Shown piece by piece: positions 1 through 35,978 of a stretch of DNA of 35,978 bases (within the stretch, counting starts at the first letter, position 1; each line of letters starts with the position of its first letter). Both the position numbers and the translations under genes were made by a program. The notes beneath the pieces were generated by a model. It made no database searches, was not told the DNA's origin, and was given only the letters and a program-made list of their open reading frames with translations. This DNA is from a virus, in the IMG/VR virus record IMGVR_UViG_3300019886_000016, positions 1 to 35,978 of that record; one strand, written 5' to 3'.

Positions 1-155
1 CTCCATTAGTAACAGAGGTACAGTTAATTGGAGGACTACCCCCTTCCATCATTGAGCGGGCTAATTGGTCTTCTGTTTCACGAAGAGACTGGCCCAAAGT
101 GCTTACAGCACTGTTGAGGACAGGATCTTCGTTTATGAGCATGCAATTTGTTACT
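1..155 (-). CDS. Major capsid protein, exon 3 (partial, continues past the left edge)
   Basis: The frame reads VTNCMLINEDPVLNSAV, then STLGQSLRETEDQLARSMM, and stays open to base 1. The INEDPVLN and RETEDQLxR segments are hallmark helix regions of N4-gp56-like coat proteins, which assemble the icosahedral shell around the scaffold. A start at the ATG at 142 is unlikely because the homologous protein needs exons 1 and 2 upstream and there is no Shine-Dalgarno. The rest of the gene lies outside the window. Confidence 0.82.
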
Positions 156-529
156 CTACAATTACATGTAGGGCTTAATCATTTCTGTTAAGCTCTGCAA
201 TTTCATTTATATTTGCAGATCCGACTATCGCTTCACTATTACTAGTGTCCACTCGCCTTAGTCTGTCAGGCTGATTTGGATATGAAAGAATTTCATCGAA
301 TGTATGAATAATAGATTCAGATAAAATTGAATCATCATAACCAAAAAAGCATTCTGAAAATGTCATTTTAGTTATAACTTTTCCATTTTCTTTCTTTATT
401 TCCATATCTTGCCCCTTGTTTGCCCATCGGCGGTCCAAGTCAATCAGAGCGGATTTATAGCAGGCCATTTTCACAAAACCTGCTCTTGCAGAATTAGGTA
501 AGTACCATCAATTTACTTACGCTGCAAGA
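156..529 (-). ncRNA. Group I intron 2 in the capsid gene (no endonuclease)
   Basis: A group I core is visible: CAGACTAAGGCGAG (P7 5' strand GACTA, 259-263), a P8 hairpin CACTA-GTAA-TAGTG with a GNRA loop (234-247), and GCGATAGTCGG (P7 3' strand, 223-227), very like the T4 td core. Three 3' hairpins follow: CTGCAA/TTGCAG, GCTTAA/TTAAGC and CTACA/TGTAG. Near the 5' end are stems GTAAGTA/TACTTAC, CTTGCAG/CTGCAAG and AGCAGG/CCTGCT. The boundaries are less certain than for intron 1, because the best U-before and G-at-end choice (529 and 156) has no convincing P1. The 99-codon frame at 175-474 runs straight through the core and looks accidental. Confidence 0.75.
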
Positions 530-702
530 AGATTGGCATGGCATTCAAACCAATCAATTCTAGCATCAATATCAAGCGCAGTAAGCTGCTGAGCAGCTGG
601 GTTTACAATACCATTACCAAGAGGCACTGGTGCTGTTAGTAGGTTTTTATATCTACGTCTACGTAGAATATCGCCTGCTTGTTGATCCATAGTAATGGGA
701 TA
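530..702 (-). CDS. Major capsid protein, exon 2
   Basis: The exon starts at YPITMDQQAGD, directly after the last base of intron 1, and continues through RRRRYKNLLTAPVPL and ALDIDARIDWFECHANL. This is the conserved N-arm and first beta region of N4-gp56/P22-like capsids. The open frame runs four codons further and stops at 517-519, but capsid homologues go straight on from this point to a VLNxA segment that is found here only after 155. The exon end at 530 is chosen because it leaves a U before the intron, keeps phase with exon 3 and gives the expected residue count. The exact junction is uncertain by about 15 nt. Confidence 0.8.
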
Positions 703-1400
703 CACGCTGTTACTTTTTGACCTAGTAAACTAGGCGGAGGGTCTTGTTATTCCCCTCTCATACGCTCTCACGTATGTTCAGACTATATCATCACCTTTCG
801 GCGTTTGGCGTGTAGTCGTTGAGCGTTCTAGAATTTTGAATGCCTCGAATTTCTTCACAAAGGATTAACTCTCTTTCGCTGTATCTTATTCCATGAAAAC
901 CAGTCATTTGATTATCTCTTATTTTACAAAATTCCATAATCTTCTCTGCTTTCAATCTTTTCTCACATCTTAGCTCTTCAACTATCCATGAGATGAATGA
1001 GATACATCTTTTCATTCCAATTATATGAAGTTGCCAACTTTCTTTGTGAGTCGGTTGACGTTTACCTCTATAATATGATCTGAACTCTATTTTATTCTCT
1101 TTGAGAATCCTTTCTAATTCTTTCATAAGCATTGGATCAGTGTTGCTAATACAACAAGAAGGTATATATCGGTAAATTTCTTCACCTTTAACAATTCTCT
1201 TACCTTTAACTAAGGTAAAAGATCCTTCACCTTCCATGATTCCCGCGAACCATGCTTTATCCTTTTCTAATCTTCGCTGCTGATTGTCCATATATCCCCT
1301 GAATTTTCACAATGTAATTGGCGGTCAATTACAGTGTACCAGAAGGCTTTAGGAGTTTCCAGCAAATAGCCAAATTTTACATGGGCAATCCCTATTCTTT
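703..1400 (-). ncRNA. Group I intron 1 in the capsid gene
   Basis: The intron is 698 nt. Sequence evidence: P1 between the exon end AUGGGU and the internal guide GCCCAU; a P7 helix GACTA (813-817) with TAGTC (781-785) in the usual contexts CAACGACTACACG and GATATAGTCTGAAC; a P8 hairpin CGCC-GAAA-GGTG between them; P9-type hairpins CATACG/CGTATG (759-776) and CCTAG/CTAGG. The last base is G at 703. P10 is supported because AUCCC at the start of exon 2 pairs with GGGAU just upstream of the P1 guide strand. Joining 1401 to 702 keeps the reading frame. It encodes the LAGLIDADG protein at 791-1291. Confidence 0.9.
791..1291 (-). CDS. Intron-encoded LAGLIDADG homing endonuclease
   Basis: The 166-aa protein has one LAGLIDADG-type motif, FAGIMEGEGSF, at about residues 15-25. 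Single-motif members work as homodimers and cut intronless alleles so that the intron spreads. The start has a GGGG Shine-Dalgarno, and the gene lies wholly inside group I intron 1. Its last codons, which encode TLNDYTPNAER, are also the conserved R element (5' strand of P7) and part of P8, and the stop falls between the two P7 strands, so protein and ribozyme sequence constrain each other. Most phage group I introns carry GIY-YIG or HNH enzymes, so a LAGLIDADG gene is less usual. The family call is firm; activity is inferred. Confidence 0.92.
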   Translation of the reverse strand: MDNQQRRLEKDKAWFAGIMEGEGSFTLVKGKRIVKGEEIYRYIPSCCISNTDPMLMKELERILKENKIEFRSYYRGKRQPTHKESWQLHIIGMKRCISFISWIVEELRCEKRLKAEKIMEFCKIRDNQMTGFHGIRYSERELILCEEIRGIQNSRTLNDYTPNAER

Positions 1401-1508
1401 ACCCATCGTTGTATGAATCAAATCAGGCATAGGACGAGCGAGCAATTTCATCGAAAGCTGTTGTTGTACAGCTGGCGGTAAAATTGAGGTTGTAGTAGGT
1501 CCACTCAT
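1401..1508 (-). CDS. Major capsid (coat) protein, exon 1
   Basis: This is the N-terminal exon, 36 codons, starting MSGPTTTSILPPAVQQQLSM and ending in HTTMG. A GGAGA Shine-Dalgarno lies just before the ATG at 1508. The frame reaches a stop two codons after MG, although capsids of this N4/P22-like family normally continue here. The exon ends in AUGGGU, which pairs with GCCCAU (1381-1386) inside the following intron, giving a 6-bp P1 helix with the conserved terminal U·G. That fixes the 5' splice site at 1401/1400. The residues LLARPMPDLIHTTMG are typical of the first part of these capsid proteins. The gene follows the scaffold gene, the normal order. Splicing itself is inferred, not shown. Confidence 0.85.
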
Positions 1509-1553
1509 GATTGTCTCCATTTGTAGAGACGAAGAAATCGATGTAAAGCGGCT

Positions 1554-2276
1554 TTACTTACGAGATGCAGTAACAGTTTCTTTCCAGAGCGCATTTCTTT
1601 GCTCTTTAGTCATCTTTGAATTAGACATAGCGGCGGCAGTTGATACAGCTTCAGAGCGAACTCCTAAGCTTCCTAACTTTGGCTTTCCTTCCTTTTCATC
1701 AACTCTTAACTGTTCCTGAGAGATAGGTTTAGCTTTTTGTGTGGCAGTGATCTTGTCTGCCTGATAACGAGCATCTTTCTTAATAAGATTATAAACTTTT
1801 CTCAAAGGATTTGCGGCTTTCTCGACAGCTTCTCGATTGTCTTCGTCACTTTTAATATATTTTTCAATATTTTCAGCTGTGACGATCTCTTTAAAATCAG
1901 CGAATTCTTGAGCAGTCTCTAAAATAAGAAGTTTTTGATTAGCCTCCGCAATAGCTTTATCTTTAGCAGATAATTGCTTATTGAATTGGTTGAAAGCTTT
2001 TACAAGTTTCTTTCCGTCTGGGAATTCTTCTTGTTCGAGCTGACGATAATCGTATTCTTCTTCAGGAGGTTGTGATGATTGCAGTTGCATTTGCTGTTGC
2101 ATTTGCATTTGTTTTTCATACATTTCCCTCTCTTTTTGAGCCTGCCAAAGCTGTCTTTCGAGATCTTCTTTAGCTTTTCTAAGTTCTGCAAAACTTTCTT
2201 GCGGAGACTTAGTTTCATGGGTATCGACAGCCTGAGTGACGATTTCAGGTACTTGCGTCTGTTCTGTTAAACTCAT
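1554..2276 (-). CDS. Scaffolding protein
   Basis: The 240-aa protein is highly charged, with a long Gln/Glu/Lys-rich coiled coil (residues about 25-110, rich in QMQ repeats) and a basic C-terminal part ending in WKETVTASRK. It has no cysteine-rich or enzymatic motif. Composition, size and position immediately upstream of the capsid gene match phage scaffolds, which direct procapsid assembly and bind coat through a basic C-terminal helix. An AAAGGA Shine-Dalgarno precedes the ATG. The call rests on composition and gene order, not on a clear family motif. Confidence 0.8.
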   Translation of the reverse strand: MSLTEQTQVPEIVTQAVDTHETKSPQESFAELRKAKEDLERQLWQAQKEREMYEKQMQMQQQMQLQSSQPPEEEYDYRQLEQEEFPDGKKLVKAFNQFNKQLSAKDKAIAEANQKLLILETAQEFADFKEIVTAENIEKYIKSDEDNREAVEKAANPLRKVYNLIKKDARYQADKITATQKAKPISQEQLRVDEKEGKPKLGSLGVRSEAVSTAAAMSNSKMTKEQRNALWKETVTASRK

Positions 2277-2396
2277 GCATTTCCTTTGAGAGTGGCGAGA
2301 TCTCTTGTTGCGCCGATATGGGAGATATATTATCTTCCAAAGAAGACAAATAAAATAAAGATATATATTTATGCAATATAAAATTTTAGGGATACA

Positions 2397-2690
2397 ATGA
2401 CTGAATTATTCGATATATCGAACACACATAAAGATTTAAAAGAAGATGAAGTTAAATTCTTTGGAGAATGGGTATATTGGGATGATCAAGAAGACCTTGA
2501 AGATGCCTATAAATATTTAGCTCTATGGAAGAAATTTCATTTAAAAAGATTACCTGAAATGCAGCAGGAAGGTCATGATCAAATAGTTTTAAGACCTGCT
2601 ATGTATGAAGAATCTTTGGGCGGTATGCTTCCGAATTTAGGGAGAGCTACATTAGGAATTAAAATAGCTATGAAGGTAAAAAATGACTGA
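2397..2690 (+). CDS. Small acidic hypothetical protein
   Basis: The 97-aa protein starts MTELFDISNTHKDLKEDEV; it is acidic and rich in aromatic residues (W, Y, F). An AGGG Shine-Dalgarno lies 6 nt before the ATG. It sits on the plus strand, divergent from the scaffold gene, and its stop overlaps a second start (ATGA at 2683). I do not recognise a family. Confidence 0.6.
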   Translation: MTELFDISNTHKDLKEDEVKFFGEWVYWDDQEDLEDAYKYLALWKKFHLKRLPEMQQEGHDQIVLRPAMYEESLGGMLPNLGRATLGIKIAMKVKND

Positions 2691-2742
2691 AGACTACACA
2701 ATAGAGCAGCTAGAGAAGACTTTTAAGCAATCTTCCCATTAA
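2683..2742 (+). CDS. Possible 19-aa micro-ORF coupled to the previous gene
   Basis: It reads MTEDYTIEQLEKTFKQSSH, with its ATG overlapping the upstream TGA. Its 3' end overlaps, antisense, the end of the minus-strand gene at 2723-3223. It may be a real acidic peptide or only the leader of the convergent junction; support is coupling alone. Confidence 0.3.
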   Translation: MTEDYTIEQLEKTFKQSSH

Positions 2743-3223
2743 CTAGATAATCATCCAATTTATCAAGCTTATCCTCAGTATACTTCTTAAGCATCTTTAC
2801 ATAATTTATATCAAATTCATGAGGATGTTTAAGAATATATTGAACGATTTCATTCTTAGGAATACACCATTCAAATTTAATCTCATTCATATTAGTTACT
2901 GACCATAGATAATGATCTTCTTCTTGATATGGTGATGGACGTGTAACTCTGCAATGTGGCTTTCTAATGCGTAATACGTTAGGTGTATTATAAACCTTAG
3001 CTGCATGCTCTTCTTTAGTGATAAAGATATGTATGTAATATTTAGGTATAGTAAACCCTTTTTCTTCACATACATCATATTGCTCTTGAACAGCTTCTTC
3101 TAAAATACCTTTAAGCTTTTCCATCAAGTATGGTTGAATATCACCAACTTCCATTGACATATCGGTCATGGAGGCGGCATCAAGCATTAATTGGTTATAG
3201 TTTTTAGAAGTTACATCCAGCAT
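2723..3223 (-). CDS. Hypothetical virion-cluster protein
   Basis: The 166-aa protein begins MLDVTSKNYNQLMLDAASM and ends in a lysine/aspartate-rich helix. Its middle part is rich in His, Tyr and Trp (KYYIHIFITKEEH, HYLWSV). It is the last of a chain of small genes between portal and scaffold, and its start overlaps the previous stop as TAATG, with an AGGA site in the end of that gene. Genes here often encode capsid decoration or assembly factors, but I see no family signature. Confidence 0.75.
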   Translation of the reverse strand: MLDVTSKNYNQLMLDAASMTDMSMEVGDIQPYLMEKLKGILEEAVQEQYDVCEEKGFTIPKYYIHIFITKEEHAAKVYNTPNVLRIRKPHCRVTRPSPYQEEDHYLWSVTNMNEIKFEWCIPKNEIVQYILKHPHEFDINYVKMLKKYTEDKLDKLDDYLVNGKIA

Positions 3224-3354
3224 TAAGAATTCCTCATTTTGGCACCGCCCATATACAGAGATCTATTACTATGAGAAGATCCTTGTGTAGGTTTTTGAAC
3301 ATAACCGACTGGCTTATGCAGATTCGGAAGCTTCTTTATCTTTGGGGGTATCAT
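3223..3354 (-). CDS. 43-aa basic hypothetical protein
   Basis: It starts MIPPKIKKLPNLHKPVGYVQ and ends in SLYMGGAKMRNS. The start lies inside the preceding gene in another frame, and the stop overlaps the next start (TAATG, 3221-3225). The protein is basic, Pro/Gly-rich and without hydrophobic segments. Coding is supported by the exact fit between neighbours. Confidence 0.6.
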   Translation of the reverse strand: MIPPKIKKLPNLHKPVGYVQKPTQGSSHSNRSLYMGGAKMRNS

Positions 3355-3463
3355 TGTCATTTTCTTTTTCCAAATTATTCAATATATTTTCTATCCAAGG
3401 TCGGTTTAAAACACTATAAATTTTATTACCTATTAATAGTTCCCCATCATTTAACCAAGTCAT
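3314..3463 (-). CDS. 49-aa acidic hypothetical protein
   Basis: It reads MTWLNDGELLIGNKIYSVLN, then a Lys/Asp/Glu-rich tail ending ASESA. The ATG overlaps the previous stop (TAATG, 3461-3465), so translation is probably coupled. The first 25 residues look folded and the tail disordered. Function unknown. Confidence 0.6.
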   Translation of the reverse strand: MTWLNDGELLIGNKIYSVLNRPWIENILNNLEKENDNDTPKDKEASESA

Positions 3464-3594
3464 TATTTACACCCTTTCTTCATCATCTTCGGCATCTCTT
3501 TCTTCATCATCTTGCCGAATAATGCTTTATCTTGCTTTTCGTCTTTATGTGCTGCTGTCTTTACTTTTGCTTTAGGTTTTTTATTATCTTTCAT
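3463..3594 (-). CDS. 43-aa lysine-rich protein
   Basis: The protein is about one third lysine (MKDNKKPKAKVKTAAHKDEK) with Met-Met-Lys repeats near its end (GKMMKKEMPKMMKKGCK). It is bounded by TAATG overlaps on both sides. Similar small basic proteins beside portal/scaffold genes are common in metagenomic podoviruses; nucleic-acid binding is a guess from charge. Confidence 0.6.
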   Translation of the reverse strand: MKDNKKPKAKVKTAAHKDEKQDKALFGKMMKKEMPKMMKKGCK

Positions 3595-3764
3595 TACTTT
3601 TCTCCTGAATTCTGTTTCTGTTTTTTAGATTGTGGACTAAATGATTTAGACATCTGTAAAGGTGGTTTACCAGTATTTTGATATCTTTCTTGTTTAGTAC
3701 TAAGTTCTCTATTATTTGGTACCGATGGCTTTTTAGGCATATCGATGATCTTAATTCCAGCCAT
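3594..3764 (-). CDS. 56-aa hypothetical protein
   Basis: The start is taken at MAGIKIIDMPKKPSVPNNRE because AAAGGA sits 7 nt upstream; a longer frame from 3803 has no such site. It is basic and low in complexity, with a Ser/Gln/Lys-rich tail. The stop overlaps the next ATG (TAATG, 3592-3596), the first of three such junctions. Confidence 0.6.
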   Translation of the reverse strand: MAGIKIIDMPKKPSVPNNRELSTKQERYQNTGKPPLQMSKSFSPQSKKQKQNSGEK

Positions 3765-3775
3765 GATTTTTCCTT

Positions 3776-3874
3776 TTAAAATACTGAGATGATAGACTTG
3801 CACTATCTTATGGCAGGACTTCTTTTGTTATCTCCTGCGCTCCCTACTGTCTAGGAGGCTCGTTTCTTTGCCAT
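3776..3874 (-). pseudogene. Small frame with two in-frame TAG codons
   Basis: From an ATG preceded by GGG the frame reads MAKKRAS-TAG-TVGSAGDNKRSPAIR-TAG-CKSIISVF-TAA. It fills the only gap in this gene ladder and ends just before the AAAGGA site of the next gene. It may be a decayed gene, an amber-readthrough gene, or chance sequence with a GC-richer hairpin (CAGGA/TCCTG). See findings. Confidence 0.35.
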
Positions 3875-3887
3875 ATCCCAATAAAAT

Positions 3888-4097
3888 TTATTTATTATTC
3901 ATCTTTTCGCGTGTATAATGATTAGCTCCAATTGCTCTATCATCTTTACCATCGATCATCTTCCTTACTTTCTCATAAGAATTAGATGCTCCTGCTGGTG
4001 GCTTAGGATCAACATTATCTCTAATTGGTGAATAATGTGCGCCTGAGCTATCTTTACCCATTCCACCACTTGATGTATTTTTATGCGAATTACCCAT
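3888..4097 (-). CDS. 69-aa Gly/Ser-rich hypothetical protein
   Basis: It starts MGNSHKNTSSGGMGKDSSGA, two bases after the portal stop, with GGGG from the portal's last codons as a likely Shine-Dalgarno. It is hydrophilic, rich in Gly, Ser, Asn and Lys, and probably disordered in its first half. A lysine/arginine helix (YEKVRKMIDGKDDRAIG) follows. Function unknown. Confidence 0.65.
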   Translation of the reverse strand: MGNSHKNTSSGGMGKDSSGAHYSPIRDNVDPKPPAGASNSYEKVRKMIDGKDDRAIGANHYTREKMNNK

Positions 4098-4098
4098 T

Positions 4099-6126
4099 TT
4101 AAACCCCTACTTGTACTTGTTGTTTTAACTGATTATCATCTTGCCTTTTTTGTATATTTTCTATCAAAGAAAATACTTTAACAAAGTCTTCTACTCGCAT
4201 AGATTCGACTTCTTTTGCAGCCTTAACTTTATCAAGCACAGCTAGAGACTTCATATGTTCGCTTTCATTTTGTTTGGTAACGATTTCGTATTGCTCTAAG
4301 CGTCCACGCATTTCTCTTTCAGCCGCGAGGCTTCTATCACTCTGCGCTTTAGATTGCAACGATTCATTGACAATCTGTTGGTTTTGCATCTGGAGTTGTG
4401 CCATTTGCTGTTCTTGTTTCTGTTGAGCTTCTTGTTGCTTCTGTATTGATTCCATAAGCTTGTCCTTATCCTGGATGTCAAGATCAACCAATACTTGATC
4501 TGGAGGGATTGGGAATCCATCTTTCCAAAGGAAATAACGTTCTCTAAATGCAAGCTGCCTTGTGGTATCTGTAAGAGGTGCTCTTCCCACAACTGAATCA
4601 TATTTTTGAAAGGATTTGTCTCTGAATTCATTTGTAGGTTCTTCTCCATCTAGAAAGCGTCTAATTTTACCTAAAGTATAATTCTTCTGAATAAGTGCCC
4701 AATGAAGACGTCCAGCATTAGATTGAGATAAATCCAAGTTGTCGAATAATTCTTGAAGGGTTGTAAGAGCTGCCCCTTGGCGTAATTGTTCCGTAATACC
4801 CACATCACTATCTTCTGCTTGTCCCAACAGCTCTGGAGTAACACCGGCAAGTGATTGAACATTCTCTTTAAGTCTTTCTGTAACATCAAAATTCGCTGGA
4901 TTAATATTTGCGCCTGGTTTATCTACAAGCCTTTGTAATTGACCTTTTTTGAAGAATCTTACTTTACCAGGGCCTACTTTGAAAGCGTCTTGATCATCAA
5001 TGAGCGCATCTTCTTCGACATCAACTCCAGAGAATTGTGCAGCCAGTAAGTCCATTTCCAATTGCTTGCGGTAATTAAAAAGATATTGGCTATCTCGAAT
5101 ATTTCTGATAATGCCTTGATAACGAAACGAATAATTATTATTAGCAAGATCGTGATAACCAACAAAAGGAGTAAAAGGATAATAATCGACACCCAAAGGG
5201 TTAGGACCATCATAAAAACAGGTATTATTAACAATGATTGCAAGATGAACCGTAGGCACTTTCTCTTTGACGACCACAACATTAGGAAACTTAAGTTTAA
5301 GGTTATTTAAATCTTCTTTATCAAAATCTACTTCTGTTGATTCGTAAGTTTCAGGGTCAACAATAAATGTGCCCATTCGCTCAGTAAGATACCAATACTC
5401 GTCATAAGCAAGAAACCCTTTACGTCTAATATTGTATTGTTGAGGCATAAAAGTAAATTTAGTATCAAAATATGCTTGATCATTGAGCATATCAATATCA
5501 TTTTCACGGCCTGGTAAAAGCTGTTTTACTTGTTTTTTGTGAAGATATTTACGCGTACGTATAAACTGACAATCACTAAGATCTTGTTCTCTCCAAAATG
5601 CATCCATCATAACCATATCAGCAGAAAAACACTCAGTCTTGAGATCACCACAAATAGGATCACGACGATAATCAATCCATGAGTGCATCAAAGATAAACC
5701 TGTTATAGTAGACTCTTTAAAGCAATTACTAATTGTATTATATGTGTTGTCTATGCCATAAGCACCTTGAATGACTTTTGTTCCTTGGGATGCTGTCTTA
5801 GAGCTTGAGCCTTGAGTTGGTAATAATTTAGTACCTTTTCTATGTTGTCTTTGACGACCCACAATCATATTGGTAACAGGCATAGCATTATTAAATATAA
5901 ATTTTTGATGTTCGTAATTTAGTCCAGAATATAAATTAAGATAACGTTGATCGCCTAGGTATACTTTACGATCTATCAATTGTTCCCAGAAGAATAATTG
6001 CCAAGCAGAAAGGTTTTGCTGGTATCTAGAATCTGCTTCAGCTACTATACTGCGCTTGCCCTCCTGCGAATATGCATTATATACATTAGGAACAACTTGA
6101 GACCTTTCGAGAGCACCTGAAGTCAT
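4099..6126 (-). CDS. Portal protein (P22-like)
   Basis: The 675-aa protein matches the P22-like portal family, the dodecameric channel through which terminase packages DNA and to which the tail attaches. Evidence: an N-terminal region with FFWEQLIDRKVYLGDQRYL and NNAMPVTNMIVGRQRQHRKG; a central clip/stem region with LAGVTPELLGQAEDSDVG and LRQGAALTTLQELFDNLDLS; and a long C-terminal Gln/Glu/Lys coiled coil (about residues 560-660), the expected barrel helix. It lies between TerL and scaffold, the standard position. Confidence 0.93.
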   Translation of the reverse strand: MTSGALERSQVVPNVYNAYSQEGKRSIVAEADSRYQQNLSAWQLFFWEQLIDRKVYLGDQRYLNLYSGLNYEHQKFIFNNAMPVTNMIVGRQRQHRKGTKLLPTQGSSSKTASQGTKVIQGAYGIDNTYNTISNCFKESTITGLSLMHSWIDYRRDPICGDLKTECFSADMVMMDAFWREQDLSDCQFIRTRKYLHKKQVKQLLPGRENDIDMLNDQAYFDTKFTFMPQQYNIRRKGFLAYDEYWYLTERMGTFIVDPETYESTEVDFDKEDLNNLKLKFPNVVVVKEKVPTVHLAIIVNNTCFYDGPNPLGVDYYPFTPFVGYHDLANNNYSFRYQGIIRNIRDSQYLFNYRKQLEMDLLAAQFSGVDVEEDALIDDQDAFKVGPGKVRFFKKGQLQRLVDKPGANINPANFDVTERLKENVQSLAGVTPELLGQAEDSDVGITEQLRQGAALTTLQELFDNLDLSQSNAGRLHWALIQKNYTLGKIRRFLDGEEPTNEFRDKSFQKYDSVVGRAPLTDTTRQLAFRERYFLWKDGFPIPPDQVLVDLDIQDKDKLMESIQKQQEAQQKQEQQMAQLQMQNQQIVNESLQSKAQSDRSLAAEREMRGRLEQYEIVTKQNESEHMKSLAVLDKVKAAKEVESMRVEDFVKVFSLIENIQKRQDDNQLKQQVQVGV

Positions 6127-6164
6127 GAAAACACCTCATATAAATTTTACTTTATATCATAGCT

Positions 6165-6335
6165 ATGTCAGTAATTAAAGAAAAATCAATGAAAGAAATG
6201 ATTTCAGAATTTATGAAATTATTTCCAAAGATAACAAAAGAAGAAAGTGACTACATCGAAGAAGTACTTAAGTGGAGTGATGAAAGAAAAGCAGCGTTTT
6301 TTTTTGCTAAAAAAATCTTCGAGGAAAAGGATTAA
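6165..6335 (+). CDS. 56-aa hypothetical protein
   Basis: It reads MSVIKEKSMKEMISEFMKLF and ends KKIFEEKD; it is a helical, charged small protein. It contains FFF encoded by a run of nine T (6297-6305), a possible slippage site. The upstream Shine-Dalgarno is weak. It is the first gene of a plus-strand island divergent from the portal gene. Confidence 0.5.
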   Translation: MSVIKEKSMKEMISEFMKLFPKITKEESDYIEEVLKWSDERKAAFFFAKKIFEEKD

Positions 6336-6341
6336 AGAAAA

Positions 6342-6521
6342 ATGGATGAAACTAAATTAAATCCACATCCTTGGGAGGATTTTTTAAATGCTAGAGCAAG
6401 ATGTATCCTTTGGTTAAGTAAAGAAATGGAATATGAAGACAAGTATATTTGTTTCCAATTATCGATGGATGAAACACAAGTAAGATTAATTAGACAATAT
6501 GCAGAGAAAGAAAATGGATGA
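6342..6521 (+). CDS. 59-aa hypothetical protein
   Basis: It starts MDETKLNPHPWEDFLNARAR and contains CILWLSKEME. It begins 6 nt after the previous stop, and its own stop overlaps the next start. Small acidic proteins of this sort are common in early or host-interaction modules, but I recognise no family. Confidence 0.55.
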   Translation: MDETKLNPHPWEDFLNARARCILWLSKEMEYEDKYICFQLSMDETQVRLIRQYAEKENG

Positions 6522-6696
6522 AGAGAAAGAAATAGAAAATTACTTATATGAATTTACCGAAGAAGAGCTAAAAGCTTACCGAAAAGAATCAATGAATCGA
6601 ACTTGTTTAGCATTTACTGGGATAACATGGGATGAGCAGATGTTTTTAAATAAGATGGCTATGAAAAGAATAGAGAAAATGGAAAGTAACGTCTGA
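6514..6696 (+). CDS. 60-aa acidic hypothetical protein
   Basis: The start is placed at MDEEKEIENYLYEFTEEELK, whose ATG overlaps the upstream gene's last codons and follows GAGAAAG; an upstream in-frame ATG lacks a site. The first half is very acidic and helical, the second half basic. Its last codons lie in the left copy of a 12-bp direct repeat (6689-6700). Confidence 0.55.
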   Translation: MDEEKEIENYLYEFTEEELKAYRKESMNRTCLAFTGITWDEQMFLNKMAMKRIEKMESNV

Positions 6697-6769
6697 TAAT
6701 TAAGGATCAGCATCAATAATATTCTTAGATGAAGAAAAAAGAAAAGAATGGGAAAGTTTAGAACCATCT

Positions 6770-6925
6770 ATGCGTAAAGAAGTTTATTCTTTACTTCATT
6801 CATGCACTGATAAAATGCAAACCAAAACTATGATTGAAATGTTATGCAATGTAATTATTGATATGAATAAAAGGATTCAAGATTTAGAGAGGAAAGATGG
6901 ATCAAGAGAAATTAATTTTAGCTGA
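6770..6925 (+). CDS. 51-aa hypothetical protein, 5' end uncertain
   Basis: From ATG 6770 it reads MRKEVYSLLHSCTDKMQTKT to KDGSREINFS. The frame is open back to about 6709 without an ATG (…LDEEKRKEWESLEPS), so the real start may be lost or non-standard. Its 3' end overlaps, antisense, the end of the HNH gene by 24 nt. Confidence 0.4.
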   Translation: MRKEVYSLLHSCTDKMQTKTMIEMLCNVIIDMNKRIQDLERKDGSREINFS

Positions 6926-6959
6926 TTTCCTTCTATTCTCTTCTTTAGTGAGGTACTGA
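6897..6959 (+). pseudogene. Possible truncated gene start (20 codons)
   Basis: GAGAGGAAAG precedes an ATG opening MDQEKLILADFLLFSSLVRY, then a stop. The start region is good but the frame dies after entering sequence that is the 3' end of the HNH gene on the other strand. This suggests a gene cut by arrival of the HNH segment; it may also be chance. Confidence 0.3.
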
Positions 6960-7312
6960 AGGTTTGAAAGACAATGCTTTCCACCTTTAGCAATTGGAAT
7001 GATATGATCTACTTCATATCCTTGAGGACAATTCTTATAAAATCTTCCGATCAACTTCTTTTCTTGCCAAGATAGATCAGCACATGCAGATTTAAATTTA
7101 CCCCTTCTTGATGCATTACGTTTGCTACATGCATAAGCTCCTTTTTCTTGAATATAATATTTCTTAACACATTTTTGATGTAATTCAGGGTTGTCTCGAT
7201 TCCATTTATTGTTTTTAAAAATACATTCTTTCTGATATTGTATAACATATTCCTGAAAATCTTTTTTCTTTGTCCGCTTAATTAAGTCTAGAATATCGTT
7301 AGTGTTATCCAT
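6902..7312 (-). CDS. HNH endonuclease (free-standing, homing type)
   Basis: The 136-aa protein has a C-terminal HNH domain: EVDHIIPIAKGGKHCLSNLQYL at about residues 100-121 followed by EENRRKS, with the metal-binding DH and N-L-Q elements. The N-terminal part is Lys-rich and contains the WNRDNPEL segment seen in this nuclease group. It lies downstream of TerL between 12-bp direct repeats. Such free-standing enzymes spread into related phages by cutting near their own site; activity is inferred. Confidence 0.88.
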   Translation of the reverse strand: MDNTNDILDLIKRTKKKDFQEYVIQYQKECIFKNNKWNRDNPELHQKCVKKYYIQEKGAYACSKRNASRRGKFKSACADLSWQEKKLIGRFYKNCPQGYEVDHIIPIAKGGKHCLSNLQYLTKEENRRKSAKINFS

Positions 7313-7338
7313 ATTTACGTCTGATAATATATATTATG

Positions 7339-7440
7339 TTAAAAAATAATAGTCCTTGACATATCTACGTAACGCGTCAGGCCATGAAATTTGAATTTAC
7401 ATTCTTTCGCAATAAAATTAAGTGTTGAATTATTTGTCAT
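7339..7440 (-). CDS. 33-aa hypothetical peptide
   Basis: It reads MTNNSTLNFIAKECKFKFHG then LTRYVDMSRTIIF. The start overlaps the end of the upstream gene by 11 nt. It resembles the N-terminal fragment of a larger C-x-HGL-type protein, so it may be a remnant left by the neighbouring HNH insertion. Confidence 0.35.
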   Translation of the reverse strand: MTNNSTLNFIAKECKFKFHGLTRYVDMSRTIIF

Positions 7441-7588
7441 TTTTATAAGGAATTTCCTTAATTTTATATTCCTTTCCATTCCAAGGGAATATTAAATCAA
7501 CTTTTTCTCTAATAGTGAGAGGAGGAGTGTAAATAAATTTATTTTTATCTATTTCGTGGCGCCACGAAGATGATTTATTTTTACTCAT
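7430..7588 (-). CDS. 52-aa hypothetical protein
   Basis: The start is put at MSKNKSSSWRHEIDKNKFIY because its ATG overlaps the upstream stop (ATGAGTAA). It is basic, with a central YTPPLTIREKVDLIFPWNGK. Coupled to the gene before it; function unknown. Confidence 0.55.
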   Translation of the reverse strand: MSKNKSSSWRHEIDKNKFIYTPPLTIREKVDLIFPWNGKEYKIKEIPYKNDK

Positions 7589-7922
7589 TTTCAATCTTTC
7601 TAAATAATTCACTCAAACAATCAAATGTAATGGTAAATTTCTCTATCTTTTCAAATCTTTTTCTCAATATTCTATTGGCTTTTGAATATGGATTACCACA
7701 TGACCTACACCCATGCATAGAATAAGGCCGGCAATATAACCCAATCTCACCAATTAATGCATTAGGTCTATAATAAAACACAGGCCAACAGGAATTTTTC
7801 TCATAAAACTCTTTATCTTGTTCATCTTCAATTTTTTCATATATTTCTTCATAAAAATGATTAGGACAAAGAAAATTATTTTCTTGTAAAAAATTAATAA
7901 CGTGATTTTCTATATATTCCAT
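7581..7922 (-). CDS. 113-aa hypothetical protein with conserved cysteines
   Basis: It reads MEYIENHVINFLQENNFLCP and includes YCRPYSMHGCRSCGNPYSKA, a CxxxxxxHGCxxC cluster that could bind metal, then a helical charged C-terminus. The start overlaps the TerL stop as TAATG, so it is translated with terminase. I do not recognise a family; a packaging or capsid accessory role is only positional inference. Confidence 0.65.
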   Translation of the reverse strand: MEYIENHVINFLQENNFLCPNHFYEEIYEKIEDEQDKEFYEKNSCWPVFYYRPNALIGEIGLYCRPYSMHGCRSCGNPYSKANRILRKRFEKIEKFTITFDCLSELFRKIENE

Positions 7923-9283
7923 TATCTTCCAAAAGATCTAGAAATTTGTCCAATTTGATTCATTGGTATAGGTTTAGGGCCATATCCAGCTGCTGATTTA
8001 AGTTGGTTGAGCTTGTCTTTATTAAGACTTCCTAATCCTCTTCCGAATTGGATTCTAGCGTTTGCTACGTAACGAAATGCGTCAGACATGTGCGAAGCCC
8101 AGGAATGCAATGGAGTCTCAGAATAAGCATTTGTTTTTTCATTGAAACGCTTCTGGTAATTCTCAAGACATTTAATTAAATATTTGCACTTTGTCTCGTC
8201 TATGTAACAGATATTTAATAATGATCTAACAGCTTCTATACCTATCTGAATATCTTTCTCTCTTTCAAGAATAGTTGTTTTAAGACCCAATTCATAGGCT
8301 ACATCCTGTAATGTTCTTCCTGTTTGAATAGAACCGTTACCAGCATCGTGAGGCATATAGTGATTACCATAAACATAAGGTTTAGATTGAAGCCATTTAA
8401 CATAATGCGCCATGCCTTCTCCTTGATTTTCATAGCAATCTATTATCCGAAGCTCGCCCCCTATTTCCTGCCATAGCACCAAGCTGGTGCTATCTCCAAA
8501 ACCAATATCAAATGCAGAATGAACTGGGCTTCTAGGCTCATATTTTACATTACAAATTCTACCCTCCACCCTAGCTTTCTCAATGGCTCGACCATAGTAC
8601 GACCCTTCTACCCCTTTATCAAACGAAACATAAAATTCTTGTTCGATAAGTTCATCGCTCATTCCTTCTTTGCGTTCTATCTCAATATCTTCCTTAGTTA
8701 AAAATCCAGTATCATCAATAGAACATTTGCTTACATACCAATCTGAAAGGTTTTTTACATTATTATATAAATCATAAAAATGATTTTTGCCTCTTGGAGT
8801 GCTAATAAATATTGCCACTCCACCATTAGCCCTCAAAATAGGTCTGATATAATCCCATGCTTGAGGGTTTTGCATAGCATATTCAGAAAAAACCACAATC
8901 TTTGGGTTTGTTCCCATGATACTGTCAATGTTATCGCTACCCACCATTTGAAACATAGAACCATTAATTAGCTTAATTTTCATTTCCTGCTGGTGCTTTG
9001 ATTCAATAATCTCTTTCGGGATATATTCTAAAAATGGCCTGCCATCGCTATCTTTGGAATCCCAAATAGCTTTCTTGGCTTGACTGTAAGTAGGGAAGAT
9101 ATAATAACAAATAGATGGAGTCGTCATTAATTTCTTAATAACCCAGTTAAAAGTAGTGAGATCTTTTCCAGACCTCCGATGCCAAACAAGAAGAGCCCTC
9201 CTTATACCACTGTCCATAGCTTTAAGGAAATTTATCTGGTAATCTCTAGGATTAAAGTTATGAGGTAGCGTTATTTCGTTCAC
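7922..9283 (-). CDS. terL: Terminase large subunit
   Basis: The 453-aa protein is the packaging motor ATPase/nuclease. The N-terminal ATPase has a Walker A variant WHRRSGKD (residues 34-41) and a Walker B KIVVFSEYA (about 128-136; Ser replaces the usual Asp before the catalytic Glu). The C-terminal RNase H-like nuclease begins at SAFDIGFGDSTSLVLWQE (about 255) and ends with HMSDAFRYVANAR, giving the acidic residues of that fold. The start is GTG, with AAGGA upstream; it overlaps the preceding HNH-type gene by 26 nt. Length is normal for short phage TerL. Confidence 0.95.
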   Translation of the reverse strand: MNEITLPHNFNPRDYQINFLKAMDSGIRRALLVWHRRSGKDLTTFNWVIKKLMTTPSICYYIFPTYSQAKKAIWDSKDSDGRPFLEYIPKEIIESKHQQEMKIKLINGSMFQMVGSDNIDSIMGTNPKIVVFSEYAMQNPQAWDYIRPILRANGGVAIFISTPRGKNHFYDLYNNVKNLSDWYVSKCSIDDTGFLTKEDIEIERKEGMSDELIEQEFYVSFDKGVEGSYYGRAIEKARVEGRICNVKYEPRSPVHSAFDIGFGDSTSLVLWQEIGGELRIIDCYENQGEGMAHYVKWLQSKPYVYGNHYMPHDAGNGSIQTGRTLQDVAYELGLKTTILEREKDIQIGIEAVRSLLNICYIDETKCKYLIKCLENYQKRFNEKTNAYSETPLHSWASHMSDAFRYVANARIQFGRGLGSLNKDKLNQLKSAAGYGPKPIPMNQIGQISRSFGR

Positions 9284-9854
9284 ACTTTTCCTTTCTTAAG
9301 TTACCTATCACACAGTTCTTTCTGCTATTCTCTGATATAGTAATCCAGTGACAATTTATAGGCTCATAATTTTTATTATTATCAATTCTATCTATTGATA
9401 ATCCTTTTACCCATCCATTTTCGATAGACCAATCATAAAATATCTGTAAAGAACCTTTCCATTCATTGCAAACGCAAATACCTCTTCCACCATAATTTTT
9501 ATAAAATTTATTATTTTCGTTATAACATCTATGCAACATGGATTTCCATATTGATCTGAGGGGATGTTTTGTCAAGCCATGAGTTTTCAATCCAATGTTA
9601 TTTTCTTTCATTCTTTTGGAATTGATTTCCAAATTTAGACATCCACAACTTGATATTTTTTTGCCTCTCAAATGCCTGGCATCAACAATATTTTCTTTCC
9701 CACAGATGCATTTACAACGCCAATGAGTACATCTAAGCTTTTTAAATATTCTTTCAATTACAGTTAAACGGCCAAAAACCCATTCAGTCATATCAATGAA
9801 TCTAGCTGCTGCATTTTTTCTATTTCTTTCAATAATTTTATCACTAGAAACCAT
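9258..9854 (-). CDS. HNH-type homing endonuclease inserted between terS and terL
   Basis: The 198-aa protein has an N-terminal zinc-binding segment (WRCKCICGKENIVDARHLRG, then SCGC) and a C-terminal domain typical of phage HNH/AP2-associated proteins: RCYNENNKFYKNYGGRGICV, WKGSLQIFYDW, LSIDRIDNNKNYEPINCHW. It separates the terminase subunits and its 3' end overlaps the TerL start. It has its own promoter-like sequence, as expected for a mobile gene. Confidence 0.8.
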   Translation of the reverse strand: MVSSDKIIERNRKNAAARFIDMTEWVFGRLTVIERIFKKLRCTHWRCKCICGKENIVDARHLRGKKISSCGCLNLEINSKRMKENNIGLKTHGLTKHPLRSIWKSMLHRCYNENNKFYKNYGGRGICVCNEWKGSLQIFYDWSIENGWVKGLSIDRIDNNKNYEPINCHWITISENSRKNCVIGNLRKEKCERNNATS

Positions 9855-9875
9855 TTTATACCTAGTTTTAGACCA

Positions 9876-9904
9876 AGTATACCACAGCTATATTGAACAA
9901 TCAA
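9876..9904 (-). promoter_or_regulatory. Sigma-70-like promoter at the end of terS
   Basis: TTGATT (9899-9904), 17 nt, then TATACT (9876-9881), reading left. It overlaps the terS stop codon and sits just upstream of the HNH-type gene and terL. Sequence match only. Confidence 0.5.
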
Positions 9905-10323
9905 GATTTGTGTTTTGAATAATCTGTAAGTTGAATTGTGATGTTTTGTTTTTCTTTTTCTGTTTCTTTATTTAAAGCAGATTGTATCTTTGCCATTTCT
10001 AACTTTTCTTCTTTTAAGAAGTAGTCATAAACAGTTGCGTTTAGATCGTAGGCCTTAACGTGAAGGTGTTCTTGATTAAGCCATTCTTCTCTTCTAAAGC
10101 CTAAAAAAGTCTTAGCAGACTCATACGCTTGCCGAAATTCTGAATCTTGAAGCGCCCATTGAGAAAGTTTTGAAGGAGGAATAATTGGTTCATAATAGGC
10201 ACAGAACTTGTTTAGATTAATACTATCTTCTTTTCTAGCCCATTCTATGAGATCTAAACCAATTTTTTCTCTATCATGAACCCTTGGTCTTCCTACGGGT
10301 CTAATCTCGGCTTTTTTAGCCAT
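9901..10323 (-). CDS. terS: Terminase small subunit
   Basis: The 140-aa protein starts MAKKAEIRPVGRPRVHDREK. It is basic at the N-terminus and helical, with LNKFCAYYEPIIPPSKLSQW, a putative helix-turn-helix, and a charged C-terminal half ending in a lysine-rich tail. It recognises phage DNA and recruits TerL. The call rests on these features plus size and position; terS proteins diverge strongly. It starts at the GroES stop (TAGAATG). Confidence 0.75.
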   Translation of the reverse strand: MAKKAEIRPVGRPRVHDREKIGLDLIEWARKEDSINLNKFCAYYEPIIPPSKLSQWALQDSEFRQAYESAKTFLGFRREEWLNQEHLHVKAYDLNATVYDYFLKEEKLEMAKIQSALNKETEKEKQNITIQLTDYSKHKS

Positions 10324-10324
10324 T

Positions 10325-10573
10325 CTAACCAGCCACTTTTGCGATTATGTTTGTTTCGTTAACAATTGTATATGTTTCGCCTTCATATTTAATCTCTGAG
10401 GTAGAGAAGGAGGCAATAAGAATAACATCGCCAATGTTAACTTTCTTAACATCATCCCCTATAGCTATTACTTGGAAGGTTTGTGGTGCTTCATCTTTAG
10501 TGATGATAAGAGAAGCTTTTTTTTCGGCAATGATAGACTTAATGATGATACGTTTGTCTAATGGTTGTAGCAT
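10325..10573 (-). CDS. groES: Phage GroES-like co-chaperonin
   Basis: The 82-aa protein has the Cpn10 pattern: MLQPLDKRIIIKSIIAEKKA (N-terminal strand), a short mobile-loop region (ASLIITKDEAPQT), VIAIGDDVKKVNIGDVILIA, and YEGETYTIVNETNIIAKV at the end. It is slightly shorter than bacterial GroES (about 95). Phage co-chaperonins such as T4 gp31 cap host GroEL to fold capsid protein, and the gene lies at the head of the packaging/head operon. AAAGGATC precedes the ATG. It is one of few genes here ending in TAG. Confidence 0.88.
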   Translation of the reverse strand: MLQPLDKRIIIKSIIAEKKASLIITKDEAPQTFQVIAIGDDVKKVNIGDVILIASFSTSEIKYEGETYTIVNETNIIAKVAG

Positions 10574-10628
10574 GTGATCCTTTTACATAAATATTAGTTA
10601 AATATTATATATATATAAAATGTTATTT

Positions 10629-10871
10629 TCAATCAAGAGGAGGATTTGGAAGAGGCATCCAGTGGGTTACTTTTCCTCTTTGCGCCCATGATATTTCTGT
10701 TTCCCATCCATCATCAGTATAAAACTTACTTCCATCAGATTCAATATAATAGCTAACATTATCTCTTTCAAAATCACCGACAGTAATATGAAAATCCTCT
10801 GAATGATAAACTAAAACATTTTGATCGTTTTCAGGCAGTCTATCAGAGCATTTGATCCATTCTGACTTCAT
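10629..10871 (-). CDS. DUF551-family protein
   Basis: The 80-aa protein shows the DUF551 pattern, WIKCSDRLPENDQNVLVYHS near the start and THWMPLPNPP at the end. The domain is widespread in phages and prophages; its function is not known. GAGGT lies before the ATG, which overlaps the previous stop (ATGA). Confidence 0.88.
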   Translation of the reverse strand: MKSEWIKCSDRLPENDQNVLVYHSEDFHITVGDFERDNVSYYIESDGSKFYTDDGWETEISWAQRGKVTHWMPLPNPPLD

Positions 10872-10957
10872 TTATACCTCACAATTTTTCTACAATTTTC
10901 ACAAATCCAACATGAGAATTTTTCTATAATATTTTTATTGCAGCATTTTGATTTCAT
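10868..10957 (-). CDS. 29-aa cysteine-rich micro-protein
   Basis: It reads MKSKCCNKNIIEKFSCWICE then NCRKIVRYK, with cysteines in pairs (CC, then CWICENC) that could form a small zinc knuckle. It has one of the strongest Shine-Dalgarno sites of the window, GGGGAGG, 4 nt before the ATG, and ATGA overlaps on both sides. That makes translation likely despite the length. Confidence 0.6.
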   Translation of the reverse strand: MKSKCCNKNIIEKFSCWICENCRKIVRYK

Positions 10958-11151
10958 TTATCCTCCCCAAATATTTCATCGTATTCAGGTGTTTTTAAGA
11001 CAATTTCCCATCCCCATTCCTTAATAAGCTTAAGCTGACGCCTAGTTAGAGAAGGTCTTCCAACAATTTCAGTTAAAAACTTAGCGTCATTATTTAAAGG
11101 ATAAAAGCGTTCCATTCCATAAGCGACTTTTCTAACAATTTCTATTTTCAT
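10954..11151 (-). CDS. 65-aa hypothetical protein
   Basis: The start is taken at the ATG of MKIEIVRKVAYGMERFYPLN, preceded by AGGTG; a GTG two codons earlier is possible. It has a helix-turn-helix-like stretch (PSLTRRQLKLIKEWGWEIV) and an acidic end. It is the first gene of the minus-strand operon after the divergent promoters at 11179-11217. Confidence 0.65.
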   Translation of the reverse strand: MKIEIVRKVAYGMERFYPLNNDAKFLTEIVGRPSLTRRQLKLIKEWGWEIVLKTPEYDEIFGEDK

Positions 11152-11178
11152 AAACACCTATAATTCTTTATTAAGGAC

Positions 11179-11206
11179 TATATACCACTTGTAATTAAAT
11201 TCTCAA
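11179..11206 (-). promoter_or_regulatory. Minus-strand promoter candidate for the GroES/packaging operon
   Basis: TTGAGA (11201-11206), 16 nt, TATATA (11179-11184), reading left. It overlaps the plus-strand candidate at 11189-11217, so the two probably compete for RNA polymerase. Confidence 0.5.
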
Positions 11207-11217
11207 CACAATAATAT
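11189..11217 (+). promoter_or_regulatory. Plus-strand promoter candidate
   Basis: TTGTAA (11189-11194), 17 nt, TAATAT (11212-11217), about 20 nt upstream of the 68-aa gene. Sequence match only. Confidence 0.45.
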
Positions 11218-11237
11218 TTTACTTTTTTTGAGGAAAC

Positions 11238-11444
11238 ATGCTAATACAATTAGAATTATTTGATGACAGATCGGAAGTAGATGTTTTGCAGGATCAAGTT
11301 AACGAATTGCGAAAGTCTCAAGACAAGGTACGTAAGAGTTTGTTTGCACGTCATGGTGAATTGGCAAAACATTATTTAGAATTAAATGAGCGTTTTGAGA
11401 TATTAGAGAAAATTATTTGCAAAGGGAAATATGATTTTAAATAA
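11238..11444 (+). CDS. 68-aa coiled-coil protein
   Basis: It starts MLIQLELFDDRSEVDVLQDQ and is almost entirely one heptad-like helix (VNELRKSQDKVRKSLF, LELNERFEILEKII), ending in a basic tail. A GAGG site precedes the ATG. The stop is immediately followed by the tRNA-like gene, so they share a transcript. Family not recognised. Confidence 0.65.
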   Translation: MLIQLELFDDRSEVDVLQDQVNELRKSQDKVRKSLFARHGELAKHYLELNERFEILEKIICKGKYDFK

Positions 11445-11533
11445 TGGATCTTAGCTCACTGGTAGAGCATTTGCGTTAGGTTATTACTAGTTTCATGGCG
11501 TAAAGGTAGAGGGTTCGATTCCCTCAGATCCAA
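11445..11533 (+). tRNA. tRNA-like gene with an enlarged anticodon region (isotype unresolved)
   Basis: Clear tRNA parts: a perfect 7-bp acceptor TGGATCT (11445-11451) / AGATCCA (11526-11532) plus discriminator A; TA at positions 8-9; D arm GCTC-ACTGGTA-GAGC; T arm GAGGG-TTCGATT-CCCTC. The anticodon part is abnormal: TTTGCG pairs with CGTAAA around about 23 nt instead of a 7-nt loop. Inside, GTTAG-GTTATTA-CTAGT could form a second stem-loop. A Leu-type loop GTTAGGT can be read but its stem does not pair. It may be interrupted, a type II tRNA I cannot fold, or a decoy. Confidence 0.6.
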
Positions 11534-11563
11534 ACATATTAAATATTATTAGAGACTTTGCCT

Positions 11564-11878
11564 ATGCTCTGCCCTTGTTGCTTCAAATATGAACTCAAGC
11601 TTTTCAATGGTAAATATGTAAAAAGATGCCGATTTTGTACGCAAAAGTTACAAAATGAAAAAGCTAATGAGAAACGCTTGAAGCAAAAGCAAGAGTTAGA
11701 TAGGCAGAGATTAGTTATCAAGAATTGCGAACGATGTGGCAAAGAATACCAGACTTTAATCCAAAACCAGAAGTTTTGTTTCGATCCATGTACAACAAAC
11801 AAAAGATCTATTGCCGAGAGCAATGGACTTTGGGATAAGCCAAAGAAGCCGGCTAAGAAACAATATTACCATTTTTAG
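11564..11878 (+). CDS. Zinc-ribbon hypothetical protein
   Basis: The 104-aa protein (start at MLCPCCFKYELKLFNGK) has two cysteine clusters, CPCC…CRFC (residues about 3-25) and CERCGKEY…FCFDPC (about 56-78), separated by a Lys/Gln-rich helix. This suggests two zinc-binding modules for DNA or RNA. The Shine-Dalgarno is weak. It ends in TAG, and its 3' end overlaps the convergent RusA-like gene by 4 nt. Confidence 0.6.
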   Translation: MLCPCCFKYELKLFNGKYVKRCRFCTQKLQNEKANEKRLKQKQELDRQRLVIKNCERCGKEYQTLIQNQKFCFDPCTTNKRSIAESNGLWDKPKKPAKKQYYHF

Positions 11879-12375
11879 AAATCAATAATAATTTTCACAC
11901 CATAAACTTTTGATTTTACTTGATCGTAGTTGATGGTAATAAGTTCATTATCGTCCGCTCTTCCCGCTCTATGCTCCCCTGTTATTTCCGCACAAACTTG
12001 ATCGCAAATAAATTTTTGAGATATTGGTAAATTATCATGCTTATCTAAGAATTTCGGAGCGTAGCGGATGAAGGTAACACTGCAAGGAAGTGTGATAAGT
12101 TGCTTGATGGTGATCATTTCAAAAAAGACAAGTTTCTTTTGGAGCTTGTGACGCTTATGCTTCTTTTGCCAAGGCTCAAAACAATTTGCTTCTGAGACGG
12201 TGCGAATAGGAAGCGTCATTACAACGCTCCTATCCGTGATTTTAGTTCCGAATTCCAAAAACTCACACATCTTCGTTTTAACAGCCTTATAGTTTATAAA
12301 CGTATTCTGATTACTTTTTAACCAGTTACGTTTACCATCGGTCTGTAATTGCGAAATTTCGGCATTCGGGATCAT
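11875..12375 (-). CDS. rusA: RusA-like Holliday junction resolvase
   Basis: The start is set at MIPNAEISQL (166 aa), preceded by GAGGATCG; a longer frame reads back into the SSB-like gene. The C-terminal half matches the RusA pattern: RYAPKFLDKHDNLPISQKFI, then RADDNELITINYDQVK, KVYGVKIII, supplying the acidic residues of the active site. RusA enzymes cut four-way junctions made during recombination or replication, which fits the SSB-like and RecT genes here. The N-terminal 80 residues are longer than in E. coli RusA. Confidence 0.78.
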   Translation of the reverse strand: MIPNAEISQLQTDGKRNWLKSNQNTFINYKAVKTKMCEFLEFGTKITDRSVVMTLPIRTVSEANCFEPWQKKHKRHKLQKKLVFFEMITIKQLITLPCSVTFIRYAPKFLDKHDNLPISQKFICDQVCAEITGEHRAGRADDNELITINYDQVKSKVYGVKIIIDF

Positions 12376-12385
12376 GTATCGATCC

Positions 12386-12778
12386 TCAAAACGGTAATTG
12401 CTCGTCCGCGGCGACCTCTTTTGGCTGAGCCATCCCATGAGGGTAATGAATTTGCCCTTGAGGCTGTTGCGTTTGATGTGTTTGATTAGCCGAAGGTGTT
12501 TCCCATAGACGGTTATCAAGAAAGTTTTTTATTTGTTTTTCTCGGTTTCTGCTATCCCATGTGAATTTATCATCATATTTTTTTGATCCATATTTAGTAA
12601 TTCCTAGAGTGGCAACGTCCCAAAAAGACTGACCATCTTTCCCAGACTTTCTAAAATATGGCATATAAAAAAACTCAGTAGTTTTCTCATCTTGGATAGT
12701 GAATTTAAATGTAACAATTTCTTTAATATATTGATCTTCACCGCAGATTTCATGGTTTTCAAATTCGAATTTTATCAT
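12386..12778 (-). CDS. SSB-like single-strand DNA-binding protein (probable)
   Basis: The 130-aa protein has a beta-rich N-terminal part (KEIVTFKFTIQDEKTTEFFY), a Gln/Pro/His-rich linker (NQTHQTQQPQGQIHYPHG) and the C-terminal tip AADEQLPF. A flexible linker plus an acidic tip ending in Pro-Phe is the protein-recruiting tail of SSB proteins. I cannot confirm an OB fold by eye. It is followed by the RusA-like gene in one transcript. Confidence 0.5.
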   Translation of the reverse strand: MIKFEFENHEICGEDQYIKEIVTFKFTIQDEKTTEFFYMPYFRKSGKDGQSFWDVATLGITKYGSKKYDDKFTWDSRNREKQIKNFLDNRLWETPSANQTHQTQQPQGQIHYPHGMAQPKEVAADEQLPF

Positions 12779-12806
12779 TTTACATTCCTAAGTTATTTAA
12801 AGTTAA

Positions 12807-12835
12807 AATTTAATATTGTTTTTGTTCTTAGTCAA
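12807..12835 (-). promoter_or_regulatory. Sigma-70-like promoter for the SSB-like/RusA operon
   Basis: TTGACT (12830-12835), exactly 17 nt, TAAATT (12807-12812), reading left, about 30 nt before the SSB-like start. It is one of the best promoter matches in the window and explains the 91-nt gap. Confidence 0.6.
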
Positions 12836-12869
12836 GTTTATTGTATTTTATCCTTTAAGTTATTTATTA

Positions 12870-13151
12870 TCAATGGTTTCTTATGTTTTTAGACCAAATA
12901 AAATTATGATTTGTTAATTTTAAATCAAATAAAATTTCATTAGGATCTTTTAAAAATCCAAAAAAAGCGGAAAGAGTGTTTTTTAAAGCTTGGGTTTGAT
13001 TTTCATCACATGAAGCACAGTAAAATTCAAATTCCACATTTAAAAAAGAAAACTTGTCTTTAAAGTAAAATATTAATTCATGATCGCTGCAATAGATGTA
13101 TTCAATATTTTCAATGTTTATTGAATATGTTTCGTTTTTTATAAACTTCAT
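12870..13151 (-). CDS. 93-aa hypothetical protein
   Basis: It starts MKFIKNETYSINIENIEYIY and is rich in Phe, Tyr and Asn, with CASCDE in the middle. Beta-rich with a C-terminal helix. Its ATG overlaps the stop of the replication gene (ATGA). Family not recognised. Confidence 0.6.
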   Translation of the reverse strand: MKFIKNETYSINIENIEYIYCSDHELIFYFKDKFSFLNVEFEFYCASCDENQTQALKNTLSAFFGFLKDPNEILFDLKLTNHNFIWSKNIRNH

Positions 13152-14227
13152 GTTTTAGACTCCTTATATTGTTTTTCTAGCATTATTAATTGATCTACAA
13201 ATGATTGTGGGTTGATATTTAAGAATATTTCCTTTCGTATCCCTCGTATGATGCAAGTGACATATTTCTTTTCAATTAACCAATCCATTTCAGGGTATCG
13301 ATCTTTAAAACCGTCCATAAATTCAACGTTTTCCCGAGAAAAATCAGAATCAACAGGAGTATCATTCTTAAGAAAGCTGTTCATGAGAGCACCAACACTT
13401 TTGGTGCCATCTTTCTTTGGTTTTGCTTTTACAGCTGCTTTGTGAACGTCTTTTAAACGTTTAAATGAATAGTTTTTAGCCCAAAAGCAGAGTGTAGATT
13501 CAGCACTGTCAATCTTTTGAGAAGTTAACCATTGGTAAATTATCAATTGTTCATCTTTGAGTTTAAATCTATGCGAAGCATCAACACCGTCGTTTCCATT
13601 TTTTGAAAAAGGCAACGTCTGGACATTGTCTTCTAAAACACTGTCTTTAGTGTAAGATCTTGTAAGATCTTGTTGACCGTCCCAGACTTTTTGTTTAAAA
13701 CTATTTCTTTGCGTCCCAGACATATGATTATCTTCATTATCAATTGTTGTTTCAGTACTATCTTCAGGTTGTTTTTCATCATTTTCTGAGCGTCCCACTT
13801 GCGAAGTGGTTGAGCGTCCCACCAGCGTCCCACTTTTTTGTTTTAGCGTTTCATCTGTTTGTTTTATAAGTTTGTAAGTATCTGGGTGTGTGATAGATAT
13901 AAGTGTTTTTGAGCGTCCCACAACCCCTAAAATTTCCACCTTTAAAAACCCTTTTTCAACAAAATCTTTTACAAATCTTTCACAAGCAGATCTACTTAAT
14001 TGATCCTCTAAAACTTTGACTGTTTCATTAAAATCTTCAGTTAATTTTGAATAAGTCCAAACATATTGACCATATGTTAAATTTATTCCTTGGTATGAAT
14101 GAAGTTCAACTGCAACACATCTAGAAACTAAAAATAGAAATAAAGCCCGCCTTTTTAGAGATAGTGCAAGCCATAAAGGATCTTCTTCTAAAGAAATAGG
14201 AATAGCGCGATAAGGGATTTTAGACAT
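13148..14227 (-). CDS. Replication initiator-like protein (winged helix, lambda O-like role)
   Basis: The 359-aa protein (start MSKIPYRAIPIS, after GAGGTGCT) has an N-terminal winged-helix region (LWLALSLKRRALFLFLVSRC, then SKLTEDFNETVKVLEDQL and ERFVKDFVEKGFLKVEIL), a low-complexity linker at about 125-215, and a C-terminal domain containing LIIYQWLTSQKI and FKDRYPEMDWLIEKKYV. N-terminal DNA binding, disordered middle and C-terminal partner binding is the plan of phage initiators. The linker DNA holds the repeats annotated at 13678-13920. No helicase or polymerase gene was found, so host enzymes are probably recruited. Confidence 0.65.
   Translation of the reverse strand: MSKIPYRAIPISLEEDPLWLALSLKRRALFLFLVSRCVAVELHSYQGINLTYGQYVWTYSKLTEDFNETVKVLEDQLSRSACERFVKDFVEKGFLKVEILGVVGRSKTLISITHPDTYKLIKQTDETLKQKSGTLVGRSTTSQVGRSENDEKQPEDSTETTIDNEDNHMSGTQRNSFKQKVWDGQQDLTRSYTKDSVLEDNVQTLPFSKNGNDGVDASHRFKLKDEQLIIYQWLTSQKIDSAESTLCFWAKNYSFKRLKDVHKAAVKAKPKKDGTKSVGALMNSFLKNDTPVDSDFSRENVEFMDGFKDRYPEMDWLIEKKYVTCIIRGIRKEIFLNINPQSFVDQLIMLEKQYKESKT
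13651..13670. repeat. Perfect 10-bp tandem repeat
   Basis: TGTAAGATCT occurs twice in succession, directly before the first TGGGACG repeat inside the initiator gene. It may be part of the same origin region. Confidence 0.5.
13678..13920 (-). repeat. Six TGGGACG direct repeats (iteron-like) inside the initiator gene
   Basis: TGGGACG, usually GTGGGACGCTC, lies in the same orientation at 13678, 13712, 13791, 13815, 13826 and 13914 (left ends). The copies are read as VGRS, SGTL/SGTQ and WDG, that is in three reading frames, so the DNA rather than the protein is conserved. Lambda places its origin iterons inside gene O in this way; a replication origin is inferred. Confidence 0.7.
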
Positions 14228-14390
14228 AGCACCTCGCAAAAATATTGAAATTAATTGCGCTGACTGCTACTATGGAATTAATCACAAGTCCATGATAGCT
14301 TTCAGCTTTAAATCGCTGCCTTGACTCCCCAGTCGAGGCAGCACCGCAGTTTATAACATACGTTTCCCATTCAAAGCCATCATTTTTCAC
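14220..14390 (-). CDS. Possible 56-aa GTG-start protein
   Basis: The frame starts at a GTG overlapping the upstream gene's end and reads VKNDGFEWETYVINCGAAST to IFARCYV. No good Shine-Dalgarno is seen, and the frame contains a strong inverted repeat (14315-14342). It may be a real coupled gene, or a non-coding structured leader of the initiator gene. Confidence 0.3.
   Translation of the reverse strand: MKNDGFEWETYVINCGAASTGESRQRFKAESYHGLVINSIVAVSAINFNIFARCYV
14315..14342. repeat. Strong inverted repeat upstream of the initiator gene
   Basis: GCTGCCTTGACT-CCCC-AGTCGAGGCAGC: twelve pairs (one G·U) around a 4-nt loop, the strongest hairpin I noticed. No T run follows, so it is not a normal terminator. 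A structured origin element or a regulator of the initiator mRNA is possible. Confidence 0.6.
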
Positions 14391-14682
14391 ACCAGCAAAA
14401 CTTATTAATTTCCTCGTCAAAACAGCATTTTGAGAAGTTTGGAAGTATCTCAAGTTTGTCATTTTCGATCTCAGTTGAAACAAGATATCCCTTTGATTCA
14501 AGGAAGATAAGAGGCTGGCTAATTGCTGCATCAGGCGCATATTTTTCATCGTAGGTTAATTGTTTGCAGTATCTATGGTAAGCGCAAGCTAAGTTGATCA
14601 AAGCTATGCAAGGGTAGCCATATTGAGCGATCGTTAGCGAGCATGTATCGCATAGCAATGAGGGGTTAGTAGTCTTTTTCAT
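14380..14682 (-). CDS. Cysteine-rich hypothetical protein
   Basis: The 100-aa protein has LLCDTC near the start and CCFDEEINKFCWCEK at the end, with a Cys/His-containing middle (YGYPCIALINLACAYHRYC). This could bind zinc or iron-sulfur. It starts inside the end of the preceding gene (17-nt overlap) and lies just upstream of the initiator, suggesting an early replication or control role. Confidence 0.6.
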   Translation of the reverse strand: MKKTTNPSLLCDTCSLTIAQYGYPCIALINLACAYHRYCKQLTYDEKYAPDAAISQPLIFLESKGYLVSTEIENDKLEILPNFSKCCFDEEINKFCWCEK

Positions 14683-14947
14683 TGCTACCGTAAATGTAGA
14701 CTAAGAAGCTGTCAGCTGGAGCATTTTCAACGCATAAGAAGCCGAACATATCCAAAGTGGTAATAGCATTTCGGAAGACAGTAGGAGTAACCTGTAACTT
14801 TTTACGGACATTTTCTTTTTTGATTGAAAAGAAACCGTTTTCGTTTTGCTCTTTCCAGAGATAAAGATAGATTAAAGCCTCTTTAGGAGCAGCTTTAATG
14901 ACTTTTATAAATAAATTATAAGGAGGGAAATTTTGATAATCGTTCAT
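14666..14947 (-). CDS. Winged-helix-like hypothetical protein
   Basis: The 93-aa protein (start MNDYQNFPPYNLFIKVIKAA) resembles small phage winged-helix proteins: PKEALIYLYLWKEQ, FFSIKKENVRKKLQVTPTVF, NAITTLDMFGFLCVE. It is the first gene of the replication operon and has GAGAAAA before the ATG, within an inverted repeat (14950-14980). A DNA-binding regulator or initiator helper is likely. Confidence 0.6.
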   Translation of the reverse strand: MNDYQNFPPYNLFIKVIKAAPKEALIYLYLWKEQNENGFFSIKKENVRKKLQVTPTVFRNAITTLDMFGFLCVENAPADSFLVYIYGSNEKDY

Positions 14948-14949
14948 TT

Positions 14950-14980
14950 TTCTCAATATTTAATTGCTTTTTATTGAGAA
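14950..14980. promoter_or_regulatory. 9-bp inverted repeat at the head of the replication operon
   Basis: TTCTCAATA (14950-14958) and TATTGAGAA (14972-14980) are perfect arms 13 nt apart. It covers the ribosome-binding area of the first gene, so it could be an operator or an mRNA hairpin controlling translation. Confidence 0.5.
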
Positions 14981-15226
14981 AAAAGATAGATTCAGCGCGA
15001 AAATATTCTATTTTTTCAATAAGTGTAAAATTTGTTGTTAAATAATATGTTTTTTCTGGCCTTTTTCTGGCCTTAATACATAATTTCTATTTCTGGGGGC
15101 AGGTGATTGGCGTCGTTTGCCCCAGTTTCATAATATTTTCAAAATATTTTAGCAAGATAGATTTCATAAAATTTCTTATTTAATATAAATCTCCATAATG
15201 TCATGTTGCTGTTGATGAGGTGAAAC
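14981..15226. promoter_or_regulatory. Non-coding early control region
   Basis: I see no gene here. It contains a tandem repeat of TTTTTCTGGCC (about 15051-15074), an inverted repeat CTGGGG/CCCCAG (15093-15098 and 15120-15125; GCA/TGC extends it with a one-base bulge), and very AT-rich sequence with TAATAT elements before the plus-strand gene at 15227. It separates divergent early transcripts and probably carries operators. Confidence 0.5.
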
Positions 15227-15358
15227 ATGAAAAAAGTATGGCAAGAGATAATTGAGGGTATGCAACGGGATCCTGAATTTCGTGTTTTGATCTTTACTGT
15301 TTCGATGTTAGTTGTCTTTTTGATCTATACTACTTTCTTTGTTTTCTTTAATATCTAA
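15227..15358 (+). CDS. 43-aa single-pass membrane peptide
   Basis: It reads MKKVWQEIIEGMQRDPEFRV followed by a long hydrophobic segment (LIFTVSMLVVFLIYTTFFVF). A strong GAGGTGAAAC site precedes the ATG. The last 51 nt overlap, antisense, the end of the HTH regulator gene. An inner-membrane peptide, perhaps for exclusion, holin control or lysis; function unknown. Confidence 0.6.
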   Translation: MKKVWQEIIEGMQRDPEFRVLIFTVSMLVVFLIYTTFFVFFNI

Positions 15359-15538
15359 CCAGTCGTAAACCGTTACCAAACCTTTTGTTTTCTTTTCTAT
15401 TTCGACAGCTGTTTTAAGGTGAGGGATTCGTCCTTTTTTTAAGATTTGGTGTAATGTTGTTGTACTACATCCTATCTTTTTAGCAAAAACATGATGTTTT
15501 ATACCTCTGAAATCCAAATACTCACATAGTTTATTCAT
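15308..15538 (-). CDS. Cro/C1-like HTH regulator
   Basis: The 76-aa protein starts MNKLCEYLDFRGIKHHVFAK and contains an XRE-type helix-turn-helix, FAKKIGCSTTTLHQILKKGR, then a short helix set ending in an acidic tail. The size fits a Cro-like repressor. Directly upstream lies a palindrome TTCCG-AATA-CGGAA (15581-15594), a probable operator. It would control the divergent early operons. Confidence 0.8.
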   Translation of the reverse strand: MNKLCEYLDFRGIKHHVFAKKIGCSTTTLHQILKKGRIPHLKTAVEIEKKTKGLVTVYDWLDIKENKESSIDQKDN

Positions 15539-15569
15539 GCTCTACCTATTTTTATTTTATTTCTTTTCC

Positions 15570-15600
15570 TTGCTTTTTATTTCCGAATACGGAATAATAT
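15570..15600 (+). promoter_or_regulatory. Early promoter with palindromic operator
   Basis: TTGCTT (15570-15575) and AATAAT/TAATAT (15593-15600) flank the perfect palindrome TTCCGAATACGGAA (15581-15594). A repressor bound there would block the plus-strand early operon and probably also its own gene. Element matching only. Confidence 0.5.
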
Positions 15601-15642
15601 GTAGCATAAGAGAAATTCCTCTTTAAACGCAAGGAAATAGAA

Positions 15643-15825
15643 ATGAACGCCATGTCATAAGTTATAAGATTACTAGAAGAAGCAACAAAGATACTTGATC
15701 AACAAGCAAATGATCCCAAAAATTATAATTCAATTTATGTCAATGATTTTGAGTTAAAGAGTTGGGAAATATTCACAATAAAAAATGATTTGAAATACAT
15801 TTCAACAAGATATGGGGTAGTATAA
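15643..15825 (+). pseudogene. Small early gene broken by an in-frame TAA at codon 6
   Basis: An excellent AAGGAAATAG site precedes an ATG reading MNAMS, then TAA, then an open frame in phase: VIRLLEEATKILDQQANDPK … IKNDLKYISTRYGVV, stop at 15823-15825. The stop overlaps the next ATG (TAATG), as for intact neighbours. It looks like a recent nonsense mutation or a gene using a weak internal start. Confidence 0.5.
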
Positions 15826-15944
15826 TGGATTATGAACATGAAAATTTAGATATTTGTTCTCAAGATTATGAATCAGAATATCAAGCAGATGATCTTAATG
15901 AATGCCCATATTGTACCAATGGGTGCAGTGATTGTTTACTATAA
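15825..15944 (+). CDS. 39-aa acidic cysteine-cluster protein
   Basis: It reads MDYEHENLDICSQDYESEYQ and ends CPYCTNGCSDCLL, a CxxCxxxCxxC cluster suited to zinc or iron-sulfur binding. The first 25 residues are acidic. Start coupled to the previous frame by TAATG. Confidence 0.5.
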   Translation: MDYEHENLDICSQDYESEYQADDLNECPYCTNGCSDCLL

Positions 15945-15967
15945 GAAATAACCAAACGAGGAATATC

Positions 15968-16024
15968 ATGGACTTAGAATTTTTTACATTGATGACAACT
16001 TTATTAGACGAAAGACAGTGTTAG
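15968..16024 (+). CDS. Possible 18-aa peptide
   Basis: CGAGGAATATC precedes ATG: MDLEFFTLMTTLLDERQC, then TAG. Good start region, very short; it could be a leader peptide. The frame continues 17 codons past the TAG. Confidence 0.35.
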   Translation: MDLEFFTLMTTLLDERQC

Positions 16025-16049
16025 AGTCACTGCCTTTCAGGAGGATGCC

Positions 16050-16088
16050 ATGAAAAAACGACGACGAAATTTTAAACAAGAACCTTAA
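16050..16088 (+). CDS. Possible 12-aa basic peptide
   Basis: One of the best Shine-Dalgarno sites in the window, CAGGAGGATGCC, precedes ATG: MKKRRRNFKQEP, stop. Strong initiation on so short a frame suggests a leader peptide acting upstream of recT, or a remnant. Confidence 0.35.
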   Translation: MKKRRRNFKQEP

Positions 16089-16132
16089 CAACGCCAATAT
16101 TGAAAAAATAGAAATATATATCAAGGAAAATT

Positions 16133-16978
16133 ATGACAATTACAGAAAATTTACCACAAATGCAAAATAATAGTTTAATTCCTTCTCAAGAAGAGTTTCA
16201 AATGCTTCAAGTTATTGCGAGAAATGCACAAGATAGCGGACTTTATTCTAGCGTAGGCAATCAACAAGCTAAAATATTCATGGTACTACTTGCAGCTCGT
16301 GAACTTGGTGTATCCCCTATGTTAGCCCTTAACGGAGGGATTTGGAATATCCAAGGAAAGATTGAAATATCAGCCAGATTAATGAATGGTCTTATCCGAC
16401 GTGCAGGACATAGTATTAAGATTGTTGTTTCTAATGATACTCATTGTACCTTATTAGGGACTCGTAAAGATGGTGATAGTTTTGAGACATCCTTTACCAT
16501 GGATGATGCAATAAAAGCTGGCTTGGCAGGAGGAAATGTTTGGAAGAAGTATCCCGCAGACATGCTTTATAACCGCTGTATGTCAAGGCTTGCTCGTCGT
16601 CTATTTTCAGATGTAATCGGAAATAGTTATGTTGAGGGAGAACTGAGAGAAGCTAAAGACATTGAAAAACTAGAAGCATCTGATTTTGAAGAGATCAAAC
16701 ACAATCCAGAAACTTTAAAGACTTTTACTCTTAATATACATAATTCACAAAAAGATGATACAAATGTGAATCAAGATCTAATTTCATTTGATCAATTAAC
16801 TGAAATTATGAAAGGTATGGCAAAAATGCCTGAAGATGTTAAAGAAAACTATAAGAAATATATGAAAACTACCTGGAATGTTACGGAATATGAATATCTT
16901 CCAGCATCAGCATTTGATCCGACTATGAAAGCCATTGAACGCGTATTAAAGACAAGGGAAAGCAATGAAAAAAATTGA
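16133..16978 (+). CDS. recT: RecT-family single-strand annealing recombinase
   Basis: The 281-aa protein has RecT-like elements: FMVLLAARELGVSPMLALNG, then GGIWNIQGKIEISARLMNGL, and VWKKYPADMLYNRCMSRLARRLFSDV. These proteins coat ssDNA made by an exonuclease and anneal it to a homologous strand. The gene is followed by a YqaJ-type exonuclease, the standard pairing. AAGGAAAATT lies before the ATG. The C-terminal 70 residues are variable and acidic. Confidence 0.85.
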   Translation: MTITENLPQMQNNSLIPSQEEFQMLQVIARNAQDSGLYSSVGNQQAKIFMVLLAARELGVSPMLALNGGIWNIQGKIEISARLMNGLIRRAGHSIKIVVSNDTHCTLLGTRKDGDSFETSFTMDDAIKAGLAGGNVWKKYPADMLYNRCMSRLARRLFSDVIGNSYVEGELREAKDIEKLEASDFEEIKHNPETLKTFTLNIHNSQKDDTNVNQDLISFDQLTEIMKGMAKMPEDVKENYKKYMKTTWNVTEYEYLPASAFDPTMKAIERVLKTRESNEKN

Positions 16979-17120
16979 TGTGGCAACAAGAATTTATAAT
17001 CTATCGTTAGAAATAAAGCATTTAGTAGAAAAATACAATATTTATAAACCATCTGTAATAGAAGATTTTCAATATATGATTGAATGTGAATTTGAAGAAA
17101 CTGAATATGAGGTCGACTAA
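16965..17120 (+). CDS. 51-aa protein between recT and the exonuclease
   Basis: It reads MKKIDVATRIYNLSLEIKHL and ends in an acidic tail ECEFEETEYEVD. The start overlaps the recT end by 14 nt with AAGGGAAAG upstream; the stop overlaps the exonuclease start (TAATG). A helical acidic protein placed inside a recombination module may modulate either enzyme; no family recognised. Confidence 0.6.
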   Translation: MKKIDVATRIYNLSLEIKHLVEKYNIYKPSVIEDFQYMIECEFEETEYEVD

Positions 17121-17728
17121 TGCCAATAGTTAACGGATTCGAGCAAGGAAGTGAAGAATGGAAAAATTGGCGTATGGGCAAGATTACTGCTACAGATATG
17201 CCAATTATATTAGGTAGCAATCCTTTTAAAAAAATTCATGAGCTATGGGAGGAAAAGCTATCACTCAGATCACCTCCAGAATTGAACTCTTCTATGACGC
17301 GTGGACAAGAATTAGAGCCTGAAGCTAGGCAACTAGCCTGCTTTAAAATTGGCATAGAATTTAAACCTTGTATTTATGAGCATGATGCACATTCATGGAT
17401 GGCTGCGTCTCTTGATGGTATGACAGAATTAGGAAGCTCTATCCTTGAGATAAAATGCCCTAAGGAACGCACTCATGTTGAAGCTATCGACGGCATTATA
17501 CCTCCTTACTATCTAGACCAAATGCAGCATCAATTATGTTGTACAGGTGCTGATATTTGCTATTATTTCAGTTACCGTCCTGAATATGAAAAACAACCCT
17601 ACGTGATTTTAGAAATATTTCCTAACGAAGAAAAGTTTGAAGAAATTATTCGAAAAGGAAAAGATTTTTATTTAAAGATGTGTACAATGAGTCCACCTGA
17701 AGAATGGAAATTTAAGGAAAGATTATGA
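17120..17728 (+). CDS. YqaJ-type (lambda exonuclease-like) 5'-3' exonuclease
   Basis: The 202-aa protein has the PD-(D/E)XK motifs of the family: WRMGKITATD (about 17-26), MTRGQELEPEAR (59-70), SLDG with Asp 99, ILEIKCP with Glu 110 and Lys 112, and QMQHQL (134-139). It degrades the 5' strand at double-strand ends and supplies ssDNA to RecT. It is translationally coupled to the 51-aa gene, and its stop overlaps the lipoprotein start. Confidence 0.9.
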   Translation: MPIVNGFEQGSEEWKNWRMGKITATDMPIILGSNPFKKIHELWEEKLSLRSPPELNSSMTRGQELEPEARQLACFKIGIEFKPCIYEHDAHSWMAASLDGMTELGSSILEIKCPKERTHVEAIDGIIPPYYLDQMQHQLCCTGADICYYFSYRPEYEKQPYVILEIFPNEEKFEEIIRKGKDFYLKMCTMSPPEEWKFKERL

Positions 17729-17892
17729 AAATTAAATTAATAAATCTATTAGCAATGTTGCTCCTCACTAGCTGCACGGTAAGTATCAACCAAATCCATA
17801 CTCAAGGTCACGCAATGGACACTCTTGATGAGACTCAGTCGGCTCAACCAACAGTGACACCAACGATAAATATTCCTGTATCTGCTGTTTAG
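17725..17892 (+). CDS. Small lipoprotein (outer-spanin-like candidate)
   Basis: The 55-aa protein has a signal peptide MKIKLINLLAMLLLTSC with a lipobox LTSC, so the mature form would be about 39 residues attached by Cys 17. The mature part is rich in Thr, Gln and Pro (SAQPTVTPTINIPVSAV). Size and design resemble Rz1-type o-spanins, but no inner-membrane spanin partner is seen nearby. ATGA overlap with the exonuclease gene; ends in TAG; its 3' two-thirds overlap a minus-strand gene. Confidence 0.6.
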   Translation: MKIKLINLLAMLLLTSCTVSINQIHTQGHAMDTLDETQSAQPTVTPTINIPVSAV

Positions 17893-18052
17893 GAATTCCT
17901 TCGTTTTTAAGAGCAGGCTCAAGATTCTTTCTCAAGATTTTACGAGCCTTCTTTTTACCGAAATTATCAGCTAAGATCATAGCAAACTCTCGCAATGAAA
18001 TGCTACCATTGGAAAAAGCTTTTTGAATTTCATTAAAGTTAAACTTTTTCAT
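17786..18052 (-). CDS. 88-aa helical hypothetical protein
   Basis: It starts MKKFNFNEIQKAFSNGSISL and contains FGKKKARKILRKNLEPALKN; it is helical and basic with a Cys-containing acidic end. AAGG lies upstream of the ATG. It overlaps the lipoprotein gene antisense by 107 nt, so one of the two should be tested. Confidence 0.6.
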   Translation of the reverse strand: MKKFNFNEIQKAFSNGSISLREFAMILADNFGKKKARKILRKNLEPALKNEGIPKQQIQEYLSLVSLLVEPTESHQECPLRDLEYGFG

Positions 18053-18054
18053 AA

Positions 18055-18108
18055 TTAACCTTGCATTTCATCCATTTTAAATTGAATATTACCTTGTTTT
18101 TTATCCAT
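18055..18108 (-). CDS. Possible 17-aa peptide
   Basis: It reads MDKKQGNIQFKMDEMQG. The start overlaps the upstream gene's end and the stop is 2 nt before the next start. Only spacing supports it. Confidence 0.25.
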   Translation of the reverse strand: MDKKQGNIQFKMDEMQG

Positions 18109-18283
18109 TTTTTTTATTGTTTAATAAAACACCTTTTTCTATTTCCCAGAAATTATCACATTCATTTTCTTTATATGGAGGATTTGTAAAATAACTTTGC
18201 ATCATTCCTGGAATAGCTTTATATCGATAGCATTTTTCTTTTTTGGGGCATTCTAGGCCGTGGCACATAGTAATATCAGGCAT
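18101..18283 (-). CDS. 60-aa cysteine-rich phage protein
   Basis: It reads MPDITMCHGLECPKKEKCYR, then YKAIPGMMQSYFTNPPYKEN and ECDNFW. The CxxxxCPxKxxCYRY…QSYF…C.NFW pattern belongs to a small conserved phage protein group of unknown function, probably a zinc-stabilised fold. An AGAGAG site lies upstream. Confidence 0.7.
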   Translation of the reverse strand: MPDITMCHGLECPKKEKCYRYKAIPGMMQSYFTNPPYKENECDNFWEIEKGVLLNNKKNG

Positions 18284-18363
18284 AAATTAACTCTCTTATA
18301 AAATAAAAAACCCATATCGTTTTATCAATATAGATCAATCTAAACAATGAATGTAAAGCTGTT

Positions 18364-18564
18364 TTACATGCCAACTTTTCTGCCTATTGTTGGATTGTTT
18401 TGTATTCTTATCTCAGGATTCGACCAAGTCCAACATTCTCCTGTATCATCTTGAAATACCACCCACATGATATGATGCTCAATTCCTTCGTCTATCAAGA
18501 AATGAGCGAAACCTTTACCTTTCGGAGTAATTACAGGGATTACGGGCGAAAGCTAGAGAATCAT
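18364..18564 (-). pseudogene. Conserved small phage gene with an in-frame TAG at codon 4
   Basis: The frame reads MIL-TAG-LSPVIPVITPKGKGFAHFLI, then DEGIEHHIMWVVFQDDTGEC, WTWSNPEIRIQNN and ends GRKVGM. The ITPKGKGxAHFLIDxGxEH…WVVFxDxTGECW…NPEIR pattern is a small conserved phage protein of unknown function. The ATG overlaps the upstream stop (TAATG) with AAGGA before it, exactly like intact neighbours. The body shows no other defect, so the amber is recent, suppressed or read through. Confidence 0.6.
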
Positions 18565-18746
18565 TAATCCTTCGGTGCTGTGGACTTATGAGCTTCCAAT
18601 ACTTCGATCACTGAATCAATTGCAGCGTCTCTTGCGCTCTCATCTTGGATATCTTTAGCAAAGTGTACCATAAGGTTTTGAACCCATCCCATGACTGACA
18701 TAAAAGACCCCATGCCTGATAGACTGCTTAGTAATTTATCTAACAT
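18564..18746 (-). CDS. 60-aa hypothetical protein
   Basis: The start is put at MLDKLLSSLSGMGSFMSVMG because AAAGGA lies upstream. Residues 10-28 are moderately hydrophobic (MGSFMSVMGWVQNLMVHFA), followed by an acidic/alanine helix (DESARDAAIDSVIEVLEAHK). It could be a peripheral membrane protein, but a holin call is not justified. Confidence 0.6.
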   Translation of the reverse strand: MLDKLLSSLSGMGSFMSVMGWVQNLMVHFAKDIQDESARDAAIDSVIEVLEAHKSTAPKD

Positions 18747-18747
18747 G

Positions 18748-18909
18748 TTATTTTCCTTTTTTCTTTGAAATACCAGCTTCACTCAGAGAAATAGCTAAAG
18801 CTTGAGATCTGCTTTTAACTAATGGTCCTTTCTTTGAACCGCTGTGAAGTTTATTTTTTTCAAATTCTCTCATAACTTTGCTAATTTTTTTCTGTTTTTT
18901 GTCTTTCAT
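18748..18909 (-). CDS. DUF6496-family small protein
   Basis: The 53-aa protein is MKDKKQKKISKVMREFEKNK, LHSGSKKGPLVKSRSQALAI then SLSEAG. The KxSKVMxEF…LHSGSK.GP.VKSR.QA.AI.LSEA pattern is a widespread small phage/bacterial family of unknown function. The start follows AGAGGATT and overlaps the end of the endonuclease VII gene by 29 nt. Confidence 0.8.
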   Translation of the reverse strand: MKDKKQKKISKVMREFEKNKLHSGSKKGPLVKSRSQALAISLSEAGISKKKGK

Positions 18910-19378
18910 AATCCTCTAAATATTTTATTGTATTTTTCAATATTTCAGTAGAATCCTTGGACATTCCTAAAATTGTATTGCATCTCGAACAAATCCATCC
19001 TCGAAATTCATTAGTGAGGTGATCATGATCCCAAACAATACCTTTTATAGTAGGTAATTTTCCGCATATTTCACATTTTTCAGGTCTTGGTCTAGTCGCA
19101 GAATTTTCTCTTTTTTCTTTAAGTTTTATTTTTGCTAAATCCCTACAATATTTTCTTCTATAATCTGTTTTTCCATATTGTCTAGCTCTTTCTAAAACTT
19201 TTTCTCTATTATAATAATAATATACTTTATTTTTTTTGTTATAACATTCCTTACAACCAGGTCGTATACCTTCTTTATTCTGCGATTGCTTTGGAAACAT
19301 TTCTATTGAAAATTCTTTTTTGCAATCAATACATATTTTCTTACCATCTTTTATAGGATATAGCGGAGTCCAGGGCAT
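18881..19378 (-). CDS. Recombination endonuclease VII-like protein
   Basis: The 165-aa protein has a zinc site (CIDCKKEFSIEMFPK…CKECY, about 16-47) and an endonuclease VII/HNH domain: CEICGKLPTIKG, WDHDH (116-120), FRGWICSRCNTILGM, ILKNTIKYLEDY. T4 gp49 resolves branched DNA before packaging; smaller relatives like this may act as homing or nicking enzymes. An AGAGGAAG site precedes the ATG. It ends in TAG. Confidence 0.85.
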   Translation of the reverse strand: MPWTPLYPIKDGKKICIDCKKEFSIEMFPKQSQNKEGIRPGCKECYNKKNKVYYYYNREKVLERARQYGKTDYRRKYCRDLAKIKLKEKRENSATRPRPEKCEICGKLPTIKGIVWDHDHLTNEFRGWICSRCNTILGMSKDSTEILKNTIKYLEDYERQKTEKN

Positions 19379-19588
19379 AAAACTTCCTCTTTTTAAGAAG
19401 TATTATGCCTGAAACTTTAATTTTCATGCATGACTTTTTTAACTTTATTCTGTTGTTTTTTTGTTTCTTTTGCCATCATCAAACCTTTTCAGGGATTTTT
19501 ATGAAATTCAAATCTAATCTCGTTGGAATTACTTTAATCTTATTAATACCAATTCTTATTTTTTGGTATTTTATTTTAAATTTTTTTA
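19379..19588. other. AT-rich gap with a weak hairpin
   Basis: Between the tail-spike end and the endonuclease VII start. It holds AATACC/GGTATT arms (about 19547-19572) followed by T-rich sequence in the plus direction, possibly a terminator for the plus strand, and the short plus-strand frame at 19501. Otherwise nothing recognisable. Confidence 0.35.
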
Positions 19589-19605
19589 TTACCCTACTCT
19601 TGTAG
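19501..19605 (+). CDS. Possible 34-aa membrane peptide
   Basis: It reads MKFKSNLVGITLILLIPILI then FWYFILNFFITLLL, TAG. AGGGA precedes the ATG. It is a short basic start plus one long hydrophobic helix. Its end overlaps the tail-spike gene end antisense. The T-rich sequence alone could produce such a frame by chance. Confidence 0.35.
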   Translation: MKFKSNLVGITLILLIPILIFWYFILNFFITLLL

Positions 19606-22276
19606 CGCTTATTCTACCATATCCTTTTGGTGGTCCTGATGTATATGCAACTGCTGCGATTAGATAAACTGTTGTTGTTGCTGTAATTACCAACCTCCAA
19701 GGTGGTATTACCACAAAACCATCATACGTTCCCACTACACCATTCAATCCAAATATTGAGTTGTCACCTTCAGTTCCTAATGTTGCGCTTGTTGTATTTA
19801 CAGAGCCTTGAGTTGAAACAATTGTAGCTCCATTGTTATTAATGGAAATTAAACCAGAAACATCCCAAATACCAGCCGTTAAACTTATTGAAGTCAAATT
19901 TGTTGGAGTTGTTGACCCAGACATATTTACAGCTGATCCTATCGCAGTAACAGATTTTATTTGTTCTCCAATAAAACCAGCGGAAGGAGCTTGTGTTAAT
20001 CCCCCCTGCATTAATCCGCCTGTTTGACTAGTAGTATTAATCTTACTTGATGTCCCTTGGAAGATAATACCTACATAAATAAGCGTTCCAGCCCCTGTGA
20101 TAGCATTCGTGTTATTAGAAGTAACCACAGCGCTATATATAGAAAGCGTTGTGCTTATAGAGATAGCTGACGCTGTACCAGAACCAAAATTACAATAGTT
20201 AGCGTTAGAAGCTGTTGAACCGCCATGAATGATGCAAGTAGCGTTTATCGTTCCACACATAATGGTAAAGTGGCTAAGAGCTAAAACACCTGTTGACGAA
20301 CTTGTAATAGGATTCCCAATAATAGAATAAAAACCAAAAAAACTACCTGCTGAAACTGTGTTAGCCGTAGTTGAGTTCCCTGTATTAGAAAAATTACATT
20401 GATTGATAACTAACGATCCTGTTGAACTCATGCTAAATAAAGCGATACCAGTTGTGCCTAGGTTACCTTTGCAATTATAAATATTAATTGCAGATGAAGT
20501 ATTAGCGGCTGAAAAAGTAATTCCATTATTATTTGAACAATTTAAATAGCAAGTGTTTAAATTTATAATAGATGCTGCAGATCCACTCACAGTCAATAAT
20601 GCAGCTGAATTTGTTTGAAGGCGAACATTAGAAATTGTGACAGTTCCGGCAGCTGTTAATGTTGAATTTCCTATAATCGTAACATTTGGAGTATCTCCAG
20701 AAGTTGTAAGTGCGGTTATATTTACACCCACTTTTAGAGTTAAATCCTCAGTATAAGATCCATCAGTTATAAATACTGTATCACCAGATGATGCAGCTGT
20801 AATAGCTGCCTGAATTGTCGTATGTGTTCCTAAGTTTGCAGTAGCATTAACAACCCATTTTACTGTACCTGGCATATTAAGAGTAATTGTTGAACCAGAT
20901 CCTGTTGTCCAAGGAGAAAACCCTGTTAAAGCACTATTTGTGCCTAATATATTTAAATTCCCACTTGATGGTGTAGCTGTTCCAGAATTTTCTGTTGTAG
21001 TAATAGCGACAGTTCCTGTAGCAGAAACAAATCCGTTTGCATCAACAGAAAATTGAGCAGAATTAAAATTTGATAATCCAACTTTAGTAGAATCTGCAGA
21101 AGCTAGAGCTTGACTGCGTTGAGCATTTATAGTTAATGTACTTGCTGATCCAGCTGTTTTAAGTGGAGAAGTTCCTGCTACAACTGTTCCACCAATGATA
21201 TTCCAATTACCAGACGTAGGACTTAACGCACCGCCTGTATCTCCGGTAATTGTTTTACCTACTGTTGTTCCTCCTGTTACAGTCAAACTAATAGAATTTG
21301 ATCCTGGTGTGATAGTAATAGAATTATCAGAACTTGTTATAGATGCTGCTGCAGGCGCTCCAGCAGTTGATCCAATAATAAATTGTCCATCAGTAGCTAA
21401 AGCTGTTAATTGAGGCACTCCTGTAGTTGTTGTCGTAAGAACTGCTCTATTTGCTGTAGCTAATCCAGAAACAACATTTATTGAACTACTATATAAAATT
21501 TGACTTACTGTTGTAGTAGAAGGGTATGTAGCTGTTGAAAATACAGGATCAGCAGAAGATCCAGCACTTTGCAAAACTTGACCTGCTGTTGATGTAGGCC
21601 CAACTTTAGTAATTGTAGTAGTTCCAGCTCCAACAAGAAGAGCATGATTAGTTAAGCCTGTCAATTGCGTAGTTAAAGTACTCCCACTGCCTGAAGTTGT
21701 AATACTACCAGAACCTAAAAGATTCCAATTACCAGCTATAGGACTTAAAGCTCCTCCAGAATCTCCAGTAATTGTTTTACCTACTGATGTACCACCAGCT
21801 ACTTGTAGACTTAAAGTATTTGCACCTATCGTAAATGTAATGGAACTATCAGAACTGGTTAAAGTAGCAAAAGCGGGATCAGCTGTACTCGCTCCTATTA
21901 ATACTTGTCCGTTAGTTCCAACTGATAATTTTGTTATAGTTGCAGTTCCAGCACCAACTAATACAGAGTGATCTGTAAGTCCAGTTAGTTGAACGGTTTC
22001 AGTATTTGCAGTTCCAGAAACAGTAATACTCCCTGTCCCTAAAATATTAAAATTACCAGCCAATGGACTTTGAGCTCCTCCTGTATTACCTGTAATAGTT
22101 TCAATAACTGTACTTCCAGCAGTAACTGAAATTGTAGGATTTCCAGAAACACCATTTCCATTGGTTATTGTTACACCTGTTCCAGCTGTCAGAGTTCTTC
22201 CATTAAAAGCAGAAACTCCATCAAATGTGACAAAACCTGCTGTCTGTATATTCAAGGCATTTGCTGGAGTTGGCAT
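19589..22276 (-). CDS. Tail spike/receptor-binding protein with beta-helix
   Basis: This 895-aa protein has three parts. Residues about 1-430 are repeats of the type GKTITGDSGGALSPIAGNWN, TGLTNHALLVGAGTTTITK and TLTAGTGVTITNGNG. About 480-740 shows a pectin-lyase-like right-handed beta-helix (TIQAAITAASSGDTVFITDG, then Asn/Thr/Ser-rich turns). The last 120 residues (SISLTAGIWDVSGLISI … TTVYLIAAVAYTSG … GYGRISATRVG) form a C-terminal domain common at the tip of phage fibres. It probably binds, and may degrade, a surface glycan. AAAAGGA before the ATG. Confidence 0.88.
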   Translation of the reverse strand: MPTPANALNIQTAGFVTFDGVSAFNGRTLTAGTGVTITNGNGVSGNPTISVTAGSTVIETITGNTGGAQSPLAGNFNILGTGSITVSGTANTETVQLTGLTDHSVLVGAGTATITKLSVGTNGQVLIGASTADPAFATLTSSDSSITFTIGANTLSLQVAGGTSVGKTITGDSGGALSPIAGNWNLLGSGSITTSGSGSTLTTQLTGLTNHALLVGAGTTTITKVGPTSTAGQVLQSAGSSADPVFSTATYPSTTTVSQILYSSSINVVSGLATANRAVLTTTTTGVPQLTALATDGQFIIGSTAGAPAAASITSSDNSITITPGSNSISLTVTGGTTVGKTITGDTGGALSPTSGNWNIIGGTVVAGTSPLKTAGSASTLTINAQRSQALASADSTKVGLSNFNSAQFSVDANGFVSATGTVAITTTENSGTATPSSGNLNILGTNSALTGFSPWTTGSGSTITLNMPGTVKWVVNATANLGTHTTIQAAITAASSGDTVFITDGSYTEDLTLKVGVNITALTTSGDTPNVTIIGNSTLTAAGTVTISNVRLQTNSAALLTVSGSAASIINLNTCYLNCSNNNGITFSAANTSSAINIYNCKGNLGTTGIALFSMSSTGSLVINQCNFSNTGNSTTANTVSAGSFFGFYSIIGNPITSSSTGVLALSHFTIMCGTINATCIIHGGSTASNANYCNFGSGTASAISISTTLSIYSAVVTSNNTNAITGAGTLIYVGIIFQGTSSKINTTSQTGGLMQGGLTQAPSAGFIGEQIKSVTAIGSAVNMSGSTTPTNLTSISLTAGIWDVSGLISINNNGATIVSTQGSVNTTSATLGTEGDNSIFGLNGVVGTYDGFVVIPPWRLVITATTTVYLIAAVAYTSGPPKGYGRISATRVG

Positions 22277-22321
22277 GAATTTTCCTTTTTATAAATAGAT
22301 TCGCATTAATTAACCAACATC

Positions 22322-22825
22322 TCAATTAACTGTCCAAGTTCCTTCAACTGATAAACTATGCCATTCAGAGTCGGAAATTCTGTAAACTAACGTTATGGTT
22401 GAACCTTCTGAATTGCTTGTAACGTTTCCAGCAACTACAGATTGAGTGTTAGATAATTGAATTGTCTGTCCAGCATTAGCCTGAACAGTAACCACACTTG
22501 CACTGTCAACATAAATTATTATTGTTGCACCATTTGCAAGACCTACGGATGATGGAAGGTTTGCTGTTATAGTTCCAGTACAGAAATATCCATTTTGTGG
22601 AAGAGCATTAAATGTTACCGCCTCATCAGTCCAAACAAAACCGTCATTGATTACAGTAATTACAATTTCATTGGAGGCTCCTATTGATGTTGTAGACCCT
22701 ACTCCATGTACTTGTATTACATTAGCTGTAGGCACAGCACTGTTTCCATCGTCTAGTAAAAAACTCGTTGGAATATTGGGTGGAATTGGTCCCCCAGAAG
22801 TCAATGTTTTAGTAATTTGGCTCAA
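22322..22825 (-). CDS. Tail fibre/spike-associated protein
   Basis: The 167-aa protein starts MSQITKTLTSGGPIPPNIPT and is Gly/Ser/Thr/Val-rich. It has FLLDDGNSAVPTANVIQVHG, the hinge motif often found in fibre proteins of this type, and a beta-rich end (GSTITLVYRISDSEWHSLSV). It is likely a short fibre or adaptor acting with the large spike encoded next to it. Confidence 0.75.
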   Translation of the reverse strand: MSQITKTLTSGGPIPPNIPTSFLLDDGNSAVPTANVIQVHGVGSTTSIGASNEIVITVINDGFVWTDEAVTFNALPQNGYFCTGTITANLPSSVGLANGATIIIYVDSASVVTVQANAGQTIQLSNTQSVVAGNVTSNSEGSTITLVYRISDSEWHSLSVEGTWTVN

Positions 22826-22832
22826 TTTTTAC

Positions 22833-23150
22833 CTATTCTTTCATGTATGTATAAGCAATTGAAAAACTTCCATTAGCTGCACCATTTCCATAAAAACTTG
22901 TGCCTTTTGGAAATGTAAATAAATCATCATCTAAAATTAATGCTTCAGCGCCTGCAAATGTTTTCCATTGTGTTTTAGTTGTACCACCATCAAATGAAAT
23001 AGAAAGCACTACCGCAGTAGTGCTTTGATTATCTAGAATAAGTTTTACAGGTGCATGTAAAAGAGTACCAATCAAAACAGAACTTCCTGTCATAGCTGTA
23101 ATAAGTTCAGGCGCTGGTAAACTGACTTGATTATTCCAATAATTTGACAT
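22833..23150 (-). CDS. 105-aa hypothetical structural protein
   Basis: It starts MSNYWNNQVSLPAPELITAM and is beta-rich, with SISFDGGTTKTQWKTFAGAE and GTSFYGNGAANGSFSIAYTY. This resembles a small beta-sandwich decoration or base-plate protein. It sits among the fibre genes, 2 nt from the previous stop. Confidence 0.65.
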   Translation of the reverse strand: MSNYWNNQVSLPAPELITAMTGSSVLIGTLLHAPVKLILDNQSTTAVVLSISFDGGTTKTQWKTFAGAEALILDDDLFTFPKGTSFYGNGAANGSFSIAYTYMKE

Positions 23151-23152
23151 AA

Positions 23153-23356
23153 TTATTCCGTTTTAACTTCAGGTTGTGTTTCTTGTGGAGATTCTGAATT
23201 TTGAATCGCTTTAGCTTGTTCCTTTCTTCCTAATATAAATGCATTTATCTGACTATTTGCATCTAAAAGATCATCTAGAGGGGAATCTGGCAAACAAGAA
23301 AATTCATAATCTCTACCTTTTACTTCTACATGTAAAATTGATTTAATTTTTAGCAT
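23153..23356 (-). CDS. 67-aa hypothetical protein
   Basis: The start is put at MLKIKSILHVEVKGRDYEFS (AAAGGATTGG upstream); a longer frame runs through an inverted repeat. It contains LPDSPLDDLLDANSQINAFI and an acidic Gln/Glu tail. Small proteins like this next to fibre genes may be fibre chaperones, but nothing identifies one here. Confidence 0.6.
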   Translation of the reverse strand: MLKIKSILHVEVKGRDYEFSCLPDSPLDDLLDANSQINAFILGRKEQAKAIQNSESPQETQPEVKTE

Positions 23357-23373
23357 AGTTCCAATCCTTTTAA

Positions 23374-23415
23374 AATTTAGGTTAATGATAATATTTTTTA
23401 CCACTAACCTAAATT
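23374..23415. repeat. 11-bp perfect inverted repeat between fibre genes
   Basis: AATTTAGGTTA (23374-23384) and TAACCTAAATT (23405-23415) with a 20-nt loop containing TTTTTT. It lies just after the 738-aa fibre gene and may attenuate transcription or protect the mRNA end. Confidence 0.6.
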
Positions 23416-23436
23416 ATTTACTAGATTTCTCTAGGC

Positions 23437-25653
23437 TTAATTCATCACCCAGCCGATTACTTGTATGTTTGCTGTTGTTGTTGTTGCGCCTACTCCATTT
23501 GTAAAGGTCAAAGCTACAGTACCAGCACCAGGAACCACGCTCTTTAATGATACAGCAGAGCCTGTTGTTGCTCCTGACCATGAAAGCATGATATCTGTAT
23601 TTGCACCTGTTATAATGGTATTTGTAATTGTTAAAGTTTGATCGGCATTTGCTGCGATGCTAACACCACTAAATTCAACTTTAAAGTGTCTATTAGAAGC
23701 TGTTCGTGGACTTGCCCCCGCTGCTGTATCTGTTGGTGTGACAAGAATACCTCCAGCAAGAGAAGCAATATCAGGAATTGCAACACCACTTGATGTTACA
23801 CTTAAACCTCTTCCTGTTCCTGCTGAAGTATTAATTGTTAAACCTACAGCTGTACCAGATGCTAAAGTATTCACTTGTGGAGCATTAACAACTAAAGAAG
23901 AAGTTACTTGACCAATAGTGATTACATGAGCTGCAATACCTGTACCAAGATTTATAGCACCGGCTCTAGTAGCACCAGATGCCAAAATATTAACTGTTTG
24001 AGTACCAGCTGTGCCAGCTCCATTCATAATATTTAAAGTATTATTAGCTCCAGGAGTTGCACCATTAAGAATATTAACAACATTTGCAACTGTATTTGAA
24101 GCTGCATTATTAATAGCTACTGTTTGTCCAGCTGTTGAAAGACCAATAGAAATTAATCCTGTTCCTAACACTGTACCTAATGTATAAGTTGAAGTTACTG
24201 CACCATTAACAAGGAAATTATTTGTTCCTACTGATAAAGTCATTCCTGTTGTTGATGTGATGTTACCGATAGCGATTGTAGTAGCTGCTAGACCTGTAGC
24301 TAAAGATAAACTTTGAGTCGTTCCTGTTGAATTTCCTGTTAATACATTCACTGCATAAGTTCCAGCAGTCCCAATACCTGTCATTAAATTAAATGTTTGA
24401 GAAGCTCCAGGAGTTGCACCAGCTAAAACGTTAACAACATTAGTTCCAGCAATAGTTGCTGCACTAGAAATATTTACAATCTGTCCAGCAGTCGAAGCTC
24501 CTAATGTAATAGCTCCAGTTTGTGTAGCCGAACCAATAGCCATTGTTGCGCCAGCTGTTGCTGTCGATAATGTGAAATTACCTGCTGAACCAACAATAAT
24601 ACCAATAGCACCTGCTGAAGCTCCACCAATTGTAGTAGCTGCACCACCTGAATTATTAATTAATGTTGTCCCAACTACTGTAAGACCAGCAACTGTAAGA
24701 GTACCACTTGCTATAGTTGCTCCACCATTAAAGGTAGCTAAACCTGTGAATGTAGAAGTTGAGGAAACAGCAAGAGTTGTCAAAGAAGATAGACCAGAAA
24801 CACCTAATGTGCCTGTTATAACTGTATTTCCACTATTGACAACACCAAGAGTAGATGTCCCTGTTACGCCAAGAGTTGTAGAAAACGCACCAGATGTTGC
24901 ACTTAATGCTGCTATTGTCGAAGCTCCTGTAACATTTAAAGTAGTAGAAAATGCGCCAGATGTTGCACTTAATGCTGCTATTGTCGAAGCTCCTGTTACT
25001 GCAAGAGTTGTACTAAAAGTTCCCGATGTAGCGCTCAAAGCGGCTAGAGTTGTTGCACCTGTAACGCCTAAAGTTGTTCCAACTGTCACTGCTCCGGCAG
25101 CAGCTAAAAGTCCTGATGCTGCAAGTGTTGTAAAAGCTCCAGAACCTGCAGAACCATTACCAATTGGAAGAGAAGCAGCATTAGATAAGGCAGACGCAAG
25201 AGAAGCTGGGTTGATTGCATGATTATCAGTTAAGAGTCCTGCTTGAGCTTGTGCATTTGTTGCTAGGAAAACATAACCTTGTTGAGCTGTTGTAGCAGGA
25301 ACTCCAGCACCTACAACGACAGCAGCAAGAGCGGTAGCTACATCGTTTGCTGAAGAAACATAATCAGCACTTGGAGCACCTCCAGATTCTGTTTGTGATA
25401 ATGTAGCTAAATAAACAATACCAGGAGAAGTTGTAGTAGCTAATCCATTACCTCCAGAAATCCATTGAGGAACACCTGAAACATATCCAACTAATTCGAA
25501 TGAGGTTAATGCTGTTTTGTTAACCCATTGATATCCGATTTCATACTTATCTTGCGCTGTGGGATCTCTAGTCGCTATAATAGTAGGAAATAGTGAACCG
25601 CCTTGAGGAGAATCTCCATACATAAATGGACTTGGTACAAATGGACTTGTCAT
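23437..25653 (-). CDS. Large repetitive tail fibre protein
   Basis: The 738-aa protein begins with a virion-attachment type N-terminus (DPTAQDKYEIGYQWVNKT, about 30-47). An Ala/Thr/Gly/Ser-rich shaft of at least four copies of a 22-aa unit (TTLxVTGASTIAALSATSG) and looser repeats follows. The C-terminal beta domain ends in QVIGWVMN. The repeats are close copies at DNA level, including a 41-bp perfect direct repeat. The composition fits a trimeric fibre shaft. It lacks a recognised enzymatic domain, unlike the spike downstream. Confidence 0.85.
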   Translation of the reverse strand: MTSPFVPSPFMYGDSPQGGSLFPTIIATRDPTAQDKYEIGYQWVNKTALTSFELVGYVSGVPQWISGGNGLATTTSPGIVYLATLSQTESGGAPSADYVSSANDVATALAAVVVGAGVPATTAQQGYVFLATNAQAQAGLLTDNHAINPASLASALSNAASLPIGNGSAGSGAFTTLAASGLLAAAGAVTVGTTLGVTGATTLAALSATSGTFSTTLAVTGASTIAALSATSGAFSTTLNVTGASTIAALSATSGAFSTTLGVTGTSTLGVVNSGNTVITGTLGVSGLSSLTTLAVSSTSTFTGLATFNGGATIASGTLTVAGLTVVGTTLINNSGGAATTIGGASAGAIGIIVGSAGNFTLSTATAGATMAIGSATQTGAITLGASTAGQIVNISSAATIAGTNVVNVLAGATPGASQTFNLMTGIGTAGTYAVNVLTGNSTGTTQSLSLATGLAATTIAIGNITSTTGMTLSVGTNNFLVNGAVTSTYTLGTVLGTGLISIGLSTAGQTVAINNAASNTVANVVNILNGATPGANNTLNIMNGAGTAGTQTVNILASGATRAGAINLGTGIAAHVITIGQVTSSLVVNAPQVNTLASGTAVGLTINTSAGTGRGLSVTSSGVAIPDIASLAGGILVTPTDTAAGASPRTASNRHFKVEFSGVSIAANADQTLTITNTIITGANTDIMLSWSGATTGSAVSLKSVVPGAGTVALTFTNGVGATTTTANIQVIGWVMN
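24890..24996. repeat. 41-bp perfect direct repeat in the fibre gene
   Basis: The same 41 bp occur at 24890-24930 and 24956-24996 (66-bp period, 22 codons). Further, more diverged copies lie on both sides. In-frame gain or loss of units by recombination is expected. Confidence 0.85.
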
Positions 25654-25682
25654 ATAAAACCTCTTGTTATGTTGAGATCAAC

Positions 25683-25688
25683 TTGACA
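25683..25688 (+). promoter_or_regulatory. Consensus -35 element (TTGACA) before the HTH gene
   Basis: A perfect TTGACA lies in the divergent gap between the fibre gene and the plus-strand HTH gene; AT-rich TTTAAA/AAAACA sequence lies at the -10 distance without a clear TATAAT. Probable promoter for the two-gene plus-strand island. Confidence 0.4.
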
Positions 25689-25736
25689 GAATGTAATTAA
25701 AATTTAAAACATCTAGATTACACAAGGTTCATCATT

Positions 25737-25946
25737 ATGATACACTCTGAATTCTTGACTATTAAGGAAACTGCTGTCATATTTTCCGTTCATCCTATTA
25801 CAATTCGAAGAGCTATTAAAAAAAAGTTTTTAATAGCTATTAGGATAGGAAATGGTGCAAGAAGTCCATACAGAATATCTAGAAAGTCAATTGAAGCTAT
25901 ACACGAATCAATCATAAAAGACTTGGCAAGCAAAGCAGGGAAATAA
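25737..25946 (+). CDS. Excisionase-like helix-turn-helix protein
   Basis: The 69-aa protein reads LTIKETAVIFSVHPITIRRA and then RIGNGARSPYRISRKSIEAI. This is the HTH_17/MerR-type pattern of excisionases and small regulators: helix-turn-helix, then a basic wing. No integrase is seen, so a regulatory role is more likely than excision. It is followed by a membrane-protein gene on the same transcript. Confidence 0.75.
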   Translation: MIHSEFLTIKETAVIFSVHPITIRRAIKKKFLIAIRIGNGARSPYRISRKSIEAIHESIIKDLASKAGK

Positions 25947-25947
25947 A

Positions 25948-26115
25948 ATGGAAATCATAAATTTTGTTGAGAAGTTAAATTGGCAAACCATTATAGCTAT
26001 GTTTGCAGTAGTTTGGTATTTTACTCATGATTTAAAAATAGCTATGGAAAAACAATCGGCCCGAACAGATCGTCTTTACGAAATGTTTGTAGATTTGCTA
26101 AAGGAAAGAAAATAA
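25948..26115 (+). CDS. 55-aa single-pass membrane protein
   Basis: It reads MEIINFVEKLNWQTIIAMFA, VVWYF, then a charged helix ending QSARTDRLYEMFVDLLKERK. One transmembrane segment (about 13-26) and a cytoplasmic coiled-coil tail. It is 1 nt after the HTH stop. The design fits a holin-like or exclusion protein, but no function is demonstrated; it ends exactly where the convergent gene ends. Confidence 0.6.
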   Translation: MEIINFVEKLNWQTIIAMFAVVWYFTHDLKIAMEKQSARTDRLYEMFVDLLKERK

Positions 26116-26202
26116 TCACTTCTTCTTAGACTTTTTCTTTCCATGAGCTTGCAAGAATCTTAAAAGTGTTGCAAGTTCATCTTTTTCTTTTTTAGGTTTC
26201 AT
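26116..26202 (-). CDS. 28-aa basic peptide
   Basis: It reads MKPKKEKDELATLLRFLQAH, GKKKSKKK. The start overlaps the stop of the large upstream gene (ATGA), and both genes end in lysine runs. Coupling supports it; function unknown. Confidence 0.45.
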   Translation of the reverse strand: MKPKKEKDELATLLRFLQAHGKKKSKKK

Positions 26203-27452
26203 TTCTTTTTCTTCTTTTTAGAATTGATAGCAGGCTCATAGGCTGAATAAATTGGCTCATGAGTCTCTTCATACTCATTACCCTTTCCTCCGCGTTCTGA
26301 TTGCAGTTTGCGAATTAATTTAGATAATGCTGCACCAATAGGAGATTTACTACCAGCTTTCCATGCCCCAATAAAATTAGAACCTGATGTTTTACGAGTT
26401 GATAAAATATCCGTTAATAAAGCCGCATCTTCTGGTGATATGTTGCCATATTTATAAAGCTTTCCAGTATGTGGTAAGAAAGTAAGCGAATTATCTGTTG
26501 GATTATATCCAGCCCATTGAACCATGCGTGAAACGTCTTCGCCAGTTTCTTTTTCAATACCACTGATAAGATCATCATAAAGCTCAGATAATTCTTTCTC
26601 TGGTAATGGAGAAGCTTCTAAATCTTCTTCATTTACCTTATGAAGTTTTCCGTTTACCTCAACTAATCCTTTACCATTCCGTAGCTCTTTTAACTCACCT
26701 ATCCCATTTGGAGAGCTTACAACGCTATTCTTTTCGATCTTAGGAGATTCAATAGGCTTCTCAATTTCTTCAGTCTTGACTTCTTCTTGAGGCAATTTTG
26801 CATATTCTTCAATATTTTTCAAAAGCTCAGGATCAATCTTAGCACCTAGCTTTCCTTTCTTATTCATATTGGTAGAAACAAGCGCAGCAATACCTTCAGG
26901 GGATGTTCCACGTTTTAAGTGATCTTTCACGACATCTAAAACGCCTACTTTTTCAAGATATTCTTTAGGATTAGAAATTACTTCAGGTTGTGGTATTTCG
27001 TTTGCTTGTGATATATTTCCTAATTCGGAACTAATAAGAGGTTGAGATGGTTGTTGCTGTTGCATTTGCGGTAGGGATTGGCCTATCACGTTTGGTATCG
27101 TGGATTCTAGGGTTGTAGGCAATGCGCGTTTCAAAGCTGAAGCAGCCATCGGAGCTGCTAAACTGGTCGCAGCAAGAGCACCAGCCTTTAAAGAATTCTT
27201 ATCAATCTCTTCACGCCTACCGATATCTCTTTGACGAGTTTGTTGAAACTCGGTTGCCGGTTCTGTGCGTTGTTGTGTCTGCAATTGGTCTTTATTACCT
27301 GACAGAAATTTTAATACCTGGTCTACGGTAAAACCACCAGATAAAGCACTCTTTATTTTATCAGAATGCTCAGGGAATTTTTTTAGGATAAAATCAATTA
27401 CTTGCTTACTTGAAAAACCTCTAGATAATGCTGAAGCTATTTGAGGAATCAT
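26199..27452 (-). CDS. Putative internal/ejection protein with a KTSC-like domain
   Basis: The 417-aa protein has two similar N-terminal repeats (ALSRGFSSKQVIDFILKKFP and ALSGGFTVDQVLKFLSG), an Ala-rich hydrophobic patch at about 90-110 (AGALAATSLAAPMAASAL), a Gln/Pro linker, and a C-terminal domain (MVQWAGYNPTDNSLTFLPHT … YKYGNISPEDAALLTDIL … SGSNFIGAWKAGS) resembling the KTSC fold. It ends in a lysine run. With its two neighbours it fits the ejected virion proteins of podoviruses. Start overlaps the previous stop (TAATG). Confidence 0.65.
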   Translation of the reverse strand: MIPQIASALSRGFSSKQVIDFILKKFPEHSDKIKSALSGGFTVDQVLKFLSGNKDQLQTQQRTEPATEFQQTRQRDIGRREEIDKNSLKAGALAATSLAAPMAASALKRALPTTLESTIPNVIGQSLPQMQQQQPSQPLISSELGNISQANEIPQPEVISNPKEYLEKVGVLDVVKDHLKRGTSPEGIAALVSTNMNKKGKLGAKIDPELLKNIEEYAKLPQEEVKTEEIEKPIESPKIEKNSVVSSPNGIGELKELRNGKGLVEVNGKLHKVNEEDLEASPLPEKELSELYDDLISGIEKETGEDVSRMVQWAGYNPTDNSLTFLPHTGKLYKYGNISPEDAALLTDILSTRKTSGSNFIGAWKAGSKSPIGAALSKLIRKLQSERGGKGNEYEETHEPIYSAYEPAINSKKKKKK

Positions 27453-28858
27453 TAACGACCTATAAAGTTTAATCCATGCAAAATTTTATCAAGGAAACGC
27501 AAAGGAGGTGTATCTAGAATTCCTATTTGTTTTCTTTGATCATCTGTCAATTCGAAACCTTCAGATTCTAATTCATTAATAGCATCTCTAAATACTCTAT
27601 GATCATAATTTTTATCTTCAAACACTTTTCTAGCTAATGGAAGACTGAAATTAGGATTAGCTTCTTTTAATTCTCTAAGACCTGATTTTACTTCTTCTCT
27701 ATGTTTTGGAGAATATTGCTTTGGCATGGTTATAGATGTTACTCTGCCTCCAGTTGCATCTTCAGGTCTTTGAAATCCCGATGCCTTTGGAACCTTGTTT
27801 AAGGTAATTAATTCCCTTTCACTCAATGGATTCACAATAGCATCCGTTTCTTCAGGATAATAGCCTAATTCAGAAACTAAATTTCTTGCTGTATCGTAAA
27901 GTCCCATATCTAAGAGAGGTTTAAGTTTAATTCTTAAATCAGCTGAAGCCTGTTCTAAATTCTTATAAGTTCCTTCCTGCTTTCTTTTGAAGGAGTTTTG
28001 AGTTCTAGGAGCTGAAAGATCTGTTTTTATAGTTGAAATCTGATCGCTGAAATTTTTAGCTTTTACAGCTAAAGAACGATCAATTTCAGCTTCGCTTTTA
28101 CCCTTTTTAGCTTCTTCTTCTCCAAATTTCTTAAAAACAGCTTCAATTTCTGGAGTAGCATTGGGATAAACTTTTTTTAATTCTTGTACAGCCTTATCTC
28201 CATAATTCTTTTGAGCTATCACTTGCTGCTTTAATTCATCATCTACAGCTTTATTATGAACTTTCTTGTCTTCTTCTAGAGAATTTATTTCTGCCATTGC
28301 TTCAGAAAGAGTTGTAGGAATTCCAGCCGCTTTTCTTTCTGCTTGTAAATTTTTTGCAGCAGATGGTTTTTCATTTGGAGCTAATAAAGGTAACTTTTGT
28401 CCTGTTGTAGCTTCTTGAGGAATATGCCCAGGTCCACCAGCAGGACCTTGATTTGTAGGAAAAAATCTATTTTCTCCAAATTGACGATCTGGCAATTGTT
28501 GCCTTTGCGCCATTGGTTCAATATCTCCCCTATTTCTTTGATTATCTATTTCACCAGGCAAAGGTGTTTTAGGACCTCTATTGGCCTCAACGTTTCTTAA
28601 AAGCTCTGGCAATACTTGTGCCATATATCTTTCGCTTCCTGGAATACCTGCACCAGCTTGTAAAGTAGAAAGGATAATATCCAAATTAGAAGCGTTAGGA
28701 TTATTAGCTACATCTTTAATTCCAGATAAACTTCTTTGAAGAGCCTCTCTATTAGATCTCTGAGATGCAGCTTGTGGTAAAGTTTCTGATAATCCTCTAC
28801 CTATAGAATTGCTAATAGCTTCCCAAGGTGAACGCTCTGTAGGTAAAATAGAAACCAT
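27452..28858 (-). CDS. Putative internal virion/ejection protein
   Basis: The 468-aa protein starts MVSILPTERSPWEAISNSIG. It has a long helical middle with coiled-coil tendency (about 185-330), a Pro/Gly/Gln-rich disordered segment at about 95-170, and no enzymatic motif. It lies between two other putative ejection proteins and is coupled by TAATG on both sides. Podovirus ejection proteins are large, helical and poorly conserved, consistent with this. Confidence 0.65.
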   Translation of the reverse strand: MVSILPTERSPWEAISNSIGRGLSETLPQAASQRSNREALQRSLSGIKDVANNPNASNLDIILSTLQAGAGIPGSERYMAQVLPELLRNVEANRGPKTPLPGEIDNQRNRGDIEPMAQRQQLPDRQFGENRFFPTNQGPAGGPGHIPQEATTGQKLPLLAPNEKPSAAKNLQAERKAAGIPTTLSEAMAEINSLEEDKKVHNKAVDDELKQQVIAQKNYGDKAVQELKKVYPNATPEIEAVFKKFGEEEAKKGKSEAEIDRSLAVKAKNFSDQISTIKTDLSAPRTQNSFKRKQEGTYKNLEQASADLRIKLKPLLDMGLYDTARNLVSELGYYPEETDAIVNPLSERELITLNKVPKASGFQRPEDATGGRVTSITMPKQYSPKHREEVKSGLRELKEANPNFSLPLARKVFEDKNYDHRVFRDAINELESEGFELTDDQRKQIGILDTPPLRFLDKILHGLNFIGR

Positions 28859-29505
28859 TACGCACCGCCATTAGCATAATTCTGATTATTGTTATTATTC
28901 ATACCGCCCTGTCCACCCCAATAAGACGCTGCACCTTGCGCAAATGGTGCTGCTAGTCCACCAAAAATACCCTGAGAAGGTCCTTGATAAGTATTCTGTG
29001 TAGGTTGTAAAGCCTGCTGTAGTAATTGCATGAAATTATTGTTTTGGGCTTGTCCATAACCTAAAGCTTGGTTAGTCCCTTGTTGCTGCATTCCTGTTCG
29101 ATTCGCGGAAAGACGTTCAGCTAGATTAGATGATTCTCTCCCTAGGGCATTTCTAAAGGCTGTACTTCCCAATGATCCGCCAGTTCCTTGAGAGGCAAAA
29201 CGGCTTGCAACTCCTGGTAAAATTTCTTCATTAAATTGGCGTAAAGAAGGGGCTTCAATATTATTGAAAAAATCAGGGTCATTAAAAAGATCATTCAAAA
29301 ACCCTTGTCCCTGTTGAAAATTTTGTTGCTGACTAATATCTTGAGATCCTTTTCCTCTCATTCCCTTAATATCATTAAGGATTTGATCTATACCTTGCAA
29401 TTGATTTTTATTATATGTAGATCCTTGTCCCCCTTTTTCCCCTGTAAGTCCTCCAGAGATAGATGAAACAGCCGAAATTAATGCCATGATAGTACCAGGA
29501 TCCAT
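28858..29505 (-). CDS. Putative internal virion protein, Gln/Asn/Gly-rich
   Basis: The start is at MDPGTIMALISAVSSISGGL, preceded by GAGGT (215 aa). It has a short hydrophobic N-terminus, then Gln/Asn-rich sequence (QQNFQQGQGF), a helical core with GVASRFASQGTGGSLGSTAF and NALGRESSNLAERLSANRTG, and a Gly/Asn-rich end. This architecture is typical of small ejection proteins next to larger ones (P22 gp7-like role). Confidence 0.65.
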   Translation of the reverse strand: MDPGTIMALISAVSSISGGLTGEKGGQGSTYNKNQLQGIDQILNDIKGMRGKGSQDISQQQNFQQGQGFLNDLFNDPDFFNNIEAPSLRQFNEEILPGVASRFASQGTGGSLGSTAFRNALGRESSNLAERLSANRTGMQQQGTNQALGYGQAQNNNFMQLLQQALQPTQNTYQGPSQGIFGGLAAPFAQGAASYWGGQGGMNNNNNQNYANGGA

Positions 29506-29570
29506 TTTATACCTCATATTTTTTTCTTTACTGTACCATTAAATCCTATTATCTGTTAAGATATTTACCA

Positions 29571-29633
29571 ACATGCCTAGGATCGCTTCCGAAAAACTGC
29601 TTCTGACAGTTTGGCATGTCATTTCATTCAGAA
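29571..29633. repeat. Nested inverted repeats upstream of the HNH gene
   Basis: ACATGCC (29571-29577)/GGCATGT (29613-29619) and TTCTGA (29601-29606)/TCAGAA (29628-29633), plus a direct repeat GAAAAACT. They lie in the gap between the ejection genes and the plus-strand HNH gene and may regulate it or mark the insertion site. Confidence 0.45.
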
Positions 29634-29649
29634 AAACTACAGAGGTTTT

Positions 29650-30324
29650 ATGGAATTCAATTGCGCTCATTGCAAAAAACATTTTTCTCGTGATTTTCAA
29701 AAGAAAAATCAAATAAATAACTTTTGTTCTAAAGATTGTTATACAAAATTTAAAAACCAAGAAGTTACATGTGAATATTGCAATAAAAAATTTACTATTT
29801 GGAAATCAAAATCGGATCGTAGAACATGTTCTAAGAAATGTTATTACAATTTAAGGTTTGGTGAAAAACTAGAATTTTGCTCAATATGTTTAATAAAAAA
29901 AACATGTCATTACAGACAACATTGTATTCAATGTTATAGAGATAAATTTTATTCTATACCTGAAAATAAACAATATAGGAATTTAAAGGATAGAAATAAT
30001 TATCGAAATGAAAAGGGAATTCCTTTAGATTTACCTCCTTTGAAAGCTCCAGCAGGGGCTGGATATATTCACGCAGGATATAAAAAAATATCTGTAAATG
30101 GAAAGGGAACTCCTGAACATCGTTATGTTATGAGTGAACATTTAAATCGTCCATTAACTAAATATGAGCAAGTTCATCACATGAATGGAGATAAATTAGA
30201 CAACCGAATAGAAAACCTAGAATTATGGAATACAAGCCAACCTCCTGGACAGAGAGTAGAAGACAAGATTTCATTCTATAAAGAATTTTTAGAACAGTAT
30301 GGATACAAGGTAATCAAAGAATGA
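29650..30324 (+). CDS. HNH endonuclease with N-terminal zinc fingers
   Basis: The start is at MEFNCAHCKKHFSRDF, after AGAGG (224 aa). The first 120 residues hold several CxxC sites (CAHC, CSKDC, CEYC, CSKKC, CSIC, CIQC), then a C-terminal HNH domain: EHRYVMSEHLNRPLTKYEQV, HHMNGDKLDNRIENLELW (about 175-192). Many phage HNH enzymes share the EHRxVxE…HHxNGxxxDNRxENLxL pattern. It interrupts the minus-strand tail operon on the opposite strand, as mobile genes do. Confidence 0.9.
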   Translation: MEFNCAHCKKHFSRDFQKKNQINNFCSKDCYTKFKNQEVTCEYCNKKFTIWKSKSDRRTCSKKCYYNLRFGEKLEFCSICLIKKTCHYRQHCIQCYRDKFYSIPENKQYRNLKDRNNYRNEKGIPLDLPPLKAPAGAGYIHAGYKKISVNGKGTPEHRYVMSEHLNRPLTKYEQVHHMNGDKLDNRIENLELWNTSQPPGQRVEDKISFYKEFLEQYGYKVIKE

Positions 30325-30416
30325 AAAAACATCAACATGCCATAATCGTCTGTACTGCAAACTTAATAATAATGTTTGCGATTGCATATTTGTATTTTTT
30401 TCATATGCATCATTGA
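30321..30416 (+). CDS. 31-aa His-rich membrane peptide
   Basis: It reads MKKHQHAIIVCTANLIIMFA then IAYLYFFHMHH. One hydrophobic helix between His-containing ends. ATGA overlap with the HNH gene, and its end overlaps the convergent tail gene by 7 nt. The coupling suggests it travels with the HNH gene. Confidence 0.4.
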   Translation: MKKHQHAIIVCTANLIIMFAIAYLYFFHMHH

Positions 30417-30919
30417 CCATCGGGAATAAAATCCAAAAAAATGAAACCACTATACCCAGTCCCAAGTCCCACGGTAGTTATAGTGATATTTAAATCAGTC
30501 ATTGTAAAAGTTATTTTCGACGAGCCTTCATTATAAAAACTAAAAAAATCACCATCGCCTGCATTTAATGCCGTAGGGGGCTTACTAGCACTTCCCCATA
30601 CTTGATATATTACCCATTGTGGATTAATGTTGGGAGGCATTGGCAAAACTAAAACGCCTCCTGCTGGATAGTCAACCACTCTAGCCATATATTGAGATCC
30701 ATTACGAACTTTGCGCGTAGTATCAAATATTAATTTACGACCATTTTGACTCGATACATTTTGAGTCATACATCCTATAATTTTATCATTCACCACATCT
30801 GAAACTTCACTAAACGTTTTTCCTAAAAAATCAGCCCAACGGTCATTTTCTTCAGGTAAATTATAAGTAGATGGAAGAAAAGGCGTAAAAAGTTCGGATG
30901 GATTAGTTGGAATCGTCAT
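30410..30919 (-). CDS. Tail-associated structural protein
   Basis: The 169-aa protein starts MTIPTNPSELFTPFLPSTYN and includes NDRWADFLGKTFSEVSDVVN and a beta-rich C-terminal domain (SKITFTMTDLNITITTVGLG). The start overlaps the 946-aa gene's stop (ATGA), so it is made with it. It resembles small tail-completion or needle-like proteins, but I cannot assign one. Confidence 0.65.
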   Translation of the reverse strand: MTIPTNPSELFTPFLPSTYNLPEENDRWADFLGKTFSEVSDVVNDKIIGCMTQNVSSQNGRKLIFDTTRKVRNGSQYMARVVDYPAGGVLVLPMPPNINPQWVIYQVWGSASKPPTALNAGDGDFFSFYNEGSSKITFTMTDLNITITTVGLGTGYSGFIFLDFIPDGQ

Positions 30920-33756
30920 ACTAGGCGTCCACCTTGTCTCAAACTTACGTTAAGTGCAACTATTTCAACATCAGAGTTTGCTACTTCAGGAACAGCCATT
31001 TGCCTATCGTTCATTGCCAAATTAAATTGAATAGTCTGTGCAAACGCATCTGCATATAGTCTATAGATAGTCTCAACACCATTGCCAAATTGGTATGGGT
31101 TTAAAGTAGTTTTTACGATATTACTACGAGGATTATCGCTTAATGGGCTATTTACAATCTGATTAGAAGAATCGCTATAGATATCGCATTGAAATTCCCC
31201 GTTTGTTGTTTTGTTAACATAGAAATCGATTTTGCTTAATCTAGCTCTCTGATCATCTTTTAAGAAGTTAAAATATTTAGATTGCACATTAAAATTTGAA
31301 ACCTTGGAAATATAGCCACCACCAGTATATGTCCCTATTGTTTCAACATTCACGAGCTCTTGAGCAGGGTTTTGAGAAACTACGCGGATATAGACTTCTA
31401 TTGGAGCTCCTAAAGCAGGCACAAAGAAAAGTGTAATTGCTCCAGTTTTATAATCAATAGAACCAGTACTTAAGCTGCCTGAAGCTATCAAAACACCATT
31501 TGCTGCATCATCAGTAAAGTTTAAAGTGCCTACATTGATATTCACAGATCCTGGATAAATCGGAATAAAAGGAGATGCTAAAGTAAAGTTAAATGATGAA
31601 CCAGAAGCTAGCCCAGCATCATAAGCATTATATTCTTGTAAAGTAAAGGTGTCGGCTGCTAAGGATGGGTTAACCACCTTAAAGCTTCTACCATTAAGAG
31701 AAACACCATCATCACTTGTTGTACCAGCTATTCCACTAAGAATAATCCATGAACCATCTGGCAGATTATTATCCTTACTGCTAAATATTGCAGAAACTCC
31801 TGGCGCGCCATTAGTAATAGAATCAATTCTTAAAGATGCACCGTTTTGGAAGTTAGCATTTTCTTGAGCATTTCTAGGAATACCATCTAAGTTTAAAACA
31901 AATCCTTGTTGATTGCCTGCTAAAATATTTTCATAACCTAATTCAACATCTCCTCCACCCCATGTGATGTCATCATAAGTGCTCCAAGATTGTGTTAAAT
32001 CTGCCCATGTCATATCATTAAAGGCATAAAAATAACCAAAGCAAGTAAAACAATCATCAAAAGTTGCCCATGCTTGAGTATCATAATTATAAACTAACAC
32101 CCCATCTGGATAAATACCTGTAGGATTACTGTCATTTGGAATTGTCCAATAATTTAGCTTAGTTCTAAATGTGCGAATACCATTAACCCGTTCCATGCCA
32201 TTATTTTCTACGCGAATTTCAAATACTTGATCTGGAATAGCATTATCAATTCTTGCAACATCATTAGAATCAGCAATAACTATTCCACGCTCTCCAATAG
32301 CCATTAAACCTTTATCAAAGGGAATAGTAGAGAAGGTTGCAGATGCACCAAGTTCAACGTTAATACGCTCCCAAACGAAAGGATTTTGAGCATTATTGAC
32401 AAATCGAAGACGCCAGCAACTTCTTTCAAAGTAAACAATAAGAATGTCGCGGATAAAAGCAGCTCCAATAATCACTTCTTGAGTAGGCGCATCATTAGCA
32501 CCACCCCGACCAAATAGATCGTCACGAACCGCCTCTACTTGCACTGTTTGAGGATTAGGGGTACTAGGGACTGGTAAAGAATAATATGGCGTTCCTATCT
32601 GTGTCCAACGCGCTCTATTGCCATAATTAAATACGCCAGTTTCATTTCCTTCTGTCGTGTTTAAAAAAACAAGATAACCACGATAAGGAAATATTAATAA
32701 AGCGCCAGCAAGAGCATTATTGAGATCAATAGGAGGATTATAATTAGCCCAACCTGTGCCATTAGTAAGAACTCCATAATAACGTATTCCATCCTTCCCA
32801 GTTTGTGAAACAGAGCTATTTAATGCCAATCCACCAGTTGAATAAGCTCCATAGAGTGTACCATCTAGACCGACCAATTCAAATGTAGTTGGCGTTACCG
32901 CAGCTATAACAAAACTTTGTCCATTAATTTGAGGCGTGGTCGAAGCTATAGGAACAAACCCAGTCACATTGATAATGGTTACAGTTTGACCATTTGTAAA
33001 TGTATTATTAGCTGTTACGACAGCAGGATTGGTATTACTAATTCCTGTAATAGCTACACCATGCAAACCTGGTTTTGAATTAGTAGCCCAAAAAGCCCCA
33101 GCATAGTTGGTAGTGAAAAAGAATTGATAATTAGTGCCGCTCCATTCTGTAGGCATTACTGACACTAAAGGAATAAATTGAGAACTTGTGTTACTATATC
33201 TATATGCAAATCTAGTATCAAAAGCTATTGTATCTTGCTCATTAAGCTCGAAAAGTTCACGTGTACGAATACCCATAACAGGTAAAGCATAGACATAAGA
33301 AAAGGTTATTACTACATTACCAGCAGCAGGCCCGGGAGCTGTAAAATTTAATGCTAGCGCACCAGTTAAATAGTTTATTGAACCATTCAAGAAAGCGGGA
33401 GAATTTGCACCACTCACATAAATAATTGATCCTGGATTATTAGGATCTTCTGCAAGTGTATAATTTGCTCCCCCACTAACAGTAATAGTTGTAAAATTAG
33501 GAACAATAGTTACGCCTGATAACGTGAATACTGTAAATAAATCAGCCGTAAAGTTCTGCGCCGATGCTCCCACAATTTCAGCGGCAACAACAAAAGATAA
33601 TTGACCAAGTTGAGAATAAGGTGTTTTTCTAACCAAACGACCACGCCATTGGTACATATTCACTAAAGATTCCCATGAATCTTTTGGAGTAGCCCATGGC
33701 TTAGTATTATTTGTAATACCCTGTTCGATTGTTCCTATTAGGAAATTGCTAGTCAT
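30916..33756 (-). CDS. Large tail hub/DNA-stabilisation protein (P22 gp10-like role)
   Basis: The 946-aa protein starts MTSNFLIGTIEQGITNNTKP; WESLVNMYQWRGRLVRKTPY is a signature of large tail proteins next to the gp4-like gene. It includes insert domains of the FCCH/Ig type (ITGISNTNPAVVTANNTFTN … INGQSFVIAAV … TTFELVGLDG), a beta-propeller-like centre (YRGYLVFLNTTEGN, RDILIVYFERSCWRLRFVNN) and a C-terminal beta domain ending LRQGGRLV. It likely seals the portal and anchors fibres. Confidence 0.75.
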   Translation of the reverse strand: MTSNFLIGTIEQGITNNTKPWATPKDSWESLVNMYQWRGRLVRKTPYSQLGQLSFVVAAEIVGASAQNFTADLFTVFTLSGVTIVPNFTTITVSGGANYTLAEDPNNPGSIIYVSGANSPAFLNGSINYLTGALALNFTAPGPAAGNVVITFSYVYALPVMGIRTRELFELNEQDTIAFDTRFAYRYSNTSSQFIPLVSVMPTEWSGTNYQFFFTTNYAGAFWATNSKPGLHGVAITGISNTNPAVVTANNTFTNGQTVTIINVTGFVPIASTTPQINGQSFVIAAVTPTTFELVGLDGTLYGAYSTGGLALNSSVSQTGKDGIRYYGVLTNGTGWANYNPPIDLNNALAGALLIFPYRGYLVFLNTTEGNETGVFNYGNRARWTQIGTPYYSLPVPSTPNPQTVQVEAVRDDLFGRGGANDAPTQEVIIGAAFIRDILIVYFERSCWRLRFVNNAQNPFVWERINVELGASATFSTIPFDKGLMAIGERGIVIADSNDVARIDNAIPDQVFEIRVENNGMERVNGIRTFRTKLNYWTIPNDSNPTGIYPDGVLVYNYDTQAWATFDDCFTCFGYFYAFNDMTWADLTQSWSTYDDITWGGGDVELGYENILAGNQQGFVLNLDGIPRNAQENANFQNGASLRIDSITNGAPGVSAIFSSKDNNLPDGSWIILSGIAGTTSDDGVSLNGRSFKVVNPSLAADTFTLQEYNAYDAGLASGSSFNFTLASPFIPIYPGSVNINVGTLNFTDDAANGVLIASGSLSTGSIDYKTGAITLFFVPALGAPIEVYIRVVSQNPAQELVNVETIGTYTGGGYISKVSNFNVQSKYFNFLKDDQRARLSKIDFYVNKTTNGEFQCDIYSDSSNQIVNSPLSDNPRSNIVKTTLNPYQFGNGVETIYRLYADAFAQTIQFNLAMNDRQMAVPEVANSDVEIVALNVSLRQGGRLV

Positions 33757-33757
33757 T

Positions 33758-34366
33758 TTATTGCCTCGCGATGGCTATCCATGTAAATAAATAAGGTTGA
33801 GCGGAAACCGATGCGGCTCTTGATACAATAGTGAATTTATTTTCAATGTTTGGAGTTTTAAAAACCGAAACATCATAAGGAACTGCTTGAGGAGAAGCAA
33901 AAGTATTAGCATTTGCAATTACACATAAAAGAACAGAAGGAGTAGGAGAAAGTGTAATAGGATTGTCCGCAGGAAGATTAGATGTTTGTCCAAAATATAC
34001 AATATTTCCTCCTGCTAAAAACGATTGATATTGAGGTCCAGCAGTATTAATTTGATTAAATGTTAATTGCATGGGAATGTTTGGTTTATCAGAAGGCAAA
34101 AACTGAAGAATTTTTGCAAACATTTCTTGAGTTGTTCCAGATGTAGCCGTAATAGATTTCCCGTATAAAGAAACCAAATTATCTAGGACGTTAGGATCTG
34201 TAATTTCTTGTAAAATAACATTTGTATGTTTGCCTTGATTGCTGTTATTTATTGCTTCATGGTTATTGTCAAATATATTTGCATATTCTGAAAAGTTAGT
34301 GCGGATCGATGAAGTAATAACTTTTGGAGAAGGTAAATTTTGGGGAATATTGGGGTTGTAAGTCAC
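33758..34366 (-). CDS. Tail protein paralogue 3
   Basis: The 202-aa protein starts MTYNPNIPQNLPSPKVITSS from a GTG that overlaps the upstream TGA. Its N-terminal FSEYANIFDNNHEAINNSNQ, GKHTNVIL block is shared with the next two upstream genes; the C-terminal half is beta-rich and ends ARQ. Probable tail-tube or fibre-attachment subunit. Confidence 0.7.
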   Translation of the reverse strand: MTYNPNIPQNLPSPKVITSSIRTNFSEYANIFDNNHEAINNSNQGKHTNVILQEITDPNVLDNLVSLYGKSITATSGTTQEMFAKILQFLPSDKPNIPMQLTFNQINTAGPQYQSFLAGGNIVYFGQTSNLPADNPITLSPTPSVLLCVIANANTFASPQAVPYDVSVFKTPNIENKFTIVSRAASVSAQPYLFTWIAIARQ

Positions 34367-34995
34367 ACATTACCTATTATCAAATAATATTGAGGATTTA
34401 AAACAGGAAGGGTATATGACGCTTTGCTTATATTAACAGAAGTAAATTTACCATTTTGAGATTGAAGACCTTCTACACGAGCCTGTGTTCCAACATTATT
34501 AATTGAAGTTGAAGGTGCTATGGCACATAAATTTACAGAAAGAATATTAATACAGATAGCTGGATCTAAAAATATTGGAAAATTATCTGTTGTTGGGAAA
34601 ACAGTACCAAAATAAACAATTAGACCTCCTGGTAAAAAAGAAAAAAATAACGCTTGCTGATTTGGAATATGCGCAGGATCATATAATTGATAATTAGTTA
34701 TTTGAAATTCCTTGCCATTGCTAGGATATCTCATGAATAACTGATCTGTTTGGTTTGTAACTTTCTTTGAATAAATAGCAATTTCTTGTGATCCTGTAGA
34801 TATGCTTTGAGTCTGTTCAACTAATTGTATATTAGTATGATTGCCAGGATTAGTAAGATCATCTAGAGCAACATGATTCTTTATAAAAGCATCATATAGA
34901 GTTGTAAAATTATCTAAAAATCCTGTTTGTCCATCTGCAATAAAATTATTTCTTTGAGGAATTTCTGGATTATATTGAGGGGTCGGACTCGTCAT
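34363..34995 (-). CDS. Tail protein paralogue 2
   Basis: The 210-aa protein starts MTSPTPQYNPEIPQRNNFIA and has FLDNFTTLYDAFIKNHVALD, NPGNHTNIQL, then a beta-rich part (FSFLPGGLIVYFG) aligning with FLAGGNIVYFG in paralogue 3 and FLAGPFTIYMG in paralogue 1. ATGA overlap with the preceding gene. The three probably form related rings or a hetero-oligomer. Confidence 0.7.
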   Translation of the reverse strand: MTSPTPQYNPEIPQRNNFIADGQTGFLDNFTTLYDAFIKNHVALDDLTNPGNHTNIQLVEQTQSISTGSQEIAIYSKKVTNQTDQLFMRYPSNGKEFQITNYQLYDPAHIPNQQALFFSFLPGGLIVYFGTVFPTTDNFPIFLDPAICINILSVNLCAIAPSTSINNVGTQARVEGLQSQNGKFTSVNISKASYTLPVLNPQYYLIIGNV

Positions 34996-35585
34996 ATACC
35001 AACCGCCATGTAATATATTGTTGGAGCAGGAGTAAAAGAAGAAATGTTTTGATATTTAACTGTAAATTGATTCGTCGAAACAGTGGTTGCAACAGCAACA
35101 TTATAAGCACTCGTGTTAATATTTGTACTATTTAACACAGTACTTAAACCAACATAAATCAAAGTACTCGAAGGGGTTAATGTTACAATTTGATTGTTTG
35201 CACAATTTTGAATAAATCCCATATAAATGGTAAACGGTCCCGCTAAAAAACTGCTTTGCGTTCCTGGAGATGCACCTGTTTGCAAAGTATTTAAATTTGA
35301 ATTGCTTAACTGAATAGGTGTTTGATTTGTATTTGATCTGAAAAACAGCTGAGGAATTGTTGAAACCAGCTTACTATAAATAGCAGATTGATTTGCCAAA
35401 GTTGTAGGATTACCAGATTGCGGTCTTAAAGTAAGAGAATTATGCAATCCTTGGTTTTTGACAGCAGTCAAGGGAACATGATTAATCAACATTGAATTTG
35501 AAATAGCTTCGAAATTAGCTAATAATTGCTTTTGAGAGATCGCGGTAAAGTCGCCAACTTGAGGCACATTCGGATTATACGACAT
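34992..35585 (-). CDS. Tail protein paralogue 1
   Basis: The 197-aa protein starts MSYNPNVPQVGDFTAISQKQ and has LLANFEAISNSMLINHVPLT, NQGLHNSLTL, then FLAGPFTIYMGFIQ. It shares the YNPxxPQ start and NHxxL…NxGxH block with its two downstream paralogues. It is the first of the three, directly after the gp4-like gene. Confidence 0.7.
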   Translation of the reverse strand: MSYNPNVPQVGDFTAISQKQLLANFEAISNSMLINHVPLTAVKNQGLHNSLTLRPQSGNPTTLANQSAIYSKLVSTIPQLFFRSNTNQTPIQLSNSNLNTLQTGASPGTQSSFLAGPFTIYMGFIQNCANNQIVTLTPSSTLIYVGLSTVLNSTNINTSAYNVAVATTVSTNQFTVKYQNISSFTPAPTIYYMAVGI

Positions 35586-35587
35586 AG

Positions 35588-35978
35588 TTAATTACCTGAA
35601 TATTCATTGCCAGTGAAGTAACTAGCCACATTTCTAGCCCATCCAGGCGCGCTAAATAATGTTTGTGCCCTTTGGGTAGATAACTGCTTAAGAGTGCGTC
35701 TTTGAGCCTCGCAACGCTGTTCATCAAGCGTTTTCATAACCTCAGCCATTCCTTGAGGATCTGGAAAATCTATGTAGATCAATTCGGCTGCTAATGCACA
35801 AATTAAGAGATACCATTCGTTTAATTCTGGAGCATCTCCAGCAGCAAATAACTGAGTAGGTTGTTGGCTAATTTGAAATTCTACTTGATAAACTTGCAAT
35901 GGGCATGGTCTTAAAACAAGTTGTTGATTATAGAATAAGATATCAGTCGGTCTAGATGCTTGGTAAGGGACAACGGCA
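35588..35978 (-). CDS. Tail accessory protein, P22 gp4-like (partial, continues past the right edge)
   Basis: The frame is open to the right edge: AVVPYQASRPTDILFYNQQL, VLRPCPLQVYQVEFQIS, then PELNEWYLLICALAAELIYI and EAQRRTLKQLSTQRAQTL, ending NEYSGN. The LFYN-LVLRP-P…Y.VE…L..WY.LI..LAAE…RRT..Q.S.QRA pattern is that of gp4-type adaptors, which attach below the portal and start the tail. The N-terminus is outside the window. A TTG at 35899 is not the real start. Confidence 0.75.
   Translation of the reverse strand, partial: AVVPYQASRPTDILFYNQQLVLRPCPLQVYQVEFQISQQPTQLFAAGDAPELNEWYLLICALAAELIYIDFPDPQGMAEVMKTLDEQRCEAQRRTLKQLSTQRAQTLFSAPGWARNVASYFTGNEYSGN

Follow-up and report, generated by a model that had tools for sequence, protein, structure and literature searches.

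Group I introns are known from phage capsid genes, as in the capsid intron of LittleE, a mycobacteriophage of cluster J (PMC3706429), and cases have been described in which two group I introns bring about the skipping of a very short exon, of 23 nt in Twort orf142 and of 34 nt in Coxiella 23S (PMC10136302). An engineered derivative of the Tetrahymena group I ribozyme, the spliceozyme, is able to excise an intron lying between two splice sites (PMC4094466). In yeast, the HAC1u intron is read in frame when the mRNA is left unspliced, giving the product a C-terminal degron (PMC5114014), and the terminal Ala-Ala of the ssrA tag, which in E. coli reads AANDENYALAA, is the main element recognised by ClpXP (PMC7652416). 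The phage capsid gene described here bears some likeness to each of these systems. Like LittleE-type autonomous introns, its intervening sequences lie in a capsid gene, have an exon U and an intron-final G at their ends and are associated with homing endonucleases; however, whereas each LittleE-type intron has a core of its own, one of those found here, a mini-intron of 40 nt, has none. As with the spliceozyme, the arrangement suggests that an intron with no core of its own is excised by a single group I ribozyme, but the spliceozyme is engineered, acts in trans and carries the guide in the ribozyme, whereas the system proposed here would be natural, would act in cis and would carry the guide in the mini-intron.

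The window, by which we mean the whole stretch of DNA analysed, is the complete IMG/VR virus record IMGVR_UViG_3300019886_000016 (35,978 bases). A Pfam search of its ORFs identified a tailed phage with a P22-type portal, whose major capsid protein (MCP) gene lies on the minus strand and runs off window position 1. No close relative was found among named phages, where the best capsid identity was 26%, and no match to the phage was found among bacterial genomes. IMG/VR contained 71 loci with a capsid close to that of the window, and later scans added further loci; about fourteen of the relatives' loci are intron-free and encode a capsid of 320 residues. The record is broken inside the intron-rich capsid gene (window positions 1 and 35978). 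In relatives the capsid gene adjoins a gene of 360 aa, and an open frame at 35977 matches residues 232-358 of this neighbour; the genome is thus likely to be close to complete, lacking just the neighbour and the 3′ part of the capsid gene. Comparison with two relatives revealed no visible interruption in the window's other structural genes; in one relative (G003:C1:36031-37346) the terminase frame is broken by a stop or frameshift, with no intron-sized gap. Free-standing ORFs of HNH and endonuclease VII type (Pfam) lie between conserved phage genes at 6902-7312 (−), 18881-19378 (−) and 29611-30324 (+). The window also carries a tRNA-like gene at 11445-11533 (+), called tRNA-Stop(TTA) by ARAGORN and scoring 49 bits in Rfam, with about 18 extra bases in its anticodon loop, which could be degenerate, a suppressor or interrupted.

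Exon boundaries were placed by spliced alignment, in which the intron-free coding sequence of relatives was aligned to each locus with long gaps allowed. This divides the window's capsid gene, all on the minus strand, into exon 1 (1508-1401; CDS 1-108), whose protein is 100% identical to that of intron-free relatives, exon 2 (702-549; CDS 109-262), which ends at 549 in GATTGG T, an exon 3 of only 31 nt (508-478; CDS 263-293), which encodes (Y)GTYLILQEQV as in intron-free relatives, and exon 4 (143-1; CDS 294-436), which is cut by the contig end. Between them lie three intervening sequences (1400-703, 548-509 and 477-144), and the corrected splicing restores DWYGTYLILQEQVMLINEDP, as in relatives. 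The initial annotation had described a three-piece gene with two introns, and its minus-strand interruption and exon 1 (1508-1401) hold; its other two pieces, 702-530 and 155 to beyond 1, need redrawing. What it took for a second intron at 529-156 resolves, on alignment to intron-free relatives, into breaks at 548-509 and 477-144, and the tail FECHANL that it gave to exon 2 and the VTN with which it began the last exon are intron sequence rather than capsid, the 40-nt middle insert having been split between its ‘exon 2’ and ‘intron 2’. Its suggestion that group I introns had repeatedly invaded this gene proved understated, as introns occur in relatives at ten positions of the CDS (about 108, 233, 262, 293, 315, 353, 399, 435, 546 and 654), with up to four in a single copy of the gene; the proposed reliance of the mini-intron on its neighbour and the degradation-like tags, both described below, do not figure in it. 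The spliced CDS was stop-free in every relative aligned, and the interrupted gene structure is therefore more than chance.

The first intron (1400-703, −), at CDS site 108, which is occupied in 31 loci, carries the features previously ascribed to it. Its P1 helix, AUGGGU.GCCCAU, pairs 1406-1401 with 1386-1381 and places a U.G at the splice site, P10 pairs 1392-1388 with 701-697, a group I core is present and the last base is G. Within it lies an ORF for a 166-aa LAGLIDADG homing endonuclease (791-1291, −; PF14528, 23.2 bits against a cut-off of 22.5). The Rfam group I model RF00028 gave 33.4 and 21.5 bits, below its gathering score of 50 bits, the 33.4-bit match having an E-value of 2.3e-6 in 1600 bases.

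The 40-nt mini-intron at CDS site 262 (548-509, −) has counterparts of 36-51 nt, making 22 loci in all. In all 22 the insert starts after the U of GATTGGT and ends in G, its junction is unique, and its removal restores the capsid motif DWYG. A P1 of the form GAUUGGU.GCCAAUC, with a U.G at the junction, is likewise present in every locus; in the window it pairs 555-549 with 537-531, the U.G lying at 549, and the last base is G509. Because this P1 is invariant it offers by itself no covariation evidence. Immediately 5′ of GCCAAUC is CCRU, or a one-base variant of it, which pairs with the first four exon bases, AYGG, to form a P10 (541-538 with 508-505 in the window). This P10 has 4 bp in 21 of 21 sequences and includes a compensatory change: the guide base is A where the Tyr codon is UAU and G where it is UAC, in all 21, so that an A-U/G-C exchange follows the Tyr codon (8/13). 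In addition, the 3′ half of the insert and the downstream exon form two stems (alpha, 528-522 with 491-485; beta, 520-514 with 504-498) that change together, largely via synonymous codons.

Across the 21 sequences, 98.0% of the cells in these helices were paired, compared with 93.4% in shuffles; nine pairs showed double changes, compared with 4.0, and the covariation score was 0.157, compared with 0.064 (reached in 0 of 500 shuffles). Structures slid out of register were at most 45% paired. RNAalifold recovered the same nested helices, as did single-sequence folding of the window RNA (z = −3.8). A group I catalytic core (P3-P9, with the G-binding site in P7) is absent from the mini-inserts, and a length of 36-51 nt leaves no room for one. 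By its sequence, the mini-insert is group I-like at its ends and would not be an autonomous member of the group. In sister-clade capsids, the top 80 matches are contiguous over nearly the full length. Matches to the mini pattern in a further 10 contigs were set aside as chance, having no alignment to capsid. Read-through by stop suppression, using the tRNA-like gene at 11445, was considered and rejected, as the inserts of the window and of four other loci, at 40 or 50 nt, shift the frame.

The third intervening sequence (477-144, −; 334 nt), at CDS site 293, begins 31 nt downstream of the mini-intron. Rfam gave no match to RF00028 on 477-144, at gathering and E-value thresholds, nor on the interval 156-529 originally proposed; because the model is weak on intron 1 as well, Rfam could not settle this intron and we used comparative counts of P3 and P7 pairs instead. 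In the window, P1 pairs 483-478 with 465-460, P3 pairs 453-447 with 254-248, P7 pairs 263-259 with 227-223, and the last base is G144. Among 20 relatives, pairing was seen in 132 of 140 P3 cells, with three unrelated sequence types represented, and in 120 of 120 P7 cells, where C-G, G-C and A-U pairs replace one another. P1 is present in all 21 introns, which have the U and G ends and a P10, and the guide base adjoining P1 matches the third base of the Val codon in about 18 of 20. These data indicate that the 293 introns, which in relatives range from 198 to 785 nt, have a group I core. Small ORFs of 53-97 aa with no resemblance to endonucleases lie inside several of them (L040, L042, L058, L060, L064, L066, L099 and the window, at 175-474 on the minus strand, where the ORF overlaps the ribozyme), and several overlap ribozyme P3-P8 in frame (..QPDRLRRVDT.SEAIVGSANI..).

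The two inserts are found together. Among 74 loci covering the region, 21 have both the mini-intron and the 293 intron, 52 have neither and none has one of the two alone; the twenty-second mini locus, L036, is cut off within its 293 intron. The remaining locus of the 74, L063, has a full group I intron of 689 nt at the exact site of the mini-intron, with the same P1, and lacks the 293 intron. On a tree of the remaining capsid gene, the pair changed state about 19 times, and the two changed together in 11 of 11 well-supported independent comparisons (p = 0.001). Site 108 changed state 18 times on the same tree, showing that introns of this gene are freely gained and lost. The L063 endonuclease is 81-86% identical to four endonucleases of 293 introns and at most 30% identical to those of other sites, and a distant capsid gene (L177, 30% identity) has, 5 nt away from site 262, an ordinary intron with an endonuclease of the same family. 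The best reading is that the mini-intron and the 293 intron would have spread as one cassette, and the simplest history would be that an intron at 262 kept its ends there while its body became lodged at 293, and that the two now home together. Functional need may nevertheless not account for all of the co-occurrence, part of which may reflect co-transfer (co-conversion) during homing across the 31 nt.

A second feature of these introns is revealed by reading each of them in frame from the upstream exon to the first stop. In the window, leaving the mini-intron unspliced would add FECHANLLAA to the MCP fragment before a TAA at 519-517 (tag and stop, 548-517, −). Ala-Ala, the C-terminal feature of an ssrA-like ClpXP degron, directly precedes the first in-frame stop in 60 of the 111 distinct introns of the capsid gene family, compared with 0 of 111 in each of the other frames (0/222) and a background of 11 among 3,426 other stops. 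When sites 108 and 293 are set aside, the figure is 59 of 63 distinct introns, mostly LLAA or LIAA, and the final residue is Ala in all 63. The distinct mini-introns end in -AA in 19 of 20 cases, the remaining one ending in LVA, and five minis reach -AA through a different stretch near their 5′ end. Site 108 introns, from which a capsid fragment of only about 37 residues would result, have no tag and stop almost at once. At site 293 the tag is lacking in 20 of 21 introns and present in one. This absence is to be expected if the upstream mini-intron always supplies a tag in unspliced RNA and is not removed while the 293 intron stays in place, and it thus argues independently for joint removal of the two. 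The Ala-Ala tags are encoded by 34 different codon strings and lie at varied positions in the RNA, including the P1 loop, the mini loop, the mini stem and the P5/P6 region, implying that it is the peptide and not the RNA that is conserved.

Scans of DNA using the conserved intron start together with tag-coding sequence as the query found 80 contigs (L264-L337), with LLAA or LIAA tags in strongly diverged capsid genes and in one portal-like gene (L313). All 69 distinct tagged introns were in frame with the upstream exon, a count that independently tests only the link to an open exon, since stops in the conserved 5′ core of the intron shut the other two frames. Of 62 testable exons, 58 were capsid homologues, mostly far diverged, with only 11 at 80% identity or more. 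Candidate tags of this kind are thus found beyond the window's close relatives. A CDS 233 intron (L068:1176-1378) encodes an in-frame tag, ..GQAEHYALAA, much like the DENYALAA end of E. coli ssrA. The likeness lies in the LAA or AA end, with AEHYALAA in this one intron; the ssrA tag, however, is encoded by tmRNA whereas the intron tag is encoded by an intron in cis. HAC1u differs in being eukaryotic, spliced by Ire1 and dependent on Duh1, whereas here phage group I introns carry an ssrA-like Ala-Ala end. The tags and their dependence on frame are observed, and from them we infer that tag-driven degradation should follow: capsid fragments made from unspliced RNA would be routed to ClpXP-type proteolysis, and the tags would be a safety device for an assembly protein of very high abundance.

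Taking these comparative sequence data together, the best explanation, to which we assign a probability of about 75%, is that the mini-intron at 548-509 is a non-autonomous group I intron removed by the 293 ribozyme, and that it and nearly all other introns of this capsid gene family carry in-frame degradation tags. The anatomy of the mini-intron, its covariation, its obligate pairing with the 293 intron and the exact restoration of the protein are observations; we infer from them splicing itself, the 293 core as its catalyst and the order of steps. As the sole group I core always present in cis, the 293 intron is the most likely catalyst. The ancestor of the mini-intron would have lost its entire catalytic core while retaining the elements required at splice sites, namely a P1 in which G pairs with the exon U, a P10 that aligns the 3′ exon, and G as the last base. 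The conserved hairpin formed by the 3′ half of the mini-intron and the 31-nt exon would present the mini-intron's 3′ splice site in a loop shortly before the 293 intron. The 293 ribozyme would dock the mini P1 in place of its own and cut after GAUUGGU, the mini-intron's final G, displayed in the hairpin loop, would serve ligation, and the ribozyme would then excise itself via its own P1, so that removal of both inserts would yield a ligated message for DWYGTYLILQEQVML. In broader terms, we think it quite probable that this is a natural cassette of one ribozyme and two introns, with a piece of exon, in a family whose capsid introns generally encode in-frame degrons. The likeness to Twort and Coxiella is that two intervening sequences flank a very short exon and that the introns would cooperate; in those cases, however, each intron has a core and skipping of the exon results, whereas here one is core-less and splicing from the 5′ site at 262 directly to the 3′ site at 293 was rejected, since leaving out 31 nt breaks the frame.

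The nearest competitor, which we regard as unlikely, also has the mini-intron excised in group I fashion but by another catalyst, either another intron of the transcript acting in trans or a protein enzyme, with co-occurrence reflecting co-conversion during homing. A spacing of 31 nt makes co-conversion expected, and engineered group I ribozymes do act in trans (PMC4094466); but at least 10 mini-bearing loci have no intron upstream of the mini-intron, leaving the 293 core as the only one always there, none of the 22 loci has lost the 293 intron while keeping the mini-intron despite free gain and loss of introns in the gene, and the absence of tags at 293 implies joint removal. It is very unlikely that the insert remains in the RNA and is hopped over by ribosomes, as is the 50-nt gap of T4 gene 60. 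The two are alike as short inserts in a phage gene near a mobile endonuclease, the T4 gene 60 gap being likewise linked to a homing endonuclease, and the mini-introns are of similar size, have stem-loops around both ends, hold an in-frame stop and in 22 of 22 loci follow an Asp codon GAT, with a GAY just ahead of the point of resumption. A hop from GAT to GAY between sites for the same tRNA would, however, yield a product lacking Trp-Tyr, both of which splicing restores and of which the Tyr is conserved down to 50% identity, and the insert itself interrupts the Tyr codon. The gene 60 element stays in the RNA and has no P1, P10, final G or ribozyme partner, whereas the mini-intron has the group I hallmarks P1, P10 and final G, and its P10 covaries with the Tyr codon; moreover, L063 carries its full 689-nt intron at the same site, and bypass would leave the obligate pairing with the 293 intron unexplained.

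More sceptical readings concern the gene and its tags. That Ala-Ala before stops is a by-product of conserved intron RNA structure, with no degron role, has in its favour that many tags share one core region, from the P4 5′ strand to P6; against this stand the diversity of codon strings and of structural places, the untagged introns of the same family at 108 and 293 and the complete absence of tags from the other frames, and we consider it improbable. The insert-bearing copies come from metagenome contigs, some of which end within the gene, and could in principle be dead pseudogenes or assembly artefacts, but with 22 diverged contigs from many metagenomes, spliced CDSs that are all stop-free, a conserved protein and compensatory changes in the RNA, we find this barely credible. 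Least weight of all, effectively none, falls on the ordinary arrangement as first read, in which both introns would be autonomous group I elements and 529-156 would be the second of them. That interval does contain an open frame and a 3′ half that looks group I-like, yet this splicing yields CHANLVTNCML and not the conserved WYGTYLILQEQVML, it places the real exon 3 within the proposed intron and it leaves the proposed P1 nearly without exon pairing.

In the open-access literature, we found core-less group I introns that depend on another ribozyme only in engineered systems, no natural example relying on a neighbour, and no report of intron-encoded degrons in bacteria or phages; blastn of the intron core against named phages gave no match. 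The loss of a core together with reliance on a shared one is a step that has been postulated in the origin of spliceosomal introns, and the mini-intron and 293 intron would, if this is true, be a simple natural arrangement of core sharing in cis. The tags, in turn, suggest that introns of bacterial viruses carry their own quality control against messages left unspliced. This would help to explain why one copy of a gene whose product is a highly expressed assembly protein can bear as many as four introns.
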